Origin: an uncultured Erysipelotrichaceae bacterium
Lineage (GTDB): Bacteria; Bacillota_I; Bacilli_A; RF39; UBA660
Assembly (NCBI GenBank): GCA_902764545.1
Contig: CACWWC010000002.1
Span: 1-64,000 of the forward strand
Reading direction: 5' to 3'
DNA length: 64,000 nucleotides
Part shown: in pieces, positions 1 through 64,000 of the stretch
How positions within the stretch are numbered: the first letter of the stretch is position 1
Layout: each line of letters starts with the position of its first letter
The notes under the pieces: generated by a model
What the model was told of the DNA's origin: nothing
The model's input: only the letters and a program-made list of their open reading frames with translations
The model's database searches: none
Position numbers and translations under genes: made by a program

Positions 1-847
1 ACAGTAACCCATCCAGTCTTCTTACATACACTACATCCTTTTCCATGACAATTAACACATGTAATATCTACTTCTACTGATGGCTCTGTAAATTGATAAT
101 AACTAGGTCTAAATCTTGTTTCAACATTTTCCCCAAATAATCTCTTAAATAAAATATCCATTGTTCCTTTTAAATCAGACAACGAAATATCTTTATCAAC
201 AAGTAATCCCTCGATCTGCATAAAGTTATGTGAATGAGATGCATCATCATCATCTCTTCTATAAGTCTTTCCTGGGCAAATCATTCTTATAGGAACTTCT
301 CCCTTCCCTTTTAACATAGTACGAACTTGTACTGGAGAAGTTTGACTTCTAAGTAATATTTCTTCACCTTCAATATAAAATGTATCTTGAGCATCTCTTG
401 CAGGATGTCCTTTAGGAATATTTAACATCTCAAAGTTATACTTATCCTCTTCAATCTCAGGACCATCAACAACATCATATCCCATAGACATGAATAATTC
501 TTCTACTTCTTCTATTAATTTTTCTAAAATATTAGGAGCTCCTACTGGTATCTTTGTAGAAGGTAAACTAATATCAATAGCTTCACTTTCTAATCTCTTA
601 TTAAGAATCTCTTGATCTATTTTTTTCTTAGTAGAATCATAATATTCATTAAATCTATTTCTTAACTCATTAACCTTCATTCCAAACTCTTTTTCTCTTC
701 ATTTGGAACATTTCTAATTTCACTATTAAGTTCAGTAATAATACCTTTCTTTCCCAAATATTTAACTTTTAAATCATTTAGTTTATTCATATCACTTATT
801 TCAACTAAATCTTCATCAAGTGCTTTTTTTACATCTTCAAATTTCAT
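1..847 (-). CDS. pheS: Phenylalanyl-tRNA synthetase alpha subunit, 3' end outside window, apparent frameshift
   Basis: PheS is the catalytic chain of the PheRS heterotetramer, which charges tRNA-Phe. Translation from ATG 847 gives an N-terminal coiled region. After about 56 codons a TGA at 677-679 closes that frame. The adjacent frame continues at once with EFGMKVNELR and then all class II motifs: GPEIEEDKYNFEMLNIP, the ARDAQDTFY region, LLRSQTSPVQVR, and the C-terminal FRPSYYQFTEPSVEVD followed by a CVNCHGKGC cluster. A run of five T at 690-694, where six would restore NEEKKEFGM, explains the break as a one-base deletion. It may be a sequencing error or a real lesion. The gene starts one base after the stop of the HAD gene, so both depend on the Phe T-box. 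The 3' end lies beyond base 1; pheT would be expected next. Confidence 0.9.
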
Positions 848-848
848 C

Positions 849-1493
849 TTAATACCTCCTCATTAATACCTCTAAATTATTTATACTTTTTACTAATTTC
901 TTATTACTATTATTTTTATTTTTTCTATCAAAATATATTGCATCCATTCCAACTCTATATGGACCATATACATCATTCTCTAATGAATCTCCTATAACTA
1001 TACAATCTGAAGGACTAAATCGTCCTGCCGCATTTAAATAACTTTCCTTAGATGGCTTCATATAAAAATCCCCTCCATAAAAGTTATCAAAATAATTAAG
1101 TAAACCAGCTTTTTTTAGTCTTCTCATTTGGTCATCTCCAAACCAATTAGAAAGACCAACAACACTTTGACTTTTATTTACACTTAAATATAATAACAAA
1201 TCTTCTGCTCCAGGAATAACTTTAGGATCATAATTAGATACAACCTCTCTCCATTTATAAATCAACTCTGGACTAATTTCAACGCCACTATTATTTGATA
1301 AAAAATCACTTAAGTAACCAACATCATATCTACTACATGTTTTTTCATATTTATTAATTAAATCACCAATCTGTGGAATAAAAATATTTCCTTCCTCTGA
1401 TGTTAATTCCTTTTTAAAAAATTCTATTTCTTTTGTGTAATCCTCTTCGAGTATAGTACCATCAATATCAAATATAAATCTCTTAGTCTCCAT
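849..1493 (-). CDS. HAD-superfamily hydrolase (phosphatase-like), first gene of the pheS operon
   Basis: About 214 residues, the size of small HAD phosphatases. Motif I is FDIDGT near residue 10, motif II is the Ser of GLSNW, the conserved Lys is in FYMKPSKESY, and motif III is IGDSLENDVYGPYRVGMDAI. A helical cap lies between residues 20 and 85. The substrate cannot be told; the family includes phosphoglycolate and nucleotide phosphatases. An in-frame GTG lies two codons upstream, but AGGAG sits five bases before the ATG at 1493, so that ATG is preferred. The gene lies between the Phe T-box and pheS with one base to pheS, so it should be co-expressed when tRNA-Phe is uncharged. A repair role for aminoacylation side products is only a guess. 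Confidence 0.8.
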   Translation of the reverse strand: METKRFIFDIDGTILEEDYTKEIEFFKKELTSEEGNIFIPQIGDLINKYEKTCSRYDVGYLSDFLSNNSGVEISPELIYKWREVVSNYDPKVIPGAEDLLLYLSVNKSQSVVGLSNWFGDDQMRRLKKAGLLNYFDNFYGGDFYMKPSKESYLNAAGRFSPSDCIVIGDSLENDVYGPYRVGMDAIYFDRKNKNNSNKKLVKSINNLEVLMRRY

Positions 1494-1509
1494 AAACACT
1501 CCTAAATAA

Positions 1510-1718
1510 AAAATAACTATAAACTTAAGGACGAATCACCGTGGTACCACCTTAATTTATAGTTATTACTATACACTTAAATCTTTTAACGCAAGATATA
1601 CGCTTACTATTAATAAGAACTCCTAGGACGAATTCATTAAACTATTCTATCTATTTTCACCAACCATAGACTCTCTACAAGAAATCATTTAACTACTACT
1701 CCCTAATCAACATCGACT
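1510..1718 (-). promoter_or_regulatory. T-box leader, Phe specific (specifier TTC)
   Basis: The transcribed strand shows the stem I element AGGGAGTAGTAG, a GGTTGGTG loop, and then TTC (Phe) at 1630-1632 in the position expected for the specifier. The T-box core AAGGTGGTACCACGG follows at about 1540-1554. UGGU in the bulge pairs with ACCA of a tRNA with discriminator A, as tRNA-Phe has. A long terminator stem (AACTATAAATTAAGG with CCTTAAGTTTATAGTT) followed by a T run ends just before the HAD gene. Uncharged tRNA-Phe should favour read-through into the HAD gene and pheS. Confidence 0.92.
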
Positions 1719-1724
1719 GCCATT

Positions 1725-1753
1725 ATTATATCATATTATTTTTTATTTGTTAA
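1725..1753 (-). promoter_or_regulatory. Promoter of the T-box/HAD/pheS transcript
   Basis: TTAACA at 1748-1753 and TATAAT at 1725-1730 are separated by 17 bases, a sigma-A type promoter. The -35 box overlaps the last codons of the upstream 159-residue gene, so the two units abut. Confidence 0.75.
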
Positions 1754-2222
1754 CATTTTTTCCTAAACTATTTTTCTTTTGAATACTATCACTTTCTTTT
1801 ATTTCAGGTAATGATAATAAATCATCAGCAGTTAATCCTTCTAATTTTGGATAAAGTAGTCTATTTGTTTTCCTTTCTTCATCACTCATATCTTTTTCAG
1901 AAACCCAACTTTTTATATGAAACCACAACATTCTATATATTGTACCAATAGCACTTCTTTTAACATCAATATTATTTTTTAAAGACTTTTCATCTACAAA
2001 GATTGCAAAACCTCCATCATTGATATTGACAACAGCACCATCTACTCCATACCTATCATCTAACCTACATCCAAAAACGACATCACCATTTAACCATTTT
2101 ATAAACTCTAAACATTGTTCTAAATCTCTTGTATTAAATTTTTTCTTTGTATCATTTTCATAATAATTAATAAGTTTATTAACAACCTCATCAATATAAT
2201 ATGTTTGTAACTGTGTAAGCAC
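1743..2222 (-). CDS. Hypothetical protein, 159 residues
   Basis: Not recognised. It is a soluble protein with a helical N-terminus, a central stretch with several Gly and Asp (GCRLDDRYGVDGAVV, then a short beta-like section) and a Lys/Asn-rich tail. No signal peptide or membrane segment is seen. The start is GTG at 2222, preceded by AGGAAA at good distance. It is the last gene of a three-gene run with the 662- and 310-residue proteins, 33 bases after the 662-residue gene, so a linked job is likely but unknown. Confidence 0.6.
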   Translation of the reverse strand: MLTQLQTYYIDEVVNKLINYYENDTKKKFNTRDLEQCLEFIKWLNGDVVFGCRLDDRYGVDGAVVNINDGGFAIFVDEKSLKNNIDVKRSAIGTIYRMLWFHIKSWVSEKDMSDEERKTNRLLYPKLEGLTADDLLSLPEIKESDSIQKKNSLGKNVNK

Positions 2223-2255
2223 ATAATCATTTCCTAAATAAATTATAACATAATA

Positions 2256-4244
2256 TTACTTTACAAAAACTTTTTTTGAAAAGTTACTAAATACATTAGA
2301 TAATTCCCTCTCTATTTTTTTAACTCCTCCATCATCAATAATTTTATTAATAATAATTGCATTAAAAATCATATTAACTTTTTCACAATCAGATACTGAA
2401 GAAATATCTAAAGTTGTTAAATATCTTAAAACCTTAAGTCTAGAAATAACATAACCACCAATATTATATGTTAATCCACTATCTAAGAAATGTTGATCAA
2501 GTTTTTTAATAACATCTAATTCTAATAACTGATCATCAATTTTATTATTTAAGCTATCATTTATAGTAGATAAATAAGAAGAATTAATAATAGACTTATC
2601 ATAAGTTGGATAATACTCTTCTAAACTTTCACTACCAATAGAGAATAATTTTCTAAATTTATCTAGTTTTTTTATACTACCAATAATTTCACCATTACTA
2701 TCTCTATAATCAAAACCAATATCATCAGAAAACATAATAGCAAGAATCATATCATAAGTATCTTCATTTATTAATGAAAAATCATCAACCATATCTTTAT
2801 ATAAGCCATTTTCAAGAATCATATCTATATAATCAAAATATTTATTATTATTAAATATTTCAAAATTATCCATCTTCTTCAAATCATCATAACTCAAATA
2901 TCTACTTAATAAACTTGAAGTTGACATCAAAGATGCATTATCCATCATTAAAATAGAGCCATTCGTATCACTTAAACTAAGTGTATTAACACCCATTGAA
3001 CGAAGCATAGAAATATTTCTAATAAGATTATTACCATCTAATAATATAGCAGGATGATTTGTTAATAAATTAGCATGAATTATATTATTATTAATAAGTT
3101 CAATAACATTATCAATTGTATCATAATCACTTAAAGATATAATATTAACGATAATCTTATTATTAAATAATGATTTCATTATAGGTCTTTTTTGACAATA
3201 CTTAAAAAACTTTTCTAATTTATTATAACTAAGTGAATAAAAACTATCTTTAACCGCATCATCAAAACAAGATACATTAAAGTTATATTTTACACATAAT
3301 GATTCAATATCCGACTTATTAAACTTAGAAAGTTTATTATATATTTTATCGTTATGTTCTAAAGCCCATTTATAAACTAACTCTAATAACTCTAAATCAT
3401 CAGGAAAATCACTAACTATACTAGCATTAACTACTTCATCATCTTTTATGGTTAATAACTTATTTTTTAAAGTATCATACTTATTCGCAATAGCCAAATT
3501 CTCTTGCATCCTTTTAGAATCAGTATGTTTAATCTTAGATAGTTTTTTTTCAACTAACTCTTTTAACTCAATAAGTTCTTGAGGATACACCCCACTATTA
3601 ATTAGATTAAATCTAGTAAAAGAAATAAACTTTCTAGCTAATTCCGGATTATTCGCAAGTCTTTTTGTAAGCTGATAAAACATATACATATTTTCATGAT
3701 TTCCATCAAAAAATTTCTTATTATAGATAGCCAATAGATTAACATAATCAATTCTCTTCAACTTCTTTTCTTCTTGCTTTCTCAATTTTCTTAGATTACT
3801 ACCCTTACCAAATGCTACAAAGACACAATTTGAACTACTTTGAAATTGGTCTAAATACTTAGTAGAATTCTTATAATATGGTGAATTTGGATTATATATT
3901 TCAAGTACTCCTTCTAATTTATCATCACGAATATCTCTAAATAAATCCAAAAAAGTATAAAGATAATCTTCTCTATCTCTTTCCTTTACTTTAAGCAGGT
4001 TACGATGTAGTTCAAGTGTTGATTCAGTCATACTTAAAACATCTGTAAAATCAATATTTGGACAGAAAATAATAAACGAAGCTTTCATTAAATCAACAAC
4101 TTCAGATTGACTAAATTTTTCATAACCACCCTTAGCTTCAATAACTCTATAAATACTTTGTAACAATTCGGCCTCTGGAGATACATCTAACTCTTTTGAA
4201 TAATTACTTATTCTATCATCTATAAGATTAATTAATTCTGTCAT
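2256..4244 (-). CDS. Hypothetical protein, 662 residues, Asn/Asp/Leu-rich, mostly helical
   Basis: Not recognised. The protein is large, rich in Asn, Asp, Ser, Leu and Ile, and has no membrane segment or signal peptide. Residues 1-110 look helical; residues 130-160 include a Lys/Arg-rich stretch around GKGSNLRKLRKQEEKK. The central and C-terminal parts read as successive short amphipathic helices, perhaps a helical-repeat scaffold (inference). The ATG at 4242-4244 overlaps the TAA of the upstream gene by one base (TAATG), a sign of translational coupling. A GGGGTGG ribosome site lies just upstream. Confidence 0.6.
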   Translation of the reverse strand: MTELINLIDDRISNYSKELDVSPEAELLQSIYRVIEAKGGYEKFSQSEVVDLMKASFIIFCPNIDFTDVLSMTESTLELHRNLLKVKERDREDYLYTFLDLFRDIRDDKLEGVLEIYNPNSPYYKNSTKYLDQFQSSSNCVFVAFGKGSNLRKLRKQEEKKLKRIDYVNLLAIYNKKFFDGNHENMYMFYQLTKRLANNPELARKFISFTRFNLINSGVYPQELIELKELVEKKLSKIKHTDSKRMQENLAIANKYDTLKNKLLTIKDDEVVNASIVSDFPDDLELLELVYKWALEHNDKIYNKLSKFNKSDIESLCVKYNFNVSCFDDAVKDSFYSLSYNKLEKFFKYCQKRPIMKSLFNNKIIVNIISLSDYDTIDNVIELINNNIIHANLLTNHPAILLDGNNLIRNISMLRSMGVNTLSLSDTNGSILMMDNASLMSTSSLLSRYLSYDDLKKMDNFEIFNNNKYFDYIDMILENGLYKDMVDDFSLINEDTYDMILAIMFSDDIGFDYRDSNGEIIGSIKKLDKFRKLFSIGSESLEEYYPTYDKSIINSSYLSTINDSLNNKIDDQLLELDVIKKLDQHFLDSGLTYNIGGYVISRLKVLRYLTTLDISSVSDCEKVNMIFNAIIINKIIDDGGVKKIERELSNVFSNFSKKVFVK

Positions 4245-5176
4245 TAAAAACCACCCCTATTTAATTTCCTAAAAATCTTATCTTGTTCACTAGCAAAGTT
4301 CTCTGCATTATTTAACATATAGTTCTTACATAAAGCATCACGTTTATCAATAAAGATTTTAGAAAATTTATCTTTACCATTATTAGAATATAAATATATA
4401 CCAGCAATCAAAAAATAATTATCTTTAATATGTTGAAAATAAACTCTAACTCTTTTACCATCACTAACCTGCATTAACCCTGTATCATATATACTCTTAA
4501 TCTTATTAAATCTACCATAACTCATTCCAACTAAAAGTTTTTGAATACTTGGATAATACTCATTTGGAATATCACCCAAATCATCAAAAGGTAAATTCTT
4601 ACCACCACTAGTTAAATAAATTAAACTATTAACTGGAACATCTTCAACCAACTCATTAATATCATCATCTTTTAGTGAATCAAAATTTTTAATATATTCA
4701 ATTATTTCAACAAGGTGAAACATCTCAGTCTTACAATCCATTGCAGAATCCTGATCACCAGCCTTCTCATATTCTTCTTCCATCTTATAATAAGAAGTAT
4801 ACTCCTTTTGTATTCTAGCAAGCAATGGATACAAAACATTATTGGGAACAATAACATTTAATAATAAATTATTTAAATCATCATAACGACAATTAATAAT
4901 CATATTAAAATAATAATCAATATCTATATCGGGAACTAAAACCTCAGTACTTATAGTATCAACATTATTAGGCATGCTTTCTTTCTCAATGCTAGTAACA
5001 TCCCTACTATTATTAACTCGTTTAATAAAAGAATTAATCTCTGAAATAGCCCTAACATTATTATTCAAATATCCCTTTAATTCTTGAACTTTCTTACTCT
5101 TAGACTCAATACTAGAAATAGATTTATTTATAGTATCCATATCAATATAATTAAAATCACTCATACTCATATACAT
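4244..5176 (-). CDS. Hypothetical protein, 310 residues, N-terminal coiled-coil
   Basis: Not recognised. The first 60 residues are a likely coiled coil, followed by an acidic linker and a C-terminal alpha/beta section with IYLTSGGKNLPFDDL and RVYFQHIKDNYFLIAGIYLYS, which could be a small beta domain. The reading frame is open five codons further upstream from a TTG, but AAGGGGTG lies directly before the ATG at 5174-5176, so that ATG is chosen. It is the first gene of the three-gene operon and overlaps the next gene by one base. Confidence 0.6.
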   Translation of the reverse strand: MYMSMSDFNYIDMDTINKSISSIESKSKKVQELKGYLNNNVRAISEINSFIKRVNNSRDVTSIEKESMPNNVDTISTEVLVPDIDIDYYFNMIINCRYDDLNNLLLNVIVPNNVLYPLLARIQKEYTSYYKMEEEYEKAGDQDSAMDCKTEMFHLVEIIEYIKNFDSLKDDDINELVEDVPVNSLIYLTSGGKNLPFDDLGDIPNEYYPSIQKLLVGMSYGRFNKIKSIYDTGLMQVSDGKRVRVYFQHIKDNYFLIAGIYLYSNNGKDKFSKIFIDKRDALCKNYMLNNAENFASEQDKIFRKLNRGGF

Positions 5177-5238
5177 AACACCCCTTAACAAAGTCTAGCG
5201 TATATTATAATATATGAAAAAAATCCTGTCAATAAACG

Positions 5239-5262
5239 AAAAAATCTAGTAAACACTAGATT
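5239..5262 (-). terminator. Rho-independent terminator
   Basis: Minus-strand stem AATCTAGT / ACTAGATT with a four-base loop and a T run. It would stop transcripts that cross the degraded region 5263-5650, before the 310-residue gene. Confidence 0.7.
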
Positions 5263-5290
5263 CTTATCTTAATATTTTAAAAAAAACAAA

Positions 5291-5380
5291 TTAGCATACA
5301 TCAAAATATACCACTTCCCAAATTTTTACGGAGCTCGCTTTAGAAAACCTCTTTATTGGTATTATCTTTACCTCACCCAT
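5291..5380 (-). other. Short 29-codon open frame in the degraded region
   Basis: An ATG at 5378-5380 opens 29 codons (MGEVKIIPIKRFSK...) and ends just before the terminator at 5239-5262. No good ribosome site and no recognisable family. The 5177-5725 gap contains only this frame, the DUF6273-like tail and the terminator. Confidence 0.2.
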
Positions 5381-5426
5381 AACACCCATAATTTGTTATT
5401 TCCTATTATTTAATACACGTTTTATA

Positions 5427-5649
5427 TTATCCAATTCTAAAAGCTGGGGAAATTCCATTACTATTTCCTGCATAATTATCATAACAAATTTCCCTTGAAT
5501 CAACGCATGCAAAGCCAGCCCCCTGATTAGAATAAGCATTACGTAGCCACCACTGATAATCTTTAGTAGTAACTCCCCTCGATGTCAAATTTTGCTTGCT
5601 TTTTTTGACATATGAATGGTGATTCTGCTGTAAATCTATGTTGTAAATC
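5427..5649 (-). pseudogene. Remnant of a DUF6273-like surface protein gene
   Basis: The minus strand encodes about 70 codons without a start: ...TTKDYQWWLRNAYSNQG, then GFACVDSREICYDNYAGN and SNGISPAFRIG before TAA at 5427-5429. The WWLRxxYSNxxxGFxxVxxxG and NGxxPAFR pattern is the C-terminal signature of the DUF6273 / repeat-rich cell-surface proteins of gut Firmicutes (family knowledge). An in-frame TAG lies just upstream and no ATG is available, so only the 3' part of an ancestral gene survives. Confidence 0.65.
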
Positions 5650-5712
5650 TATGTCAATACAAAAAAATATTATATATATTTAGTATTATCTTTTCTTAAC
5701 TATTCATACTAC

Positions 5713-5745
5713 AAAAAAAGAACTACTATACAGTAAGTAGTTCTT
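5713..5745 (-). terminator. Terminator of frr
   Basis: Minus-strand stem AAGAACTACT / AGTAGTTCTT with an eight-base loop and a run of seven T. The stem includes the frr stop codon. Confidence 0.85.
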
Positions 5746-6274
5746 GTTCTTTTTCTTTTAATTTAGCTTCAATCTTTTTATTATAGTCATTAACCTGATC
5801 TTGAATATCTTTTTCCATTCCTTTTTCTTCATCTTCAGGAAGTTCACACTTTTCAACATCTTCAAGAGCCTCATGTCTAATATTTCTAATGGAAACCTTT
5901 GCATCTTCTGCTAAAGCTTTAACTTGTTTTACAAGTTCACGTCTTCTATCTTCAGTAAGTTCTGGAATAACTATACGAATTGTCTCCCCATCATTTCCTG
6001 GATTATATCCTAAATTAGAATTTAAAATTGCTTTTTCAATAGCTCCTAAACTTCCCCTATCAAAAGGCTTAATTAATAATTGTCTAGCTTCTGGAACAGA
6101 TATAGTTGCTAGTTGTTTAAGTGGTGTCATTGCACCATAATACTCTACCATAACACCATCTAAACTAGAAGGATTAGCTCTTCCAGTTCTAACTGTTTTA
6201 AATTTTTTATCTAAATTTTCTAACGTTTTATCCATTTTATCAGCAACATCTAATAAAATCATATCACTATCCAT
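5726..6274 (-). CDS. frr: Ribosome recycling factor
   Basis: RRF, with EF-G, splits the post-termination ribosome. The 182-residue length is typical. The family core is clear: KTVRTGRANPSSLDGVMVEYYG near residue 27, TISVPEARQLLIKPFD near 58, and IRIVIPELTEDRRRELVKQVK near 105, with the C-terminal long helix of domain I. The ATG at 6274 has AAGGAGAGA upstream. It lies downstream of tsf as in many Firmicutes, but pyrH, usually between tsf and frr, is absent and two tail-anchored protein genes stand in the interval. Confidence 0.97.
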   Translation of the reverse strand: MDSDMILLDVADKMDKTLENLDKKFKTVRTGRANPSSLDGVMVEYYGAMTPLKQLATISVPEARQLLIKPFDRGSLGAIEKAILNSNLGYNPGNDGETIRIVIPELTEDRRRELVKQVKALAEDAKVSIRNIRHEALEDVEKCELPEDEEKGMEKDIQDQVNDYNKKIEAKLKEKEQELLTV

Positions 6275-6324
6275 TAATTCATCTCTCCTTAAGTTAATTA
6301 TATTATAATAAGGAATAAAAATAA

Positions 6325-6350
6325 AGAAAAAAAGTACTAAAAAGTACTTA
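6325..6350 (-). terminator. Terminator of the Lys-rich tail-anchored protein gene
   Basis: AAGTACT / AGTACTT stem with a four-base loop, followed by seven T on the minus strand; it overlaps the stop codon. Confidence 0.75.
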
Positions 6351-7215
6351 CAAATATTATAAAAGCAATTACTCCAATAAGCATAATTGTAAATATTATT
6401 AATAAAACCAAAATGGTAATATTCAAAAACTTCTGACTAATTAAATCAAGTAGAGACTTCTTTTCCTTATTAATACTAGAATCAGCAACAACAACTTCAT
6501 CAATTAACTTTATACTTTTCTCAGGTAATTTATCTTCAACTTTTTTGTTATCAATATCATCAATAATATCATTCGTCTTTTCATATAAAGAACGTAAATC
6601 CTTTTCTAAAGAATCATATTCCTTCGAAGATTTAATATCAATGACATATTTATTTTTACCTTTTCTTTTCCTTTTAACTTTTTTACTAGGTGTATCATTT
6701 TTATTAATCAATGCCTTAGCAGCATCTATATATTTACCATTAGTAATATCCTCTTCTATTTCTAAAGCTTTTACCTTACTATCTACAACAAGTTCTTCTT
6801 CTAATAATTTATCATCACTCTTTTTTAGAGGAGTCACAACGACCTTATCTCTAACCTGTTTATTACTACCTTTTTTAGACCTTATCTTATTATTAGTATT
6901 TTTCTTTGGTACAACAACAACTTTACTACGTACATTTTTTGTACTTTTCTTAGCCGTGGTTGTTTTCTTCTTAGGTGCGACAATAACCTTATCTCTAACA
7001 TTTCTTGATTTTGAGGTAGAACTTTTACTACTTTTTGATGTAGTCTCAACAGCCTTTGAGTTTTGTTTAGTAGCTTTTTCAATTCCCTTTTTTAATTCGC
7101 TCTTAGAAACAACGATAGTTTTGTCGTCTTTACTATGCTTTTTACTACTCTTTTTTATTTTATCAATCTGCTCATCAATTTTTTTAACCGCATTACTAGA
7201 AGATTTCTTCGCCAT
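6337..7215 (-). CDS. Lys-rich protein with histone H1-like repeats and a C-terminal membrane anchor
   Basis: Not a recognised family. Residues 1-130 are extremely rich in Lys, Ser and Thr and carry three copies of a short motif, VRDKVIVAPKK, VRSKVVVVPKK and VRDKVVVTPLKK. An acidic middle and a second basic patch (KKVKRKRKGKNK) follow. The last 30 residues are one strong hydrophobic helix ending in VSTF. This suggests a cytoplasmic basic domain held to the membrane by its tail; binding to DNA, RNA or acidic polymers is an inference from charge. The ATG at 7215 is used because GGGGATGA precedes it. A TGGTATAAT extended -10 lies just upstream (about 7243-7251). Confidence 0.65.
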   Translation of the reverse strand: MAKKSSSNAVKKIDEQIDKIKKSSKKHSKDDKTIVVSKSELKKGIEKATKQNSKAVETTSKSSKSSTSKSRNVRDKVIVAPKKKTTTAKKSTKNVRSKVVVVPKKNTNNKIRSKKGSNKQVRDKVVVTPLKKSDDKLLEEELVVDSKVKALEIEEDITNGKYIDAAKALINKNDTPSKKVKRKRKGKNKYVIDIKSSKEYDSLEKDLRSLYEKTNDIIDDIDNKKVEDKLPEKSIKLIDEVVVADSSINKEKKSLLDLISQKFLNITILVLLIIFTIMLIGVIAFIIFVSTF

Positions 7216-7285
7216 TAAAATCATCCCCTTTATTACTCGCTTATTATACCAAAAAAGCTACAAAATACAAGCCTAAATTTATATT

Positions 7286-7642
7286 TTATTTGAATAAAAA
7301 ATATAAAAGTAACATTAAAATAATAAGTAAAATAATAACAATAATATAATAAATCCAAAAACTGTTATTTTCTAAATCATCATCAACACTATTTTTATTA
7401 ATATCAGACTCAGACGCATCAAGCACATATTTATCATTTTTTATATCACTGGAATTTTCTTTTTTTATTTCATTAAATTCGCTTAAATTTTCAATTTTTT
7501 TAGTCTCATCATCTAAAATATCATCTACATCTGACGAATCCCCATCTAAAACCTCAATTTCTTCATCAAAATCTAAAGGGCTTGATTTAAGAAGTCTTAT
7601 CTGTTCATTTATTTTCTCTATTTCTCTAGTATTAACACTCAT
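7286..7642 (-). CDS. Small acidic tail-anchored membrane protein, 118 residues
   Basis: Not recognised. The first 90 residues are acidic and Asp/Asn-rich with a short coiled start (EIEKINEQIRLLKSS). The final 25 residues form one hydrophobic helix (WIYYIIVIILLIILMLLLYF) ending in LFK, which makes a cytosolic protein with a C-terminal anchor. ATG at 7642 with GAGGTG upstream. It lies between tsf and the Lys-rich tail-anchored protein. Its anchor resembles that of the 318-residue protein at 26473-27429. Confidence 0.6.
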   Translation of the reverse strand: MSVNTREIEKINEQIRLLKSSPLDFDEEIEVLDGDSSDVDDILDDETKKIENLSEFNEIKKENSSDIKNDKYVLDASESDINKNSVDDDLENNSFWIYYIIVIILLIILMLLLYFLFK

Positions 7643-7692
7643 CCCAACACCTCATATATAAATATAGTATAAAGGATAGCCCCAAAAAAAGA

Positions 7693-7717
7693 AATAAAAA
7701 AAGAGCCTTGGCTCTTC
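7693..7717 (-). terminator. Terminator of tsf
   Basis: AAGAGCC AA GGCTCTT stem followed by TTTTTTT on the minus strand, just after the tsf stop. Confidence 0.88.
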
Positions 7718-7735
7718 ATTTTACACATTAATTTA

Positions 7736-8620
7736 CTATTCAGCACCATTAATTTGACTCATAACTTCTTCAGCAAAGTTTTCTTGTCTTTTTTCAATAC
7801 CTTCTCCAACAGCAAATCTTACCATATTAGTGATTTCACCGCCATTGTCACTTACATACTTCTTAACTGAAAGTTTATTTTCTTTAATAAATGCTTGTTC
7901 AACTAAAACAACTTCTTTAAAGAACTTCTCTAATTTACCAGTAACCATTTTTTCAATAACAGCCTCAGGTTTACCTTCAGATTGTTGTTTAACTTCTTCA
8001 GTGATAAAGTGTCTTTCTTTCTCAACCATTTCTTGAGGTACACCATCTCTTGTTAAGGCAACAGGATTCATTGCAGCAGCTTGCATAGCTACATCTTTAC
8101 TAACATCCTCATTAGCACCTTTCACAACAACAACAGTACCAATTTTACCACCCATATGTTTGTAAGTACCAAAAACTTCATCATCAGTTTTTGTAATCTT
8201 TTCAAAACGTCTGAAACTTAGTTTCTCACCAATTTTAGCTGTCAAAGCAACTAACTTATCACCTACAGTTTCACTACCATCTTTTATATTTAAAACATCA
8301 TCTACAGTTTTAACATTATTCTTTAAAATCTGATTAACTAAATAATCAACAAAATCAGTAAATTCCTTATTCTTAGCAACAAAATCAGTTTCAGAATTAA
8401 CCTCAACTATTACTGCAGTATTTCCATCAGTTTTGATTTGGCATAATCCTTCAGCAGCTATTCTTGATTCTTTCTTAGCAGCTTTAGCAATTCCTTTCTC
8501 TCTTAACCAATCAATTGCCTTTTCTTGATTTCCTTCACATGCTTCAAGTGCCTTCTTACAATCCATCATTCCAGCACCAGTTTTTTCTCTTAACTCTTTT
8601 ACATCGCTAGCTTTAAACAT
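7736..8620 (-). CDS. tsf: Elongation factor Ts
   Basis: EF-Ts releases GDP from EF-Tu. The 294-residue protein has the N-terminal UBA-like region (VKELREKTGAGMMDCKKALE), the EF-Tu contact TDFVAKNKEF near residue 80, and two core subdomains with HMGGKIGTVV and QAAAMNP. The ATG at 8620 has GGAGGATAT upstream. It follows rpsB, but an intergenic terminator stem at 8686-8719 may uncouple the two. Confidence 0.97.
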   Translation of the reverse strand: MFKASDVKELREKTGAGMMDCKKALEACEGNQEKAIDWLREKGIAKAAKKESRIAAEGLCQIKTDGNTAVIVEVNSETDFVAKNKEFTDFVDYLVNQILKNNVKTVDDVLNIKDGSETVGDKLVALTAKIGEKLSFRRFEKITKTDDEVFGTYKHMGGKIGTVVVVKGANEDVSKDVAMQAAAMNPVALTRDGVPQEMVEKERHFITEEVKQQSEGKPEAVIEKMVTGKLEKFFKEVVLVEQAFIKENKLSVKKYVSDNGGEITNMVRFAVGEGIEKRQENFAEEVMSQINGAE

Positions 8621-8685
8621 AATATATCCTCCTTCAAACTATTAATATTATAATATATTTTTAGTTAATACAAAATATAAAATTT

Positions 8686-8719
8686 CAAAAAAATAAGGAA
8701 ATAGCCTAAGCCATTTCCT
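8686..8719 (-). terminator. Terminator-like hairpin between rpsB and tsf
   Basis: AGGAAATGGC / GCTATTTCCT stem with a four-base loop and a T-rich tail, right after the rpsB stop. It could set different amounts of S2 and EF-Ts. Confidence 0.75.
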
Positions 8720-8731
8720 AAAAATCAGTTA

Positions 8732-9691
8732 TTATTTTGATAAAGCTTCAATTATTTCAGCTTTTTTCATTGTTGAATAACCCTTGATTTCAGCTTCTTT
8801 AGCTTTTGCTTTTAAATCTGCTAATGTTAAATCATCAAGATTTTCTGCTTTTTCTTCTTTAACTTTTTTACTAACAACTTCAGTTTTTACTTCTTCTTTA
8901 ACCTCTTCTTGAGCAGTTACTTCAGTCTCTACTTTTGCATTTGCCTCTTTCTTAACAGGTCTTTTATCATTTTTATTCTTATCATCATCACTTACGTAGT
9001 CAATTACTTCATTACCATTAACTTCAGCAATAGCATTAGTTAAAGCGCCAATCAATAATTTTACAGATCTTACTGCATCATCATTTCCAGGAATAACATA
9101 ATCAACCATATCAGGATCACAATTAGTATCTACAATACCAAATACAGGAATACCTAAAATACGTGCTTCTTTTATTGCTATTTCTTCTTTACGAGGATCA
9201 ACAATAACCATAGCTTGTGGCATTCTCTTCATTTCACGAATACCTCTTAAGTTTTTATTTAACTTATCATATTCTTTACGAATCTTAATAACTTCTTTTT
9301 TTGGTAAAGCATCAAAAGTTCCATCAGTTTCATACTTTTCGATTTCTTCCATTCTTCTGATTCTTGAACGAATAGTCTTAAAATTAGTTAAAGTTCCACC
9401 TAACCATCTTTCATTAACAAAGTACATATTAGTTCTTGTAGCACATTCTTCAGCAGCTTCTTGAGCTTGCTTTTTTGTTCCTACAAATAGTACTTTACCT
9501 TCATTTTGTGCAATAGCTTTCATTGCCTCGTATGCTTCTTCTAGTTTTTTTACAGTTTTTTGTAAATCGATAATATAAATATCATCACGAGTTGTGAAGA
9601 TATACTCCTTCATTTTAGGATTCCATCTTCTCTTTTGATGTCCAAATTGAACACCAGCCTCTAATAAATAATTCATTGATACAACAGTCAT
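8732..9691 (-). CDS. rpsB: Ribosomal protein uS2 with a C-terminal Rho-N/SAP-like domain
   Basis: uS2 sits on the back of the 30S subunit and recruits bS1 in many bacteria. Residues 1-235 are a normal uS2: [32 protein letters not shown], and [17 protein letters not shown]. From about residue 240 comes a Lys/Glu/Val-rich linker, and residues 287-319 form a compact two-helix unit, [15 protein letters not shown] then [17 protein letters not shown], which matches the Rho-N/SAP pattern. bL20 in the same block carries a near twin of this tail. Total length is 319, against about 230-260 usual. ATG 9691 with AAAGGAGAA upstream. Confidence 0.95.
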
Positions 9692-9782
9692 TTAATTTTC
9701 TCCTTTTCGTTTTTAATTTCTTCTATTAGTTTCTAAAACTTATCACCCAACGGGCACTAGATAAATAAATTCGCTAATATGT
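9692..9782 (-). promoter_or_regulatory. Possible rpsB leader between rplT and rpsB
   Basis: The 91-base spacer contains a small hairpin-capable core, TAGTGCCCGTTGGGTGAT, and a flanking TAG/CTA pairing. Structured leaders bound by S2 are known upstream of rpsB in several phyla. Here this is only suggested by the GC-rich island in AT-rich DNA. Confidence 0.35.
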
Positions 9783-10403
9783 TTATTTTTCTAAAGCTTC
9801 AATAATTTCAGCTTTTTTCATACCAGTAACTGATATTTTCTTTTTAGCAGCAACCTCTTTAAGTTCTGCAACTGTCATTTTAGAATAATCTACTTTTTCT
9901 TTTGCTTCCTTTTTAGCTGGAGCTTTTTTAGTAGCTTCCTTTTTCTCTTCTTTTACCTCTGCTTTTTTTGCATCCTTCTTAGCAGTTGATTTTCCTGTAC
10001 CAATAGTTACTTCTAATCCAGCAACTTCTTCAGCTGCCTTGATCTTTCCAGCCTTTCCACCCCTTGCTGTTTTAACAAGTTCACTAAACATCTTTGGATC
10101 ATTAATAGCTATTTCTGATAACATCTTACGATTAATTTCAACTCCAGCCTTAGTAAGACCTTCTATAAATCTTGAATAAGAAATATCATTTTGACGACAT
10201 GCAGCATTAATTCTAGTTATCCATAGTTTTCTAAATTCTCTCTTCTTTTGTTTTCTATCTCTAAATGCGTATTGTCCAGAATGCATTAATTGCTCTTTAG
10301 CAGTTTTATACAATCTATGTTTACTACCAAAGTAACCTTTAGCTTCTTTTAATACTTTTTTATGACGAGCTTTTGTTACTGCTCCATTCTTAACTCTTGC
10401 CAT
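9783..10403 (-). CDS. rplT: Ribosomal protein bL20 with a C-terminal Rho-N/SAP-like domain
   Basis: bL20 is an early assembly protein of the 50S subunit and often represses its own operon. Residues 1-117 are a full bL20 ([49 protein letters not shown]). A further 90 residues follow: a Gly/Lys spacer, an Ala/Lys/Glu-rich linker, and a terminal unit [15 protein letters not shown] plus [16 protein letters not shown]. The unit resembles the tail of uS2 encoded downstream, down to the shared [10 protein letters not shown]. The usual length is about 118, so the extension is nearly the size of the core. The gene start overlaps the end of rpmI by 28 bases. Confidence 0.95.
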
Positions 10404-10543
10404 GTTTCTTCCTCCTTACTTATTCTAGATTTAGAACTCTTTGAACCAGTATTATGTCTACTTCCTGGTTTTCCTATTTTAATATCATTCTTACGCTTTT
10501 TAAATACTTTAGCACTTGCTCTATGTGTTTTAATCTTTGGCAT
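10376..10543 (-). CDS. rpmI: Ribosomal protein bL35, short form overlapping rplT
   Basis: ATG at 10541-10543 with GGAGGAATAA upstream opens [18 protein letters not shown], the classic bL35 start, followed by [12 protein letters not shown]. The frame then runs through the rplT ribosome site, encoding KEEETWQE, and stops at TAA 10376-10378, 28 bases inside rplT in another frame. The result is 55 residues, against about 64 usual, so the normal C-terminal helix is missing. It lies between infC and rplT, the standard order. A lost stop or a sequence error near the end is possible. Confidence 0.85.
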
Positions 10544-10563
10544 AATTTATTCCTCCTACTTCA

Positions 10564-11094
10564 TTATTTGTCTTTTTTTGGAATCAACAACATTGTCATT
10601 GTTCTACCATCTAACTTAGGTTTTTGTTCTATATCTGCATAATCTTTCACACGTTCGGCAAAACGATCTAAAACTTCCTTACCTAATTCAGTATGAGCCA
10701 TTTGACGACCCTTAAAACGAATCGTAAGTTTAATCTTATCTCCCTTTTCAAGATATTTTGTAGCATTTCTAAGTTTAGTTTCAAAGTCTCCTACATCAAT
10801 AACTGGTGACAAACGATACTCTTTTAGTTCTGACATATTAGCTCTTTGTTTCTTTAAAGCTTCTTTAGCTTTTTTTTGTCTTTCATAACGGTATTTATTA
10901 TAATCCATTACTTTACAGACAGGTGGATTAGCATTTGGGCTAATTAACACTAAATCTAAAGCAGCATAACTTGCTAAAGTTAGCGCATCAGAAATAGGTT
11001 TAACTCCAACTTGCTCACCATTTGGTCCAATAACTAACACCTCTGGAACCTTAATCTGATCATTAATCAACATGCTATCTTTATCCTTTGCGAT
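10564..11094 (-). CDS. infC: Translation initiation factor IF-3, probable ATC start
   Basis: IF-3 binds the 30S subunit and checks initiator tRNA and start codon choice. The N domain has MLINDQIKVPEVLVIGPNGE and the linker NKYRYERQKKAKEALKK; the C domain has DFETKLRNATKYLEKGDKIK and IRFKGRQMAHTELG. An ATG exists at 11107-11109, but the bases right after it are GGAGGTG, a perfect ribosome site. The next codon at the right distance is ATC (11092-11094), giving IAKDKDSMLINDQ, which fits the usual IF-3 N-terminus. infC is known to use rare AUU/AUC starts for autocontrol by IF-3. It is the first gene of infC-rpmI-rplT, with the leader at 11110-11236. Confidence 0.93.
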   Translation of the reverse strand: MAKDKDSMLINDQIKVPEVLVIGPNGEQVGVKPISDALTLASYAALDLVLISPNANPPVCKVMDYNKYRYERQKKAKEALKKQRANMSELKEYRLSPVIDVGDFETKLRNATKYLEKGDKIKLTIRFKGRQMAHTELGKEVLDRFAERVKDYADIEQKPKLDGRTMTMLLIPKKDK

Positions 11095-11109
11095 ACCTAA
11101 CACCTCCAT

Positions 11110-11236
11110 AATAAGAAAAGCAGATATAAAATTTATATCCGCAAAAAACCATAATTAAATAAATTTAATCTCGGCTCTTTACCTATCGTTTTTCACAATC
11201 AGGTGGATATAAATCTCTTTCCTTTTTTTCTCGACT
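11110..11236 (-). promoter_or_regulatory. infC-rpmI-rplT leader, L20-type
   Basis: About 125 transcribed bases without a gene. GATTTATATCC near the 5' end can pair with GGATATAAATT further down, and a second inverted repeat (GCGGATATAAA / TTTATATCTGC) ends in a T-rich stretch before the infC ribosome site. The mutually exclusive pairings and the position match the bL20-responsive leader of Firmicutes (family knowledge). The exact fold was not computed. Confidence 0.7.
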
Positions 11237-11242
11237 AGTAAT

Positions 11243-11271
11243 ATTATATGCATTTACTTTAGTATTGTCAA
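11243..11271 (-). promoter_or_regulatory. Promoter of infC-rpmI-rplT
   Basis: TTGACA at 11266-11271 and TATAAT at 11243-11248, 17 bases apart: a consensus sigma-A promoter, one of the best in the window. Confidence 0.9.
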
Positions 11272-11285
11272 CAACTTTTTTATTT

Positions 11286-12518
11286 TTACCTCTTTTTTAA
11301 ATATACAAATGTATCCTTATCTTCTAATCCATTTAAATTACTATGAGTATTAGTCTCTTCGGTATCAAGCTTATATCTTCGCTTTAATAAAGAAAACGCA
11401 ACTAAATCATTTTGATATTGAATTGCCGATATAGGATTATTAATAAGAGAAAAGAAATTAATATCATCATTTGACATTCTAGAATTTAAAGATTTTGTAG
11501 AAACGCCTTGACAACAATATACAATACATCCATCATCACTAAGCAATGGAACAAGCTGCCTTGAAACCGCATCAGCAAACACCTCTCCATCAATATATTC
11601 TGGTATATTAGATAAATATATTGAATCAAACCCTTTAAATAAAGGACTGTTTAAATAACCAGAAGTTTTTAACGAATCTTTCAAACTTAAAATATCTGTT
11701 CTAATAAATTCAATATTTGCACCAGCTATCTTTTCTTTTGTCTTATTAAATGAATCTTCATTTTCTGTATAAGTACCAATATTTCTATCACCCATACATC
11801 CATGTAACATATCAAATATAGGAGCAATTTGTCCTGAATAATCAATTAACCTACAAATTTCAGATAATGAAAGCTTATTACTACTCACAAAACCAAATAA
11901 AGGGCCAAGTTTATGAGACATAAATTTCATATATTCATTTTTTGAATATCTTCCAGGATTAATTCCTAGTATATTATTAATTAAAAAATTATTGGAAAGT
12001 AAATTATATATATTATTATAGGCTTTATCATATTCTAAGAAAAAATAATTGAAAAAATTGCACACATTAGCATCCAAAAAAGATAAATCCTTAAGATTTC
12101 TATACATAGAACTAGATAAAAACTTATCAATAATTGCAGGCTCTGATAAAAAAGTAAAATAATCATTATAATTTAAGTTTTGTAATGCTGAAATTTTTAA
12201 ACTAGCAGGATATAATTGTAATCCATTTATATCAAAAGCCAAAATATTTTTTGCACCATGAAAAATAGACTCCAATACAAAATCTCCACTAGATAACACG
12301 GTAGCAATACAATCATCATCTTTAACAAAATTTTTAAGTACCATATCTTCTGTAGGATTTAAATACATTATAGAAGCATCCTTAAATAGCTGAGTAGATA
12401 ATTCTCCGTCACAATCAAGTTCAATACAAGAATTATCATTTATTTTACTCATATGTTCTGTAACTACACTAACATCTTCATAATCATTTAGATATTTAAT
12501 TTTATTCTCATTTAACAA
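11286..12518 (-). CDS. BtaA/DUF3419-like SAM-dependent transferase, paralog 3 (last in operon)
   Basis: About 410 residues. The region near residue 55-130 has YLNPTEDMVLKN, then ATVLSSGDFVLESIFHG, LAFDINGLQLYPASLK and ALQNLNYNDYFTFL. The order Gly-rich loop, acidic D-x-N strand end, then ASLKxxALQNxxYxxYxxFL resembles the SAM-binding half of the DUF3419 family. BtaA of that family transfers a 3-amino-3-carboxypropyl group to diacylglycerol. The C-terminal third (IYLSNIPEYIDG, LVPLLSDDGCIVYCCQG) looks like the end of a Rossmann methyltransferase fold. A TTG at 12518 with AGGTGAT upstream is the preferred start; GTG at 12527 is the alternative. Substrate unknown. Confidence 0.6.
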   Translation of the reverse strand: MLNENKIKYLNDYEDVSVVTEHMSKINDNSCIELDCDGELSTQLFKDASIMYLNPTEDMVLKNFVKDDDCIATVLSSGDFVLESIFHGAKNILAFDINGLQLYPASLKISALQNLNYNDYFTFLSEPAIIDKFLSSSMYRNLKDLSFLDANVCNFFNYFFLEYDKAYNNIYNLLSNNFLINNILGINPGRYSKNEYMKFMSHKLGPLFGFVSSNKLSLSEICRLIDYSGQIAPIFDMLHGCMGDRNIGTYTENEDSFNKTKEKIAGANIEFIRTDILSLKDSLKTSGYLNSPLFKGFDSIYLSNIPEYIDGEVFADAVSRQLVPLLSDDGCIVYCCQGVSTKSLNSRMSNDDINFFSLINNPISAIQYQNDLVAFSLLKRRYKLDTEETNTHSNLNGLEDKDTFVYLKKR

Positions 12519-12534
12519 AAATATCACCTACTAC

Positions 12535-13767
12535 CTATTTTTTCCTTACATAAACAAAAGTATCTTTTTTTTCTACTCCATCACCTGCAAAAGCTTCAGT
12601 CTCCACAGTATCCACATTATATTTTTTGCTAAGCATTGAGTATGATTCTATATTATTTCTTTGAGTTACAAAAGAGTAATCATTATAATTATCATGACTC
12701 CTTATATAATCTAACTCCGCCTGTGAAATATTTAATCTATTACTACTTATACCTTGACAACAATATAAAATAACACCATCATCCTGAAGTAAAGGCACCA
12801 GTTGATTATCAACAGTAGATACAAATTCATTAGATTTAATATATTCTGGAATATTAGATAAGTATATAACCTTAAATCCATTAAAATTACTATTACTTGT
12901 ATAGGATATCCTATCTAAATTATTCTTTAACTGAGAAAGATCCGTATTAATAAAACTAATTTTAACACCAGAAAGAGCATTTTTAGCCTCATTGAATGAA
13001 TCCTCATCATGCATATAAGTATTATCATAACTTTGCCCTATATACCCATGAATGTACTGAAAAATTGATTGAGATGAATAACCAAAAACAAGCATAGATA
13101 ATAAAGCATCCATTTGAACATAACTTAATGGAAATTTAAAACCAAGTTCTAGGCAAGAAGCTAACTTTTTTGACATAAACTTCATATATTCATCACGAGT
13201 ATAATCAGAAGGTTTGATTAGAGCTCTATCATTTATAAGCTTCTTTGAACAAAGAAAATTATAAATATAATCAACTGCTTCATTATACATATTTAAAAAA
13301 ACATCCATAAAATAATAAACATCACTACTACAATCAGAATTTTTTTTAAGTTCACTATACATATCTGTTGATAAAAAATCGCGAATATTATGAACATCAG
13401 ATAAAAAAGAGTTATAACTTTTATAATCCATATTTTGTAAAGCAGCTAACTTTAAACTTGCTATATAATACTGAGCTTTATTAATATCAAAAGTCAATAT
13501 ATCTTTTACTCCATGATAAACTGATTCTATTGCAAAGTCACCACTTGATAAAACTGTTGCAACTGAGTCAGCACCTTTAACAGCATCCTTTATGCATAAT
13601 TGCTCAGTAGGATTTAAATAAATAATTTCCCCTTTTTGAAACATCCTAGAAGTATTATTATATTCTCCCAATAAACTATTGTTAATGCACCTTAAGGCAT
13701 TATTCTCAATTTCCTCTTTATCAATATCATTCTTATCTAAATACTCTATTTTTACACTTTTACTCAC
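12535..13767 (-). CDS. BtaA/DUF3419-like SAM-dependent transferase, paralog 2
   Basis: 410 residues, aligned end to end with its two neighbours: YLNPTEQLCIKDAVKG, ATVLSSGDFAIESVYHG, LTFDINKAQYYIASLKL, ALQNMDYKSYNSFL, and in the C-terminal part IYLSNIPEYIKS and LVPLLQDDGVILYCCQG. The middle 150 residues are helical and poorly conserved among the three copies, which may set different substrates or partners. GTG start at 13767 with AAGGGGATT upstream. It lies 16 bases upstream of paralog 3 and 20 bases downstream of the J-domain gene. No signal peptide; probably cytosolic or bound to the membrane face. Confidence 0.6.
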   Translation of the reverse strand: MSKSVKIEYLDKNDIDKEEIENNALRCINNSLLGEYNNTSRMFQKGEIIYLNPTEQLCIKDAVKGADSVATVLSSGDFAIESVYHGVKDILTFDINKAQYYIASLKLAALQNMDYKSYNSFLSDVHNIRDFLSTDMYSELKKNSDCSSDVYYFMDVFLNMYNEAVDYIYNFLCSKKLINDRALIKPSDYTRDEYMKFMSKKLASCLELGFKFPLSYVQMDALLSMLVFGYSSQSIFQYIHGYIGQSYDNTYMHDEDSFNEAKNALSGVKISFINTDLSQLKNNLDRISYTSNSNFNGFKVIYLSNIPEYIKSNEFVSTVDNQLVPLLQDDGVILYCCQGISSNRLNISQAELDYIRSHDNYNDYSFVTQRNNIESYSMLSKKYNVDTVETEAFAGDGVEKKDTFVYVRKK

Positions 13768-13787
13768 TGCAAATCCCCTTTTTCCTA

Positions 13788-14228
13788 TTATTTCTTAAAA
13801 CCCTTTTTTTTCTCTTTATAAAAATCATCTTCAACCCTATATTTATTCATGGACTCATGCCAAATAGCATCAATTAAATCCTCCAAAGTTATTCTTGGTC
13901 CAATTATCAATTCATATAAAATAGAAATTAAGTCATCTATTTCTTCCTGACTATATTCTCGCTCACCTTCATGTGTAATAGTATTATTTGAGTATGCTTT
14001 AAGCTCTTGATTATACTTTTTTCTTAATTCCGGATTTTTTAAAACCTCATAAGCTTTATTGATTAACTTTAACTCTTCTTCAAAACTAATTTTATCTTCT
14101 AAAGAAAGATTTGGATTAGCATCAGGATGAAATCTTTTTGCTTTTTTTCTATATGCCTTTTTAATTTCTTCTTCTGTTGCATCACAACTAACTCCTAATA
14201 TTTCATAGTAGTTTATAAATTCAGTCAT
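13788..14228 (-). CDS. J-domain (DnaJ-like) protein within the BtaA-like operon
   Basis: Residues 5-72 are a complete J domain: YYEILGVSCDATEEEIKKAY, the HPD triad in RFHPDANPN, and INKAYEVLKNPELRKKYNQE. There is no Gly/Phe region, zinc-finger or CTD, so this is a short class III J protein that would hand a client to DnaK. The C-terminal 70 residues are helical and end in KEKKKGFKK. It is placed between paralogs 1 and 2 of the SAM enzymes with gaps of 10 and 20 bases, so the client may be one of these enzymes or their complex (inference). ATG 14228, AGGTG upstream. Confidence 0.88.
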   Translation of the reverse strand: MTEFINYYEILGVSCDATEEEIKKAYRKKAKRFHPDANPNLSLEDKISFEEELKLINKAYEVLKNPELRKKYNQELKAYSNNTITHEGEREYSQEEIDDLISILYELIIGPRITLEDLIDAIWHESMNKYRVEDDFYKEKKKGFKK

Positions 14229-14238
14229 ATTTAAACAC

Positions 14239-15495
14239 CTACCTCTTCTTTACATAAACAAATGAATCCTTATTATCATTTCCATTTGAAGGGCTTAATG
14301 AATCTCGTTCAACTATACTAACTTTATATTTACCTTTTAAATAACTATATCCTTGAATATCATTTATTTCCTTAACATAGGTATAAGGATTCATCCAAGG
14401 ATTATCATTTATAATTCTTGCTCTCATTCTCATAAAATTAAACTCCTGAGGACTAACATTTAACCTATCCTTATCTACACCTTGACAACAATACACTATA
14501 ACACCATCATCTTTAAGTAAAGGCATCAATTGACTATCTACTATTCTTGCAAAAATCGATCCACTAAGATATTCAGGAATGTTAGACAAATATAATGACT
14601 GAAAGCCACCAAAATTATTATCTAAATAACCAGAATCCTTTAAATTATTTAATAATTTAGACAAATCAGATTTAATAAATTTAATATTAGATTCTTGAAT
14701 AGAATCACACGTCTTTCTATATGACCTCTCATTTTCTATATAACTGCCAGGAGTTTTTATACCCATCAATCCATATATACATTTAAAAACATTTGATGCT
14801 TTATAATTATGATCTAGTAAAGAAACTAACAGATCAAACTCAAACTGTCCAACCATTTCCGGAAAATTAATATTTAATCTTTTAATAACTTTTTTTGCAA
14901 GCATTCTCAACTTTACATTATCAGATTCTTGCATAATTTTAATTTTCCATAATAATTCAATTTCAGGTTTATTCTTTAGATAAGATTTAAAATAATCACA
15001 TTCTTTTTTTCTTTGGTTAATAATAATATCAAAAAATTCAAATACAAAAGACTCATCATTTGATTTTTCTTTAATAAAAGAATAAATATCATTTGATAAA
15101 AATGAATCACAACAACTATTAGCTAAAAAATTATAATAATCTTCATAACCTACATTTTGAATAGCAGCAAGCTTTAATGAAGCACTGTATAATTGATTCT
15201 CATTTATATCAAAAGTTATAACTTCTCTTGCTCCATTAAATATCGAGTCTAGTGCAAAATCCCCACTACTTAGAACAGTTGCACAGACGCTATCTTTTTT
15301 TACAACATCCTTCATAACTAATTCTTCCGTTGGATTAAGATAAATACCAGAAGCATCTTGAAATAACTTTTCACTTAAATTAGTACTGTTATTTGGATTA
15401 CGTATTTCACTATTTAAAAATTCATAAGCAACATCAGATGCATTCCTACCAGATAACTCGTTTAATAACTCTATTTTCTTATCACCATAAGACAT
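14239..15495 (-). CDS. BtaA/DUF3419-like SAM-dependent transferase, paralog 1 (first in operon)
   Basis: About 418 residues. It shows the same signature as the two later copies: IYLNPTEELVMKDVV, ATVLSSGDFALDSIFNG, ITFDINENQLYSASLKL, AAIQNVGYEDYYNFL, then SLYLSNIPEYLSG and LMPLLKDDGVIVYCCQG. The segment ALDSIFNGAREVITFDINENQ is closest to the DUF3419 consensus of the three. The ATG at 15495 follows AGGGG; an in-frame TTG three codons upstream is not favoured. The gene stands directly behind the promoter at 15522-15550 and opens the operon paralog 1, J-protein, paralog 2, paralog 3. Confidence 0.62.
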   Translation of the reverse strand: MSYGDKKIELLNELSGRNASDVAYEFLNSEIRNPNNSTNLSEKLFQDASGIYLNPTEELVMKDVVKKDSVCATVLSSGDFALDSIFNGAREVITFDINENQLYSASLKLAAIQNVGYEDYYNFLANSCCDSFLSNDIYSFIKEKSNDESFVFEFFDIIINQRKKECDYFKSYLKNKPEIELLWKIKIMQESDNVKLRMLAKKVIKRLNINFPEMVGQFEFDLLVSLLDHNYKASNVFKCIYGLMGIKTPGSYIENERSYRKTCDSIQESNIKFIKSDLSKLLNNLKDSGYLDNNFGGFQSLYLSNIPEYLSGSIFARIVDSQLMPLLKDDGVIVYCCQGVDKDRLNVSPQEFNFMRMRARIINDNPWMNPYTYVKEINDIQGYSYLKGKYKVSIVERDSLSPSNGNDNKDSFVYVKKR

Positions 15496-15521
15496 ATATA
15501 CCAACCCCTAAACAACGACAT

Positions 15522-15550
15522 ATTATATACCATTATAGTCTAAATTGCAA
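15522..15550 (-). promoter_or_regulatory. Promoter of the BtaA-like operon
   Basis: TTGCAA at 15545-15550 and TATAAT at 15522-15527 with a 17-base spacer. Confidence 0.75.
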
Positions 15551-15595
15551 TAAAAATATCATTTCTAAAACCTTATAATACGATTAATAAGAAAA

Positions 15596-15624
15596 TAAAA
15601 AAGTAACTCAAAACATGAGTTAAC
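15596..15624 (-). terminator. Terminator of the 120-residue protein gene
   Basis: Minus-strand GTTAACTC / GAGTTAC stem with a short loop and a T run. It closes the 15636-15998 gene, separating it from the BtaA-like operon. Confidence 0.75.
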
Positions 15625-15635
15625 ATTCTATAAAT

Positions 15636-15998
15636 CTAAACAGCATTATTTCTAGGATTTATACCACTTGCAAGCATATTAGGATCAACTTCTTGAGCAG
15701 AATCAATTTTTACTCCTCGAGCAATAACATGTGGTGCAGTTGCATTATGAAAAGGATTATTAAAATATAAAGTAAATGAATCGCTTTCCTCATCATATGA
15801 TAAACTTTCAAGCTCACGATAAAGCTTATTATGTTCATCAGATAATGTCAAATCGCCAACATCAAGAGTTTCAATATCATAATAAGAATAATTACTTTTA
15901 ACACCAATATATGTTGAATTAGAAGTCGGAATAACAAAATTTTGTTCAACCGGCTTATATTCACCCATTGTTGAGCCACCACTAGAAAAAGTACCCAT
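15636..15998 (-). CDS. Hypothetical protein, 120 residues
   Basis: Not recognised. It has a Gly/Ser-rich start (GTFSSGGSTMGEYKP), a likely beta-rich middle with YIGVKSNYSYYDIETL and SFTLYFNNPFHNAT, and an Asn/Ala-rich end. No signal peptide or anchor. ATG 15998 with AAAGTGAT upstream. It lies 31 bases after the glutamine amidotransferase-like gene and may share its transcript. Confidence 0.55.
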   Translation of the reverse strand: MGTFSSGGSTMGEYKPVEQNFVIPTSNSTYIGVKSNYSYYDIETLDVGDLTLSDEHNKLYRELESLSYDEESDSFTLYFNNPFHNATAPHVIARGVKIDSAQEVDPNMLASGINPRNNAV

Positions 15999-16029
15999 AA
16001 AATCACTTTCTTAAAATAGTATCATATCT

Positions 16030-16719
16030 TTAATTTTTTCCACAAATAGATATAAAATAATCAATAATCTTCCTTGAATTTTCATCAAAATCATAACTAA
16101 TTTCAGGATGCCATTGTACACCAATATTAAAAGTACAATTTTTTAATTCTACCCCCTCAATATATCCATCCTCACTAATTGCATTTATAGAATAGTTATC
16201 TATATTTTCAACATGATAATTATGGAAACTGTTTACCTCTATTTCATCACTACCAATTATCTCCCACAGTTTAGTATTTTTTTTGATAGATACTTTGTGA
16301 ACAAACCCATCATATATTTCTTGACAATGATTAATATAGGAATCATTCTTATAAGTTTTAAAAACACTGCCATAACAACTCATAAGTTGCATTCCCAAAC
16401 ATATTCCTAAAACCTTTTTATCAAGCATAATACACCTATCTAACAAATATCTATCAAAAGGGGTTATTTTTTCACCACCAGGGAAAATAACACCATCAAC
16501 CATATTAAGATATTCTTCAATTGTATCTTTCTCAAAATCAGTTAACTCATCAAACTCATTATACCTAGTATCATAATGATTAACATCCTGAACCTGCACA
16601 ATCGGTATAATAAAACCCCCAGCCTTCTGAATAGTTCTTCTCAACGCTTCATTTATAAATAATATATTTCTCCCATTTTCTAAAGTCGTATATCTAAGTG
16701 GAATACCAATCCTAACCAT
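16030..16719 (-). CDS. Class I glutamine amidotransferase-like hydrolase (peptidase C26 type)
   Basis: 229 residues. The nucleophile elbow GICLGMQ (about residue 100) and the C-terminal QWHPE supply the Cys-His-Glu triad of this fold. The N-terminal IGIPLRY and the DGVIFPGGEKITPF loop place it nearest to the gamma-glutamyl-GABA hydrolase (PuuD) group, which cuts gamma-glutamyl amides. The substrate is not fixed by the motifs. The ATG at 16719 has GGTGGTGATGTT upstream; the longer frame to 16746 has no ribosome site. Downstream of glyQS after its terminator. Confidence 0.85.
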   Translation of the reverse strand: MVRIGIPLRYTTLENGRNILFINEALRRTIQKAGGFIIPIVQVQDVNHYDTRYNEFDELTDFEKDTIEEYLNMVDGVIFPGGEKITPFDRYLLDRCIMLDKKVLGICLGMQLMSCYGSVFKTYKNDSYINHCQEIYDGFVHKVSIKKNTKLWEIIGSDEIEVNSFHNYHVENIDNYSINAISEDGYIEGVELKNCTFNIGVQWHPEISYDFDENSRKIIDYFISICGKN

Positions 16720-16743
16720 AACATCACCACCATTAGTATAACA

Positions 16744-16770
16744 CAAAAAAAGAATTAAAACTTAATTCTT
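16744..16770 (-). terminator. Terminator of glyQS
   Basis: AAGAATTAA / TTAATTCTT stem with a three-base loop and seven T on the minus strand; it overlaps the end of the gene. Confidence 0.82.
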
Positions 16771-18131
16771 TCTTCAATATAATCAACAACTTCTTCAAGT
16801 CGTAAAGTAATCTGTTCCATTGTATCTCTATCTCTCAAAGTAACAGTACCATTTTCTAAAGTATCATTATCAACCGTAAGACACCACGGTGTTCCTATTG
16901 CATCACATCTTCTATACCTTTTACCAATTGATCCAGACTCATCATATGATGTCATAAAATGCTTTGAAAGTTCATTATATACGTCATTAGCCTTATCACT
17001 GTGATACTTCTTAGCAAGAGGTAATACACACACCTTATATGGAGCTAGATTTGGTGCTATTTGTAAAACTTCTCTTGTATCATTTTCTAACTGTTCTTCT
17101 TTGTAGGCATCACACAAAACAGCAAGCAGCAATCGATCAACACCAACACTTGGTTCAATAACATAAGGAACATATTTTTCGTTTGTTTCAGGATCTAAAT
17201 ACTTTATATCGGTTTTTGAACTCTTCTGATGTACAGATAAATCATAATCTGTTCTATCAGCAATTCCCCAAAGCTCTCCCCATCCCATCGGATATAAATA
17301 TTCAATATCAGTTGTCGCTTTACTATAAAAAGCTAATTCCTCGGGATTATGGTCTCTATATCTTAAATTTTCTTCTTTAAGTCCCAATTCTTTTAAGAAG
17401 TCCAAACATTTCTGTTTCCAATACTTATGCCATTCCAAATCCGTATCAGGCCTGCAAAAAAATTCATATTCCATTTGTTCAAATTCACGAGTTCTAAAAA
17501 TAAAATTTCCAGGAGTAATTTCATTTCTAAATGCTTTTCCAATTTGCCCAATACCAAATGGAATCTTTGCTCTCTGACTTCTTTGAACATTATTAAAATT
17601 AACAAATATACCCTGCGCAGTTTCACCACGTAAATATACCTTAGATGATTTATCCTCTGTAACGCCCATTTGTGTTTCAAATAATAAATTAAATTGACGA
17701 ATTCCTGTAAAGTCGTTCTTGCCACACTTTGGACAAACTATATTATTATCTTTTATAAAGCTTTCTAATTTTGCATTGTCCCAACCATCACCGGTTTCCT
17801 TACCTTCAGTAAAGTCCTCAATCAACTTATCTGCTCTATGTCTTGATTTACATCCCTTACAGTCAATTAATGGATCGGTAAAACTTGTAACATGTCCGCT
17901 GGCTACCCACACTTCAGGATTCATTATAATTGCAGCGTCAAGGCCATAACTATTTCTCTCCTCCTGAATAAACTTTTTCCACCAAGCTCTTTTTATATTT
18001 TCCTTTAATTCTCTACCTAACGGACCATAGTCCCATGAATTAGCAAGTCCACCATAAATCTCTGATCCTTGAAAAATAAAACCATATTGTTTACAATAAT
18101 TAACTATTTTTTCCATTGTAAGTTTTTCCAT
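16755..18131 (-). CDS. glyQS: Glycyl-tRNA synthetase, single-chain (alpha2) type
   Basis: Class II synthetase of the eukaryote/archaeal-like type, 458 residues. Visible are the N-terminal FIFQGSEIYGGLANSWDYGP, a zinc-like insertion with CKGCKSRH and CPKCGKNDF, motif 2 in FRNEITPGNFIFRTREFEQME, motif 3 in EPSVGVDRLLLAVL, and the anticodon-binding domain from about residue 365 (APYKVCVLPLAKKY). ATG 18131 with AGGAGG upstream. It is governed by the T-box at 18145-18265. Confidence 0.97.
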   Translation of the reverse strand: MEKLTMEKIVNYCKQYGFIFQGSEIYGGLANSWDYGPLGRELKENIKRAWWKKFIQEERNSYGLDAAIIMNPEVWVASGHVTSFTDPLIDCKGCKSRHRADKLIEDFTEGKETGDGWDNAKLESFIKDNNIVCPKCGKNDFTGIRQFNLLFETQMGVTEDKSSKVYLRGETAQGIFVNFNNVQRSQRAKIPFGIGQIGKAFRNEITPGNFIFRTREFEQMEYEFFCRPDTDLEWHKYWKQKCLDFLKELGLKEENLRYRDHNPEELAFYSKATTDIEYLYPMGWGELWGIADRTDYDLSVHQKSSKTDIKYLDPETNEKYVPYVIEPSVGVDRLLLAVLCDAYKEEQLENDTREVLQIAPNLAPYKVCVLPLAKKYHSDKANDVYNELSKHFMTSYDESGSIGKRYRRCDAIGTPWCLTVDNDTLENGTVTLRDRDTMEQITLRLEEVVDYIEERIKF

Positions 18132-18144
18132 AATAATCCTCCTA

Positions 18145-18265
18145 TAAATAAAAACACCTAGAAATTTGTAAGGACGAGTATACCCGCGGTTCCACCTTAC
18201 TTATTCTAAGTGAATCATCTCTTAATATACTGCTGCTAGGCTTTCCACACCCGTCATCGCACATA
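18145..18265 (-). promoter_or_regulatory. Gly T-box leader with unusually short 5' part
   Basis: The core GTAAGGTGGAACCGCGGG is clear at about 18183-18200. UGGA in the bulge pairs with UCCA, matching a tRNA with discriminator U as tRNA-Gly has. A terminator can form between CTTAGAATAAGTAAGG and CCTTACAAATTTCTAGG, followed by TGTTTTT. Only about 70 bases separate the core from AT-rich promoter-like DNA. They hold GACGGGTGTGGAAAGCC, with no room for a full stem I. Confidence 0.8.
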
Positions 18266-18316
18266 TAAAATATAAATATATAATAAACGATTGATAAAAA
18301 AAATGCAATCATATTA

Positions 18317-18808
18317 TCAATTTTTTACATCTTTTCTATAGCTCTTAACACCCATACTAATCATTTTATTTTTAAATTCAAAAATAAAATCATCAGCTTT
18401 ATCACTTGTAAAAGCACCTGCATAATTCATAAACTCAAATGATATATTTTTTACTATACCATAATCTATATAATACTTTTTTAACTCCAAAATAACATCA
18501 ACTACTGCCTCACATTCTAGACTATCTAATTGAGCTGAGCTTTTCCAAATTGCAATATTATTATCACAGGCGAAAATATATAATTGGGGATTACCAAACT
18601 TTTTAGTTATTTTATGTAGTAAATCATGATGATAATATTTATCATCTCTACCCATACAAAAATAATAAACCCCATCAATCATTACACTAACAGCCTTAGA
18701 AGACATAACTCCATCAGAATAATTAAAGTAATCATAAATTCCATAGTCATTAATTATTTTATTCTTGAACATTCCAAGTTTAATTTTAATTACATTACTG
18801 TCAACCAT
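18317..18808 (-). CDS. Hypothetical protein, 163 residues
   Basis: Not recognised. It is an alpha/beta protein with alternating strands (AVSVMIDGVYYFCMG, QLYIFACDNNIAIWK) and a Lys-rich C-terminus. No membrane segment. ATG 18808 with GAGGAG upstream. It lies between the ABC transporter gene and the Gly T-box; its end abuts the T-box promoter region. Confidence 0.55.
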   Translation of the reverse strand: MVDSNVIKIKLGMFKNKIINDYGIYDYFNYSDGVMSSKAVSVMIDGVYYFCMGRDDKYYHHDLLHKITKKFGNPQLYIFACDNNIAIWKSSAQLDSLECEAVVDVILELKKYYIDYGIVKNISFEFMNYAGAFTSDKADDFIFEFKNKMISMGVKSYRKDVKN

Positions 18809-18858
18809 ACATACTCCTCAAATAAGTATTATATCAAAAATCTTGAAAAACAACAAAA

Positions 18859-20592
18859 CTACTTTTCAATTTCAGCTTCATAAAGTAATTTATAATCTTT
18901 ACATGATTTTAACAATTCTTCATGACTTCCCTCAGCAACAATGCATCCCTCATCCAAAAATAGAATCTTATCACTATTTATTATAGTAGATAATCTATGT
19001 GCGATTATCATAATTGTATAATTCCCCTGTAAATTATCTATTGCTTCTTGAATATGTGACTGAGTTACATTATCAAGTGCACTTGTTGCCTCATCAAATA
19101 GAATAATTTCTGTTTTTTGAACTAAAGTTCTTGCAATAGCAAGCCTCTGCCTTTGGCCACCAGATAAACTAACTCCGCCTTCACCAACCACTGTATCATA
19201 TTTATCAGGTAATGCATTAATAAAATCCTCTAAGCATGCTACTCTACAAGCTTCAACCATCTCTTCATCAGTTAGATTATCTTTAACCAATCTTAAATTG
19301 TCCCTAATACTCAAATTAAATATATATGGATTTTGAGAAATAATTGTAATGTGCTTTCTAATTGAATCTTTATCAAGTTCCATAATATCTTCACCATCTA
19401 TTGTAATAGAACCACTCTTGTAATCATACATCTTACACAATAAATTAAATATTGTAGTTTTTCCAGACCCACTCTTTCCAACAAAAGCAATAGTAGAATG
19501 TGATTTAACTTTAAAAGATAAATTTTTAAATAAAAGCTTATCATCATAACCAAAAGAAACATTTTTAAATTCAAAGTTACCGGCAACACTATCTAAATGC
19601 TTTTTTCCAAATGATTCTTTTGGATATTTCTTACTATTAATTATCTCATTAATTCTTGATGTAGACAAATTGAAATCTTTAAGTCCTTCTAAAAGATAAC
19701 TAAAATTGCCTATAACCCAACTTACTCTGCTCATATAGTTATGTACAACCAAACTAATAGCTATACTCATATCTCCTATATAAATTAAATATACCAGTAA
19801 TGTAATCATTATTAAATCTGAAAGATCTCTTAAAAAAGAAATAAACAAATTATAATTCCGATTAACTTTTCCCATATCATATCTAGTTTTATTTAGATGA
19901 ATAAGTTTTTCATTCAATTCCTTTAAAAAACTTTTCTCAGCATTAAGCATCTTTATATCCCTGACACCACGAACTAATTCCCCAATAAAACCAGATACAT
20001 TTTCATTTTCTTTTCTAAATATCTTATCTTTTTCATTTTGTACAGAAATACGTTTTTGTTCAAAGAAACCTATAAGTGCAACACTAATAATACACATTAA
20101 AAAAACTCTTAAATCAATAATTAGAATTGCACCAAAAATACCAATATTCGTCAACAACTCAGCCAACTGATAATTTAAAAGATTAAAAACATCAGCAATT
20201 TTTGAAGTATCATTTGTCAATCTTTGTATAAAAACACCAGAAGAATTTTCATCAATTGATGAATTTTTTAATCTTAAAATTGCCTTCCCTAAATCAAACT
20301 GTAATCTTATAAATGTTTCTCTATAAGTAATTTGTGAAAAATATCTAGCTAAAAAGTTAATAACGTTTCTTATGTTCTCAACAAAAAACAAAACAAGAGC
20401 TACAAACAAAACTTGCCTTAATTTACTATTCGTTAAATTAACAATTATTTTTGCACTAACAACAGGAACAATAACACTAATAATAATATGAAAAATTCCA
20501 CATATCATAAATCCATATACTTTTAATTTTTCTTTCTTAGCATACTTCCAAGCAAATTTTAAATTTCCAAATAATTCTTTAAAAAACTTCAC
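18859..20592 (-). CDS. ABC transporter, fused membrane and ATPase domains (exporter type)
   Basis: About 577 residues: five to six membrane helices in residues 1-300, then a nucleotide-binding domain with Walker A GKSGSGKT near 370, signature LSGGQRQR near 473, Walker B IILFDEATSALD near 495 and the switch His in AHRLST. A half-transporter of this type works as a dimer. The substrate (lipid, peptide or drug) cannot be told. GTG at 20592 with GGAGG upstream is preferred; a TTG at 20607 lies inside that ribosome site. It stands alone, with no partner gene next to it. Confidence 0.93.
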   Translation of the reverse strand: MKFFKELFGNLKFAWKYAKKEKLKVYGFMICGIFHIIISVIVPVVSAKIIVNLTNSKLRQVLFVALVLFFVENIRNVINFLARYFSQITYRETFIRLQFDLGKAILRLKNSSIDENSSGVFIQRLTNDTSKIADVFNLLNYQLAELLTNIGIFGAILIIDLRVFLMCIISVALIGFFEQKRISVQNEKDKIFRKENENVSGFIGELVRGVRDIKMLNAEKSFLKELNEKLIHLNKTRYDMGKVNRNYNLFISFLRDLSDLIMITLLVYLIYIGDMSIAISLVVHNYMSRVSWVIGNFSYLLEGLKDFNLSTSRINEIINSKKYPKESFGKKHLDSVAGNFEFKNVSFGYDDKLLFKNLSFKVKSHSTIAFVGKSGSGKTTIFNLLCKMYDYKSGSITIDGEDIMELDKDSIRKHITIISQNPYIFNLSIRDNLRLVKDNLTDEEMVEACRVACLEDFINALPDKYDTVVGEGGVSLSGGQRQRLAIARTLVQKTEIILFDEATSALDNVTQSHIQEAIDNLQGNYTIMIIAHRLSTIINSDKILFLDEGCIVAEGSHEELLKSCKDYKLLYEAEIEK

Positions 20593-20644
20593 AAATATAT
20601 CCTCCAACTTAAAGTCATTATATCATAACAAGAAGCTTTTTTCT

Positions 20645-20678
20645 TAAAAAAACGACTAAGCAAAACTTTAGTCGTTTA
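20645..20678 (-). terminator. Terminator of the suf operon
   Basis: AAACGACTAA / TTAGTCGTTT stem with an eight-base loop, then seven T on the minus strand, right at the sufD stop. Confidence 0.88.
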
Positions 20679-21710
20679 TGATAATTTTTCTTCTATAATA
20701 TTTTGAACTTCATCTATTACCTTAGAATCCGAAATATTTTTTATTATTTCATTGAATTTAGCCATAACAATCAACTTCTCAGCAGCTCTTTTAGAATAAC
20801 CATGAGTCATTATATAAAATAGTTTATCCTCATCTATCCTACCAGAAGAAACACCATGAGATCCAACCACACTTTCTTCATGACACAACATTTGTGGAAG
20901 ACTTCTGCTGATACACTTATTAGAAAGCAAAATACAATTTTCATTTTCATCACCAATTGAATTAGTACACCCTTCAATAAAATCAATTGTACCTCTAAAA
21001 ACCTTTTTAGCACTACCATCAAGTACACCTTCAACTCTCATGATATTTGATGAATTAATACCATTATTATTTAAATAATAATTCATGTCTATTAGATTAT
21101 CATTATTACCTAAATAGATATTATTTAAATAGTTTTTTCCATTTTCAAATACATTACTATAAACATTATATATTCTAACATTGCCACCAATATCTAAAAT
21201 ATTATGTGTAATAGAAGAATTACTAAAAACATCATTTTCTATCGCCATTAAGTTAATACTCTTATCATTCATAAGATTTATAAATGTAATATTACCAGTA
21301 GAATTTTCACAAGATTTAACAGACTCAAATAAATGATGGGTACACATACTTTTATCACAAGATTTATAAGTAACAATAAAATTACAAGAAGACTCTTCTT
21401 CGTAAATAAAATTAATTCTATCAACTAAAAAATCACTATCCAAAAAATCATACTCAATCAAAACACTATTATCTATCTTTACATTTTTAGGTATAGTTAT
21501 ATTAACTTCAAAATAATCTGATAATTGAAGACCAATTCTAGAATTAATCTTTTTATTAGAAAACTTCTTTTCTATTATTAATTTATCAGAGCCAACTATA
21601 TTAAAATCATTTTTATTAGTAATTTGAGATAAATCAAGATCTATTACTAAATCATTAACCTTAAAATTATTTGTTGTCTTTTCTGGTAGCCTATTCAATA
21701 TATACTTCAT
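20676..21710 (-). CDS. sufD: Fe-S assembly scaffold protein SufD
   Basis: SufD pairs with SufB in the SufBC2D scaffold. 344 residues, short for the family. The C-terminal hallmark is present: FRGTIDFIEGCTNS, LLSNKCISRSLPQM, the VVGSHGVSSGRIDEDKLFY segment, and YSKRAAEKLIV. The N-terminal half is divergent and Asn-rich. ATG 21710 with AGGTGATT upstream, 8 bases after sufB. Confidence 0.92.
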   Translation of the reverse strand: MKYILNRLPEKTTNNFKVNDLVIDLDLSQITNKNDFNIVGSDKLIIEKKFSNKKINSRIGLQLSDYFEVNITIPKNVKIDNSVLIEYDFLDSDFLVDRINFIYEEESSCNFIVTYKSCDKSMCTHHLFESVKSCENSTGNITFINLMNDKSINLMAIENDVFSNSSITHNILDIGGNVRIYNVYSNVFENGKNYLNNIYLGNNDNLIDMNYYLNNNGINSSNIMRVEGVLDGSAKKVFRGTIDFIEGCTNSIGDENENCILLSNKCISRSLPQMLCHEESVVGSHGVSSGRIDEDKLFYIMTHGYSKRAAEKLIVMAKFNEIIKNISDSKVIDEVQNIIEEKLS

Positions 21711-21718
21711 CCAATCAC

Positions 21719-23128
21719 CTACCCAATAGTTCCTTCAAGTTCTAAATCAATTAATCTATTCATCTCAACTGCATACTCAACAGGAAAAGACTTTGCAATT
21801 GGCTCGGCAAATCCTCTAACAATCAATTCTTTTGCCTCTTCCTCGCTCATACCACGCGTCATCAAATAATAAATTGCTTTGTCACTTATTTTTCCAATTT
21901 TAGCTTCATGTGAAAAAATAACATCATTTGTTTCTAATGTATTTACAGGAATTGTATCACTTCTCGATATACTGTCTAGCATTAATGACTCACAAGACAA
22001 GGAAAGCTGAGAATGACTAGCATTCTTCTTAACAAGTGCATTACTTCTAAAGGTGCAAACTCCTCCATCTTTAGAAATAGATTTGGCATTAACAACAGTA
22101 CTAGTTCTAGGAGCATTATGAATAACCTTTATTCCTGTATCTAAATTCTGCCCCTTACCGGCAAAAGAGATATTTAAAAATTCACACTTCGCTCCTACTC
22201 CATTTAATACACTCAAAGGATAAAGCATAGACACCTTAGAACCAAAAGAGCCCATAATCCATTCAATCCTTCCGCCTTCAGATACATAACATTTTTTTGT
22301 ATTTAGATTTAACATATTTTTAGACCAATTCTCTATAGTAGAGAATCTCAAATATGCATCTTTTTCAATAAACAACTCAACACATCCAGCATGTAAATTT
22401 AATTCATTATATCCAGGAGCGGAACAACCTTCAATAAATTGAAGTTCAGCACCCTCATCAACTACAATTAAAGTGTGCTCAAATTGTCCGGCACCAGGAG
22501 CATTAAGTCTAAAATAGCTCTGAAGAGGTCTATCTAATTTAGCTCCCTTTGGTACATATACAAAACTACCACCTGAAAATAATGCGTAATGTAGAGCAAT
22601 ATACTTATGATCATAAATTGGAACAGCCTTTGTAAAGTACTTTCTAACTAACTCTGGATATTTCCTAATACCTTCATCAAAACTAGTATAAATAACTCCT
22701 TGTTTTTTTAAATCTTCACTTAAATTATGATAAACAATTTCTGAATCAAACTGAGCTCCACTTCCTGCAAGTGCTTTTTTTTCTGACTCAGGAATTCCTA
22801 ACTTATCAAAAACATCTCTAATATTTTCAGGAACATCTTCCCATTTTCTAACTTCTCCATCAACAGGTTTAACATAAGTAGCAATCTTATTAATATCTAA
22901 ATAACTAATATCAGGCCCCCAATCCGGATTATCCATTTTATAAAATTGAGCTAATGCCCTAAGTCTAATATCAAGAACCCAATCAGGCTCATTTTTTTCA
23001 TGAGAAATATTTTCAATAATTTCACGAGTAAGACCAAATTCTTTTTTTAAAGTAACATTATCAGAGACACCATTATAAATATTTCTAACACTATCATCAA
23101 TATATTTATCAACATCAGTTTTTGCCAC
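21719..23128 (-). CDS. sufB: Fe-S assembly scaffold protein SufB
   Basis: 469 residues, normal for SufB. The family pattern is complete: EPDWVLDIRLRALAQFYKMD, the FSGGSFVYVPKGAKLDRPLQ segment, the AGQFEHTLIVVDEGAEL strand and the HEAKIGKISDKAIYYLMTRG end. The Cys in EGCSAPGYNE belongs to the site where sulfur is passed from the desulfurase. GTG start at 23128 with AGGTGATT upstream, 8 bases after sufC. Confidence 0.97.
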   Translation of the reverse strand: MAKTDVDKYIDDSVRNIYNGVSDNVTLKKEFGLTREIIENISHEKNEPDWVLDIRLRALAQFYKMDNPDWGPDISYLDINKIATYVKPVDGEVRKWEDVPENIRDVFDKLGIPESEKKALAGSGAQFDSEIVYHNLSEDLKKQGVIYTSFDEGIRKYPELVRKYFTKAVPIYDHKYIALHYALFSGGSFVYVPKGAKLDRPLQSYFRLNAPGAGQFEHTLIVVDEGAELQFIEGCSAPGYNELNLHAGCVELFIEKDAYLRFSTIENWSKNMLNLNTKKCYVSEGGRIEWIMGSFGSKVSMLYPLSVLNGVGAKCEFLNISFAGKGQNLDTGIKVIHNAPRTSTVVNAKSISKDGGVCTFRSNALVKKNASHSQLSLSCESLMLDSISRSDTIPVNTLETNDVIFSHEAKIGKISDKAIYYLMTRGMSEEEAKELIVRGFAEPIAKSFPVEYAVEMNRLIDLELEGTIG

Positions 23129-23136
23129 ATAATCAC

Positions 23137-23880
23137 CTACTTAACAAATTCACTATAGCCATTTTCTTCAACTATTTTTGCTAAAGACCCATCCCCACTC
23201 TTTACAATCTTTCCATCAACTAAAATATGAACTTTATCAATCTTTAAATTTTCTAATATTTTAGTTGAATGTGTAATTATTAAAACAGCATTTTTATCAT
23301 TTTTATATAAACTTATTCCACGAGAAACCGTCCTAATTGCATCCACATCAAGACCTGAGTCAGTCTCATCTAATATCGCTAATTTAGGATTTAAAATAAG
23401 CATCTGAAGAATTTCATTCTTTTTCTTTTCTCCACCACTAAAACCAACATTAAAATCTCTACTAACGTATTCATATTTCATATTAAGTTCATTCATATAC
23501 TTCTCAACTTCTGTTGTAAATTTATAAAGATTAGTTTTTTCTGAAGTAATACTATGTTTTGCTGTTTTTAAAAATTGAGCAAGACTAACTCCAGGTATCT
23601 CTTCAGGAGTCTGAAATGACATAAATACACCTTTCTTCGCAATTTTATCAGTCTCTAAATTAGTTATATCCTCACCATCAAGCTTAATAGACCCCTCTGT
23701 TACAATATATCTTGGAGATGAAAAAATAGTATTAGCTAAAGTACTTTTACCAGAACCGTTAGGTCCCATTATTACATGAATCTCTCCCGGTGCTATATCC
23801 AAATTTAATCCCTTTAATATTTCTTTGTCTCTATCATCCTCCGCAATAGTACATAAATTACTTATTTCTAATAGCTTCAT
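23137..23880 (-). CDS. sufC: Fe-S assembly ATPase SufC
   Basis: SufC is an ABC-type ATPase that remodels the SufBD scaffold. 247 residues: Walker A GPNGSGKST, signature VGFSGGEKKKNE, Walker B LAILDETDSGLDVDA, switch His in ITHSTK. ATG 23880 with TAGGAGGAT upstream, 11 bases after the rrf2 gene. The order rrf2-sufC-sufB-sufD lacks sufS and sufU; a NifS-type desulfurase lies at 58101-59228. Confidence 0.97.
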   Translation of the reverse strand: MKLLEISNLCTIAEDDRDKEILKGLNLDIAPGEIHVIMGPNGSGKSTLANTIFSSPRYIVTEGSIKLDGEDITNLETDKIAKKGVFMSFQTPEEIPGVSLAQFLKTAKHSITSEKTNLYKFTTEVEKYMNELNMKYEYVSRDFNVGFSGGEKKKNEILQMLILNPKLAILDETDSGLDVDAIRTVSRGISLYKNDKNAVLIITHSTKILENLKIDKVHILVDGKIVKSGDGSLAKIVEENGYSEFVK

Positions 23881-23891
23881 ACAATATCCTC

Positions 23892-24287
23892 CTATAAATA
23901 ATCACTTAACTTTTTATTATCCAAATAGTCATTAATTTCATGACTCAAACCTTCCCATAAAGAATATGTAGAACATAACTTCTTCTTAGGACAATTATCT
24001 ACTCCTACACAAGAGGCAACATCCAAACTCCCCTCAGCAGATCTTATAATTTCTCCTATGGAATACTTAGAAGGTTCTCTCTTTAATTTATATCCACCAT
24101 CTTTACCAGTAGAAGTAATAAAAAAGTCACTCTTTCTTAGATTAATAATTATTTTTTCTAAATATTTTAAAGATATCCCCTCACTATCTGATATCTCTTT
24201 TAAAGAAATAAAATTATTATTTATATATTCTCTTCCTAAATAAATCATAACAGTTAATGCATATCTTCCCTTAGTAGAAATTTTCAT
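23892..24287 (-). CDS. Rrf2-family regulator (IscR/SufR-like) of the suf operon
   Basis: 131 residues. N-terminal winged helix with MKISTKGRYALTVMIYLG and the recognition region SLKYLEKIIINLRKSDFF. The C-terminal loop CVGVDNCPKKKLC has the three Cys spaced as in Fe-S-binding Rrf2 proteins such as IscR, so it probably senses Fe-S status. ATG 24287 with GGAGG upstream. It heads the suf operon and likely controls its own promoter through the inverted repeat at 24314-24328. Confidence 0.93.
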   Translation of the reverse strand: MKISTKGRYALTVMIYLGREYINNNFISLKEISDSEGISLKYLEKIIINLRKSDFFITSTGKDGGYKLKREPSKYSIGEIIRSAEGSLDVASCVGVDNCPKKKLCSTYSLWEGLSHEINDYLDNKKLSDYL

Positions 24288-24307
24288 ACAATTCCTCCAC
24301 AAAATAT

Positions 24308-24337
24308 ATTTTACTACTAAAAAGGTAGGAATTACAA
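24308..24337 (-). promoter_or_regulatory. suf operon promoter with probable Rrf2 operator
   Basis: TTGTAA at 24332-24337 and TAAAAT at 24308-24313 with an 18-base spacer. The spacer holds the inverted repeat CTAC-N7-GTAG (24314-24328), well placed for a repressor to block polymerase. Confidence 0.65.
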
Positions 24338-24338
24338 C

Positions 24339-24360
24339 AAAAAAAGAGATAACTCTCTAA
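24339..24360 (-). terminator. Terminator of the cyclophilin gene
   Basis: AGAGA-GTTA-TCTCT stem with seven T on the minus strand, overlapping the cyclophilin stop codon and just before the suf promoter. Confidence 0.7.
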
Positions 24361-25049
24361 TTTTTCTCAACATTTGGGTATTCTTTACCCTTTAAATCAA
24401 TAATTGCTTTTTTTATTGTTAAATTATTAACTAATTTTCCAGTATCACTATCAGCAACTCTTTCATTATCTTCTATTTTTTCAATATTATCAAATCCATC
24501 AATTACTTTCCCAAAAGCAGCATATTCACCATCTAAATAATCGCTTTTATCAAGCATGATAAAGAACTGACTTCCTGCACTATCTTTATCATTTCCCCTT
24601 GCCATAGATACTACACCTTTTTCATGTTTTAAATTATTTTCAAATCCATTAGATGAAAACTCACCCTTAATAGTGTACCCGGGACCTCCACTTCCCATAC
24701 CATCAGGGTCCCCACCTTGTAATACAAATCCAGGAACAAGTCTGTGAATCGTATTATTATCATAGAAACCACTTTTTACCAAAGAAATAAAATTATTAAC
24801 AGTATTTGGAGCTACATCAGGATATAGTTCAATAACAACACTTCCATATTTTTCTATATACATAGCAACAACGGGATTTTCCGTAGAATATTTATCTATG
24901 GAAGCCTCATTTTTTTCTATTTCGTAATCAATACCTAACATTTTTTCTTTATACTCCTTTTTAGAATTTTTTAAAGGAATAAACATTGCTACTAATAATA
25001 AAATAACAAATAATAATATTCCTAACAGTATTATCAATTTATTTTTCAC
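24357..25049 (-). CDS. Membrane-anchored cyclophilin-type peptidyl-prolyl isomerase
   Basis: 230 residues. An N-terminal hydrophobic helix (residues 4-25) after KNK makes an uncleaved anchor, with the rest outside the membrane. Residues 60-220 are a bacterial cyclophilin: NTVNNFISLVKSGFYDNNTI, HRLVPGFVLQGGDPDGMGSG, SMARGNDKDSAGSQFFIML. The catalytic Arg of the HRLVPGF block and the QFFI strand are kept. It should help fold secreted proteins. GTG start at 25049 with GAAGG upstream, directly after the FAD dehydrogenase stop. Confidence 0.95.
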   Translation of the reverse strand: MKNKLIILLGILLFVILLLVAMFIPLKNSKKEYKEKMLGIDYEIEKNEASIDKYSTENPVVAMYIEKYGSVVIELYPDVAPNTVNNFISLVKSGFYDNNTIHRLVPGFVLQGGDPDGMGSGGPGYTIKGEFSSNGFENNLKHEKGVVSMARGNDKDSAGSQFFIMLDKSDYLDGEYAAFGKVIDGFDNIEKIEDNERVADSDTGKLVNNLTIKKAIIDLKGKEYPNVEKN

Positions 25050-26450
25050 TTACTTTTCCTTCTTTCTTAAAATATCTCTTGCTGCAACCAAACCAGTGGC
25101 AGCAGCAGTAACAATATTACCCGCCTTTCCAGCTCCGTCACCAATAAAATAGACATTATAGTCTTTTAATTTAAAATTATCATCTGTCTCTATTTCATTT
25201 GAGAAAAACTTTATTTCAGGGCCATAAAGTAAAGTATCATCATTATTAACACCCGGAATAATCTTATCAAGCGTTTCTAAACCCTCTAAAATATTTGTAA
25301 TAATTCTATGAGGCATAACCAATGCCAAATCACCAGCAACACAATCCTTCAATGTTGGTTCAATAAATCCCTTCTTTAACCTATGCCATTCACTCCTTCT
25401 ACCATTCTTCAAATCTTTTAAGGACTGTATAATTGGCTTACCATCACCAAGAACATTAGCAATTCTAGCAATACTTTCTCCATAAAGTCTTGTATTAGTA
25501 ACCGGCTGAGTTAAATTTACCTTTGAAATAAACGCAAAATTAGTATTTTGACTTTTTACATCTTTCAAAGCATGACCATTTACGCATATATATCCATAAT
25601 AATTTTCTTTAGCAACAAAACCACCTGGATTAGTACAAAATGTTCTAATTTCATCTCCATAAGTATCTGTTTTAATAAATATTGTGGGATCATATATAAC
25701 ACTTGTAATATCATCCATAATATCGCGTCTAACTTCTACACGAACACCTATTTCAATACTTTGTGATAAATATGGAATATTATATTTATCAGCCAGCTCC
25801 TGAACCCACTTTGCACCAGTTCTTCCAGGAGCAACAATCACATTGCTAGCAAAAATATCAATCTTTTTATTATTCTTTTCATAGGTTATCTGGTGCTTAT
25901 CACTAGACTCACTTTTAATATCAATAACATCCGCTCTCTCAATTAAAACAACACCTTTTTTTAAAAGATAATCACATATACCATTTATATATTCTGGCAA
26001 ATGATCACTTCCTAGGTGCTTCTGTTTAATAATTAAGAGTTTAGCACCAGCAATAGCAACTTTTTTTCTAATATTAATTGCTTCATCCATATTACTAGGA
26101 TAGACTTCTGCATCCATATTAAATTTATTAAAAATTTCCTCGGTTTCATCAATCAACTTATAGGCCTCACTTAAAGACATATACTTCGTCAAATCACTTT
26201 TTCCCAATCTTGGAATATAGTTCAACTTACCATCACTAAAAGTCCCAGCTCCACCATACCCCGATAGAATTGCACAAGGATTACAATTCTGACATATTTT
26301 TTTATTATTATTCATAGGACAAACTCTATTTTTTACAAAAGAGCCTTTATCAAGTATAGCTACTTTTAAATCTTTATTTTTAAGAACAAGCTCATATGCA
26401 CTAAACAATCCAGCAGGCCCAGCTCCTACTATTACAACATCATAATTCAT
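25050..26450 (-). CDS. FAD-dependent dehydrogenase, COG2509-like
   Basis: About 466 residues. The N-terminal dinucleotide fold has VVIVGAGPAGLFSAYEL. Then come a Cys-rich loop (VCPMNN...ICQNCNPCAI) and GYGGAGTFSDGKLNY, typical of the uncharacterised FAD-dependent dehydrogenase group. The C-terminal FAD site is YFIGDGAGKAGNIVTAAATG. Electron donor and substrate are unknown. ATG 26450 with GGTGGTG upstream; the frame runs 12 codons further without a ribosome site. Confidence 0.88.
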   Translation of the reverse strand: MNYDVVIVGAGPAGLFSAYELVLKNKDLKVAILDKGSFVKNRVCPMNNNKKICQNCNPCAILSGYGGAGTFSDGKLNYIPRLGKSDLTKYMSLSEAYKLIDETEEIFNKFNMDAEVYPSNMDEAINIRKKVAIAGAKLLIIKQKHLGSDHLPEYINGICDYLLKKGVVLIERADVIDIKSESSDKHQITYEKNNKKIDIFASNVIVAPGRTGAKWVQELADKYNIPYLSQSIEIGVRVEVRRDIMDDITSVIYDPTIFIKTDTYGDEIRTFCTNPGGFVAKENYYGYICVNGHALKDVKSQNTNFAFISKVNLTQPVTNTRLYGESIARIANVLGDGKPIIQSLKDLKNGRRSEWHRLKKGFIEPTLKDCVAGDLALVMPHRIITNILEGLETLDKIIPGVNNDDTLLYGPEIKFFSNEIETDDNFKLKDYNVYFIGDGAGKAGNIVTAAATGLVAARDILRKKEK

Positions 26451-26472
26451 AATCAACACCACCCAATTAAAT

Positions 26473-27429
26473 TTATTTAAAAACAAAAAATAATAATATA
26501 AGTATTACAACAATAACAACCAATAATAACAAAATAATATCATTTGAAAAGCCGTTACTATCTATTAAAAACACTTTCTTCTTTTGAACATCATTTTTAT
26601 CTAATATATTATTATTTTCATCTTTTTTATTATTAGAATCCTCATCAAACATATCACTTAAATCGCTATCATCAGTTTTACTTTCGCTATTACTACTAAA
26701 AGTTTCTTCTGAATTCGGTTCACTAACCATTGGCTTAAAATCTTTATCAAAAGAGATTTCCATAATCTTATGACTATTTGTTATAAAAAATAAATGTTCA
26801 ATATTAACCATCTTTATATCATATCTTTCTTTATTTTCAAGCAAATAAGCAAGTAACTGTTGTTCTGAATTATTTAAAGAAGCTATCTCGGCACTATGAT
26901 TTATAACATCATCAACATAATACATTTTTATCTCTAAATTTTCTCTTTGACTCTCATCCACCAGCATATCAGTTGAATTATATTCATCATTTGTTGAGAT
27001 ATATTTATTATTGTTACTTTTTAAGTCATTCAATATATCTACCAATTTTTTGCCATTATGATCATTTTCTAATACTACATCTCTTTCTAATGAACTAGAA
27101 TAAAATTTAAAAATCTTGTTTCCATCATTCAAAAATAAACATTCAATATCATTAGGTGAAACATTAAAAACCTCCGCAATTTGATTTTCAACACTTTCAT
27201 CAACAATATCATCATTCTTTTTAAAGTAATCATCTAAAATTGATTCTATCATATCATCCTCAAAAGAAGAATCAATTAACTTATTAACCAATTCCATGTA
27301 TTTAGGATCATCATCTATAATTTTTTTTACCATATCAATAATCACTTTATCATCATCATTTGGTTCAACATTATTATTATAATTTCTAATAATTCTAGCA
27401 TAATTATAAAAAATACCTCTTAAATTCAC
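26473..27429 (-). CDS. Acidic tail-anchored protein, 318 residues
   Basis: Not recognised. Residues 1-290 are acidic and Asn/Asp/Ser-rich with helical stretches (VIIDMVKKIIDDDPKYMELV). Residues 294-318 are one hydrophobic helix (IILLLLVVIVVILILLFF) ending in VFK. Same design as the 118-residue protein at 7286-7642: cytosolic body, C-terminal anchor. GTG 27429 with GGTGATAG upstream. It is 22 bases upstream of the FAD dehydrogenase gene and likely in one transcript. Confidence 0.6.
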   Translation of the reverse strand: MNLRGIFYNYARIIRNYNNNVEPNDDDKVIIDMVKKIIDDDPKYMELVNKLIDSSFEDDMIESILDDYFKKNDDIVDESVENQIAEVFNVSPNDIECLFLNDGNKIFKFYSSSLERDVVLENDHNGKKLVDILNDLKSNNNKYISTNDEYNSTDMLVDESQRENLEIKMYYVDDVINHSAEIASLNNSEQQLLAYLLENKERYDIKMVNIEHLFFITNSHKIMEISFDKDFKPMVSEPNSEETFSSNSESKTDDSDLSDMFDEDSNNKKDENNNILDKNDVQKKKVFLIDSNGFSNDIILLLLVVIVVILILLFFVFK

Positions 27430-27557
27430 TTACTATCACCGTTTTAATTATATCATATGAACAAATAAAATAATAATATTTTAAAAAAGATGTTAACTAA
27501 ATATATATATCTAGATTTTAAAATAAGATTTTGCTACAATAAAGATAAGGTGATAAA

Positions 27558-28481
27558 ATGACACGTGAAGAAATCAATAAAGATAAACAAAATGAAATAT
27601 TCAAAGCAGAAAATAAAGAGAAAACAAAAAAAATTATAGAAAAGTTTGTAAAAACAACAATTTTTATCATTATCATAGGAGTAGCCTTTTTTTCATATAC
27701 AACCTACGTATCAACCACAAAAATATCAATAAGAGAATATCGAATTACAAATAAAAAAATTCCGAATGAATTTAATGGAATCAAAATACTTCAATTTAGC
27801 GATTTACATTATGGAACAACAATGTTTGACGAAAACTTAAAAAGCATAAAAAAAATAATTAATGAAAGAAAACCCGACTTAATTTTATATACAGGTGATT
27901 TGATTGATAAGGATTATAAAATGACTACAAAGGACACTGAAAACCTTACCAAGACTTTAAGAACATTAAATGCAACCATTGGAAAATATACCATACTTGG
28001 AGATGAAGATACCGATAAAGTATCAACCATTTATAACCAAGCAGATTTCATAATTCTCAAAAATGAATATGACCTAATATATAAGGATAATAATAATCCC
28101 ATACTCCTGATTGGTCTTTCTAGTTTATTAAATAATCAACAAGATATTGAGTCAGGCTATAGCTATTTTAATCAAGAATCACATAACTCAAATATATATA
28201 CAATCACAATGATTCATGAACCTGACTCAACTAATGATATAATAAATAGCTATAATACTGATTTATTACTTGCCGGACACTCACATAATGGAAATATTAG
28301 GATACCATTTTTAAAGTATTCACCTTTCAAAAAAAATGGCGCAAAAAAATATGACCAAGATTATTATAAAATTAGAAATACAAAACTATTTATATCTAGT
28401 GGTCTAGGAACAAACAGTTCAAGTGGTATAAGGCTTTTTTGTAGGCCAACAATGAATCTATTTAGACTTTCCAACAAATAG
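27558..28481 (+). CDS. Membrane-anchored metallophosphoesterase (YkuE-like)
   Basis: 307 residues. One N-terminal membrane helix (residues 31-48), then a calcineurin-like phosphoesterase: FSDLHYG, YTGDLID, LGDED where GNHD is usual, MIHEPD and AGHSHNG. The missing Asn-His of the third motif removes a metal ligand and the catalytic His, so activity is uncertain. YkuE-type enzymes act on lipid-linked pyrophosphates or cell-wall metabolites (family knowledge). ATG 27558 with AAGGTGAT upstream; TACAAT at about 27534-27539 may be its -10. The 3' end overlaps the convergent carboxypeptidase gene by 24 bases. Confidence 0.88.
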   Translation: MTREEINKDKQNEIFKAENKEKTKKIIEKFVKTTIFIIIIGVAFFSYTTYVSTTKISIREYRITNKKIPNEFNGIKILQFSDLHYGTTMFDENLKSIKKIINERKPDLILYTGDLIDKDYKMTTKDTENLTKTLRTLNATIGKYTILGDEDTDKVSTIYNQADFIILKNEYDLIYKDNNNPILLIGLSSLLNNQQDIESGYSYFNQESHNSNIYTITMIHEPDSTNDIINSYNTDLLLAGHSHNGNIRIPFLKYSPFKKNGAKKYDQDYYKIRNTKLFISSGLGTNSSSGIRLFCRPTMNLFRLSNK

Positions 28482-29516
28482 AGATTTTAACTTTTTGAAG
28501 ATATTATTCTTATCTTCTTTTTTATTTTTTGTATAAATATTTAAACTGCCAATCCTCTTGCCATCTAAACTAATTATTACCTTACCAACAACATTGCTTT
28601 TTTTATTATCTATTTTTATTAGAGTAGAAATATTATCTAATTCATTTTCCTCCAAAACATAGGAAAATGAATCCTTTAAATAAACATCCATCCCAATTAA
28701 TGAACTATCTATTTTAAAATCTTCTCTATCAATTATTTTGTACTTCTTATATCTATTAAAATATATATTATACAATTTTTCATGATTATTATAAATATCA
28801 CTGTCATTCAAAGATACAATTATTAAATTCATATTGTTTTTACTTGCATATGAAACTAATGTTTTACCGGCTTTAGGAGTATAACCATTTTTTCCCCCAA
28901 CACAGTATTTATAATCATTTATTAAACTCATACGATTATACCAAACATAACTTTTTAAATTTGATTTAGTAACATACTTTTTAGTCGAAACAATTTTTCT
29001 ATATGTTTTGTTATTATAGGCATACTTCGCTAATAATGACATATCATATGCAGTAGAATAATTTTTTGTACTTTCATCTAGGCCATGAGGATTTTCAAAT
29101 TTTGTATAATTCATTCCAAGCTCACTAGCCTTTTTATTCATCATATCAACAAACTTTTCTTCACTTCCAAAAACGTTTTTCGCCAAAACAACAGAAGCAT
29201 CATTTCCACTCCTAAGCATCAAACCATACAACAAATCTCTAATAGTTAACTTCTCACCAACTTGAACATAAATGTTTGTACCATACATTTCTAAAACCTC
29301 ATCACCTATTTCAACCTCACTATCTAAATCCGCATTTTCTATTGTTAAAATACATGTCATTATTTTAGTAATAGATGCAATTAACATCGAATCATGTACA
29401 TTATTTTCATATAGTATTCTTCCACTATCTCCATCCACAACAATAGTTGATGATGAACGAGCAAAAACACTCACTGGAAATAAAAAAATTACCAATAATA
29501 AAAGAAATCTTTTCAA
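28458..29516 (-). CDS. D-alanyl-D-alanine carboxypeptidase (DacF/PBP5-like), secreted
   Basis: About 352 residues. Signal peptide with FLLLLVIFLFPVSVFA, then the penicillin-binding motifs SITK (SxxK) near residue 42, SGND (SxN) near 104, and KNGYTPKAG where KTG is usual; Thr to Asn at this site is uncommon. The C-terminal PBP5-like domain holds about 90 residues and ends basic. It trims pentapeptide stems in the cell wall; a role in the spore cortex, as for DacF, is possible. TTG start at 29516 with AGGTGAT upstream is preferred over GTG 29525. Confidence 0.9.
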   Translation of the reverse strand: MKRFLLLLVIFLFPVSVFARSSSTIVVDGDSGRILYENNVHDSMLIASITKIMTCILTIENADLDSEVEIGDEVLEMYGTNIYVQVGEKLTIRDLLYGLMLRSGNDASVVLAKNVFGSEEKFVDMMNKKASELGMNYTKFENPHGLDESTKNYSTAYDMSLLAKYAYNNKTYRKIVSTKKYVTKSNLKSYVWYNRMSLINDYKYCVGGKNGYTPKAGKTLVSYASKNNMNLIIVSLNDSDIYNNHEKLYNIYFNRYKKYKIIDREDFKIDSSLIGMDVYLKDSFSYVLEENELDNISTLIKIDNKKSNVVGKVIISLDGKRIGSLNIYTKNKKEDKNNIFKKLKSLFVGKSK

Positions 29517-29571
29517 AAAAATCACCTATAAAATTATATGAAATTAAAATTATAATATTATAAAAAAACTA

Positions 29572-30480
29572 TTACTCAATTTTAGCAATAGCATCTTTAA
29601 TAACATTTATTGATCTTTTTATTTTTGAAGTTTCATCAGAAGTTAAAGGAATAAAAATTTTTTCTTTAACACCATTACGATTTACTATGGCAGGAGTTGA
29701 AATACAAACTCCATTTTGCTCATCCCAACTTGATACAGGCAAAATTACATTTTTATCTTCAATTATTGCGTTAGTAATCTTTACAAGACACATACCTATT
29801 CCATATGCCGTTGCTCCCTTTCTCTTAATAATTTCATATGCAGACTCTCTCACTTCATTTTCTATTTTTTTTAAATCATCAAGAGAAAGAATATCTGAAA
29901 GTTTTTTATAAGCAATATTGACATTGCTCCATGGAATAAACTCACTATCTCCATGCTCACCGATAACATATGCCTCAATATTTTTTGGACAAACCCCAGT
30001 CTTTTCACTTAATAAAAATCTAAGACGAACTGTATCCAATGTAGTTCCAGATCCAATTACTTTATTCTTCTCAAATCCACTGTACTTTAGAGTTAAATAA
30101 GTCATAATATCCAATGGATTAGTTGCTACTACAAAAACGCCAGCAAAGCCACTTTCAACAACTTCAGAAACTATACTTTTAAATATATGACTATTTTTAT
30201 TGATTAAATCCATCCTAGTTTCACCAACGCTCTGATTGGCTCCAGCAGCAATAACAACTATTTTAGCATCCTTACAATCACTATAATTGCCGACAGAAAT
30301 TTTAATTCTAGATGGACTATAAGCCTGACAATGATTTAAATCCATCGCCTCTCCATAACACTTTTCAGTATTTATGTCAATTAAAACTAATTCATCCACA
30401 TATACTTTTTGATTCACCAAAGCATAGGCAAAAGCCATACCAACATTACCACAACCTATTAAAACAACTTTATTTTTCAT
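29572..30480 (-). CDS. ldh: L-lactate dehydrogenase
   Basis: Reduces pyruvate to L-lactate with NADH, restoring NAD+ in fermentation. 302 residues. Nucleotide site VVLIGCGNVGMAFAYAL, substrate loop with VGETRMDL, NPLD, the DTVRLRFLL segment with the Asp/Arg pair, and IGEHGDSEFIPWS with the catalytic His. LDH rather than malate dehydrogenase is favoured by the loop and the conserved HGDSE context. ATG 30480 with GGTGATTGAT upstream; the upstream open frame of 26 codons is not coding-like. Confidence 0.93.
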   Translation of the reverse strand: MKNKVVLIGCGNVGMAFAYALVNQKVYVDELVLIDINTEKCYGEAMDLNHCQAYSPSRIKISVGNYSDCKDAKIVVIAAGANQSVGETRMDLINKNSHIFKSIVSEVVESGFAGVFVVATNPLDIMTYLTLKYSGFEKNKVIGSGTTLDTVRLRFLLSEKTGVCPKNIEAYVIGEHGDSEFIPWSNVNIAYKKLSDILSLDDLKKIENEVRESAYEIIKRKGATAYGIGMCLVKITNAIIEDKNVILPVSSWDEQNGVCISTPAIVNRNGVKEKIFIPLTSDETSKIKRSINVIKDAIAKIE

Positions 30481-30570
30481 ATCAATCACCATTTTTATTA
30501 TAATACAGTTTGTATAATTCATACACCACAAGAATTTTTCTTTTACATTTTTGTACAAATATTAACAAAA

Positions 30571-30599
30571 TTGATTTAAATAAAGTAATATGCTAAAAT
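30571..30599 (+). promoter_or_regulatory. proS promoter
   Basis: TTGATT at 30571-30576 and TAAAAT at 30594-30599, 17 bases apart, 27 bases before the proS ATG. Confidence 0.75.
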
Positions 30600-30626
30600 T
30601 ATTAAGTGAAAAAGGAGTGAAATAAC

Positions 30627-32069
30627 ATGACAAATGAAAAAAAATTTGTAAAATCAATTACTTCACAAAATGAAGATTTTGCCCAGTGGTATACTGATAT
30701 AGTAAAAGAAGCAAAGTTATGTGACTATTCAAGTGTAAAAGGATGCTTGAATTACCTACCAAATGGATATGCAATATGGGAAAACATACAAAATAATTTG
30801 GATAAAAGATTTAAAGAAACAGGTGTAAAAAATGTCTACCTACCAGTAATTATTCCAGAAACACTTCTACAGAAAGAAAAAGATCATATTGAAGGATTTG
30901 CACCAGAGGTTGCATGGGTAACACAAGGTGGAGGTGAAAACTTAGAAGAAAGATACTGTATTAGACCAACTTCAGAAACCCTATTCTGTGATCACTGGCA
31001 AAAAGTAGTCAAATCATATAGAGATTTACCACTCATTTGGAACCAATGGAATTCAGTATTCAGATGGGAAAAAACAACAAGACCATTCTTACGTTCTAGG
31101 GAGTTTCTATGGCAAGAAGGACATACATTACATGCAACAGAAAGTGAAGCAAAAGAAAGAACAAAAACTATGTTCAATATTTATAGAGATTTTGTAGAAA
31201 AAGATTTAGCAATTCCACTTATATGTGGTAAAAAGACAGAATCAGAAAAATTTGCTGGAGCTGAAGCCACTTACACTATAGAAGCAATGATGCGTGATGG
31301 AAAGGCTCTACAATCAGGAACCTCTCACTACTTTGGAAATTCCTTTCCTGATGCATTTGGAATCAAATATTTGGATAAAAATAATACTCAACACAGTGCA
31401 TATGAAACATCATGGGGAATGTCCACTAGAATAATTGGAGCAATTATCATGGTACATGGAGATGACTCTGGACTAGTATTACCACCTAAAATAGCACCTA
31501 CACAAGTGAGAGTGATTCCTATAGCACAACATAAAGATGGAGTTCTATATAAAGCAAATGAACTTGTCGAAATAATCAAAGCAAATGGAATAAGAGTTGA
31601 CATTGACTCTTCAGATAAAACACCAGGGTATAAATTTTCTGAACAAGAGATGCTAGGAATACCTATAAGAATAGAGCTTGGACCAAGAGACATTGAAAAT
31701 GCACAAGCAATTATTGTAAGACGTGACAATAATGAGAAAATTATAGTAAAGTTAGATGAAATAAATGATAAACTTACAAAAATATTGGAAGATATTCAAC
31801 TAAATATGTATAATAAGGCAAAAGAATTCCTAGACAGTCATATATTTGAAGCCAATAATATGGAAGAAATGATAAACATCTCAAACGCAAAAAAGGGGTT
31901 CATAAAAGCATATTGGTGTGGAGATTCAAATTGTGAAGATGAAATTAAAAATAAAACAAGCGGATATGGCTCAAGATGTATTGATGAAAATCCAATAGAA
32001 AAGAATTGCAAATGTATTAATTGTGGCAAAGATGCAAAACATAAAATATATTGGGGTAAGTCATATTAA
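30627..32069 (+). CDS. proS: Prolyl-tRNA synthetase, archaeal/eukaryote-like type
   Basis: Charges tRNA-Pro. 480 residues without the editing insertion of the bacterial type. Motif 2 is FRWEKTTRPFLRSREFLWQE, then SGTSHYFGNSF, motif 3 GMSTRIIGAIIMVHGDDSGL, the anticodon domain (PTQVRVIPIAQHKDG) and a C-terminal zinc-like end CKCINCGKDAKHKIYWGKSY, whose final Tyr is typical. ATG 30627 with AAAGGAGTGA upstream. Single-gene unit ended by the terminator at 32104-32137. Confidence 0.97.
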   Translation: MTNEKKFVKSITSQNEDFAQWYTDIVKEAKLCDYSSVKGCLNYLPNGYAIWENIQNNLDKRFKETGVKNVYLPVIIPETLLQKEKDHIEGFAPEVAWVTQGGGENLEERYCIRPTSETLFCDHWQKVVKSYRDLPLIWNQWNSVFRWEKTTRPFLRSREFLWQEGHTLHATESEAKERTKTMFNIYRDFVEKDLAIPLICGKKTESEKFAGAEATYTIEAMMRDGKALQSGTSHYFGNSFPDAFGIKYLDKNNTQHSAYETSWGMSTRIIGAIIMVHGDDSGLVLPPKIAPTQVRVIPIAQHKDGVLYKANELVEIIKANGIRVDIDSSDKTPGYKFSEQEMLGIPIRIELGPRDIENAQAIIVRRDNNEKIIVKLDEINDKLTKILEDIQLNMYNKAKEFLDSHIFEANNMEEMINISNAKKGFIKAYWCGDSNCEDEIKNKTSGYGSRCIDENPIEKNCKCINCGKDAKHKIYWGKSY

Positions 32070-32103
32070 TTAATAGTAAATAATTAAATAATTTTAATAT
32101 TAG

Positions 32104-32137
32104 AAAAAGTGAACACATAGCATGATCACTTTTTTTG
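32104..32137. terminator. Bidirectional terminator between proS and dxs
   Basis: AAAAAGTGA / TCACTTTTT stem with a 13-base loop. It is flanked by A on the left and T on the right, so it can serve both convergent genes. Confidence 0.85.
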
Positions 32138-32142
32138 TTAAA

Positions 32143-34002
32143 TTAAGATTTTAATTCATTTATAATATCATTAAAAATCGATTCAGTATCTAACCCATAT
32201 TCACTTTCGAGTTCAGAAATAGAGCCATGTTCAATAAATTTATCGGGATACGCATAATAAAACCCTTTTAAACCCTCACAATTATTATCAACCACTAATT
32301 CCTTTATAGTAGTACATAATCCTCCAACTATGGTTCCATCCTCAATAACCACAAACTTTTTTGTTTTATTAATACTATTAAGAACTTTCTTTTTATCAAA
32401 TGGCTTTAAAAATCTGCAATTGACTATTTCAGATGAGATATTATGCTCTTGCAGCATTTTATTTAAATTAATACCCTTATAAACAGAATTACCTATAGTA
32501 ATTAAAGTAATATCAGACCCACGAACTATTATATCAGACCCTCCAAATAAAATTTTTTTGCAAGGATAGTTAATTTCGTGTTCTTCCCCTCTAGGATATC
32601 TTATAACCACAGGTTTAGAAAGAGTCACTGAAAAGTCCATCATCATTTTTAATTCCTTATAATCTCTTGGGGCCATAATAACAATATTTGGAATAAGTCT
32701 AAAAAAAGATAAATCAAACAAACCATGATGTGTGGGTCCATCATTACCAACAACACCAGCTCTATCAACACACATAATTACTGGGAGGTTTTGTAGACAA
32801 ATATCATGAATAATTTGATCAAATCCACGTTGATAAAAGGATGAATATAGTGAAATGAAAGGAATCATTCCCTCAACAGCTAAACCAGCTGCAAAAGTCA
32901 ATGCATGCTGCTCTGCTATACCAACATCAAAGAAACGCTCAGGGAATTTTTTAGCAAATTCAGTAAGCCCTGTTCCGTCCTTCATCGCTGCAGTTATTGC
33001 AACAATCTTTTTATTCCTCGAAGCAAGAGAAATAAGCTTTTTACCAAAAACAGCAGAATAATCCTTTTTCTTTTTACTCAATAATTCACCACTACTAACA
33101 TTAAACTTGGAAATACCATGAAACTTTTCTGGTGTCTCCTCAGCATATTTATACCCCTTACCTTTCTTTGTAATTACATGAATTAAGGTTGGTCCTGATA
33201 AATCCTTAGCTTTCAGAAACAAATCTTCCATATCAGAAATAGAGTGGCCATCAACTGGACCCAAATATCTAAATCCTATCTCTTCAAAATACATTCCGGG
33301 AAGTATCAGCTGCTTTATTCCCCTTTTTGCCTTAGCAACACCATTTACAATAAAAGACCCAATTAGAGGAACTCTTTTGACAACGTTTTTTACAATTTGA
33401 TTAGATTTAGTATAATTTTTTTTAACTCTTAATCCTGTTAAAAGCTTATTCATTCCACCTATATTTTGTGAAATACTCATTTCATTATCGTTTAAAATAA
33501 CTATAATATCCGTATTTGAATTTCCAACATGATTTAATGCTTCAAGAGCCATGCCGCCAGTAAGAGCGCCATCACCAATAACAGCAATTACTTTTTCATT
33601 ATCACCCTTTAAATCTCTCCCACACGATATACCCATAGCTGCAGAAATTGAAGTACTACTATGTCCAGTATTGAAAACATCTGTATATGACTCTGCAGTT
33701 TTAGGGAATCCGGAAATACCCTTAAAAGTTCTTAATGTCCTTAATTTATCCTTTCTGCCAGTAAGAATTTTATGTACATAACATTGATGTCCAACATCCC
33801 AAATGATTTTATCCTTAGTTACGTCAAAAATACTTTCTAAAGCTATTGTTAGTTCTACAATTCCTAAATTAGATGCCAAATGCCCACCATTTTGAGAAAC
33901 AATCTTTAATAAATAGCACCTAATCTCATCAGCTAATTGTATTTTTTCAGGTAATGTCAAACTTTTAACATCATTAATTTTATTTATTTTTTCTATTTGC
34001 AT
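32143..34002 (-). CDS. dxs: 1-deoxy-D-xylulose-5-phosphate synthase
   Basis: Joins pyruvate and glyceraldehyde 3-phosphate to DXP with thiamine diphosphate, the first step of the non-mevalonate isoprenoid route. 619 residues. Visible are IWDVGHQCYVHKILTGR, the ThDP motif GDGALTGGMALEALNH, the NDNEMSISQNIGGMN region, the pyrimidine domain with DVGIAEQHALTFAAGLA and DRAGVVGNDGPTHHG, and a transketolase C domain. ATG 34002 with GAGTGAT upstream. Single gene between proS and the divergent nuclease. Confidence 0.97.
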   Translation of the reverse strand: MQIEKINKINDVKSLTLPEKIQLADEIRCYLLKIVSQNGGHLASNLGIVELTIALESIFDVTKDKIIWDVGHQCYVHKILTGRKDKLRTLRTFKGISGFPKTAESYTDVFNTGHSSTSISAAMGISCGRDLKGDNEKVIAVIGDGALTGGMALEALNHVGNSNTDIIVILNDNEMSISQNIGGMNKLLTGLRVKKNYTKSNQIVKNVVKRVPLIGSFIVNGVAKAKRGIKQLILPGMYFEEIGFRYLGPVDGHSISDMEDLFLKAKDLSGPTLIHVITKKGKGYKYAEETPEKFHGISKFNVSSGELLSKKKKDYSAVFGKKLISLASRNKKIVAITAAMKDGTGLTEFAKKFPERFFDVGIAEQHALTFAAGLAVEGMIPFISLYSSFYQRGFDQIIHDICLQNLPVIMCVDRAGVVGNDGPTHHGLFDLSFFRLIPNIVIMAPRDYKELKMMMDFSVTLSKPVVIRYPRGEEHEINYPCKKILFGGSDIIVRGSDITLITIGNSVYKGINLNKMLQEHNISSEIVNCRFLKPFDKKKVLNSINKTKKFVVIEDGTIVGGLCTTIKELVVDNNCEGLKGFYYAYPDKFIEHGSISELESEYGLDTESIFNDIINELKS

Positions 34003-34094
34003 AATATCACTCTTTTTTTACAGTAAATATATTATATATTTTTTTTACGAAAAATTAAAGAAAAAAAGAATAATAATATTGGAGGTGATTCAAA

Positions 34095-34844
34095 ATGACA
34101 ACAAAAGATATGACATTGTTGTTAATAAGATACTTAAAAGTTAAAAATAAAGGATGGATAAAAAGCCTAAGACGTGGACCAACAGGCATTGGCTATACAT
34201 TTGAAACATTAATAGGAAAACAAGAAGAAAACCTTCCTATTGCTGATTTTAGAGGTATAGAAATAAAAGTTAAGCGTAGATATAGCAAAGGAAATATAAC
34301 TTTATTTACTGCAAATCCAGATAATGAAATATTCGCTATAAAAAGAATATATAATGAATATGGAACATGCAATTATAATAAAAACTTTCATAAGACTTTT
34401 ATAACAAGTATAAACTCATTTGAAAAGAAAAGAAAGGGAAACTATAACTTCATTATAAAAGTAGATGAGAAAAAACAAAAAATAAAATTAGAAATTTATG
34501 ATCTAAATAAAAATTTAGTTGAAGATGATATATCATGGTCATACGAATTAATTAAAGAAAAAATATACTTTAAAATAAAAAATTTAGCAATCGTAAAAGC
34601 CCATGTAAAAAAAATAGGTAATGAAGAACTTTTCCATTACAACCACATTGACTTTTATGAAATAAAATCATTCGAAACATTTGTACGTTTAATAAAAGAA
34701 GGATTAATAAGTATTACATTTAATATTAATGTATATATGGATAAAAAAAGATATGGAAACATCTACAATCACGGAACAGCATTTATAATAAACATTAATA
34801 ATATAGAAAAGCTATATCAAAAAAAAGACTTTCAAAAAAAATAA
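34095..34844 (+). CDS. MvaI/BcnI-family restriction endonuclease-like protein, orphan
   Basis: 249 residues. Residues 25-60 read GPTGIGYTFETLIGKQEENL, then IADFRGIEIKVKRR: the MvaI/BcnI order G-x-x-x-E-x-x-xG followed by D-x(4)-E-x-K, a PD-(D/E)XK active site. After it comes NITLFTANPDNE, also family-like. MvaI and BcnI cut CCWGG- or CCSGG-type sites as monomers, and their fold resembles MutH. No methyltransferase gene lies in the window, so it may not be a standard restriction enzyme. ATG 34095 with GGAGGTGATT upstream. Transcribed alone, with its own terminator. Confidence 0.8.
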   Translation: MTTKDMTLLLIRYLKVKNKGWIKSLRRGPTGIGYTFETLIGKQEENLPIADFRGIEIKVKRRYSKGNITLFTANPDNEIFAIKRIYNEYGTCNYNKNFHKTFITSINSFEKKRKGNYNFIIKVDEKKQKIKLEIYDLNKNLVEDDISWSYELIKEKIYFKIKNLAIVKAHVKKIGNEELFHYNHIDFYEIKSFETFVRLIKEGLISITFNINVYMDKKRYGNIYNHGTAFIININNIEKLYQKKDFQKK

Positions 34845-34870
34845 CTGATTCACGCCTTCAGTTATTTATT
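34837..34870 (+). terminator. Terminator of the MvaI/BcnI-like gene
   Basis: AAATAACTGA / TCAGTTATTT stem with a nine-base loop and a T-rich tail. Confidence 0.8.
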
Positions 34871-35149
34871 ATAATTTATATGTTTTATTATCACAAAAAG
34901 TGTAATGCGTAATATATGACTAATCTTTCTTAAATATTTTTTTTAAAGTGAACAAAACAATAAATTATTTTATCAATGTATAATCAAAAAACATACGTGA
35001 AAACAATAATACACTGACATTATAATTATAGCACTAATTGATTAAAAATAAATATAATTTTATGCATTTTTTTTAAATAGTGTAAAATAACGTCAAAGTA
35101 CACTAGGTTTGGACAAAAAAAAAACATCAAAAAGATGCTGAAAACAAAA
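34871..35149. other. Intergenic, no gene seen
   Basis: Very A+T-rich spacer between the nuclease gene and the tRNA block. No open frame with a ribosome site, no RNA signature. An AAAAAGATGC-type short repeat near 35130 may be a weak tRNA operon terminator: GCATCTTTTTGATG on the minus strand followed by seven or more T. Confidence 0.4.
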
Positions 35150-35226
35150 TGGTCGGGAAGACAGGATTTGAACCTGCAACCCCTAGGTCCCAAACCTAGT
35201 GCTCTACCAAATTGAGCCACTTCCCG
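35150..35226 (-). tRNA. tRNA-Pro (TGG)
   Basis: 77 bases, seven-pair acceptor CGGGAAG/CTTCCCG, anticodon loop TTTGGGA with TGG, T-arm GGTTCAAATCC, encoded CCA. Last gene of the tRNA operon. Confidence 0.96.
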
Positions 35227-35231
35227 AATCA

Positions 35232-35308
35232 TGGTGCGCTCGAAGGGATTCGAACCCCTGACCTTTTGGTTCGTAGCCAAACACTCTATCCAACTGAGCT
35301 ACGAGCGC
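35232..35308 (-). tRNA. tRNA-Arg (ACG)
   Basis: 77 bases, acceptor GCGCTCG/CGAGCGC, anticodon loop CTACGAA with ACG (A34 probably changed to inosine), T-loop GGTTCGAATCC, encoded CCA. Confidence 0.96.
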
Positions 35309-35345
35309 AAGACATGGAGTTTAGCTACTCAAATTCAAAATAAAA

Positions 35346-35421
35346 TGGTGGCTCCAGCGGGAATCGAACCAGCGACACAGGGATTTTCAGTCCCTTGCTC
35401 TACCGACTGAGCTATGAAGCC
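35346..35421 (-). tRNA. tRNA-Phe (GAA)
   Basis: 76 bases, acceptor GGCTTCA/TGGAGCC with one G-U, anticodon loop CTGAAAA with GAA, discriminator A, encoded CCA. It is the probable ligand of the T-box at 1510-1718. Confidence 0.96.
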
Positions 35422-35427
35422 AAATAA

Positions 35428-35504
35428 TGGCGGTTCCTACGGGACTCGAACCCGCGATCTTTTGCGTGACAGGCAAACGTGTTAACCAGCTGCACCAAGG
35501 AACC
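35428..35504 (-). tRNA. tRNA-Asp (GTC)
   Basis: 77 bases, acceptor GGTTCCT/AGGAACC, anticodon loop CTGTCAC with GTC, discriminator G, encoded CCA. Confidence 0.96.
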
Positions 35505-35513
35505 TTAAATAAT

Positions 35514-35590
35514 TGGTTGCGGGAAGAGGATTCGAACCTCTGACCTTCGGGTTATGAGCCCAACGAGCTACCAAACTGCTCCATCCCGCG
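35514..35590 (-). tRNA. Initiator tRNA-fMet (CAT)
   Basis: 77 bases. Unpaired C1-A72 at the acceptor end, anticodon loop CTCATAA with CAT and GGG/CCC pairs in the anticodon stem are the initiator marks. CCA encoded. Confidence 0.96.
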
Positions 35591-35597
35591 ATATAAA

Positions 35598-35690
35598 TGG
35601 CGGAGGAAAAGGGATTCGAACCCCTGCGCCGCTTGCACGACCTTCCGGTTTTCAAGACCGGTCCCTTCAACCAGACTTGGGTATTCCTCC
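35598..35690 (-). tRNA. tRNA-Ser (TGA)
   Basis: 93 bases with the long variable arm of class II tRNAs, anticodon loop CTTGAAA with TGA, discriminator G, encoded CCA. Confidence 0.96.
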
Positions 35691-35694
35691 ACGT

Positions 35695-35783
35695 TGGTGC
35701 CTAAGGCCGGACTTGAACCGGCACGAGGGTTGATTCTCGCAGGATTTTAAGTCCTGTGCGTCTACCAATTCCGCCACTCAGGC
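35695..35783 (-). tRNA. tRNA-Leu (TAA)
   Basis: 89 bases with a long variable arm, acceptor GCCTGAG/CTTAGGC, anticodon loop CTTAAAA with TAA, discriminator A, encoded CCA. Confidence 0.96.
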
Positions 35784-35786
35784 ACA

Positions 35787-35862
35787 TGGTGACCTGTATG
35801 AGATTCGAACTCATGACCCTTTGATTAAAAGTCAAATGCTCTACCAACTGAGCTAACAGATC
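35787..35862 (-). tRNA. tRNA-Lys (TTT)
   Basis: 76 bases, acceptor GATCTGT/ACAGGTC with one U-G, anticodon loop CTTTTAA with TTT, encoded CCA. Confidence 0.96.
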
Positions 35863-35875
35863 ATATAAATTAAAA

Positions 35876-35950
35876 TGGCTGCCTCGGTTAGATTCGAACT
35901 AACGCATGTCAGAGTCAAAGTCTGATGCCTTACCACTTGGCTACGAGGCA
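35876..35950 (-). tRNA. tRNA-Gln (TTG)
   Basis: 75 bases, acceptor TGCCTCG/CGAGGCA, anticodon loop CTTTGAC with TTG, discriminator G, encoded CCA. Confidence 0.96.
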
Positions 35951-35960
35951 AACTCAAAAG

Positions 35961-36045
35961 TGGTGGAGAGAGATGGATTCGAACCATCGAACTCAAAGAG
36001 AACAGATTTACAGTCTGTCGCGTTTAGCCACTTCGCTACCTCTCC
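35961..36045 (-). tRNA. tRNA-Tyr (GTA)
   Basis: 85 bases with a long variable arm as bacterial tRNA-Tyr, anticodon loop CTGTAAA with GTA, encoded CCA. Confidence 0.96.
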
Positions 36046-36052
36046 AAAAAAA

Positions 36053-36128
<76 letters not shown>

Positions 36129-36133
36129 ATAAA

Positions 36134-36210
36134 TGGTGGGCGATATAGGACTCGAACCTATGACCCCCTGCTTGTAAGGCAGGTGCTCTAACCAACTGAG
36201 CTAATCGCCC
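36134..36210 (-). tRNA. tRNA-Val (TAC)
   Basis: 77 bases, acceptor GGGCGAT/ATCGCCC, anticodon loop CTTACAA with TAC, encoded CCA. First gene of the tRNA operon. Confidence 0.96.
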
Positions 36211-36234
36211 GAAAAAAACCAGTTGACAGTAATA

Positions 36235-36263
36235 AATATACCAATTTATATGGACTTTGTCAA
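36235..36263 (-). promoter_or_regulatory. tRNA operon promoter
   Basis: TTGACA at 36258-36263 and TATATT at 36235-36240 with a 17-base spacer, 25 bases before tRNA-Val. No other promoter-like site is seen in the tRNA block, so all twelve are probably one transcript. Confidence 0.85.
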
Positions 36264-36281
36264 TAAAAAAAGAGCTTTTTT

Positions 36282-36644
36282 TTAATTTTTAGAATAAAAA
36301 TCCAAAATCCATTTATCCAAATTTTTTTTTAGATTAGTAAAACCAAACTGAGTTTCTTTAATTTTACTTTTTTTAAACTTGTGTTCAGAATCTTTAACAC
36401 CTCTAATACTGAGCTTAAAGTGATTACCATCTGAATTGATTTCAAGAACCTTAACCAACAATCTGTCTCCAATCTTTGCATAATCATTTACATCGTTTAC
36501 AAAAGAATAAGAAACCTCCGAAATATGGACCAAACCACTTCTACCGTCTTCAAAAGATAAAAAAATGCCATACTTCTCAATTCCCGTAACCTTTCCCCAA
36601 ATACAATCACCAACTTTAATATTTTCTATATCATTCACAATCAA
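36282..36644 (-). CDS. S1-domain RNA-binding protein (YabR/CvfD-like)
   Basis: 120 residues. Residues 8-80 form one S1 domain: VGDCIWGKVTGIEKYGIFLS, GRSGLVHISEVS, and KVLEINSDGNHFKLSIR. A basic/Phe-rich tail of 40 residues follows. Proteins of this design in Bacilli (YabR, YugI, CvfD) bind ribosomes or RNA and affect translation and virulence or stress (family knowledge). ATG 36644 with GAGAGGTGT upstream. Single gene just upstream of the tRNA promoter. Confidence 0.85.
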   Translation of the reverse strand: MIVNDIENIKVGDCIWGKVTGIEKYGIFLSFEDGRSGLVHISEVSYSFVNDVNDYAKIGDRLLVKVLEINSDGNHFKLSIRGVKDSEHKFKKSKIKETQFGFTNLKKNLDKWILDFYSKN

Positions 36645-36719
36645 TAAACACCTCTCAGAATAATTTAAAATTTAAATCAATATAAACAATAGCAAAAATA
36701 TTATAACATAAAAATAGAT

Positions 36720-36748
36720 TTGTTTAAATATAAATAAAATGTTATAAT
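36720..36748 (+). promoter_or_regulatory. Promoter of the Nfu-type gene
   Basis: TTGTTT at 36720-36725 and TATAAT at 36743-36748 with a 17-base spacer, 17 bases before the ATG. Confidence 0.7.
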
Positions 36749-36765
36749 TTATCTGGTGATAAAAA

Positions 36766-37002
36766 ATGAACGACAAAGAAATTGAAATAAAAATAAAAAA
36801 TCTACTAGAAAAAATGAGACCTTTTTTAATTAACGATGGAGGTGACTTAGAATTTATAAAGTATGAAGATCATAAAGTCTATATAAAACTTTCTGGAGCA
36901 TGTAAAGATTGCTCGATGCTAGACATTACCTTAAAAGATGGAATTGAGGAAATGATTACAACAGAAATTCCAGAAGTAACAGAAGTTATCAATATTCAAT
37001 AA
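36766..37002 (+). CDS. Nfu-type Fe-S scaffold/carrier protein (NifU C-terminal domain)
   Basis: 78 residues, a single NifU C-terminal domain: MRPFLINDGGDLEFIKYE, then KLSGACKDCSMLDITLKDGI with the CxxC that holds a [4Fe-4S] cluster at a dimer interface, and the acidic end. It would pass clusters from the SUF system to targets. ATG 36766 with GGTGAT upstream. Single gene with its own promoter and terminator, not next to suf. Confidence 0.93.
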   Translation: MNDKEIEIKIKNLLEKMRPFLINDGGDLEFIKYEDHKVYIKLSGACKDCSMLDITLKDGIEEMITTEIPEVTEVINIQ

Positions 37003-37006
37003 AAAA

Positions 37007-37044
37007 GAAAAGGATTAATCTATAAAGATAATAATCCTTTTTTT
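37007..37044 (+). terminator. Terminator of the Nfu-type gene
   Basis: AAAAGGATTA / TAATCCTTTT stem followed by T on the plus strand; the A run on the other side allows a second use by the convergent 413-residue gene. Confidence 0.85.
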
Positions 37045-37066
37045 ACTGAACAAAATAATAGAAAAC

Positions 37067-38308
37067 TTACATTACACGGCCTTTTGCAGACTCATCAGAA
37101 TTAATTAGTGAGTCAATCTCTTGTGCAATTTGCATATCATTATTATACTTTTCACCCTGAACCCTAATGAAATTTTTATTCATTTCAATATCATTTCTTG
37201 CAATTTCAGCAATTCTCATATTTTCGTCACAATCTCTTTGAAGTTCACCATAATACTTTCGTAATTGTGACATTTTATCATCCAAAACATCACGAGCATG
37301 AAGAGCATCATTTTTCGCTTTCTGAGCATCTTCTGCGACTCTTTTCATTGAGTCTTGTGCATTCAACATATCACTTTTAGTTACATCCCTTTTTTCCTGT
37401 AATTTCAATATCATGCTTTTTAGATTATTAAACTCTCTTAGCTGCGTAGAAGGTGATACGTAGTTTAACTGAACATTTTTCTCAATTAAATTATCATCAC
37501 TGTCAAAAACAAATTCATCAATAGCTGCCAAAGATTGGCTTGTTGGACGTTCCTCGACAACAATAGGCATATCTCTTTCTTCTATTTTGCTGACTGGAGA
37601 GTTACTCTTCAATAACTCTTGAACATCGAATGTAGGAGCAAGTTTAAACATAGATTCAAAACTAATTTTGGGAATACTAAGCGTTTTTTTGTCAACAGGA
37701 AAATCAACACTTTCATTAGAAAAAACAAACTTAGGATTTCCATATGAAAAATCATCTAAAGCACCATCATATTTCTTCTTTGCAATGCCCTCTGCATCAT
37801 ATTTGTCCAACTTTGCTGCAGAAGCCCCAGAATGTAAAACTCTCATTCTTTCAATTTCTTCACGTATTTCAGCTCTTATTTTATCAATGTCAGATTCTTC
37901 AATAGAATCATCATTACCATCATTTACCTGATCAGATGCAATCACAATCGTATCATCAACGTCTGATAACTGAGAACTGCTTGTTTTAGATTCCTCAAGC
38001 AACAAACTATATATATCTGAAGCATTTTTGTACGCATTTACATACATTTTTCTAACTAACTTAATGGCTCTTGCACTCTCTATCAAAGCAGTTTCAAAAG
38101 GAAGAAAAACTACAACATCATCGTTATCAAGCAAAACATTACTTGTGCTAGAAGCATCAACAGTTTTGCGAGAATCAGCTAAAAAATCATTATAATTACC
38201 AACAATTGAATTGTATGACTTTGGTCTTGTTTTTATTTGGCGAGGCAATTGTTTCCCAAAGCACTCATTATACCCCACATTTAATAACTGAAAATTCCCA
38301 CTTACCAT
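37067..38308 (-). CDS. Coiled-coil protein, 413 residues, partner of a DUF1292 gene
   Basis: Not recognised. The N-terminal 130 residues have a basic start (KQLPRQIKTRPKSYNS) and a hydrophobic patch VVVFLPFETALIESARAIKL. A disordered acidic middle follows. Residues 285-405 form a long coiled coil rich in Asp, Met, Ala and Gln (DSMKRVAEDAQKAKNDAL). No signal peptide or anchor. ATG 38308 with GAGGAGG upstream. It is 15 bases after a DUF1292 gene, the same layout as 54571-56519. Codon use is less A+T-skewed than the neighbours. Confidence 0.6.
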   Translation of the reverse strand: MVSGNFQLLNVGYNECFGKQLPRQIKTRPKSYNSIVGNYNDFLADSRKTVDASSTSNVLLDNDDVVVFLPFETALIESARAIKLVRKMYVNAYKNASDIYSLLLEESKTSSSQLSDVDDTIVIASDQVNDGNDDSIEESDIDKIRAEIREEIERMRVLHSGASAAKLDKYDAEGIAKKKYDGALDDFSYGNPKFVFSNESVDFPVDKKTLSIPKISFESMFKLAPTFDVQELLKSNSPVSKIEERDMPIVVEERPTSQSLAAIDEFVFDSDDNLIEKNVQLNYVSPSTQLREFNNLKSMILKLQEKRDVTKSDMLNAQDSMKRVAEDAQKAKNDALHARDVLDDKMSQLRKYYGELQRDCDENMRIAEIARNDIEMNKNFIRVQGEKYNNDMQIAQEIDSLINSDESAKGRVM

Positions 38309-38323
38309 AGGTAAAAACCTCCT

Positions 38324-38602
38324 CTATTCAGATTTTGATAATTCACGTAAAACATCTTTTACTCTGTTCCACTCATCTTCATCATCAACACCAAGCAACT
38401 TTGGATCCCCAGAAGAACGGTCAACATGCGAAACATAAACTGTTACATTATCATTTTCATCTTTCTCATTTTTGGTATATATAACATATTCTTTCTTATT
38501 ATCTTTAAATTCAAATGCCAAAATAACTTCTACTTCTTCAATAGAACCATCTTCCGCAACAATTGACATCATCTTCTTATTATCTAAATCTTGATTTTCC
38601 AT
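38324..38602 (-). CDS. DUF1292 family protein (YrzB-like), copy 1
   Basis: About 92 residues. The DUF1292 layout is clear: SIVAEDGSIEEVEVILAFEF, a central YVIYTKNEKDENDNV strand pair, and VDDEDEWNRVKDVLREL at the end. The family is small, acidic and of unknown role; in Bacillus yrzB sits with yrrK and yrzL. ATG 38602 with GGGAGG upstream, so the frame upstream to 38644 is not used. A second copy lies at 56259-56519. Confidence 0.85.
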   Translation of the reverse strand: MENQDLDNKKMMSIVAEDGSIEEVEVILAFEFKDNKKEYVIYTKNEKDENDNVTVYVSHVDRSSGDPKLLGVDDEDEWNRVKDVLRELSKSE

Positions 38603-38667
38603 ATTTAATCCTCCCTTATTATTCATATAATATAATTCTATCATATTTTTTTATAATTACAAGATTT

Positions 38668-38949
38668 TTATTTTAATTTTTTTAAAACAAAAATATTAGC
38701 ACCAAAACTACAATAATTGTTAATATAACTGTCTAAATATTTATAATTATTAATATGTTTTACTTTATTGCTTGTATCATCATAAAAACCCTTTAGTCTC
38801 ACCATATCATATGAAAAATCACCAACAATATAATCATATGGGATAAAATAATCAGTGATTTTTTCAATTATATCATCATAAAAACATTCTAAATCATTTC
38901 TAATTATTTCATAATCAATACCATTAACACATATTTTCTTTTTCTTCAT
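38668..38949 (-). CDS. yutD: YutD family protein (DUF1027)
   Basis: 93 residues. YIVGDFSYDMVRLKGFYDD in the middle and YINNYCSFGANIFVLKK at the end are the signature of YutD, a conserved small Bacilli protein of unknown activity. ATG 38949 is preferred to the TTG at 38958. In Bacillus subtilis yutD lies near yunB, and the same neighbourhood is kept here. Confidence 0.85.
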   Translation of the reverse strand: MKKKKICVNGIDYEIIRNDLECFYDDIIEKITDYFIPYDYIVGDFSYDMVRLKGFYDDTSNKVKHINNYKYLDSYINNYCSFGANIFVLKKLK

Positions 38950-39010
38950 ATTTCTCAACCTCTAATATGATTATACCATTTTTTACATTTTATATTAATA
39001 GATTTTTATA

Positions 39011-39718
39011 TTACCTATTCATCATTGAAAAGTATTCTGGAATATCACCTTTTATTATATCTGCAGTAATAGGCTCTTTAACTCTAATCTTAAATTTCTT
39101 AGAATTTACAGGCATACTAACTTGACTATTAACTTCAACATTTGCAAAAGTTTCAATAAAAATATTATTTATTCCATATTCCTTGATATTAAAATCAATA
39201 TCAACTTTTATACTATCAACAAATGACAACTTTAAAGGAATATTTGGCCCAACATTAGAAAAAAGCGTTGACCCCCTAGTGGCATTAAAACTCACCTCAC
39301 AAAGAAAACCATTTTTTATATACTTATATTTATTTTGATTATAATAATGAAAATCGTATTTATCAAAATTGCCATGTTCAATTTCAGACAAATTATTTTC
39401 TATAGTTTTGGCCAACATGTTTTTATATTTGTTAATCTCAGAAAAATTATAATTCAATTTCATATCATCGATTTTTAAGTATTGATTAACATCAGAACTA
39501 TTGATTTCTGAAATAGATTGATTGACAACACGAGAAACTACTCTTTCTGATTCTGTCTTTACATAATTGCTTAAAATTAAATTTAATCTTTTATCCACAC
39601 TTATTAACAAAAAAAAAGATAATGCAATAACAATAAACAAACTAAAAAGAAAAATCCGTTTTTTTAATCTTTTTTTATTAAAATGACATCTTCCCCTATT
39701 TTTATTATTTGTTTCCAT
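39011..39718 (-). CDS. yunB: Sporulation protein YunB-like
   Basis: 235 residues. Basic start, one membrane helix (about residues 21-41), then an outside domain with VVSRVVNQSISEI near residue 60, the ATRGSTLFSNVGPNIPLKLS block and a beta-rich end with KIRVKEPITADI. These match YunB, a forespore-membrane protein needed for normal sporulation. The gene overlaps the end of the YlmC-like gene by 55 bases. No strong ribosome site precedes the ATG at 39718, so the start is less sure; translation may be coupled to the upstream gene. Confidence 0.82.
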   Translation of the reverse strand: METNNKNRGRCHFNKKRLKKRIFLFSLFIVIALSFFLLISVDKRLNLILSNYVKTESERVVSRVVNQSISEINSSDVNQYLKIDDMKLNYNFSEINKYKNMLAKTIENNLSEIEHGNFDKYDFHYYNQNKYKYIKNGFLCEVSFNATRGSTLFSNVGPNIPLKLSFVDSIKVDIDFNIKEYGINNIFIETFANVEVNSQVSMPVNSKKFKIRVKEPITADIIKGDIPEYFSMMNR

Positions 39719-39888
39719 TCAATTCTTGTATCACTTTCCCTGTTCAAAGAAAAAAAACTTTTTCCATAATCTATAATTAATGCATCAATTTTACCTTCAT
39801 CGCTAATAAGTACATCTATTATATTTCCAACATTACTACCACTTGTAATATCTACTATTTTCTTTGACTGAAGTTCTGATAGTCTCAA
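39664..39888 (-). CDS. YlmC/YmxH family protein (PRC-barrel)
   Basis: 74 residues. RLSELQSKKIVDITSGSNVG, then IDVLISDEGKIDALIIDYGK and the end WKQIIKIGEDVILI are the PRC-barrel layout of YlmC/YmxH. Members are made in sporulation; the activity is unknown. TTG start at 39888 with AGGTGAT upstream is more likely than GTG at 39897. It lies 34 bases downstream of sigG, as ylmC lies near sigG in Bacillus. Confidence 0.85.
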   Translation of the reverse strand: MRLSELQSKKIVDITSGSNVGNIIDVLISDEGKIDALIIDYGKSFFSLNRESDTRIEWKQIIKIGEDVILIKKD

Positions 39889-39922
39889 AATAATCACCTA
39901 GTAAGTTATACGTAATCAATAA

Positions 39923-40696
39923 TTAATTTAGTACTTTTTTTAGTTCTTTAACAGCTTTTTTTTCTAATCTTGAAACCTGAGCCTGACTAATATCTAATTC
40001 GTCTGCTATTTCCATTTGAGTCTTACCTATGACAAATCTTTGATCTAAAATAAATCTATCTCTTTCAGATAAATTATCTATCGCATTTTTTAAGATTACT
40101 TTATCAGAAAAATCTTCATCAACAGAATTATCTATAATTTGCTCATATAAATAAATTGTATCCCCACCATCATTATATATTGGTTCATACATACTTACCG
40201 GATCTTTCATTGAATTTAAAGCATTATAAACATCATATTCAGTAACATTAAAATGAAGAGCAATACTGTCATAAGACGCTTCACAACCATATTTTTGATA
40301 ATAATCATCAATATATTTTACGATTTTAAAAGATAAATCTTTCAATGATCTACTTACACGAAGAGAATTATCATCTCTTATAAATCTTTTAATTTCACCA
40401 AGTATCATTGGAACAGCATATGTTGAAAATTGAACATTGTACTTTAAATCAAAATTATCAATTGCCTTAACTAATCCAACACATCCTACCTGAAATAAAT
40501 CATCCATATTATCAGTTTTATTATAAAACTTTCTAAGTACTGACAAAACCAATTTCAAATTTCCTTCTATGAGTAAATCTCTAGCAAATAAATCTCCCGA
40601 ATGCATTTTTTCAAATAAATGTTTTTGTTCGTCTGATGAATATGTACATAATTTGCTAGTATTAATCCCACTAATATCAACTTTGTACCTTCCCAT
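39923..40696 (-). CDS. sigG: Forespore-specific sigma factor SigG
   Basis: RNA polymerase sigma factor that drives late forespore genes. 257 residues. Region 1 stretch YKVDISGINTSKL is typical of SigG rather than SigF. Region 2 has LFQVGCVGLVKAIDNFD and FSTYAVPMILGEIKRFIRDD, region 3 VSRSLKDL, region 4 GKTQMEIADELDISQAQVSR. ATG 40696 with GAGGTGATT upstream. No neighbouring sigE or spoIIGA gene lies in the window. Presence of sigG is direct evidence for sporulation genes in this genome. Confidence 0.95.
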   Translation of the reverse strand: MGRYKVDISGINTSKLCTYSSDEQKHLFEKMHSGDLFARDLLIEGNLKLVLSVLRKFYNKTDNMDDLFQVGCVGLVKAIDNFDLKYNVQFSTYAVPMILGEIKRFIRDDNSLRVSRSLKDLSFKIVKYIDDYYQKYGCEASYDSIALHFNVTEYDVYNALNSMKDPVSMYEPIYNDGGDTIYLYEQIIDNSVDEDFSDKVILKNAIDNLSERDRFILDQRFVIGKTQMEIADELDISQAQVSRLEKKAVKELKKVLN

Positions 40697-40743
40697 ATTT
40701 AATCACCTCAAATAAATTATGAGAAGAAAAGTTTAATAATATT

Positions 40744-40771
40744 CAAAAAGGGAGTAAAAACTACTCCCTTT
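40744..40771 (-). terminator. Terminator of trmL
   Basis: AAAGGGAGTA / TACTCCCTTT stem with a five-base loop and a T run on the minus strand. Confidence 0.85.
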
Positions 40772-41270
40772 CAAGCCAGTCAGCACCTTTATGCGGTTCA
40801 TACTTTAACAAGTTATTATAATTTTGCTGACGTAAAACTTCGTATATAGCAATCGCCACACTATTAGATACATTTAAAGCTCTTACATTATCAGTCATTG
40901 GTATTCTCATACAAGAATCCAAATTATCTTTCAATATATCCTTAGGAATTCCAGTAGACTCCTTGCCAAATATTAAATATATATTATCATTACAATCACT
41001 AAAATCAAAATCAGTATGTGGCTTCTTTCCATATCTGGTAAAAAAATAATACTTTCCTTTGTTTTTAGTCTTAAACTCATCAAAAGAATCATAAACTTCA
41101 TAATCTAACTTATCAATATAATTTACACCACTTCTCCTTAAATGTGCATCATCAAGTAGAAAACCTAAAGGTTTTATAAGATGTAATTTAGTATTCGTCG
41201 CAACACATGTTCTCATAATGTTACCAGTATTTTGTGGAATTTCAGGTTGATATAAAACAATATTATTCAT
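40761..41270 (-). CDS. trmL: tRNA (cytidine/uridine-34 2'-O)-methyltransferase
   Basis: SPOUT methyltransferase that methylates the ribose of wobble base 34 in tRNA-Leu. 169 residues. Motifs: NIVLYQPEIPQNTGNIMRTC at the start, YLIFGKESTGIP, and the knot MTDNVRALNVSNSVAIAIYE. ATG 41270 with GGAGG upstream; the longer frame to 41315 has no ribosome site. tRNA-Leu(TAA), a typical target, is encoded at 35695-35783. Confidence 0.95.
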   Translation of the reverse strand: MNNIVLYQPEIPQNTGNIMRTCVATNTKLHLIKPLGFLLDDAHLRRSGVNYIDKLDYEVYDSFDEFKTKNKGKYYFFTRYGKKPHTDFDFSDCNDNIYLIFGKESTGIPKDILKDNLDSCMRIPMTDNVRALNVSNSVAIAIYEVLRQQNYNNLLKYEPHKGADWLERE

Positions 41271-41301
41271 AAAAAACCTCCAATAGAAAAGAATAAATAA
41301 A

Positions 41302-41829
41302 TTATTCTTCTTCATTAATATTATTTAACTCTAGAAAATTATCTACCTTAGTTATCTTTAATTCTTCATTCTTAGACTGCAAAATTCCATCAATTTTGCC
41401 ATCTCTAAAAATAACAAAAGCCGGAAAACCATTCTTTAATTTAGTCTTAAACACATATTTATCATTAAAGTCATTAACAAAATCATCTTTATCAATACCA
41501 TTCAAGTTTAAGTAAACTATTTTATCATTCATTTCACTATAATTAACATATTTTTTTAATTTTTTTTCAAAACTTCTACAATTGTCATCACTAGAAATAC
41601 ATATATATATAACTGAATTTGGAACATCAACAACATAATGATCAAGATCTTCATATCCTATTTCAGACAAAGTTCCCCTAATTACAGGGATCTCTTTCTT
41701 ATAATCATTATATACATTATAACATCTACATAAATACCAAACAAAACAACCAAATAGAATGAAAACAATAATTAAAATAACATAGTTTTTAAAAAAGTTT
41801 TTTTCTTTATTATTATTTTTAATACTCAT
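41302..41829 (-). CDS. Membrane-anchored thioredoxin-fold-like protein without CxxC
   Basis: About 175 residues. One N-terminal membrane helix (YVILIIVFILFGCFVWYL) after a Lys/Asn-rich start, then an outside domain with VIYICISSDDNCRSFEKKL, VYLNLNGIDKDD and the cis-Pro-like GFPAFVIFRDGKI. That order fits a thioredoxin fold, but the usual CxxC is replaced by DDNC with a single Cys. Function unknown; perhaps a thiol-dependent holdase or reductase partner. ATG 41829 preferred; 41841 is an alternative. Confidence 0.6.
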   Translation of the reverse strand: MSIKNNNKEKNFFKNYVILIIVFILFGCFVWYLCRCYNVYNDYKKEIPVIRGTLSEIGYEDLDHYVVDVPNSVIYICISSDDNCRSFEKKLKKYVNYSEMNDKIVYLNLNGIDKDDFVNDFNDKYVFKTKLKNGFPAFVIFRDGKIDGILQSKNEELKITKVDNFLELNNINEEE

Positions 41830-41866
41830 TGATAACCACATCCTAAAACTATTCTATCATATATTT

Positions 41867-44062
41867 TTATTTTTTATTAATAGTTTTTGAAACATTTATT
41901 TTTTTTAACAGTTTTTCGATAAAAATAATATCTTCATCATAAAAATCGAGTCTATGAATATAACAATCATTATTCTCAAGTTTTCTTACTAATTCATAAT
42001 TTAAAACATGTGTATTAATTCCATCATAAAATACAGGAAATTTTCTTTTCTTTTGATCTATCAAAAAATATGAATATTCATTCTTCTCTAATCCCAAAAT
42101 GTTACCCTTAATAAACATATTCTCAACTCTACCATAATCCATTATCTCAAAAATGCCTGAACCAATTATTTCGTTGTATAATTTGACAAAGTTCATAGTC
42201 TCAACGTCAGATAACTCCACAGAAAGAGGAATATTTTTTAGTCCAATTTTATTTAAAAAGTATGCAGTGTAAATGTTTAAAACATTTAACCCATATCCGC
42301 CAACAACACAATAACCAGAATAATTAAAATAGTCAGAAGTTAAATATTTATAATCTTTATCCAAATCATATTTAAATTTACATCTATCTAAAAATAAAAA
42401 TACATTACTATGTTTTGAATATTTTTGATATAACAATTTATTACATACATAAATCCTATCAAAATTGTATTCAAAACATTTTAATAATTGTTCTTCTGTA
42501 TGAACAGAACACGTATAACCTGTTTTAAAATTGGTTTTTTTTGACAATTCAAAATAAAAATCTCTTTCTTCAAATTTTGGAATATCTTTCTTTCTTTTCT
42601 CATTTAAACATTCTACTAACTTTCGTCTCAGCTCATTTATTTCCTTTATTTGAATAAACACATTTTCATCTCTATGTATATTTATCGTTCCAACATCGTA
42701 AGGAGAATTTCCTAGTTTAGATAAATGCCTTATAAATGTTGAATCATCTATAGGAGCATTGTTAGCAGTTTGAACAATACTTCCCTCTACACTTGCAGAA
42801 TTATAGCCATCATCTATTGTTATCAAAAGATGATTTCCAATTGTGGCAGTAACATTGAAATTAACCTTATCTTTATATAAACCATTTTTTATATTCTTAT
42901 ACTCATTTTCCAATAAATAATCATGTGTTTTCATAAGAACATCATCAGAAACTAAATCCAATCTATTATCAATAAAACAAATTCCCTTTGCTTTACTACA
43001 TAGATTCATATTATTATCATATAAATAATTAACAATCATTCCACGCTTATTATTAAATAACCTAACAGCATCAAATTGATTTAACTCACAGCCATCATAT
43101 AACTCAATTTTTATCTTATCTTTATACCTTGAAACCTTACCTACTTCTAATCCAATATGATTAGGATTTTTCTCATTAATAAACTTCTTGCCACTAATAT
43201 TAAACATATGCCCTAAAGTAAAATCTCTATTAAAAATCGTTTTTAATCTTGATAATTCATATAAAATATCGACATTGTCTCCATCAATCAATCTTCTATA
43301 TAGTCTCGTAATAAATCCAACATATAAAGGACTCTTCATTCTCCCTTCAATTTTAAAACTATAAATACTACTATTCAATAATCTCTTAATTTCTGATGCA
43401 GTATTTAATTCTTTCATACTTAATAAATACTTGTTTTTTTCAATCATTTTTTCAGAAGACATTAAACTAAAAGGCATTCGGCAACACCCGGCACATTCAC
43501 CTCTATTGCCACTTCTACCACCTAGCATACTACTCATTAAACAACAACCTGAATAAGAAACACAAAGTGCACCATGAATAAAAGCTTCTTTTTCTATATC
43601 AACATTTACTCTATCTATATCATCAATTGATAATTCTCTTGAAAAGACTACCCTTTTCACACCTAATTTACTAAATAATAAACAAGTATCCACTGATGAA
43701 TTGTTTGCCTGAGTTGAAGCATGTATTTCTAAATTTGGAAACTTTTTTCTAAGTAAACATATCATACCAAAATCCTGAACAATTAAAGCGTCAACACCAT
43801 TTTTGTGCAAAAATCTAGCTTGTTCTATAAAGTCATCAACTTCTTCATTTTTTATTAAAGTGTTCATGGTTACATATATTTTAACACCATATATATGGCA
43901 AAATTCAATTGCTTTAACTAAATCATCAATTGAAAAATTAGTAGCAAACTTACGCGCCCCATAATTAACCCCAGAAACATAAACAGCATCACATCCATTG
44001 TAAACAGCCTGAAGTAAACACTCCATATCCCCAGCTGGAACAAGCAATTCATGTTTTTTCAT
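41867..44062 (-). CDS. U32 family peptidase-like protein, long form (RlhA/YrrO type)
   Basis: 731 residues. N-terminal barrel: LLVPAGDMECLLQAVYNGCD, YVSGVNYGARKFATNFS, and the U32 signature with EAFIHGALCVSYSGCCLMS and GNRGECAGCCRMPF, where the Cys probably hold an Fe-S cluster. Then comes a long C-terminal part of DUF3656 type (about residues 380-480 and on). E. coli RlhA with this layout hydroxylates 23S rRNA C2501; others aid tRNA or prephenate-dependent modification. ATG 44062 with GGGTGATT upstream. Preceded by a divergent small gene overlapping by 12 bases. Confidence 0.9.
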   Translation of the reverse strand: MKKHELLVPAGDMECLLQAVYNGCDAVYVSGVNYGARKFATNFSIDDLVKAIEFCHIYGVKIYVTMNTLIKNEEVDDFIEQARFLHKNGVDALIVQDFGMICLLRKKFPNLEIHASTQANNSSVDTCLLFSKLGVKRVVFSRELSIDDIDRVNVDIEKEAFIHGALCVSYSGCCLMSSMLGGRSGNRGECAGCCRMPFSLMSSEKMIEKNKYLLSMKELNTASEIKRLLNSSIYSFKIEGRMKSPLYVGFITRLYRRLIDGDNVDILYELSRLKTIFNRDFTLGHMFNISGKKFINEKNPNHIGLEVGKVSRYKDKIKIELYDGCELNQFDAVRLFNNKRGMIVNYLYDNNMNLCSKAKGICFIDNRLDLVSDDVLMKTHDYLLENEYKNIKNGLYKDKVNFNVTATIGNHLLITIDDGYNSASVEGSIVQTANNAPIDDSTFIRHLSKLGNSPYDVGTINIHRDENVFIQIKEINELRRKLVECLNEKRKKDIPKFEERDFYFELSKKTNFKTGYTCSVHTEEQLLKCFEYNFDRIYVCNKLLYQKYSKHSNVFLFLDRCKFKYDLDKDYKYLTSDYFNYSGYCVVGGYGLNVLNIYTAYFLNKIGLKNIPLSVELSDVETMNFVKLYNEIIGSGIFEIMDYGRVENMFIKGNILGLEKNEYSYFLIDQKKRKFPVFYDGINTHVLNYELVRKLENNDCYIHRLDFYDEDIIFIEKLLKKINVSKTINKK

Positions 44063-44488
44063 ACAATCACCCCAAATATCAAAGCTATTATAACATTTTT
44101 ATTATTTTTTGGAATATATTTTATTATGAATTATAATATTAATCAAAGACTTGAGCAAATAAAAATTGAAAATTATATATGGATAATCTATTTAATAATA
44201 ATAGGACTATCATATTATGCAAATTACTTTGAAAAAGATTATTTTATAAATAAGAATGTGGAAAGCAAAGAAAAATACCGAAAAATCAACGCAATTATTT
44301 TTTCGGCACTAATAATTATCTACGGATACTTTGAAAATGACGCAATTAAATCCTATATAAGTAATAAAGACGATAAATATAATAAACTCATACTAATTGC
44401 ATCCACTGCAATATTAATCTCAGGATTTATATTTTTATATATTATAATAGATGACTCAAACTTAGAAACAGAAATTGCCTTTAACTAA
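44051..44488 (+). CDS. Hypothetical membrane protein, about four helices
   Basis: 145 residues from the ATG at 44051: hydrophobic segments near residues 11-27, 43-60, 84-97 and 117-136. The charged pieces between them are Lys/Asn-rich. Not recognised. No good ribosome site precedes the ATG, which overlaps the divergent U32 gene by 12 bases; a start at the ATG of MNYNINQRLE (44126) would drop the first helix. It ends at the perfect palindromic terminator at 44489-44512, which supports a real transcript. Confidence 0.5.
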   Translation: MFFHTITPNIKAIITFLLFFGIYFIMNYNINQRLEQIKIENYIWIIYLIIIGLSYYANYFEKDYFINKNVESKEKYRKINAIIFSALIIIYGYFENDAIKSYISNKDDKYNKLILIASTAILISGFIFLYIIIDDSNLETEIAFN

Positions 44489-44512
44489 AAAAATAGGATT
44501 AATCCTATTTTT
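44489..44512. terminator. Bidirectional palindromic terminator
   Basis: AAAAATAGGATT directly followed by AATCCTATTTTT: a perfect inverted repeat with no loop beyond the centre, between the plus-strand membrane gene and convergent rubrerythrin. Confidence 0.85.
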
Positions 44513-45050
44513 AATAATTTTCACTTTTCAATTCAAAATAACTCTGTGGGTGAGCACATACAGGACAAACCTTAGGTGCTTTAGGTCCAACTACAACATG
44601 TCCACAATTTCTACATATCCAAATTGAATCTCCATCTTTAGAAAAAACAACCTCATCTTCAATATTTTTAAGTAATTTTCTATATCTTTCTTCATGATGC
44701 TTTTCAATCTCACCAACAGCTCTAAATTTAGCTGCAATATCTTTAAAGCCTTCCTCTTCAGCTACTTTAGCAAACTCATCATACATATCAGTCCATTCAT
44801 AATTTTCTCCATCGGCAGCAGATTTTAAGTTTTCTACAGTTGAAGGAACTTGTCCGCCATTTAACTCTTTAAACCACATTTTTGCATGTTCTTTTTCATT
44901 ATTTGCTGTTTCTTCAAATATAGCAGCAATTTGCTCATAACCATCTTTTTTTGCTTTTGATGCAAAGTAAGTATATTTATTTCTAGCCTGACTTTCACCT
45001 GCAAAAGCAGTCAATAAATTTTGTTCCGTTTTACTTCCTTTAAGTTCCAT
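44511..45050 (-). CDS. rbr: Rubrerythrin
   Basis: Non-haem diiron peroxidase that removes hydrogen peroxide in anaerobes. 179 residues. The four-helix part has [35 protein letters not shown] and [11 protein letters not shown], giving the Glu/His iron ligands. The C-terminal rubredoxin domain holds [10 protein letters not shown] and [16 protein letters not shown] 45050 with GAGGTATA upstream. Its length is a little below the 190 of clostridial forms. Confidence 0.96.
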
Positions 45051-45152
45051 TATTATACCTCATTTCTTAACAAATTATATTAACTATTATACGACATTAG
45101 ACTAAAATTCACAAGTTATAATTTGTGTGAATATAATAATTTAGGTGATACT

Positions 45153-45365
45153 ATGAAACTTAAACATAAACTATTTTGCAGATGCAATACATGTAAACAA
45201 AAAAGAAAAAATAATATTTTCTTTTTATCCTCAATTCTTATAAATTTAATAATTATTTTTTACCAGTTATTAATACTTCTTTTTATAACAACAAAACTAA
45301 ATGTCATTATACTCTTCTTTGAATTTATCTTGGTTATTTTTTTGATCGTTTTCATATTCTTTTAA
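45153..45365 (+). CDS. Small membrane protein with an N-terminal Cys cluster
   Basis: 70 residues. Basic start MKLKHKLFCRCNTCKQKRK with a CxCxxC group that could bind zinc, then two hydrophobic helices to the end. ATG 45153 with TAGGTGAT upstream is better than the ATG at 45123. Its last 69 bases overlap the convergent 233-residue gene. Not recognised; real status is moderately supported by the ribosome site. Confidence 0.45.
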   Translation: MKLKHKLFCRCNTCKQKRKNNIFFLSSILINLIIIFYQLLILLFITTKLNVIILFFEFILVIFLIVFIFF

Positions 45366-45998
45366 AAGGATGCTATACGTACAATTAATATATTTTAGCA
45401 TTTTAGAAACTTCTAAGAGATTATCTCCACCTATTATATAAACTGTGCTAATTAAAGCCAAAAATAAATATAATTCGCAATTATTCATATTATATTTTTT
45501 ATAATCAACATATAAATCTTCTTTAAACCAATTATCTAAAAGAAATATATATAGCCTATACTTTGCTTTATTTAACTCCAAAACATTTCTATTTCTATCA
45601 AGGTAAGGCATTTCCCTTACAATAACATTATCAACTTTTTTACACTTTTCAAGAAAATATCTACCTAAATTTAAGGTATGGTATATTTTACTAATGTTTA
45701 TAATCAAAAGATAATATGAATAGCTTGGATAAAGCATCTCTTCAATCTTATCTTGCAAATTTAAATAATAGTTATAAGTTTCATCCATTCTTTTCTGTAT
45801 ATTATTACACAATTCTTCTATTTGCAAATGTGAATAACATACATCTTTTAAAAAATAATTAAACATATCATCAAATATATCACAAATCTTATTATCTTTA
45901 TTAACAATCACGATATTATCATTAATACAACAACATGTTTTAAAACAATTAATCTTTTTAACATTTATGCCACTAAGTAAATCTTTATTTATCTTCAT
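45297..45998 (-). CDS. Hypothetical protein, 233 residues, next to the SpoVID-like gene
   Basis: Not recognised. Near the start is a Cys-rich stretch, INCFKTCCCINDNIVIV. The rest is helical with many Tyr, Lys and Leu (YSYYLLIINISKIYHTLNLG). No signal peptide. Its ATG (45998) lies 14 bases inside the end of the SpoVID-like gene, so the two are coupled. In Bacillus, ysxE follows spoVID and takes part in spore encasement; I see no kinase-like motifs here, so only the position is alike. Confidence 0.55.
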   Translation of the reverse strand: MKINKDLLSGINVKKINCFKTCCCINDNIVIVNKDNKICDIFDDMFNYFLKDVCYSHLQIEELCNNIQKRMDETYNYYLNLQDKIEEMLYPSYSYYLLIINISKIYHTLNLGRYFLEKCKKVDNVIVREMPYLDRNRNVLELNKAKYRLYIFLLDNWFKEDLYVDYKKYNMNNCELYLFLALISTVYIIGGDNLLEVSKMLKYINCTYSILLKEYENDQKNNQDKFKEEYNDI

Positions 45999-46743
45999 CT
46001 TTAAGAAGGGGAATAATTAACTTTGTTCCTATTGATAAATCTTTTATATCATTATATTTTTCAATTTCTTCTATATTAGTATTATACTTTTCTATAATGG
46101 AATTGATTGTCTCATTTTGCCTAATTATATAGACAATAAAAGTTCCAAATTCTTCCTTATCATCATCAATTTTAAAAAAATAATTTTCTGACGACTCGTC
46201 CTGATCTGATTTTTCTAATACATCAGATTCAATATCTGCTTCATCTCGAATATCATCGACATCATTATCATTTGAATCTAGCATTTCTTTATCTTCCAAT
46301 TTAGGCATTTCCACTTGCTTTTTTGGAATTTCTTTTTCATCATCTAAAATATCATCGCCATCACATTCCCTATCATCTACTAATGCCTTATCATCAATAT
46401 ATTCTCTTTCATCATTTAATATTTCCACTCCATCTACTAATATTTCCACATTACATAATAAACTATTTCCATCGCAAACTTCATAGGAAAAATCTGTAAT
46501 ATCAACTTGTGATTTATCCTGATCTAAATGATTAGTCAACGAAATATCAACGGGAATTTTATAGTTAAAATCCTCATCAATTTGTGACGCAACATTACTC
46601 TTATATTTTCCAGAAATTATCAAATTACCAGTAATATTATCTTCACTAATAAAATTCAAATCATGTTCAAGAGATATTGCAGTAACTTCTGAAATCATCT
46701 GTGAAAAATTAAGTTTCTTTTCTATGTTAATTTTCTTTTTCAT
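45985..46743 (-). CDS. SpoVID-like spore coat morphogenetic protein with C-terminal LysM
   Basis: 252 residues. The N-terminal 95 residues (NFSQMISEVTAISLEHDLNF, GNLIISGKYKSN, KIPVDISLTNHLD) match the SpoVID/SipL-type N domain that starts spore encasement. A long acidic linker follows. Residues about 203-248 are a LysM-like unit: TFIVYIIRQNETINSIIEKY and IGTKLIIPLL. ATG 46743 with GGAGGAAA upstream. In Bacillus spoVID is some genes downstream of lon; here only one gene intervenes, which supports the call. Confidence 0.8.
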   Translation of the reverse strand: MKKKINIEKKLNFSQMISEVTAISLEHDLNFISEDNITGNLIISGKYKSNVASQIDEDFNYKIPVDISLTNHLDQDKSQVDITDFSYEVCDGNSLLCNVEILVDGVEILNDEREYIDDKALVDDRECDGDDILDDEKEIPKKQVEMPKLEDKEMLDSNDNDVDDIRDEADIESDVLEKSDQDESSENYFFKIDDDKEEFGTFIVYIIRQNETINSIIEKYNTNIEEIEKYNDIKDLSIGTKLIIPLLKDEDK

Positions 46744-46767
46744 ATTTTCCTCCTAAAAAATAATATG

Positions 46768-46797
46768 AAAAAAAAAGAGAATTATTCACTCTTTTTC
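46768..46797 (-). terminator. Weak terminator after the 216-residue gene
   Basis: AAAGAGTGA-ATAAT-TCTCTTT-type stem with eight T on the minus strand. Confidence 0.5.
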
Positions 46798-47432
46798 AGA
46801 ATATTAGAATATCTCTTATTTGTTATCTTCAACACTCTATTTCTTTTACTAAATTTATGAGTCATTCCCTTTTGTAATTCTAAAAACTTTTCTGCATTTT
46901 CTCTAATAACAGAATCCCTAAAACACTGTGGATTCGTTTCTAAAAAATAATTAAAGGATAATAAAGCTAGATTATAGTCATCAATTGATGAGAAATCTCC
47001 ACTCACTAATAATTTAAATACATGAATATCGTAAGCTAAGCATCTAAAAAAAGCTTCATTATCAGTAAATTGACACTGTCTTGAGTACTCATTAAAATTT
47101 TTATATGATTGAACCATAAGTATTTTCATCTTCTGATTGAGATTTGCCATTCTATTTAAATATACCAATAAATCATTGACATAATCTATTAACTGAACAT
47201 CTTCAGATCTATGCTCATTTATAATGGTCAAAATTTTTTCATTAATAGCATCTGATAACAAGAAAAAAGCTGGCTCATTTTGTGAAATTAACGAAAGTGA
47301 ATCCAAAAAACCTATAAAGTATTCAAAAGGCTTATATTTTTCTACTAACTCATCTTTTGAACCACATATTAAATAATTTTTGAGGATAAGTTGAGCCATA
47401 TATTCATCATAATTCACATTCAAATAAACCAC
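46782..47432 (-). CDS. Hypothetical protein, 216 residues, between lon and spoVID-like
   Basis: Not recognised. An all-helical look (YDEYMAQLILKNYLICGSKD, LINYVNDLLVYLNRMANL-like stretches) with a basic end (KFSKRNRVLKITNKRYSN). It starts 3 bases after lon; the best start is GTG 47432 or a TTG three codons later, both near GGGTGG. Transcription with lon is likely. A sporulation link is suggested by the following SpoVID-like gene but is not shown by the sequence. Confidence 0.55.
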   Translation of the reverse strand: MVYLNVNYDEYMAQLILKNYLICGSKDELVEKYKPFEYFIGFLDSLSLISQNEPAFFLLSDAINEKILTIINEHRSEDVQLIDYVNDLLVYLNRMANLNQKMKILMVQSYKNFNEYSRQCQFTDNEAFFRCLAYDIHVFKLLVSGDFSSIDDYNLALLSFNYFLETNPQCFRDSVIRENAEKFLELQKGMTHKFSKRNRVLKITNKRYSNILKKSE

Positions 47433-47435
47433 CCA

Positions 47436-49724
47436 CTAAAAAATATTTTTATAAATATCACTGTAATTATCCACAAGAATAAAACTGATATCGTCTCTTA
47501 TTTCCTTAGGAATTTCGTCCAAATCCTTTTCATTCTCTCTTGGAATAAAAACTTTCTTTATACCAGCTCTATGAGCACCAATAACCTTCTCTTTAAGTCC
47601 ACCTATAGCCAATACTCTTCCTCTCAAAGTTATTTCGCCTGTCATAGCAATTTTTTTACTTACACATTTATTCTTGAATAGACTAATCAATGTAGAAGTA
47701 ATAGTAACCCCAGCAGAAGGTCCATCTTTATTAACTGCTCCTTCTGGCACATGAATATGAATGTCATTTTTTTCTATAATTTTACTATCGATACCATAAT
47801 AATCAGCATTTGCTTTTAAATAATCAAGAGCAATATGGCATGATTCTTGCATAACTTCTCCCAAAGAACCAGTTAAAACAAGATCTCCTTTTCCCTTAAA
47901 CAAAGTAGCTTCTATTGGTAAGATATCTCCACCAAATATAGTATAAGCCATTCCATTAACTACACCAATCTCTTCAATGGCATCATTTTCCATATACAAG
48001 AATTTCTTTTTTCCCAATAAATCTTCAATAAATTTTTCATCAACATTATAAAAAACAACTGACTTATCAAGTAATATCTTTTTTACAATTTTTCTAAATA
48101 ATGATGCAATTACTCGTTCTAGTTCACGAACTCCCGCTTCCTTTGTGTAATTTCTAATAAGAACCATAATGGCCTCATCAGTTATTTGAACCTGTAAAGT
48201 TGTTAATCCATGTTCCTCCAACATCTTAGGAATTAAATGTCTTTTCGCAATATCTAACTTTTCATATTCAGTATAAGAAGAAATATTAATAATCTCCAAT
48301 CTATCTCTTAACTCATAAGGAATTTGTTCAACATAATTTGCTGTGGCAATAAACATAACCTGACTCAAGTCAAAATCTTCTTCTATATAATGATCAGAAA
48401 ATTTACTGTTTTGTTCAGGATCCAACACCTCCAACAAACTACTAGCAGGGTCTCCCTTTATATCCTTAGTCATTTTATCAATCTCATCAATTATAAATAC
48501 AGGGTTAGCTGTACCAGCTTTTCTTATTCCATGAATAATTCTTCCTGGATTTGCTCCAATATAAGTGCGTCTATGCCCTACAATTTCTGCTTCATCATTA
48601 ATACCACCAACACTTATTTTGGCAGATTTTCTATTAAGACTCTTAGCAATACTCAAAGCTAATGAAGTCTTTCCTACTCCTGGTGGTCCAACTAAACATA
48701 AAATTGGGCTTCTCAAATTATTTGTATTTTGCTTTACAGCTAAATATTCCAATATCCTGTCCTTTACATCATTTAAAGCATAATGACTCGAATCAAGAAT
48801 ATTCTTAACCTTTACTAAATCATTTGTATCTTTAGTATAATTACTCCAAGGTAGACTAATCATCCAGTCTAAATATTCCCTAATCATACCTAACTCAGGA
48901 GAGTTAATACTTAAACTTTCATATCTTTCAAGTTCTCTCTTAATTTTATCTTTAACTTTACTACTACATTTTAATTTAGAAACCTTTTTAGTTAGTCTTT
49001 CTATATCAGTATCTTTATTATTTCCTTCTCCAATCTCTTTTTGCATTAACTTAATTTTTTCGCGCAAAAAATATTCTTTTTGAGTTTTATCAAGCTCACG
49101 CTCAACTTCATTCTCAATTCTTTGCTCAAGTTCAACAAACTTTAAATCTCTATTCATATCACCAATTAAAAGTTTAGCTCTTGCAATAGGATCTATAGTA
49201 GTAATATATTTCTTTTTTTCCTCATACTTTATCGGTAAAAAACTAACAATCAAATCACATAAATCACTCAAATTATCCACGCTATTTAACTGACTCATTA
49301 TAGCATTACCCATATATGAAACCTTTGAAACATATTTTTCTAGTGACTTTACAACTATATCAAAATAACTCTTTGCATCTTCATTCTCAACAATTTCAAT
49401 CTCAGAGTAATCCGCACGAAAATGATAACCATCCTCTATAACTGAATGCAACTCTACTCTATCAAGACCTTCAATCACAATTCTTGTTTTACCATTTGGG
49501 ACATTCATTTTTAATTTAAGTCGTCCTAAAACACCATATTTAGGGAAGGATGTAATACTTGTTTCTCCATCATCAATAGGATTAACAATCAACATCAAGT
49601 TATCATCTATTAAATCAACAATTTCCACCATTTGTTTGTCATAATTATTATCAAACTCTACTCTTACTTCATTATTTGGAAAGATGACCATATCATTAAT
49701 AATTAAAACTAATAATTTTTTCAC
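47436..49724 (-). CDS. lon: ATP-dependent protease Lon
   Basis: 762 residues: N-terminal LAN domain (residues 1-190), AAA+ domain with Walker A GPPGVGKTSLAL, Walker B VFIIDEID and the arm segment GVRELERVIASLFRK, then the protease domain with the catalytic Ser in NKDGPSAGVTI and Lys in KEKVIGAHRAGI. Degrades damaged and regulatory proteins. GTG start at 49724 with GGAGGTGAAG upstream and a clear promoter at 49761-49789. Confidence 0.97.
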   Translation of the reverse strand: MKKLLVLIINDMVIFPNNEVRVEFDNNYDKQMVEIVDLIDDNLMLIVNPIDDGETSITSFPKYGVLGRLKLKMNVPNGKTRIVIEGLDRVELHSVIEDGYHFRADYSEIEIVENEDAKSYFDIVVKSLEKYVSKVSYMGNAIMSQLNSVDNLSDLCDLIVSFLPIKYEEKKKYITTIDPIARAKLLIGDMNRDLKFVELEQRIENEVERELDKTQKEYFLREKIKLMQKEIGEGNNKDTDIERLTKKVSKLKCSSKVKDKIKRELERYESLSINSPELGMIREYLDWMISLPWSNYTKDTNDLVKVKNILDSSHYALNDVKDRILEYLAVKQNTNNLRSPILCLVGPPGVGKTSLALSIAKSLNRKSAKISVGGINDEAEIVGHRRTYIGANPGRIIHGIRKAGTANPVFIIDEIDKMTKDIKGDPASSLLEVLDPEQNSKFSDHYIEEDFDLSQVMFIATANYVEQIPYELRDRLEIINISSYTEYEKLDIAKRHLIPKMLEEHGLTTLQVQITDEAIMVLIRNYTKEAGVRELERVIASLFRKIVKKILLDKSVVFYNVDEKFIEDLLGKKKFLYMENDAIEEIGVVNGMAYTIFGGDILPIEATLFKGKGDLVLTGSLGEVMQESCHIALDYLKANADYYGIDSKIIEKNDIHIHVPEGAVNKDGPSAGVTITSTLISLFKNKCVSKKIAMTGEITLRGRVLAIGGLKEKVIGAHRAGIKKVFIPRENEKDLDEIPKEIRDDISFILVDNYSDIYKNIF

Positions 49725-49760
49725 AGATACTTCACCTCCAAATATTAAATACTGCCTATT

Positions 49761-49789
49761 ATTATATAATAAAATATTTTTTGCATCAA
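49761..49789 (-). promoter_or_regulatory. lon promoter
   Basis: TTGATG at 49784-49789 and TATAAT at 49761-49766 with a 17-base spacer. I see no CIRCE or CtsR-type repeat near it. Confidence 0.8.
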
Positions 49790-49796
49790 GAAATAA

Positions 49797-49823
49797 TCAC
49801 TTTTTTTTACTGCATTTATTCAT
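49797..49823 (-). other. Eight-codon open frame with a consensus ribosome site
   Basis: AGGAGG stands 10-12 bases before an ATG that opens MNKCSKKK and a TGA. It overlaps nothing else and lies just upstream of the lon -35 box. It may be chance or a micro-leader. Confidence 0.2.
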
Positions 49824-49856
49824 TTTCTTTAAAACCTCCTGCTTTCAAAAAAAAAT

Positions 49857-50579
49857 CTAAATTACTCTAGACTTTTTATTATTATCACTTTGGTTTTCAC
49901 TTATATATCTTGTTTCAAATTTATATACATTTCCATTATATGCTGTATAACATATTTCATCCAATATTATATCTGGAGTAAACTCCCCAACATATGCAAA
50001 GTCCTCCAAATCAATAATCACTATATCACCTTTTGAGTAATGATATCCATTATAGTCAAAATCTTCAATGATCCTTCCAACATTATCTACCGTTGGATCG
50101 TTCCATATATAGCCTATTTTTCGCAAATTAAAATAAGCCTGATATACATCCTCTACAGAAATATTCGATGTATCTACATACAAAGATAATTGAATTGTAT
50201 AATATTCCTTCTCATCAATCCTATAGCATTCATCCAGAAACAAGGGAATTGTACATGGAAAATCCTTTTTTAATCTTTTATTATCGCTATTAGTCTTACC
50301 AATTTTTATAACTTTATTTTTTATTCTAAAAGCCAAAGATGAGTGTCCAGACGATAGATAATTAATGCCTACATCGCCAACACATTCATCAATTAATATT
50401 TTCTTTAATATACTATAAAATTCAACTCTTTTACTATCATTAGAAGAATTATTAACAAAACTATCTCTTTCTATTAACAAATTACTAATTAAATTTATAA
50501 AATTATCAATATAATTCGAATCAGTACAATCTAAACTTTCAAACATTTGTCGATACTTATTTTCTATTTTACTACTCAT
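49857..50579 (-). CDS. Protein-kinase-fold-like protein, small
   Basis: About 240 residues. YLSSGHSSLAFRIKNKVIKI near residue 80 looks like a Gly-rich loop and the Lys strand. IWNDPTVDNVGRI near 165 resembles the catalytic loop (Asp ... Asn), and DIVIIDLEDFAYVG near 190 the metal-binding Asp strand. This is the order of kinase and aminoglycoside-phosphotransferase folds, but the HxD His is Asn and the lobe is short. Function unknown. ATG 50579 with AGAGGTGATA upstream; the frame to 50636 is not favoured. Between tig and lon. Confidence 0.6.
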   Translation of the reverse strand: MSSKIENKYRQMFESLDCTDSNYIDNFINLISNLLIERDSFVNNSSNDSKRVEFYSILKKILIDECVGDVGINYLSSGHSSLAFRIKNKVIKIGKTNSDNKRLKKDFPCTIPLFLDECYRIDEKEYYTIQLSLYVDTSNISVEDVYQAYFNLRKIGYIWNDPTVDNVGRIIEDFDYNGYHYSKGDIVIIDLEDFAYVGEFTPDIILDEICYTAYNGNVYKFETRYISENQSDNNKKSRVI

Positions 50580-50647
50580 ATTATCACCTCTATTAATTAT
50601 AACATTATAAATAATATTAATACATAATACAATCACTTTAGAATATG

Positions 50648-50677
50648 TAAAAAAAGTAACATGAATGTTACTTTTTA
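50648..50677 (-). terminator. Terminator of tig
   Basis: AAAAAGTAACAT / ATGTTACTTTTT stem with a two-base centre and seven T on the minus strand. Confidence 0.88.
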
Positions 50678-51955
50678 TTTATTTAATTCTTTTAATAAAT
50701 CAACAGTTTTTCTAATCTCTAAATCATATTTAACAAGATCAATTCCACCAAATTGTTTTAAAAACTCATCCTTAGACATTTGATACTTATTTGCTAAATC
50801 TAGAGCTTCTTTTTGGGCTTCATCTTCAGTTACTTCAATCTTTTCTTGTTTCATAATTTCTTCAAGCATTAGACGATATAAAACATTATTAAAAGCTTCT
50901 TTTTCCATCTGACTTCTTAATTGTGATTCATCAGAATTTGTAAATTGATAATATAAATCTAAAGAAACACCTTGCATTTTCATTTGCTCTTCAAAACGAC
51001 CCATTAATCTATTAATTTCTTCATTTACCATCTCTTCAGGAATATCAACATCCACATTTTTGCCAACAGCCTCTAAAAGTTCATCAACATACTTATTTTC
51101 ATTCTCTCTTTCCTTTTGTGCTGAAATTGAAGATTTAATATGCTCTCTTAATTTTTCTTCAGAATCAACACCTTCCATACCTAAATCTTCAAAAAAGTCC
51201 TCATCTAATTCTCTTGCCTTTTTCTCTTTTATCTCATTAACTTTTACTTTAAAAACAACCTTTGCACCTGCTAAATCTTTTACACCATAATCTTCAGGAA
51301 ATGTTAGGTCAAGATCCTTCTCATCCCCTACTCCCATGCCAATAATTTGTTCTTCAAAACCTGGAATAAAAGTATTTGAACCGATTTCTAGTGAATAGTT
51401 TTCACCTTTTCCACCGTCAAAAGCAACACCGTCTTTAAATCCTTCAAAATCAATAATAGCAACATCACCATCAGCAACTTTTCCGTCTTTTACAACTAAT
51501 TCAGTATATCTCTCTAATAAGTGACCTAATTCATGTTCAATTTCATCCTTCGTAACTTTAACCTTCTCAGGCTTAATACCTAAGCCCTTGTAGTTCTTAA
51601 CAACAACTTCAGGTTTAGTAATAATCTTAAATACAAATTCAACGCCATTTTCATCTACCTTTTTTAAATCAACACCAGGCTGAACAACAGGCTCTAAATT
51701 TGACTTTTCCATTGCCTTTGTATAAGCATCTTGAAGTACTAAATCAACTGCATCAATATATAATGATTCCTTTCCAAATTTTTTTTCATAAATATTTCTT
51801 GGAACTTTTCCTTTTCTAAAACCATCAACTTTTGCAGTTTTTTGTTTTTTCAAAAAAACTTTATCTACTGCATCAGTCCATGTTTTACCTTCTATTTTAA
51901 CTTCTACTTCATGAATATTTTTATTTTTTACTTCTTTTTCACTTTTTTTTGCCAT
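50675..51955 (-). CDS. tig: Trigger factor
   Basis: Ribosome-bound chaperone with peptidyl-prolyl isomerase activity. About 426 residues. The N domain has the ribosome signature VDGFRKGKVPRNIYEKKFG, the FKBP domain lies near 165-250 (DGDVAIIDFEGFKDGVAFDG), and the helical C domain follows. Compared with the usual start there are about ten extra Lys-rich residues (MAKKSEKEVKNKN). ATG 51955 with GGAGGTATG upstream. A single gene ended by the terminator at 50648-50677. Confidence 0.97.
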   Translation of the reverse strand: MAKKSEKEVKNKNIHEVEVKIEGKTWTDAVDKVFLKKQKTAKVDGFRKGKVPRNIYEKKFGKESLYIDAVDLVLQDAYTKAMEKSNLEPVVQPGVDLKKVDENGVEFVFKIITKPEVVVKNYKGLGIKPEKVKVTKDEIEHELGHLLERYTELVVKDGKVADGDVAIIDFEGFKDGVAFDGGKGENYSLEIGSNTFIPGFEEQIIGMGVGDEKDLDLTFPEDYGVKDLAGAKVVFKVKVNEIKEKKARELDEDFFEDLGMEGVDSEEKLREHIKSSISAQKERENENKYVDELLEAVGKNVDVDIPEEMVNEEINRLMGRFEEQMKMQGVSLDLYYQFTNSDESQLRSQMEKEAFNNVLYRLMLEEIMKQEKIEVTEDEAQKEALDLANKYQMSKDEFLKQFGGIDLVKYDLEIRKTVDLLKELNK

Positions 51956-52019
51956 TATACATACCTCCAACGACATATATTATACATTATATTCAAAATG
52001 AAAACAACAATTATTTAAA

Positions 52020-52043
52020 GAAAAAACTTCAGTACTACTGAAG
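52020..52043 (-). terminator. Terminator of galE
   Basis: CTTCAGTAGTACTGAAG hairpin followed by TTTTTT on the minus strand, covering the end of the gene. Confidence 0.85.
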
Positions 52044-53048
52044 CATCCTTTCCTGAACCTTAATATAATTATAAGAATCTTTTACCATATCGTCTATTCC
52101 AAGTTCAGCCTTCCAACCAAGTTCTTTCAATGCCTTAGACGGATCGGCATAACAGCATGCAATATCACCAGGTCTTCTTTCAACAATTTGATAAGGAACA
52201 TCAACATTGTTAACCTTTTTAAAACTATTAACTAAATCCAAAACACTGTATCCAACGCCTGTTCCTAAATTGTAATAAGAAATACCATCAGATTTTTTAG
52301 CTTTTTCCAATGCTTTAATATGTCCTTTTGCCAAATCAACAACATGAATATAATCTCTAACACCAGTTCCATCATGCGTATCATAATCATTTCCAAAAAT
52401 GCTCAATATTTTAAGCTCACCATTCGCAACACGAACTATGTAAGGCATCAAATTATTAGGAATTCCATTTGGTTTTTCCCCAATTAATCCTGATGGATGT
52501 GAACCAATTGGATTAAAATAACGTAAAACAACAGCAGTAAATTTAGAATTCGAAATACATATATCCTTTAATATTCTTTCAATCATCAATTTAGAAGTTC
52601 CATATGGATTTGTCGTTTCCCCTACCTTACAATCTTCCGTAATTGGAAGAACTTCAGGATCCCCATAAACAGTAGCTGAAGATGAAAAAATAATTTTATC
52701 ACAATCATATTCAATCATTTTTTTACATAAATGAAGAGTAGATACTAAGTTATTTTCATAATACATAATAGGTTTTTCAACAGACTCTCCAACTGCTTTA
52801 TAACCAGCAAAATGTATTACTGAATCAATTTCATTTTCACTAAATATAACATCAAGTAAATCTAAATCACAAACATCTCCCTCATAAAATTTAAAGTTTT
52901 TATTGGTAATTTTCTCTATATTTTTTTTAACATCAATATCTGAATTAGATAAATTATCAATAACTATAACATCATAGTCATTTTCTAACAATTCTACAAC
53001 TGTATGGCTTCCTATAAAACCAAGTCCACCAGTGACTAGTATACTCAT
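52035..53048 (-). CDS. galE: UDP-glucose 4-epimerase
   Basis: Interconverts UDP-glucose and UDP-galactose; makes sugar donors for envelope glycans. 337 residues, short-chain dehydrogenase fold: TGGLGFIGSHTVVELL, SSSATVYGDP, catalytic Tyr/Lys in NPYGTSK, and YFNPIGSHPSGLIGE plus HDGTGVRDYIHVVDLAKGH, both typical of GalE. ATG 53048 with GGAGGTTAG upstream, 3 bases after the Nudix gene; both may be one transcript. Confidence 0.95.
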   Translation of the reverse strand: MSILVTGGLGFIGSHTVVELLENDYDVIVIDNLSNSDIDVKKNIEKITNKNFKFYEGDVCDLDLLDVIFSENEIDSVIHFAGYKAVGESVEKPIMYYENNLVSTLHLCKKMIEYDCDKIIFSSSATVYGDPEVLPITEDCKVGETTNPYGTSKLMIERILKDICISNSKFTAVVLRYFNPIGSHPSGLIGEKPNGIPNNLMPYIVRVANGELKILSIFGNDYDTHDGTGVRDYIHVVDLAKGHIKALEKAKKSDGISYYNLGTGVGYSVLDLVNSFKKVNNVDVPYQIVERRPGDIACCYADPSKALKELGWKAELGIDDMVKDSYNYIKVQERMLQ

Positions 53049-53051
53049 AAA

Positions 53052-53567
53052 CTAACCTCCATATACATCATTATAAACACTTAATACATTAAGCATTTCT
53101 CTACCAATCGATAAATCAAGCATACCATCATTCATACCATTTTTCAAGAAATTACCTAAGTCATTAAATGGAACATAGTATAAATTAAATTCACTAGCTT
53201 GCTCTAATTCATCATAATGAGTTTCACTAAAATTCGGAAGTTCATCACAAAAAACTCTAAAATAGTAAATAATGTTTAATACCTTTTTTCCACTTCCAAA
53301 ATAATTATTATCATAAGTCTTTATAACTAAAAAAGGTTCCTCCGTAATAGTAATATTAATACCTGTTTCTTCCTTAATTTCTCTTATTAAACAATCAACT
53401 ATTTCTTCACCTTTTTCTAGATGCCCACCAGGAAATTGATAAGTATTATTATTAAAGGCCAAAAGAAGTTTATTATCAGAATTTATTAACAATCCCTTAA
53501 CCCTGATTACTATTTCAGAAATATCATTATCATGTAAATTATTATCATTTAAAATTATCTCTTTCAT
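53052..53567 (-). CDS. Nudix hydrolase
   Basis: 171 residues. The Nudix box is complete: GGHLEKGEEIVDCLIREIKE followed by ETGI, near residue 52-75. The rest of the fold is kept (LLINSDNKLLLAFNNNTYQF). It would cleave a nucleoside diphosphate linked to another group; the substrate is not readable. ATG 53567 with AGAGGTGATT upstream. It lies between galE and the HEXXH protein, so a role around nucleotide sugars is possible. Confidence 0.9.
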   Translation of the reverse strand: MKEIILNDNNLHDNDISEIVIRVKGLLINSDNKLLLAFNNNTYQFPGGHLEKGEEIVDCLIREIKEETGINITITEEPFLVIKTYDNNYFGSGKKVLNIIYYFRVFCDELPNFSETHYDELEQASEFNLYYVPFNDLGNFLKNGMNDGMLDLSIGREMLNVLSVYNDVYGG

Positions 53568-53577
53568 AAAATCACCT

Positions 53578-54543
53578 CTATAAATATCTCTCCCAATATT
53601 CAACAACGTCTTCACTAACAGAATCCAATGCTAAATCGATTGTCTCACTCATTATTTTAGCTTTTTTCCAAACAGGCATATTATTATTTAGACAACTTGC
53701 TTTCGTAGGAGCCATCATATATTCAAATGTAGAAGCTCTATCTTCTTCAGCAGAAGTTTGAGCATAATTATTTACAAAGTAAGAATTTTCACTAAAGCTA
53801 ACATTATATGAATAACTATTCTCAATTGTATCATCATAATTAAAACCAATTGGATTATATGAATTCCAACTTAATGTATTATATGTTAGCCCCTTCTTTA
53901 ACATATATCTCTCAATATAATGATAAGATTCATGAAAAAAAGACTCATCAAATGAATATGCAACAGCTATAGACATATTAGCAAAATAAAAATTAGAATC
54001 TGTAGCACCAGTCACACCTTCTTCAGAATAATTATTAATTAAATACACGGTTAACGGAATTCCTCCGTTTTTTATTTCTTTAAATAAATTTCGCGGATAT
54101 AAACTTAGAACATTATTTAACTTAGTCAATGAAGAATTAATTGTATTAGCATCACCTATAGATGTAGTAGAAAGACCTCCAACCGAATATCCATCAGTTT
54201 CGCTTCCATACTTAATCTCAATATCATATCTCTTCTCAATACTATCTCTAAAATTACTATTAACTAAATTAATATCCAAATTTTGAGTACGCATATTATT
54301 ACTATACGTATTTGAAAGGTCATCATTTTCGGCATTTGAAGAAGAAATGCTATTTTCATCACTATTATAAATACTCGTATGACTACCACTATCATCACCT
54401 TTAATTACCTTTGCATCTTTAATAGGATCAAATAAACGACTTTCACCACTTAAATCTAAAATTAATCCATACAAAAAAAGTGCAAACGAGATAGCAATCA
54501 AAATATTTGCATAATATAACATTTTATTCTTTCTATTTCTCAC
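53578..54543 (-). CDS. Membrane-anchored protein with HEXXH zinc-peptidase motif
   Basis: About 321 residues. N-terminal membrane helix (ANILIAISFALFLYGLIL), a Ser/Asn/Asp-rich linker, then a domain with LTVYLINNYSEEGVTGAT, FDESFFHESYHYIERYML (HESYH) and TSAEEDRASTFEYMM, where a Glu could be the third zinc ligand. This is the plan of extracellular gluzincin-like putative metallopeptidases. The family is not named with confidence. GTG 54543 with AAGAGGTG upstream is preferred. Next to the repeat protein gene (54571-56244). Confidence 0.7.
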   Translation of the reverse strand: MRNRKNKMLYYANILIAISFALFLYGLILDLSGESRLFDPIKDAKVIKGDDSGSHTSIYNSDENSISSSNAENDDLSNTYSNNMRTQNLDINLVNSNFRDSIEKRYDIEIKYGSETDGYSVGGLSTTSIGDANTINSSLTKLNNVLSLYPRNLFKEIKNGGIPLTVYLINNYSEEGVTGATDSNFYFANMSIAVAYSFDESFFHESYHYIERYMLKKGLTYNTLSWNSYNPIGFNYDDTIENSYSYNVSFSENSYFVNNYAQTSAEEDRASTFEYMMAPTKASCLNNNMPVWKKAKIMSETIDLALDSVSEDVVEYWERYL

Positions 54544-54570
54544 TGTTTTCACCTCTTAAATGTATACTAA

Positions 54571-56244
54571 TTATGCACTTTTTTGTAATTGCTTATTCAT
54601 TTCACTTATTCTATCAGACATTTGTTGAGCTTCATCAACTTTTCCTTCTTTATATAATTCTGTTACTTGTTTCATCATATCCTCTATTTGTTCTTCAGGG
54701 CTTTGCATTTGAGAGATAGATGAAACCGCAGGCACAATAGCTTCTGCAGATTTTAAAACTCCCTTAGCAAATAAAACAGATTCCTGATTATTTCTTGATT
54801 CTCTCAACTTTCTAATCTGATTAGCAGTGGTCAATATTGCCTTTGGGCTCTCATTACTACTTTTCATAAATATCAACCCATTTTCTTCTAAACCATTCTC
54901 ACTAGACTGAACTACCGATTCAACCTGAGGAATCAAAGGTTTATTAGAGACAACGTCTTTTTCTGAAGATACAACAACATTATTCAACGGAAAAACAGGA
55001 TTTGATTCAGCGATAGTATCAGCTGAAGCGCTTTCACCTATAGAATTATCTACTGGAATAATTTCTGAACCAGCAGAACTCTCCCCTTTTGTAACGGCAC
55101 CTGATACTTCAACAACACCTTCTGAATTATCTTGAGCTTGTTGTACTGCATTTATATCTACAGATTGAGTCTGACCAGTATTATCAACTGCAGCATTCTC
55201 AATAACATCAGTTTTTTCTTCCGCTGCACCAACAGTACTCTCCTCTTTTGTAACGGCACTTGGTACTTCAACAACACCTTCTGAATTATCTTGAACTTGT
55301 TGTACTGCATTTATATCTACAGATTGAGTCTGATCAGTATTATCAACTGCAGCATTCTCAACAACATCAGTTTTTTCTTCCGCTGCACCAACAGTACTCT
55401 CCTCTTTTGTAACGGCACTTGGTACTTCAACAACACCTTCTGAATTATCTTGAGCTTGTTGTACTGCATTTATATCTACAGATTGAGTCTGACCAGTATT
55501 ATCAACTGCAGCATTCTCAACAACATCAGTCTTTTCTCCCGCTGCACCAACTGTACTCTCCTCTTTTGTAACAGCACTTGGTACTTCAACAATTCCTTGT
55601 GATGATGAACTATCAACTAAACTAGCATTAGAGGCCGCATCCGAAACAACTGTTCCCACCACTGCTTCTGCATCACTTTGAAGTTGTTGAGTAGAATCAA
55701 CGACCACCATTTCTCCAACCTGAGACTGATCTTGTGTATCATCATTTGTTATTCCCATCTGAGATTGCTCATCTTCTTCACTTCTAACGCCTTCTTCTAA
55801 ATCAGCTGCTGGTACCTCAACTTTCTCATTAATATCAACGCCATCAGAAGTCATTAAGTTTCCGGCACTAACCTTTTCAGCATCAGAAATAGCAGTATTA
55901 CTCTCATTTGGGACATTCTGTCCTTTATCAACATCACGTATATTCGAAATTAATGCAGCATAGTCCTTATCTTGAATAAACTTTACATCTTTATAATATG
56001 AATCAAGTTCTTTTAACGCTTCACTTAAATTATTGCTTAAAAGTAATATTTTCTTTATGGATTCTTCTCTTTTAGCAATCAACTCATATATTTTATTTTT
56101 AGACTCCGCATCCATACTTTCAGCCATTTCTTTTAACGAAGAAATTTCACTTTCTTCAAATGCTACAATTTCGAATAATATAGCTTGAATACTCTTTGTA
56201 TCAAATTCATATTTTTTATTTTCAAAAATATACTCTCTATACAT
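54571..56244 (-). CDS. 557-residue protein with 53-residue tandem repeats, partner of DUF1292 copy 2
   Basis: Not recognised. Residues 1-110 are helical with an acidic coiled-coil (VAFEESEISSLKEMAESMDA). Residues 115-410 are low-complexity, rich in Val, Ser, Asp, Gln and Ala, and contain three full and one partial copies of a 53-residue unit starting EVPSAVTKEESTVGAA. The end (residues 470-557) is a Gln/Glu-rich coiled coil with EEQIEDMMKQVTELYKEGK. No signal peptide or sorting signal is seen, so a cytosolic or spore-linked place is more likely than the cell surface. ATG 56244 with GGTGGTGATT upstream. Confidence 0.65.
   Translation of the reverse strand: MYREYIFENKKYEFDTKSIQAILFEIVAFEESEISSLKEMAESMDAESKNKIYELIAKREESIKKILLLSNNLSEALKELDSYYKDVKFIQDKDYAALISNIRDVDKGQNVPNESNTAISDAEKVSAGNLMTSDGVDINEKVEVPAADLEEGVRSEEDEQSQMGITNDDTQDQSQVGEMVVVDSTQQLQSDAEAVVGTVVSDAASNASLVDSSSSQGIVEVPSAVTKEESTVGAAGEKTDVVENAAVDNTGQTQSVDINAVQQAQDNSEGVVEVPSAVTKEESTVGAAEEKTDVVENAAVDNTDQTQSVDINAVQQVQDNSEGVVEVPSAVTKEESTVGAAEEKTDVIENAAVDNTGQTQSVDINAVQQAQDNSEGVVEVSGAVTKGESSAGSEIIPVDNSIGESASADTIAESNPVFPLNNVVVSSEKDVVSNKPLIPQVESVVQSSENGLEENGLIFMKSSNESPKAILTTANQIRKLRESRNNQESVLFAKGVLKSAEAIVPAVSSISQMQSPEEQIEDMMKQVTELYKEGKVDEAQQMSDRISEMNKQLQKSA
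55081..55592 (-). repeat. 159-bp tandem repeats coding for 53-residue units
   Basis: Within the 557-residue gene a unit of 159 bases recurs at least three times plus a partial copy. The DNA copies are nearly the same, with a few base changes, for example EEKTDVVEN, EEKTDVIEN and GEKTDVVEN. Recent duplication is likely, and copy number may vary. Confidence 0.9.
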
Positions 56245-56258
56245 CCAATCACCACCTA

Positions 56259-56519
56259 TTAAGCATTTGCAATCCTTTTTAACATATTTTGAACATTAAG
56301 CCATTCATTATCATCAACTATTTCAGTAACGCTAAGGACACCATTATTATTAATTATCTTTGATATATAAATAACTTCATCACCTTCAGCACTTTTTACT
56401 TCACCTTTAGAGTATACAACATAATTATTTTGCTGATTTTCATCAAACAAATATGTTACTAACTCAACATCCATAAAACTACCATCTGAATTTTTTATTT
56501 TTATCATTTTCTTTTCCAT
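56259..56519 (-). CDS. DUF1292 family protein, copy 2
   Basis: 86 residues. MIKIKNSDGSFMDVELVTYL, then QQNNYVVYSKGEVK and a final VDDNEWLNVQNMLKRI, the same layout as copy 1 at 38324-38602 (VDDEDEWNRVKDVLREL). ATG 56519 with GAGGGATAT upstream. It lies 14 bases before the repeat protein gene, as copy 1 lies 15 bases before the 413-residue protein gene. Confidence 0.8.
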   Translation of the reverse strand: MEKKMIKIKNSDGSFMDVELVTYLFDENQQNNYVVYSKGEVKSAEGDEVIYISKIINNNGVLSVTEIVDDNEWLNVQNMLKRIANA

Positions 56520-56597
56520 AATAATATCCCTCTATCCTAAAATATATTATATAATTTTTTTTAAAATAAGTAAATAAATAAGATAAATAAATATCAA

Positions 56598-56621
56598 CAA
56601 AAAAAGTAGTATAACTACTCC
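56598..56621 (-). terminator. Terminator of the DsbD-like gene
   Basis: AGTAGTTATACTACT hairpin followed by T on the minus strand, just after the stop. Confidence 0.82.
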
Positions 56622-57839
56622 TTATTTAAAATTAAACATTAACCATTCCGGCTTTATTAATAATAGTATTCCAATTAAAACCATTATAAATCCACCTATA
56701 AGATGTGAGAATTTGTTATATTTTGTAGATATTCCAGTAACCTCCATCGTAAACATTGCAATAAAGAAAACTACCAAATCATCAATTAAAAAGAAGAAAA
56801 TATAAATTAAAGTATAAATAATTTTAAAAAATCCATTAACTTTATTTAAAGCAAGTAATTCTGAAAACACCAAAGGTAGTCCTGCTGAACAAGCAAGTTC
56901 AACAAGATTAACTGATATTGCAAGTCCAATTACACCTATTAATGCTATTAAAAAATTCTTTTCATTAGTAAACCTTTTTATCTTTGTAAAAATCTTTTTT
57001 CTTTTATTAGAATCAACAACATCACAGCCACTTTCTTTTCTATTTTTAAAATAACTCCATAAATTAATAAATCCACCAATTAAAGCAACAACTGCAATGA
57101 TATTTCGAATTAAAACAACCGTTGTTATTTTCACCGCAATACTAATCCATGAAAGCATTATCAACATATAAACAAGAGCGGATGTAATTAAAAAAGATAA
57201 TCCTAAGGTCCACATTCTGCGTCTATTTTTCATACCAATTAGAACACTTATTAAAAATAATAAAACCCACATAGCACAAGGATTAAACCCATCAATAAAC
57301 CCTATTAATGCAGCAGCACTCACCAAAGAAAACTTTTTCAAATTAACACTTCCAAAAAAAGGAACATCAACACTCATACTTTCATCAGTTCTTTTTTCTT
57401 CTTCAGTAAACTTATCATCCTTGTTTTCACTTTTAACAAAAGAGCCATCAATAATCTTAGACACTACGTCATCATATTCATTTTTCTGATAATATTCAAT
57501 TGCTCTTTTTATTTTATCACCCGTTGAAGAACTAAATCCTGTTATTACAGTATTACCTATAATATTAGTAGGTACTCCTTTACTAGAAATATCAAGATTA
57601 TCTTGTACCTTTTTTAATAATTCTGAATTATCATCATTATACCAAACTTCATATTTAACAATTTTAAAATTATCATATTCTCCATCAATTGAATCTAAAA
57701 ATTTCATTTCCTCCTCACAATGAGGACAGCCATCTCCATGAAATAAATATAAAGTTATAGTATCATTTTCCTTTGCAAATATATTTATAGGAAAAATAAA
57801 AAGAACAAATAATAATAAATAATTAATTACTTTCTTCAT
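56622..57839 (-). CDS. CcdA/DsbD-type membrane protein with an N-terminal thioredoxin-like domain
   Basis: 405 residues. Signal-like helix, then a thioredoxin-like domain with CPHC in LYLFHGDGCPHCEEEM (about residue 37) and cis-Pro in SKGVPTNIIG. From residue 175 there are about six membrane helices with two conserved Cys: GFNPCAMWVLLF and NLVELACSAGLP. This matches the CcdA/DsbD electron carrier, here fused to its own extracytoplasmic thiol domain. It probably moves reducing power out of the cell. It overlaps the thioredoxin gene by 17 bases. Confidence 0.9.
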   Translation of the reverse strand: MKKVINYLLLFVLFIFPINIFAKENDTITLYLFHGDGCPHCEEEMKFLDSIDGEYDNFKIVKYEVWYNDDNSELLKKVQDNLDISSKGVPTNIIGNTVITGFSSSTGDKIKRAIEYYQKNEYDDVVSKIIDGSFVKSENKDDKFTEEEKRTDESMSVDVPFFGSVNLKKFSLVSAAALIGFIDGFNPCAMWVLLFLISVLIGMKNRRRMWTLGLSFLITSALVYMLIMLSWISIAVKITTVVLIRNIIAVVALIGGFINLWSYFKNRKESGCDVVDSNKRKKIFTKIKRFTNEKNFLIALIGVIGLAISVNLVELACSAGLPLVFSELLALNKVNGFFKIIYTLIYIFFFLIDDLVVFFIAMFTMEVTGISTKYNKFSHLIGGFIMVLIGILLLIKPEWLMFNFK

Positions 57840-58101
57840 TTATTACACCAACACCTTTTAATTTATTAAACAACTCATCATAACTATACTCCCCAACAAA
57901 CCTATCTACTTCAGAATTACCATCAAGAATTATAAAAACAGGAAGCTTATCACCAGGATTAAATCTTTGAACAGCATCAGAATCCATATCAAGATCAAAT
58001 TCTTCATATTCAAATTCATAAGATTTTTTCAACTTATTCCAAACCTTATTCATAATAAGACATCCCCCACACCAAATAGCACCAATTTTAATAACTCTCA
58101 C
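57823..58101 (-). CDS. Thioredoxin-like protein (CGGC)
   Basis: 92 residues. KIGAIWCGGCLIMNKVW gives the active site with CGGC; the cis-Pro is in KLPVFIILDG. It lacks the normal first strand and helix, so it is shorter than thioredoxin (about 105). It would feed electrons to the membrane protein encoded 17 bases into the next gene. GTG start at 58101 with AGAGGTGG upstream; the stop of the desulfurase gene overlaps it. Confidence 0.85.
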   Translation of the reverse strand: MRVIKIGAIWCGGCLIMNKVWNKLKKSYEFEYEEFDLDMDSDAVQRFNPGDKLPVFIILDGNSEVDRFVGEYSYDELFNKLKGVGVINEESN

Positions 58102-59228
58102 TAATTACCACCTCTAATATTCAAATCATTAATTAACCTTGAAAATACTTTAAGAAATCTATCAATCTCATCGTATGTAGTTTTATAAGATAAACTAATT
58201 CTAATACTATGACTTGCCCTATCTTTTGAAGAAGTAAGTGCATATACACTCCTAGAATAATCACCAGTAGAACATGCTGTCTGTGTAGAAATGTAAATAT
58301 CTTCACACTCCAATGCATGCTGCATAGTCTCAGGCTTAATATTTTTAACACTTATATTAACAATTTGTGGAACACAAAATGAATTACTATTAACAAAGAC
58401 ATCTAAATTACTAAGTTTTTCAATCAAGTACTTATTTAATTCACATACATACTTATATTTACTATCAAAGTCATCATATGCTAAACGCAACGCTTTAGCA
58501 AAAGATGCAATCAAAGGAGTCGCAGGAGTACCACTTCTAAAAATAGTAGTAGATTTTCCACCATGAATCAAAGGTTCTATTATTAGTTTATCCCTCTTAT
58601 ATAGTGCACCTATACCTTTCATACCAAAAAACTTTTGACAAGACATTGATGCCAAATCTAAATAACTAAAATCAATTATTTCCTTACCAATACTTTGAGT
58701 AACATCACTATGAAAAATTATTTTAGGATTTTTTCTGACCACTTCACTAATTTTTTTTAAATCTTGTCTAATACCAATTTCACTATTTACAGATGCAATA
58801 GATACAAGTATAGTATCATCCCTAATCAAGTTAGATAAATCTTCTAAATCAACCTCTCCATTTGAATCGACTTTTACAAAATCAATTTCATATCCTTGAC
58901 TTTGAAGATAATTTAATGGACCTATAATAGATGAATGCTCAAATTCTGTAGTAATAATGTGCATCCCCCTATTACTATATTTAGAAACCACACCTTTAAT
59001 AGCTGCATTATTTGCCTCACTTGCACCACTAGTATAAATTATTTCATTTTCTTTAATACCCAATATAGATGCAATTTGTTTTGTAGAAGCATCTATTAAT
59101 TTTTTAGCATCTAATCCTAGCTTATGTAAAGAATTAGGATTGCCAATATATTCCCGGCATACACGACTATATGTATCTATTACTCCTTCGTCAACAGGAG
59201 TAGTTGCACTATAATCCAAATATATCAT
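58101..59228 (-). CDS. Cysteine desulfurase (NifS/IscS-like)
   Basis: Removes sulfur from Cys for Fe-S clusters or tRNA thiolation, with pyridoxal phosphate. 375 residues: YLDYSATTPVDEGVIDTYSR, TSGASEANNAAIKGV, HIITTEFEHSSI, the PLP Lys in SCQKFFGMKG where His-Lys is common, and the active Cys in STQTACSTGDYSRSVYAL. ATG 59228 with GGTGATGGAA upstream. Operon order desulfurase, thioredoxin, CcdA-like membrane protein. It could serve the SUF operon at 20676-24287, which has no desulfurase of its own. Confidence 0.92.
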   Translation of the reverse strand: MIYLDYSATTPVDEGVIDTYSRVCREYIGNPNSLHKLGLDAKKLIDASTKQIASILGIKENEIIYTSGASEANNAAIKGVVSKYSNRGMHIITTEFEHSSIIGPLNYLQSQGYEIDFVKVDSNGEVDLEDLSNLIRDDTILVSIASVNSEIGIRQDLKKISEVVRKNPKIIFHSDVTQSIGKEIIDFSYLDLASMSCQKFFGMKGIGALYKRDKLIIEPLIHGGKSTTIFRSGTPATPLIASFAKALRLAYDDFDSKYKYVCELNKYLIEKLSNLDVFVNSNSFCVPQIVNISVKNIKPETMQHALECEDIYISTQTACSTGDYSRSVYALTSSKDRASHSIRISLSYKTTYDEIDRFLKVFSRLINDLNIRGGN

Positions 59229-59278
59229 TTCCATCACCATACTAATTATATATAATTAGATAATTATTTTCAAATAAA

Positions 59279-59305
59279 ATAGAAGTTGAATTACTCAACT
59301 TCAAG
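59279..59305 (-). terminator. Terminator after the inositol-phosphatase-like gene
   Basis: GAAGTTGAGTAATTCAACTTC hairpin with a T-rich tail on the minus strand. Confidence 0.75.
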
Positions 59306-59311
59306 TTTAGT

Positions 59312-60094
59312 TTATTTCTTTACATATTTTTTTACTATACTCAAGACCTCATCATGAGAAATACCATTGGTTATAATTGCCCCATTTATCGCACAATCAT
59401 ATTTCTGAGAATTCCCATAAAAATCAGTAACCCGACCACCAGCTTCAGAAACAATTAAAGCAGAAGCAGCTATATCACAGTTACCATGACTTGTTCCAGG
59501 AAACAAATCACAACTAAAATTACCACTCGCAATAGCCATACAACTACGGGCAACACTACCTATCTCTGATACCTTTACTAAAGACAACATATCATGAGCA
59601 ATGAGCATGGTATCAAATTTGGCATTATTCCACATTTCGAAATTCAGTCTATATCCCAAATCTCCCAAATGCTTATCATTTACATGAATTCTAGCACCAT
59701 TACAAAACGCCCCTTTTCCCTTAATAGCAGTATACATATTATTAAGGTGTGGATCATAAACTACGCCTACTTGAACATCGCCATCAACAACAAGAGCCAG
59801 AGAAAAAACAGAAACCGGAACACCGTCAGTAAACATACCAGTTCCATCAACAGGATCACAAACCCATACATAGTTAGATTTGTTATTACTTATTTCTTCC
59901 TCCCCAATAACCGAATGATTGGGATATACTCTCGAAACCTGTTCAATTAAATAATGATTAATCTTTTTATCCACCTCAGTAACAGGAGTTCTGTCACTTT
60001 TAAATTCGACATTAGAAAGTGAACCAAAATTTTTTCTTATTTCTGAACCTGCATACTCAGCAATAGAAATAGCAAAATTTAAATATTCTTCCAT
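59312..60094 (-). CDS. Inositol monophosphatase family protein
   Basis: 260 residues. The family motifs are all there: GEEEIS (metal Glu), WVCDPVDGTGMF with the DPVDGT core, and the C-terminal CDIAASALIVSEAGG with the last metal Asp. Members hydrolyse inositol phosphate, histidinol phosphate, PAP or fructose bisphosphate; the exact substrate is not clear. ATG 60094 with AGGTGATTAG upstream. It is the last gene of a set with 60104-60367 and 60369-60893. Confidence 0.9.
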   Translation of the reverse strand: MEEYLNFAISIAEYAGSEIRKNFGSLSNVEFKSDRTPVTEVDKKINHYLIEQVSRVYPNHSVIGEEEISNNKSNYVWVCDPVDGTGMFTDGVPVSVFSLALVVDGDVQVGVVYDPHLNNMYTAIKGKGAFCNGARIHVNDKHLGDLGYRLNFEMWNNAKFDTMLIAHDMLSLVKVSEIGSVARSCMAIASGNFSCDLFPGTSHGNCDIAASALIVSEAGGRVTDFYGNSQKYDCAINGAIITNGISHDEVLSIVKKYVKK

Positions 60095-60103
60095 ACTAAT
60101 CAC

Positions 60104-60367
60104 CTACTTATTTGTATTTTGGTAATAATCTCTCTCAGAAATACTATCTGAAACCAATTCAAGTTCTTCATCAACTATTTCCATATCTGAAATAACACTT
60201 TCAATCTCAAATAGTAGCTGTTTTAAATTACCACACTTAGAATAATCAATTTTATATCTATCAAGTACACTTATTTCACGATTTGTAAGCATCAAATTAC
60301 CAACATTTTTAAAACTATTAGAATGAAAATCCATATCAGAAACAATTTTATCTATATCATATTCCAT
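60104..60367 (-). CDS. Hypothetical protein, 87 residues
   Basis: Not recognised. An acidic, helical small protein (YDIDKIVSDMDFHSNSFKN, FEIESVISDMEIVDEELELV). The ATG at 60367 is one base after the stop region of the upstream gene, and its stop lies 9 bases before the phosphatase gene; all three are likely coupled. Confidence 0.5.
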   Translation of the reverse strand: MEYDIDKIVSDMDFHSNSFKNVGNLMLTNREISVLDRYKIDYSKCGNLKQLLFEIESVISDMEIVDEELELVSDSISERDYYQNTNK

Positions 60368-60368
60368 A

Positions 60369-60893
60369 CTATTTACAACTATATCCCTTATTCTTTAAGC
60401 TTTGCATTAACTCACCATCAGTATAATTATCACCAATAGCTAGTTTAACTACGTTATTGCTTTTTGTATTGGTATCAATAATAACATCAATCTTTCCACC
60501 ATTATCAACAAAATTAATATTATCTAAAAGAACTAACCCATTCTTTTTAATATTAATCTTTATAATTATTCTATCATCTAAAACACTATAAGTAACATTA
60601 TCACCTAAATAATCTAAAGTATTCTTAATAACATTTTTAATTTCTTCAATAGAATCACTATTATTAACATATCTATCTGCCATATAAATCGTTTTAGTAA
60701 CATTCAAAGTATTAATTTTCTTGCCATCAGTAACACTCTCAATTTCTTCCTTGACTCTAAAACCGCCATCAAATGATTTTTCACTTTCGCACACAACTTT
60801 AGATTGTTTTAAATTCATAAATAAATAAACAATTATCAAAATAAAAATAAAAGTAATAATTATTGGTAATTTCATACTTTTTCTAGTACTCAT
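60369..60893 (-). CDS. Membrane-anchored hypothetical protein, 174 residues
   Basis: Not recognised. After a short basic start (STRKSMKLP), one membrane helix (IIITFIFILIIVYLFM) is followed by an outside domain of about 140 residues, with alternating strands and the pair VCESEKSFDGGF ... NKGYSCK, two Cys that may form a disulfide. ATG 60893 with GAGGTGAAC upstream; the ATG at 60902 lies inside that site. Confidence 0.55.
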   Translation of the reverse strand: MSTRKSMKLPIIITFIFILIIVYLFMNLKQSKVVCESEKSFDGGFRVKEEIESVTDGKKINTLNVTKTIYMADRYVNNSDSIEEIKNVIKNTLDYLGDNVTYSVLDDRIIIKINIKKNGLVLLDNINFVDNGGKIDVIIDTNTKSNNVVKLAIGDNYTDGELMQSLKNKGYSCK

Positions 60894-60962
60894 AAAGTTC
60901 ACCTCAAAATAATTATATCATCATTCATAATCATTAATCAATAATTGATCAATACATATAGA

Positions 60963-60991
60963 TTAAAAAAAGAATAGAAATTTCTATTCTT
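60963..60991 (-). terminator. Terminator of the phosphoketolase gene
   Basis: AAAGAATAGAAATTTCTATTCTTT hairpin with seven T on the minus strand, overlapping the stop. Confidence 0.88.
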
Positions 60992-63329
60992 TCGTCTTAA
61001 AACCTTCCCATTTCCAATTCTTAATATATGGCATATCCTCACCATATTCAGAAATATATTTCTTATGTTCTTTAAGCATATCATAACACCAATCAATAAG
61101 CACTTTACCAGTTCTCTTATATTTTGGAATCTGTTTTAACACTGCAATTACTAAATTAAATCTATCAATTTCATTTTGAACCCTTATATCAAATGTCGTA
61201 GTAATTGTTCCTTCTTCTTTATAACCATGTACATGCAAATTTCTATTAGTTCTCTTATACGTTAACTGATGTATTAAAGAAGGATATCCATGAAAATTGA
61301 ATATAATAGGTTTGTCCCTAGTAAATATCTCATCATATTCTTCATGACTCATTCCATGAGGATGTGTTTCAGGAGACTGTAACTTCATTAAGTCAACAAC
61401 ATTAACAACCCTAATCTTAATATCTTTAATACTTTTTCTTAAAATATCAACTGCAGCAAGTACTTCTAAAGTAGGTGTTTCTCCAGCGCAAGCCAGTACA
61501 ACATCAGGATTCCCGTCATCATTAGAAGCAAACTTCCATATACCTAAACCATTTCTGCAATGTACTCTTGCCTGAGTCTTAGTAAGCCATTGAGGTCTTG
61601 GATGTTTTGAAGCAACTATAACATTTACATAATTCTTAGTTTTAATGCAATGATCAAAGCATGATAATAAACAATTAGTATCAGGAGGTAAATACATCCT
61701 AATAACATCAGCCTTTTTAGTAACTAAATGATTTAAAAATCCCGGATCTTGATGAGTATAGCCATTATGATCCTGCTGAAAGACATGACTAACTAATAAG
61801 AAATTAAGTGAAGATATTGGCTTTCTCCATGAAATTTGATTGCATACTTTTAACCACTTAGCATGTTGACTAGCCATAGAATCAACTATTCTAATAAACG
61901 CCTCATAACTATGAATAAAACCATGTCTACCAGTAAGTAAATATCCCTCAAGCATCCCTTCACATAAATGCTCAGATAAATATGAATCCATTACTCTACC
62001 ATCACTTGATAAAAATTCATCACTCATAAGCATTTTATAATTCCAGGTTCTCTTTTCAACTTCAAAAACATGATGGAATCTATTTGATAAAGCTTCATCA
62101 GGGCCAAACATCCTAAAATTATGATTTTGTTTATTTAATATAAAAACATCCCTTATATATCGTCCCAGCTCCAATGTATCCTGACTAATCAAACTACCAG
62201 GCTTACCAATATCCAAACAATAATCTTCCCAATTTGGAACAATAATATCCTTAAGTATTTCTCCTCCATTAGCATAATTAGAGTTTCCCATACATAAAGA
62301 CATAGGAGGACATAAATCTTTTAATCTTTTAATAAGTTTTCCATTCTTGTCAAATAAGTCATCTATTTTATAACTTTTTAACCATTTTTCTATTAACTGA
62401 AGATTTACCGCATCATTTCTCGTAATAGGAATAGGCACTTGATGTGCTCTAAAACTTCCTTCTATTTTTAAATTTTCATACTTTTTAGGTCCAGTCCATC
62501 CCTTAGGAGTAGTTAATACAATTACAGGATAGATTCCACGTCCTGTACTTTTAATTTTTTTAATATCACTTATAACCTTATCCATTACTTTGGCCATATC
62601 TTCATGCATCTTTATTGTATTAGAGCCAGACACAAAATAAGGTTTCCATCCATAACCATAGAAAAAATCTTCTAACTCATCGTTACTCATTCTACCAAAT
62701 ACGGTAGGATTTGAAATTTTATAACCATTTCTATGGAGTATTGGTAAAACTACACCATCATTCTTCCTATTTAAAAATTTATTTATATGCCAACTAGTAG
62801 CAAGAGGTCCAGTCTCAGCTTCACCATCTCCAACAACGCATGCAGCAATCAAATCCTTATTATCCAGTACAGCACCGCAAGCATGAGCAAGACTATAACC
62901 TAATTCTCCACCTTCATGAATAGAACCAGGAGTCTCAGGAGCAACATGAGAAGAAATCCCACCAGGAAAACTAAACTGCTTACATAGTTTTTTTAACCCT
63001 TCTTCATTTTCAGTTATTTCTGGATAAAACTTTGTATAAACTCCTTCCAAATAATTATTCGCAACCATTGCCTGACCACCATGTCCAGGACCTGATATAT
63101 ATATCATTTTTAACTTATTTTTCTTAATTACTCTATTAAGATGTAGATATATAAAATTTTGGCCTGGTGCAGTACCAAAATGTCCAACCACATTAGGTTT
63201 AATATCAGTTATTTCTAAAGGACGTCTAAGTAAAGGATTATCCAACAAATATAATTGAGCTACACTCAAATAATTTAATACTCTAAAATATTCATCCATT
63301 AGTTTTATTTCTTTTTTACTTATAGCCAT
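60984..63329 (-). CDS. xfp: Xylulose-5-phosphate/fructose-6-phosphate phosphoketolase
   Basis: Splits xylulose 5-phosphate (and perhaps fructose 6-phosphate) to acetyl phosphate and a triose or tetrose phosphate, with thiamine diphosphate. 781 residues, normal for the family. Signature 1 is EGGELGYSLAHACGA, and the cofactor motif is GDGEAETGPLATSWHINKF. Further blocks are FGPDEALSNRFHHVFE and SHVFQQDHNGYTHQDPGFL. ATG 63329 with GGAGGGTG upstream. Together with ldh this suggests heterolactic use of sugars. Single gene with a terminator on each side. Confidence 0.97.
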   Translation of the reverse strand: MAISKKEIKLMDEYFRVLNYLSVAQLYLLDNPLLRRPLEITDIKPNVVGHFGTAPGQNFIYLHLNRVIKKNKLKMIYISGPGHGGQAMVANNYLEGVYTKFYPEITENEEGLKKLCKQFSFPGGISSHVAPETPGSIHEGGELGYSLAHACGAVLDNKDLIAACVVGDGEAETGPLATSWHINKFLNRKNDGVVLPILHRNGYKISNPTVFGRMSNDELEDFFYGYGWKPYFVSGSNTIKMHEDMAKVMDKVISDIKKIKSTGRGIYPVIVLTTPKGWTGPKKYENLKIEGSFRAHQVPIPITRNDAVNLQLIEKWLKSYKIDDLFDKNGKLIKRLKDLCPPMSLCMGNSNYANGGEILKDIIVPNWEDYCLDIGKPGSLISQDTLELGRYIRDVFILNKQNHNFRMFGPDEALSNRFHHVFEVEKRTWNYKMLMSDEFLSSDGRVMDSYLSEHLCEGMLEGYLLTGRHGFIHSYEAFIRIVDSMASQHAKWLKVCNQISWRKPISSLNFLLVSHVFQQDHNGYTHQDPGFLNHLVTKKADVIRMYLPPDTNCLLSCFDHCIKTKNYVNVIVASKHPRPQWLTKTQARVHCRNGLGIWKFASNDDGNPDVVLACAGETPTLEVLAAVDILRKSIKDIKIRVVNVVDLMKLQSPETHPHGMSHEEYDEIFTRDKPIIFNFHGYPSLIHQLTYKRTNRNLHVHGYKEEGTITTTFDIRVQNEIDRFNLVIAVLKQIPKYKRTGKVLIDWCYDMLKEHKKYISEYGEDMPYIKNWKWEGFKTKE

Positions 63330-63369
63330 TAAAACACCCTCCTATTCTATATAATTATATCATATAAAA

Positions 63370-63396
63370 ATAGAAAAAAAAGAAATTAATCTTCTT
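63370..63396 (-). terminator. Weak terminator after the dehydratase-type gene
   Basis: AAGAAGATTAATTTCTT stem with eight T on the minus strand. Confidence 0.6.
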
Positions 63397-64000
63397 TTTC
63401 TAAATTATCTTTTGCAACCGTCAACATCAATTTAATTCTATTAATTTGATTAGTATGACTTGCTCCTGGATCATAATCAATTGCAACTATATTAGAATCA
63501 GGATAAAGTTGTCTAAATTTCTTAATAACACTTTTTCCAACAATATGATTAGGCAGACAAGCAAATGGCTGTACACAAACAATATTTGAAACACCATGTT
63601 TCATTAAACTGACCATTTCAGCAGTTAAGAACCATCCTTCACCAGTTTGATTTCCTAAAGATAATATCCCATTAACATTATCCGCAAGCTCATATATATT
63701 TGTAACATTACCAAATTTAGTACCCTTTAAAGCATCCTTAACAGGCCTTTCAACAATATCAATTATATTAAGTGCCTGTTTATACAAGAAAGGAGAAATC
63801 CCACCAGTTTTGAATAAATTGCTTTTAATAATAGCATTATAAGCACAATATTTAACAAATCCCATTAAATCAGGTAAATAAACTTGAGACCCTTCAGTTT
63901 CTAACTTTTCAATCAAATTATCATTTGCAAAGAAATGATATTTTACAAGAATTTCACCAACAATTCCAACTTTAGGCAAATTTTTATCAACTGTTTTAAT
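63386..64000 (-). CDS. C-terminal part of a 2-hydroxyacyl-CoA dehydratase/activase-like protein (runs out of window)
   Basis: The open frame enters at base 64000 with no start in the window; about 204 codons are seen. The sequence KVGIVGEILVKYHFFANDNL, LSLGNQTGEGWFLTAEMV and CVQPFACLPNHIVGKSVIKK looks like the HgdB/DUF2229 end of the very long (about 1400-residue) acyl-CoA dehydratase activase-type proteins of anaerobic Firmicutes. The Cys in QPFACLPNH is a typical cluster ligand. Its real substrate is unknown; many such proteins are not tied to amino-acid fermentation. Confidence 0.8.
   Translation of the reverse strand: MKTVDKNLPKVGIVGEILVKYHFFANDNLIEKLETEGSQVYLPDLMGFVKYCAYNAIIKSNLFKTGGISPFLYKQALNIIDIVERPVKDALKGTKFGNVTNIYELADNVNGILSLGNQTGEGWFLTAEMVSLMKHGVSNIVCVQPFACLPNHIVGKSVIKKFRQLYPDSNIVAIDYDPGASHTNQINRIKLMLTVAKDNLEKED

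Follow-up and report, generated by a model that had tools for sequence, protein, structure and literature searches.

DUF3419 (PF11899) is a protein family that includes BtaA, the S-adenosylmethionine (SAM):diacylglycerol 3-amino-3-carboxypropyltransferase (acp transferase). BtaA has been named as an acp transferase that is not evidently homologous to NAS, CntL or MccD (PMC10491745). By title, a full-text literature search returned no papers on bacterial DUF3419 proteins, the matches all being on eukaryotes, and the bacterial family considered here appears to be undescribed in the literature searched.

We analyzed a 64,000-nucleotide stretch of DNA from an uncultured member of the Bacilli (hereafter the window), in which three genes for DUF3419-like proteins (P1, P2 and P3, together the trio) are interspersed with a gene for a J-domain protein. 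In the direction of transcription, the features of the locus are:

15522-15550, minus strand: promoter-like site of the trio unit preceding P3, TTGCAA-17-TATAAT (10/12, consensus scan only)
14239-15504, minus strand: P3, predicted DUF3419-like SAM enzyme of 421 aa, first in the unit (PF11899, 33.5 bits)
13788-14228, minus strand: J-domain protein of 146 aa with an intact J domain, HPD present (PF00226, E 1.4e-21)
12535-13767, minus strand: P2, predicted DUF3419-like SAM enzyme of 410 aa, paralogue of P1 and P3 (PF11899, 29.7 bits)
11286-12527, minus strand: P1, predicted DUF3419-like SAM enzyme of 413 aa, paralogue of P2 and P3 (PF11899, 31.5 bits)
11243-11271, minus strand: promoter-like site after P1 that would serve infC, TTGACA-17-TATAAT (12/12 consensus)

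The genes are transcribed in the order P3, J-domain gene, P2 and P1, with spacers of 10, 20 and 7 bases, and probably form one transcription unit, the promoter sites being consensus matches rather than proof of an operon. The putative infC promoter likely marks the end of this unit. The start codon of P3 is probably the ATG at 15495 and not the TTG at 15504, since AGGGG precedes that ATG and a -10 box lies nearby. Elsewhere in the window, two ORFs (15636-15998, 120 aa; 18317-18808, 163 aa) are without a family match above cut-off, and no counterpart of the former is apparent at the sites in G060 and G030 described below. A cluster of twelve tRNA genes and a T-box leader were also identified with Rfam (35153-36210 and 1524-1719).

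The initial annotation had described the locus as an operon in which the J-domain protein may be a partner that helps fold or load the three enzymes. While the single transcription unit stands as probable, the partnership does not: among 39 genomes of the genus, no counterpart of the J-protein was found beyond DnaJ-type matches confined to residues 3-100. A J gene was likewise absent beside the long form of the family (the type to which P1-P3 belong) at L052, L053 and L054 and from the other family loci whose ORFs were read, and the set of trio plus J gene was not found in related genomes. On this distribution, the J-protein looks like a genome-specific passenger of the operon, with an apparently accidental placement. 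A dedicated four-gene system, with the J-protein loading or folding a hetero-complex, would suit the tight packing and the one probable promoter, but it is barely credible given that the J gene is unique to its own genome, that relatives carry single J-free long copies, and that no subunit has lost its conserved residues.

The three enzymes themselves are related over most of their length. Pairwise BLAST comparisons of P1-P3 gave 261-283 bits (E 1e-88 to 1e-97; 40-43% identity over ~390 aa) versus at most 23.5 bits for shuffled copies, and YLNPTE, ATVLSSGDF, FDIN, ASLK, QN..Y, SNIPEY and YCCQG are all contained in the three-way alignment, which bears out the earlier description of three adjacent paralogues of ~410 aa with shared motifs. 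A recent local triplication was dropped as an origin of the trio, since the three are just 40-43% identical and a trio clade finds neither support nor rejection in the tree (p-AU 0.515), and no date is proposed for their divergence.

DUF3419 is the only Pfam family above cut-off in P1, P2 and P3, all of which exceed its threshold of 28.2 bits. The DUF3419-like character that had been assigned to their first half is thereby upheld over the SAM-binding part only, the match being limited to model positions 22-110 of 385 (about the first quarter). Full-length DUF3419 relatives (L076 and L081) match positions 4-383, and the single long forms of relatives of the source genome fall below the cut-off (16.7-25.4 bits). 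In profile comparisons, compact members of the same family align with full-length DUF3419 across the whole Rossmann fold, including both halves (prob 96.9, 196 columns), and with the window proteins (prob 98.7, 208 columns); the long form aligned with full-length DUF3419 over 62 columns only (prob 64.9). The trio shares with full-length proteins the [ED], SGD, D and S-[ND]-[IV]-x-E-Y residues, but differs from them in having its own helical insertion and an invariant YCCQ, in belonging to a family amplified into arrays, and in having no lipid context. It is also without the central NN-RFK...FFS...LGRDK..FKY block and the C-terminal YWN..R motif, which are present in the full-length DUF3419 alignment and missing from the long-form alignment.

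These differences bear on the suggestion, made in the initial annotation, of BtaA-type lipid synthesis. A betaine-lipid system acting on diacylglycerol would be in line with the inclusion of BtaA in DUF3419 and with the equivalence of SNIPEY in the trio to SNIFEY in full-length DUF3419. However, the absence of the middle block and the C-terminal motif of full-length DUF3419 weakens this reading; furthermore, no lipid gene adjoins the trio and one lipid hardly explains the approximately 42 paralogues of this genome, so that we consider a betaine-lipid role very improbable.

An AlphaFold2 model of P3 built from six long-form sequences (pLDDT 78, pTM 0.80) adopts a predicted class I SAM-enzyme fold by structure comparison, with class I SAM methyltransferases matching at Z about 12-13.8, as would be expected from the SAM-type fold anticipated earlier. 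The top match is 6ulo, an uncharacterised Leptospira protein (Z 13.8, 247 residues, rmsd 4.3), although it is only 13% identical to P3 and leads other structural matches narrowly. The class I SAM methyltransferases NodS and NNMT share the Rossmann fold (Z about 12 over 175-220 residues) but are about 11-13% identical to P3, a likeness of fold from which the transferred group is not inferable. Because the structural matches are nearly tied, the model supports a SAM enzyme and says nothing finer. Sequence searches found neither a solved DUF3419 structure nor a convincing solved relative, and a viral fold library yielded mostly generic SAM-methyltransferase-type matches.

That NodS and NNMT are methyltransferases raises the alternative that the family consists of SAM-dependent methyltransferases whose substrates are small molecules or RNA, with DUF3419 ancestry but without acp chemistry. 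Weak Pfam matches of compact and singleton members to CheR, NodS and Methyltransf_12, together with the adjacency of several family loci to translation genes, point the same way. On the other hand, most members tested score best against DUF3419, the family retains the same residue set, and fold alone does not discriminate methyl from acp transfer. We therefore regard the methyltransferase alternative as unlikely, though worth keeping in view.

Residue conservation was assessed in an alignment of 146 proteins comprising arrays (65 members), singletons, long forms and 8 full-length DUF3419 proteins, with residue numbers following P3 (printed alignment positions plus 24). Conservation was found at D99 (146/146), D82 (144/146), N101 (141/146), E or D60 (143/146), S307 (143/145) and N or D308 (144/145), and the E/D, SGD, D and S-[ND] set of DUF3419 is thus present in the family. 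At the level of sequence, this conservation argues for working rather than decayed SAM enzymes. For the hetero-complex that had been entertained for the trio, a division into catalytic and non-catalytic subunits is unlikely because P1, P2 and P3 each retain every conserved active-site-type residue.

Of the 386 genomes sampled from the GTDB family to which the source belongs, 165 carry family members, as do 82 of the 150 genera, and in a phylum-wide sample of 392 genomes the matches outside this GTDB family were full-length DUF3419 proteins only. From this sampling, the family is judged to be characteristic of one GTDB family of uncultured Bacilli. Most genomes of the genus have zero to seven members, with roughly 20 in G030 and roughly 10 in G060, the two genus relatives that also carry the long form. 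Each of these two has a single long copy at the same site, flanked by infC and a gene for a C26-type amidotransferase and unaccompanied by a J gene. Long forms are rare: full-length copies were found only in the source genome (three), G030, G060 and G822 (L053), with a distant version in G864. By these comparisons, the trio represents an uncommon, long branch within a family that this lineage has expanded into arrays of at least two dozen genes. One compact member was observed in an Alphaproteobacteria-labelled MAG (Nt197P3bin78; L055 7518-8273), which could reflect transfer or mis-binning.

Searching with the trio, and then with the relatives found, recovered about 42 family members in the source genome, most of which are compact (about 270 aa). 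Among these, 28 compact members lie in tandem on two contig ends (L059 6035-16625; L060 5905-15853; L105), sixteen of them following a CotE-like gene at the C12 contig end and twelve on contig C29 extending to rpsP. The order of CotE (by Pfam), three family genes and rpsP is uninterrupted in G060, and the two contig ends therefore probably flank one array of at least 28 genes between CotE and rpsP, a size that rests on joining the two contigs by synteny. Identity among the 28 proteins is 27-47% (mean 37%), and adjacent ones are no closer than distant ones; judged by these identities, they form a star-like set without recent copies. Variation among the array paralogues is concentrated in the cap region and the ends rather than in the SAM motifs. 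The neighbours of family members are mostly unrelated housekeeping genes, and this context gives no functional clue. For a small genome of about 1.6 Mb, carrying approximately 42 diverged, residue-intact SAM-type enzymes is not readily explained by any pathway known to us.

A second array was identified in another genus, where G292 carries 24 tandem family members between gapdh and pgk and G169 carries 17 members at the same site, some of them broken (L095, L096, L097, L132 and L133). As the tree places the G292/G169 array and the CotE-rpsP array in different clades, both well supported, arrays are taken to have arisen at least twice. The 16 orthologue pairs of the G292/G169 array have a median dN/dS of 0.19 (0.12-0.38) versus 0.047 for neighbouring genes, values that describe the compact array of a sister genus and not the trio. 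Given this median, the products of the sister-genus array are maintained, yet they are evolving faster than housekeeping proteins. The array was also considered as a hot spot of recombination or transfer, which was rejected because its low dS is matched by the right-hand neighbours (Mann-Whitney p 0.53, both flanks added).

Such arrays would be explained if the family consisted of fast-evolving conflict proteins (for defence, counter-defence or recognition) built on a SAM fold. The large size of the tandem arrays, in which genes are gained, lost and broken, the star-like divergence, and a dN/dS about four times that of neighbouring genes are all consistent with this idea. However, PADLOC gave no convincing match, its one hit being weak (E 6e-4) and confined to a short stretch, and no array-specific recombination signal was seen. 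Neither the compact nor the long-form profile found a relative in viral contigs, and none was found in phages with one compact member as query or in plasmids with P3 as query; a mobile or phage origin of the family was set aside on these searches, which also speak against conflict proteins. Overall, a conflict role appears distinctly unlikely.

In our judgement, the chances are about even that P1-P3, as members of a family that derives from DUF3419 and is characteristic of a single GTDB family, are active enzymes catalysing SAM-dependent group transfer. This reading draws on homology, the predicted fold, conserved residues, amplification, and purifying selection in the sister array, from which we infer SAM use, the chemistry and the diversity of acceptors. 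SAM would be bound at the Rossmann core by the SGD loop and the acidic residue of FD-N, with the glutamate of N-P-T-E and the S-N-I-P-E-Y loop, which correspond to residues kept in full-length DUF3419, probably holding the transferred group and the acceptor. The chemistry is perhaps acp transfer, with methyl transfer as the alternative. Given that conservation lies in the SAM motifs and variability in the helical cap and ends, the paralogues (three in the trio, about 42 in the genome) probably carry out the same chemistry on different acceptors; beside the trio, there is no gene that points to an acceptor. More tentatively, the family may descend from a BtaA-like ancestor and have been amplified in this lineage at least twice into tandem arrays of two to three dozen diverged but residue-intact genes, possibly to serve many acceptors or conflict.

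Further relatives were observed in other settings. In other families of the class, a full-length DUF3419 gene adjoins a gene for a protein ending in a PEP-utiliser mobile domain (L077, L079, L081 and L083), with an AMP-binding enzyme also beside it in L077 and L081, and this neighbourhood possibly represents a separate pathway. A 493-aa protein with a DUF3419-like C-terminal part (L056 6075-8691) lies near a short radical-SAM ORF and a small ORF containing several cysteines, and other long relatives, of 517 aa, are found at L110 and L111.

Follow-up and report, generated by a model that had tools for sequence, protein, structure and literature searches.

MvaI/BcnI-type nucleases without a methylase sit at particular tRNA genes, mostly beside an inverted piece of the local tRNA

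We show here that a methylase-free group of MvaI/BcnI-type nucleases sits at particular tRNA genes, mostly beside an inverted piece of the tRNA of that locus, and that this branch of the family is intact and under purifying selection. One of these genes lies in the window, by which we mean the whole 64-kb stretch of DNA analyzed here. The preliminary description of this DNA had noticed an orphan nuclease of the MvaI/BcnI type between dxs and a tRNA operon, with no methylase near. These points all hold, and our analysis adds to them a large methylase-free group that is anchored at tRNA-Pro(UGG) or at a tRNA-Met-Leu pair and carries the inverted tRNA piece.

The nuclease gene of the window (positions 34095-34844, forward strand) starts with ATG and encodes a protein of 249 amino acids with the catalytic motif D51-x4-E56-x-K58. 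Reading of the sequence revealed a stretch resembling a ribosome-binding site, GGAGGTGAT (34081-34089, forward strand), just 5' of the ATG. The gene is flanked by dxs (32143-34002) and by an array of 12 tRNA genes (35150-36210), both on the reverse strand. The Pfam profile PF15515 (MvaI_BcnI) matches the protein with an E-value of 1.1e-41 and 143.7 bits for a cut-off of 25, over positions 6-227 of 227, and the search of PDB sequences gave R.MvaI at 1.4e-34. A model computed with AlphaFold2 from a six-sequence input, with a mean pLDDT of 70 and a poor region at residues 12-53, superimposes on R.MvaI with a Z-score of 19.8 (201 residues, 3.2 Å, 26% identity) and on R.BcnI with a Z-score of 16.1 (187 residues), the next unrelated structure being at 4.6. 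Profile, motif and modelled fold thus agree, and the gene is confirmed as a real member of the MvaI/BcnI nuclease family. With R.MvaI (CC^WGG; PDB 2oa9 and 2oaa) the protein shares family, catalytic motif, fold and its length of 249 residues, whereas the sequence HDHG near the C-terminus of R.MvaI reads YNHG in the window protein. Fold and motif are also common to R.BcnI (CC^SGG; PDB 2odi), but there the sequence match reaches only 1.5e-6. Of 116 aligned homologues, the window protein included, 114 retain the complete D-x4-E-x-K triad.

R.MvaI belongs to the Type II restriction enzymes and has a partner methylase, and BcnI is likewise accompanied by a partner methylase. In contrast, we found none for the window gene, whose window holds 32 CCWGG sites, i.e. 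0.90 of expectation. No methylase gene adjoins the nuclease within the 64 kb. Throughout the host genome (1.57 Mb, 93.5% complete), PF00145 and PF02384 gave no match at all; PF01555 gave a single match of 20 bits, below its cut-off, in a gene that we read as an RNA methylase of the RumA/RlmD type, and PF02086 gave one partial match above cut-off in a gene read as an RsmD-like RNA methylase. Since PF01555 scores several MvaI-type methylases weakly (24-51 bits), we built an N4-type profile from seven methylases adjoining plasmid relatives of MvaI. It had no match in the host genome, so that the genome-wide search also failed to find an MvaI-type methylase, nor in 11 of the 13 other genomes carrying the nuclease in our first survey (14 of 99 genomes, that of the window counted). 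Of the remaining two carriers, one shows a partial match (G055, 2e-4) and the other a strong match on another contig (G042), which we read as a different system. Five of the 14 carriers (G000, G013, G015, G020 and G049; completeness 69-98%) have neither a PF00145 match, nor a PF01555 match above cut-off, nor a match to the N4-type profile.

The same question was put to 116 loci, composed of the window, 15 earlier loci (L016-L030) and 100 fetched places with a near-full-length gene. The N4-type profile detected no methylase in them. A C5-type profile built from ten methylases adjoining other MvaI relatives detected one, in L242 (genome G739), the one row of the family that falls outside the group in the tree, on a long branch; this looks like an ordinary restriction pair. 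A linked methylase is therefore rejected for the window and is seen in the group only at L242 among the 116 loci, 61 of which have less than 4 kb of flanking sequence on at least one side (less than 1.5 kb for 50), so that a nearby methylase could be missed there. As a control, we opened 13 of 15 plasmid matches, leaving out H6 and H7, two records from Lactococcus that resemble H5. Eleven of these 13 relatives have a methylase in their vicinity; those of H4 and H11 are annotated as hypothetical proteins and are both recognized by Pfam, H4 weakly. None was seen near H2 and H10 in the plasmid gene tables, which are incomplete. In a phylum-wide sample, PF15515 matched 12 of 392 genomes, 10 of them above cut-off. 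Next to two relatives from other families in this sample (L070 and L071), a methylase was recognized by motif or profile, and the same was seen, by motif, at several loci in viral contigs. A plasmid of Photobacterium damselae (L037) carries an MvaI/BcnI gene that adjoins ssb, close to rdgC, with no annotated methylase nearby.

One could assume that the enzyme is part of a normal restriction-modification system and that its methylase is unlinked, of an unfamiliar type or encoded in the missing part of the genome. The 93.5% completeness of the host genome, the presence of some PF00145 methylase in seven of the 14 first-survey carriers and the C5-type methylase of the more distant relative L242 would fit this view. 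However, five carriers lack all three kinds of match and the sole strong profile match is the one on another contig in G042, which makes such a system quite improbable. The site counts are instructive as well. CCWGG reaches 0.69 of expectation in about 1.03 Mb of carrier loci versus 0.67 in 0.34 Mb from non-carriers, these being genomes without a match in a single-protein search that is less sensitive than the family profile used below. Special avoidance of CCWGG by carriers is thus ruled out, and because the site is no rarer in them, an active CCWGG cutter without a methylase is hard to picture. For CCSGG the ratios are 0.64 in carriers and 0.76 in non-carriers, the latter from just 15 observed sites. 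GATC is also under-represented in the window (77 sites for 154.8 expected), with ratios of 0.54 in carrier loci and 0.58 in non-carriers; its scarcity is therefore not tied to the nuclease.

Restriction endonucleases without a partner have been described as a class of solitary enzymes by Ershova et al. in 2012, who named absence of sites, inactivity or a changed function among the reasons and counted 116 solitary genes of all types without predicted partner or truncation (PMC3488263, consulted in part). The window gene fits their definition, no methylase within 4 kb, here read within 64 kb, and shares with their class a restriction-type gene with no methylase nearby. On the other hand, a search of their main text gave no hit for tRNA or MvaI, whereas the present group is large, appears active as judged from its sequences and is anchored at tRNA genes. 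A literature search over titles and the openings of abstracts found no tRNA-anchored MvaI-type nuclease.

In the window, the anchor is tRNA-Pro(UGG), the last gene of the array (35150-35226, reverse strand). It is followed by a terminator of the tRNA operon, a small hairpin with a T-run (35115-35149, reverse strand) recognized by reading and RNA folding, which separates the tRNA from its inverted copy. A convergent, tail-to-tail tRNA-Pro(UGG) lies within 600 bp of the nuclease in 14 of 16 discovery loci and in 66 of 100 replication loci, or 64 of 97 without the three replication loci that had been seen before (L143, L203 and L229, identical to L016, L074 and L076). Before counting, 12 rows of short or broken fragments were dropped, and seven of these places were fetched separately. 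In the other 34 replication loci there is no convergent tRNA-Pro within 600 bp; seven of these 34 run off their contig within that distance. The gene on the other side of the nuclease varies and can be dxs, a Peptidase_S11 gene, lemA, a metK-like gene or others.

A second clade of 17 rows, one of them from a viral contig, is well separated in the tree (support 100/99). Among its 16 loci, eight follow a tRNA-Met(CAU)-Leu(UAG) pair in the same direction and at a distance of up to 600 bp, two more are up to 1.3 kb away, and in the remaining six no tRNA-Met-Leu was read in the available stretch. The Met(CAU) tRNA of this clade presumably resembles the tRNA-Ile2 type. A few loci of the whole collection adjoin tRNA-Arg or tRNA-Ala.

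As the ends of tRNA genes are integration sites, the nuclease could simply be cargo at an integration hot spot, an orphan restriction gene left behind by decayed elements that used the tRNA 3' end and without any tie to the tRNA itself. Two non-carriers (G006 and G014) have a duplicated tRNA-Pro, and in L017, L154 and L156 the region 3' of the nuclease contains copies of 17-18 nt of the tRNA-Pro 3' end, a sign that integrative elements use the same tRNA. However, the nuclease of L154 is separated from the tRNA by this copy. The viral contig L058 (about 3820-3985) has a 20-nt att core made of the tRNA-Leu(UAG) 3' end beside an integrase-like gene, and the terminator, an inverted tRNA-Met piece and a nuclease of the Met clade come after it. 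These two arrangements place the nuclease outside the element, so that it is rejected as part of an integrase element wherever att sites are readable (L154 and L058). No direct repeats of the tRNA end were found around the window nuclease. Among phage copies, a single match came from annotated phages and 13 loci from viral contigs; L058 and L059 adjoin a prophage att core, and we read the nuclease there as lying on the host side. Since it also leaves the repeated choice of tRNA-Pro, the selection on the gene and the inverted pieces matched to the resident tRNA unexplained, the cargo hypothesis is rather unlikely.

In the window, the inverted partial copy of tRNA-Pro, CACTAGGTTTGG (35101-35112, forward strand), is in tRNA sense on the nuclease strand and matches the anticodon arm of the window's tRNA-Pro exactly over 12 nt (p 0.005, 200 shuffles). 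Many loci contain a degenerate inverted copy between the nuclease and the tRNA terminator, running from the anticodon loop to the start of the T-stem. With dinucleotide shuffles, a tRNA-Pro piece was significant at p<0.01 in 11 of 14 discovery loci and 38 of 63 replication loci (37 of 61 without the loci seen before); this test took 77 of the 80 loci, gaps under 30 nt being left out. For the Met clade, 14 of 16 loci gave a significant tRNA-Met piece (p at most 0.015), the tRNA-Mets of the clade serving as a pool for loci where none was at hand. The two clades differ in strand: the piece of the Pro clade shares the strand of the nuclease, and that of the Met clade lies opposite to it.

We also applied one uniform test to flanks of 150 nt. 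The piece was found at 54 of 85 tRNA-Pro(UGG) ends near the nuclease, the other 31 having no significant piece, and at none of 21 ends of other tRNAs near the nuclease, each compared with its own tRNA. Elsewhere in the same loci, four of 44 tRNA ends were positive, one of them in L225, itself a locus of the Met clade. A general product of convergent genes is not supported, as only one of 19 convergent control ends was positive. Among non-carriers, one of 40 ends was positive (G018), this genome being also the sole positive of 19 in an earlier test; its positive end looks to us like the end of an insertion sequence. Fifteen further non-carrier genomes gave no piece at p<0.01, some non-carrier genomes having been examined twice. 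Inverted pieces of tRNA-Ala, tRNA-Phe and tRNA-Ser were seen at tRNA ends away from the nuclease in L205 (two places) and L223, the tRNA-Phe piece facing, by reading, an mscL-like gene. From these loci, inverted tRNA pieces may have a wider role or origin.

The piece follows the tRNA variants of each genome. In a first set of 52 loci, the scores against the own tRNA summed to 1419 versus 1203, and the own tRNA fitted better, equally or worse in 19, 13 and 2 of 34 loci. Because these 52 loci had been chosen for matching their own tRNA, we repeated the test on all 77, where the sum was 1738 for the own tRNA against a mean of 1444 (sd 26) for swapped tRNAs, a value reached in none of 5000 swaps. 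Where the tRNA core is unusual (51 loci), the piece fits the own tRNA better than the common one in 25 loci and the common one better in 7, with 19 ties. This relation includes kinship and may in part reflect common descent.

Most positions of the piece have an identity of 0.8-1.0. The value is lower at tRNA position 31 (0.74), at positions 39 and 40, where the anticodon loop has its 3' edge (about 0.66), and at position 56 (0.40), which just five loci reach. The drop at positions 39 and 40 is what a site altered at its centre would look like. Inspection by eye of 15 sister pairs showed several in which the piece differs only at the centre while the flanking blocks agree, and several in which the piece agrees while its surroundings drift. 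Among seven decayed loci, four have a suitable tRNA, and the piece persists in three of them (L281, L283 and L284) and is absent in L285. A strict rule by which the piece would destroy a GGWCC or CCWWGG site fails in some loci, by eye. In the window, the piece lies 257 nt from the nuclease stop with a conserved block in between, so that it is not simply the scar of an insertion junction. It is not a copy of an attachment site either, since the att copies are repeats of the tRNA 3' end and are found separately.

The block just mentioned, between the nuclease and the inverted copy (34850-35060, reverse strand), was recognized by eye in G000, G030 and G036. It shows, again by eye, promoter-like and terminator-like stretches, and the non-carriers G011 and G026 have a comparable block after their tRNA-Pro. 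Rfam gave no match above the gathering score of any family between the nuclease and the tRNA, and the fold of 34850-35045 is no better than that of shuffled sequences (z-score 0.90). The block is a possible unknown small RNA.

A different proposal is that of a phage-defence nuclease retained by the host, silent in healthy cells and provided with a tRNA-derived control element. The piece would then act in RNA, pairing with the anticodon arm or the 3' half of the tRNA in read-through transcripts, and this pairing would sense tRNA damage or control the nuclease. Such a function would agree with the purifying selection on the nuclease and with its patchy presence, with a piece that tracks the own tRNA and is kept amid drifting surroundings in several sister pairs, and with the folding of the read-through RNA of the window, in which piece and anticodon arm form a 14-bp pairing. 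On the other hand, a single RNA mechanism must fit the opposite strands of the piece in the Pro and Met clades. Moreover, no methylase or restriction family appears among the best 25 of 31 PADLOC families and the best 25 of 77 Pfam families matched by 100 neighbour proteins. The defence-named PADLOC matches are few (among those listed, mad8 5, HerA 2, mad3 2, AriA 2, SspH 1 and others) and are maybe housekeeping look-alikes. Taken together, we regard this defence function as possible and as nearly as likely as the best explanation, which is given below. A HerA-like helicase gene (DUF87 in Pfam, HerA in PADLOC) lies 5' of the nuclease in two genera, directly adjoining it in L029 and two frames off in L028, and is followed by sepF and divIVA genes.

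When the host's family was searched with a profile of the nuclease, 109 of 386 sampled genomes, spread over 65 of 150 genera, gave a relative and the other 277 gave none. In sister pairs, dN/dS is 0.08-0.20 in 13 of 13, with high synonymous differences (0.46-0.67). Some copies are broken, fragments or remnants being seen in seven loci, and one would wonder whether the gene is a non-functional relic of a lost restriction system; this is contradicted by the dN/dS values and by the conservation of the triad, and is barely credible. In the tree, whose bootstrap had not converged and whose weak forks are unreliable, the window protein groups with those of G030 and G036 (100/98) and is separated from the remaining carriers in its genus, which likewise sit at tRNA-Pro. 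Outside the Met clade, in genera with at least two carriers, the best match of a protein is in its own genus in 47 of 71 cases and in another genus in 24; the corresponding numbers for the Met clade are four and two of six. The 47 matches within the genus indicate a gene more vertical than a freely homing one would be, and the picture is that of a mostly vertical history in which copies were replaced or transferred at the same site.

The preliminary description had also considered a MutH-like repair role, in which the nuclease would direct repair to one strand. Monomeric enzymes such as R.BcnI indeed cut one strand at a time, according to the portion of PMC4081073 consulted. Nevertheless, wide conservation would be expected of a repair enzyme, and the gene was not found in most genomes of the family. 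In addition, no DNA methylase that could set the mark was found in the host genome and the tie to one tRNA would stay unexplained, so that we consider this role very improbable. The other role put forward there, a phage-defence nuclease acting on modified DNA, gains no support from our results either and is a putative function.

The position at tRNA genes and the inverted piece hint that the job of these enzymes is tied to the tRNA genes and is not ordinary restriction. Our preferred reading, to which we give a probability of only about 35%, is that of a rare cutter targeting tRNA-gene sequence, with a homing-like or attachment-site-guarding job at that locus. The enzyme would no longer cut a short site such as CCWGG, which the host carries with no methylase found. 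Instead it would cut or nick a longer and rare site made of tRNA-gene sequence, from the anticodon arm to the start of the T-stem, with each strand cut separately, as by R.BcnI. It could thus act as a free-standing endonuclease, homing-like or guarding its locus, whose targets would be tRNA alleles or attachment sites in which the resident arrangement is missing. The inverted piece would be an altered copy of the cut site, or the footprint of cutting followed by fold-back repair, and would stay matched to the resident tRNA. In carriers such as G013 and G020, tRNA-Pro is identical to that of non-carriers, and the tRNA gene alone cannot therefore be the discriminating site. Patchy presence beside a conserved gene, here tRNA-Pro, together with decayed copies, is a trait of homing endonucleases.

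A parallel can be drawn with SegB, the product of a phage gene and an enzyme of the GIY-YIG type. This free-standing homing endonuclease of T-even phages lies beside tRNA genes and has been suggested to cut within tRNA-containing sequence (PMC13096335, consulted in part). SegB and the window nuclease are thus both stand-alone nucleases beside tRNA genes; however, the present gene is bacterial, its product has the MvaI/BcnI fold and its cutting of tRNA sequence is putative.

An unlikely alternative is that of a tRNA-programmed nuclease in which the inverted piece is a working part. The enzyme, or a nucleic-acid partner, would recognize its target by a bipartite copy that comprises the anticodon arm and the T-stem start and has a free centre, and each genome would keep a copy matched to its own tRNA-Pro or tRNA-Met/Ile2. 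If this were true, the nuclease and its tRNA-derived element would constitute a new locus-specific immunity or selfish system.

An intact restriction-type nuclease without a methylase is a standing puzzle, and about a hundred such genes have here one clue in common, a tRNA gene together with an inverted part of its own sequence. This shared clue opens the question of the methylase-free nucleases to tests with a small set of purified enzymes and oligonucleotides. If the target of the rare cutter that we favour is indeed tRNA sequence, these would be restriction enzymes turned into rare cutters of essential loci, and they would be a source of new site-specific nickases.
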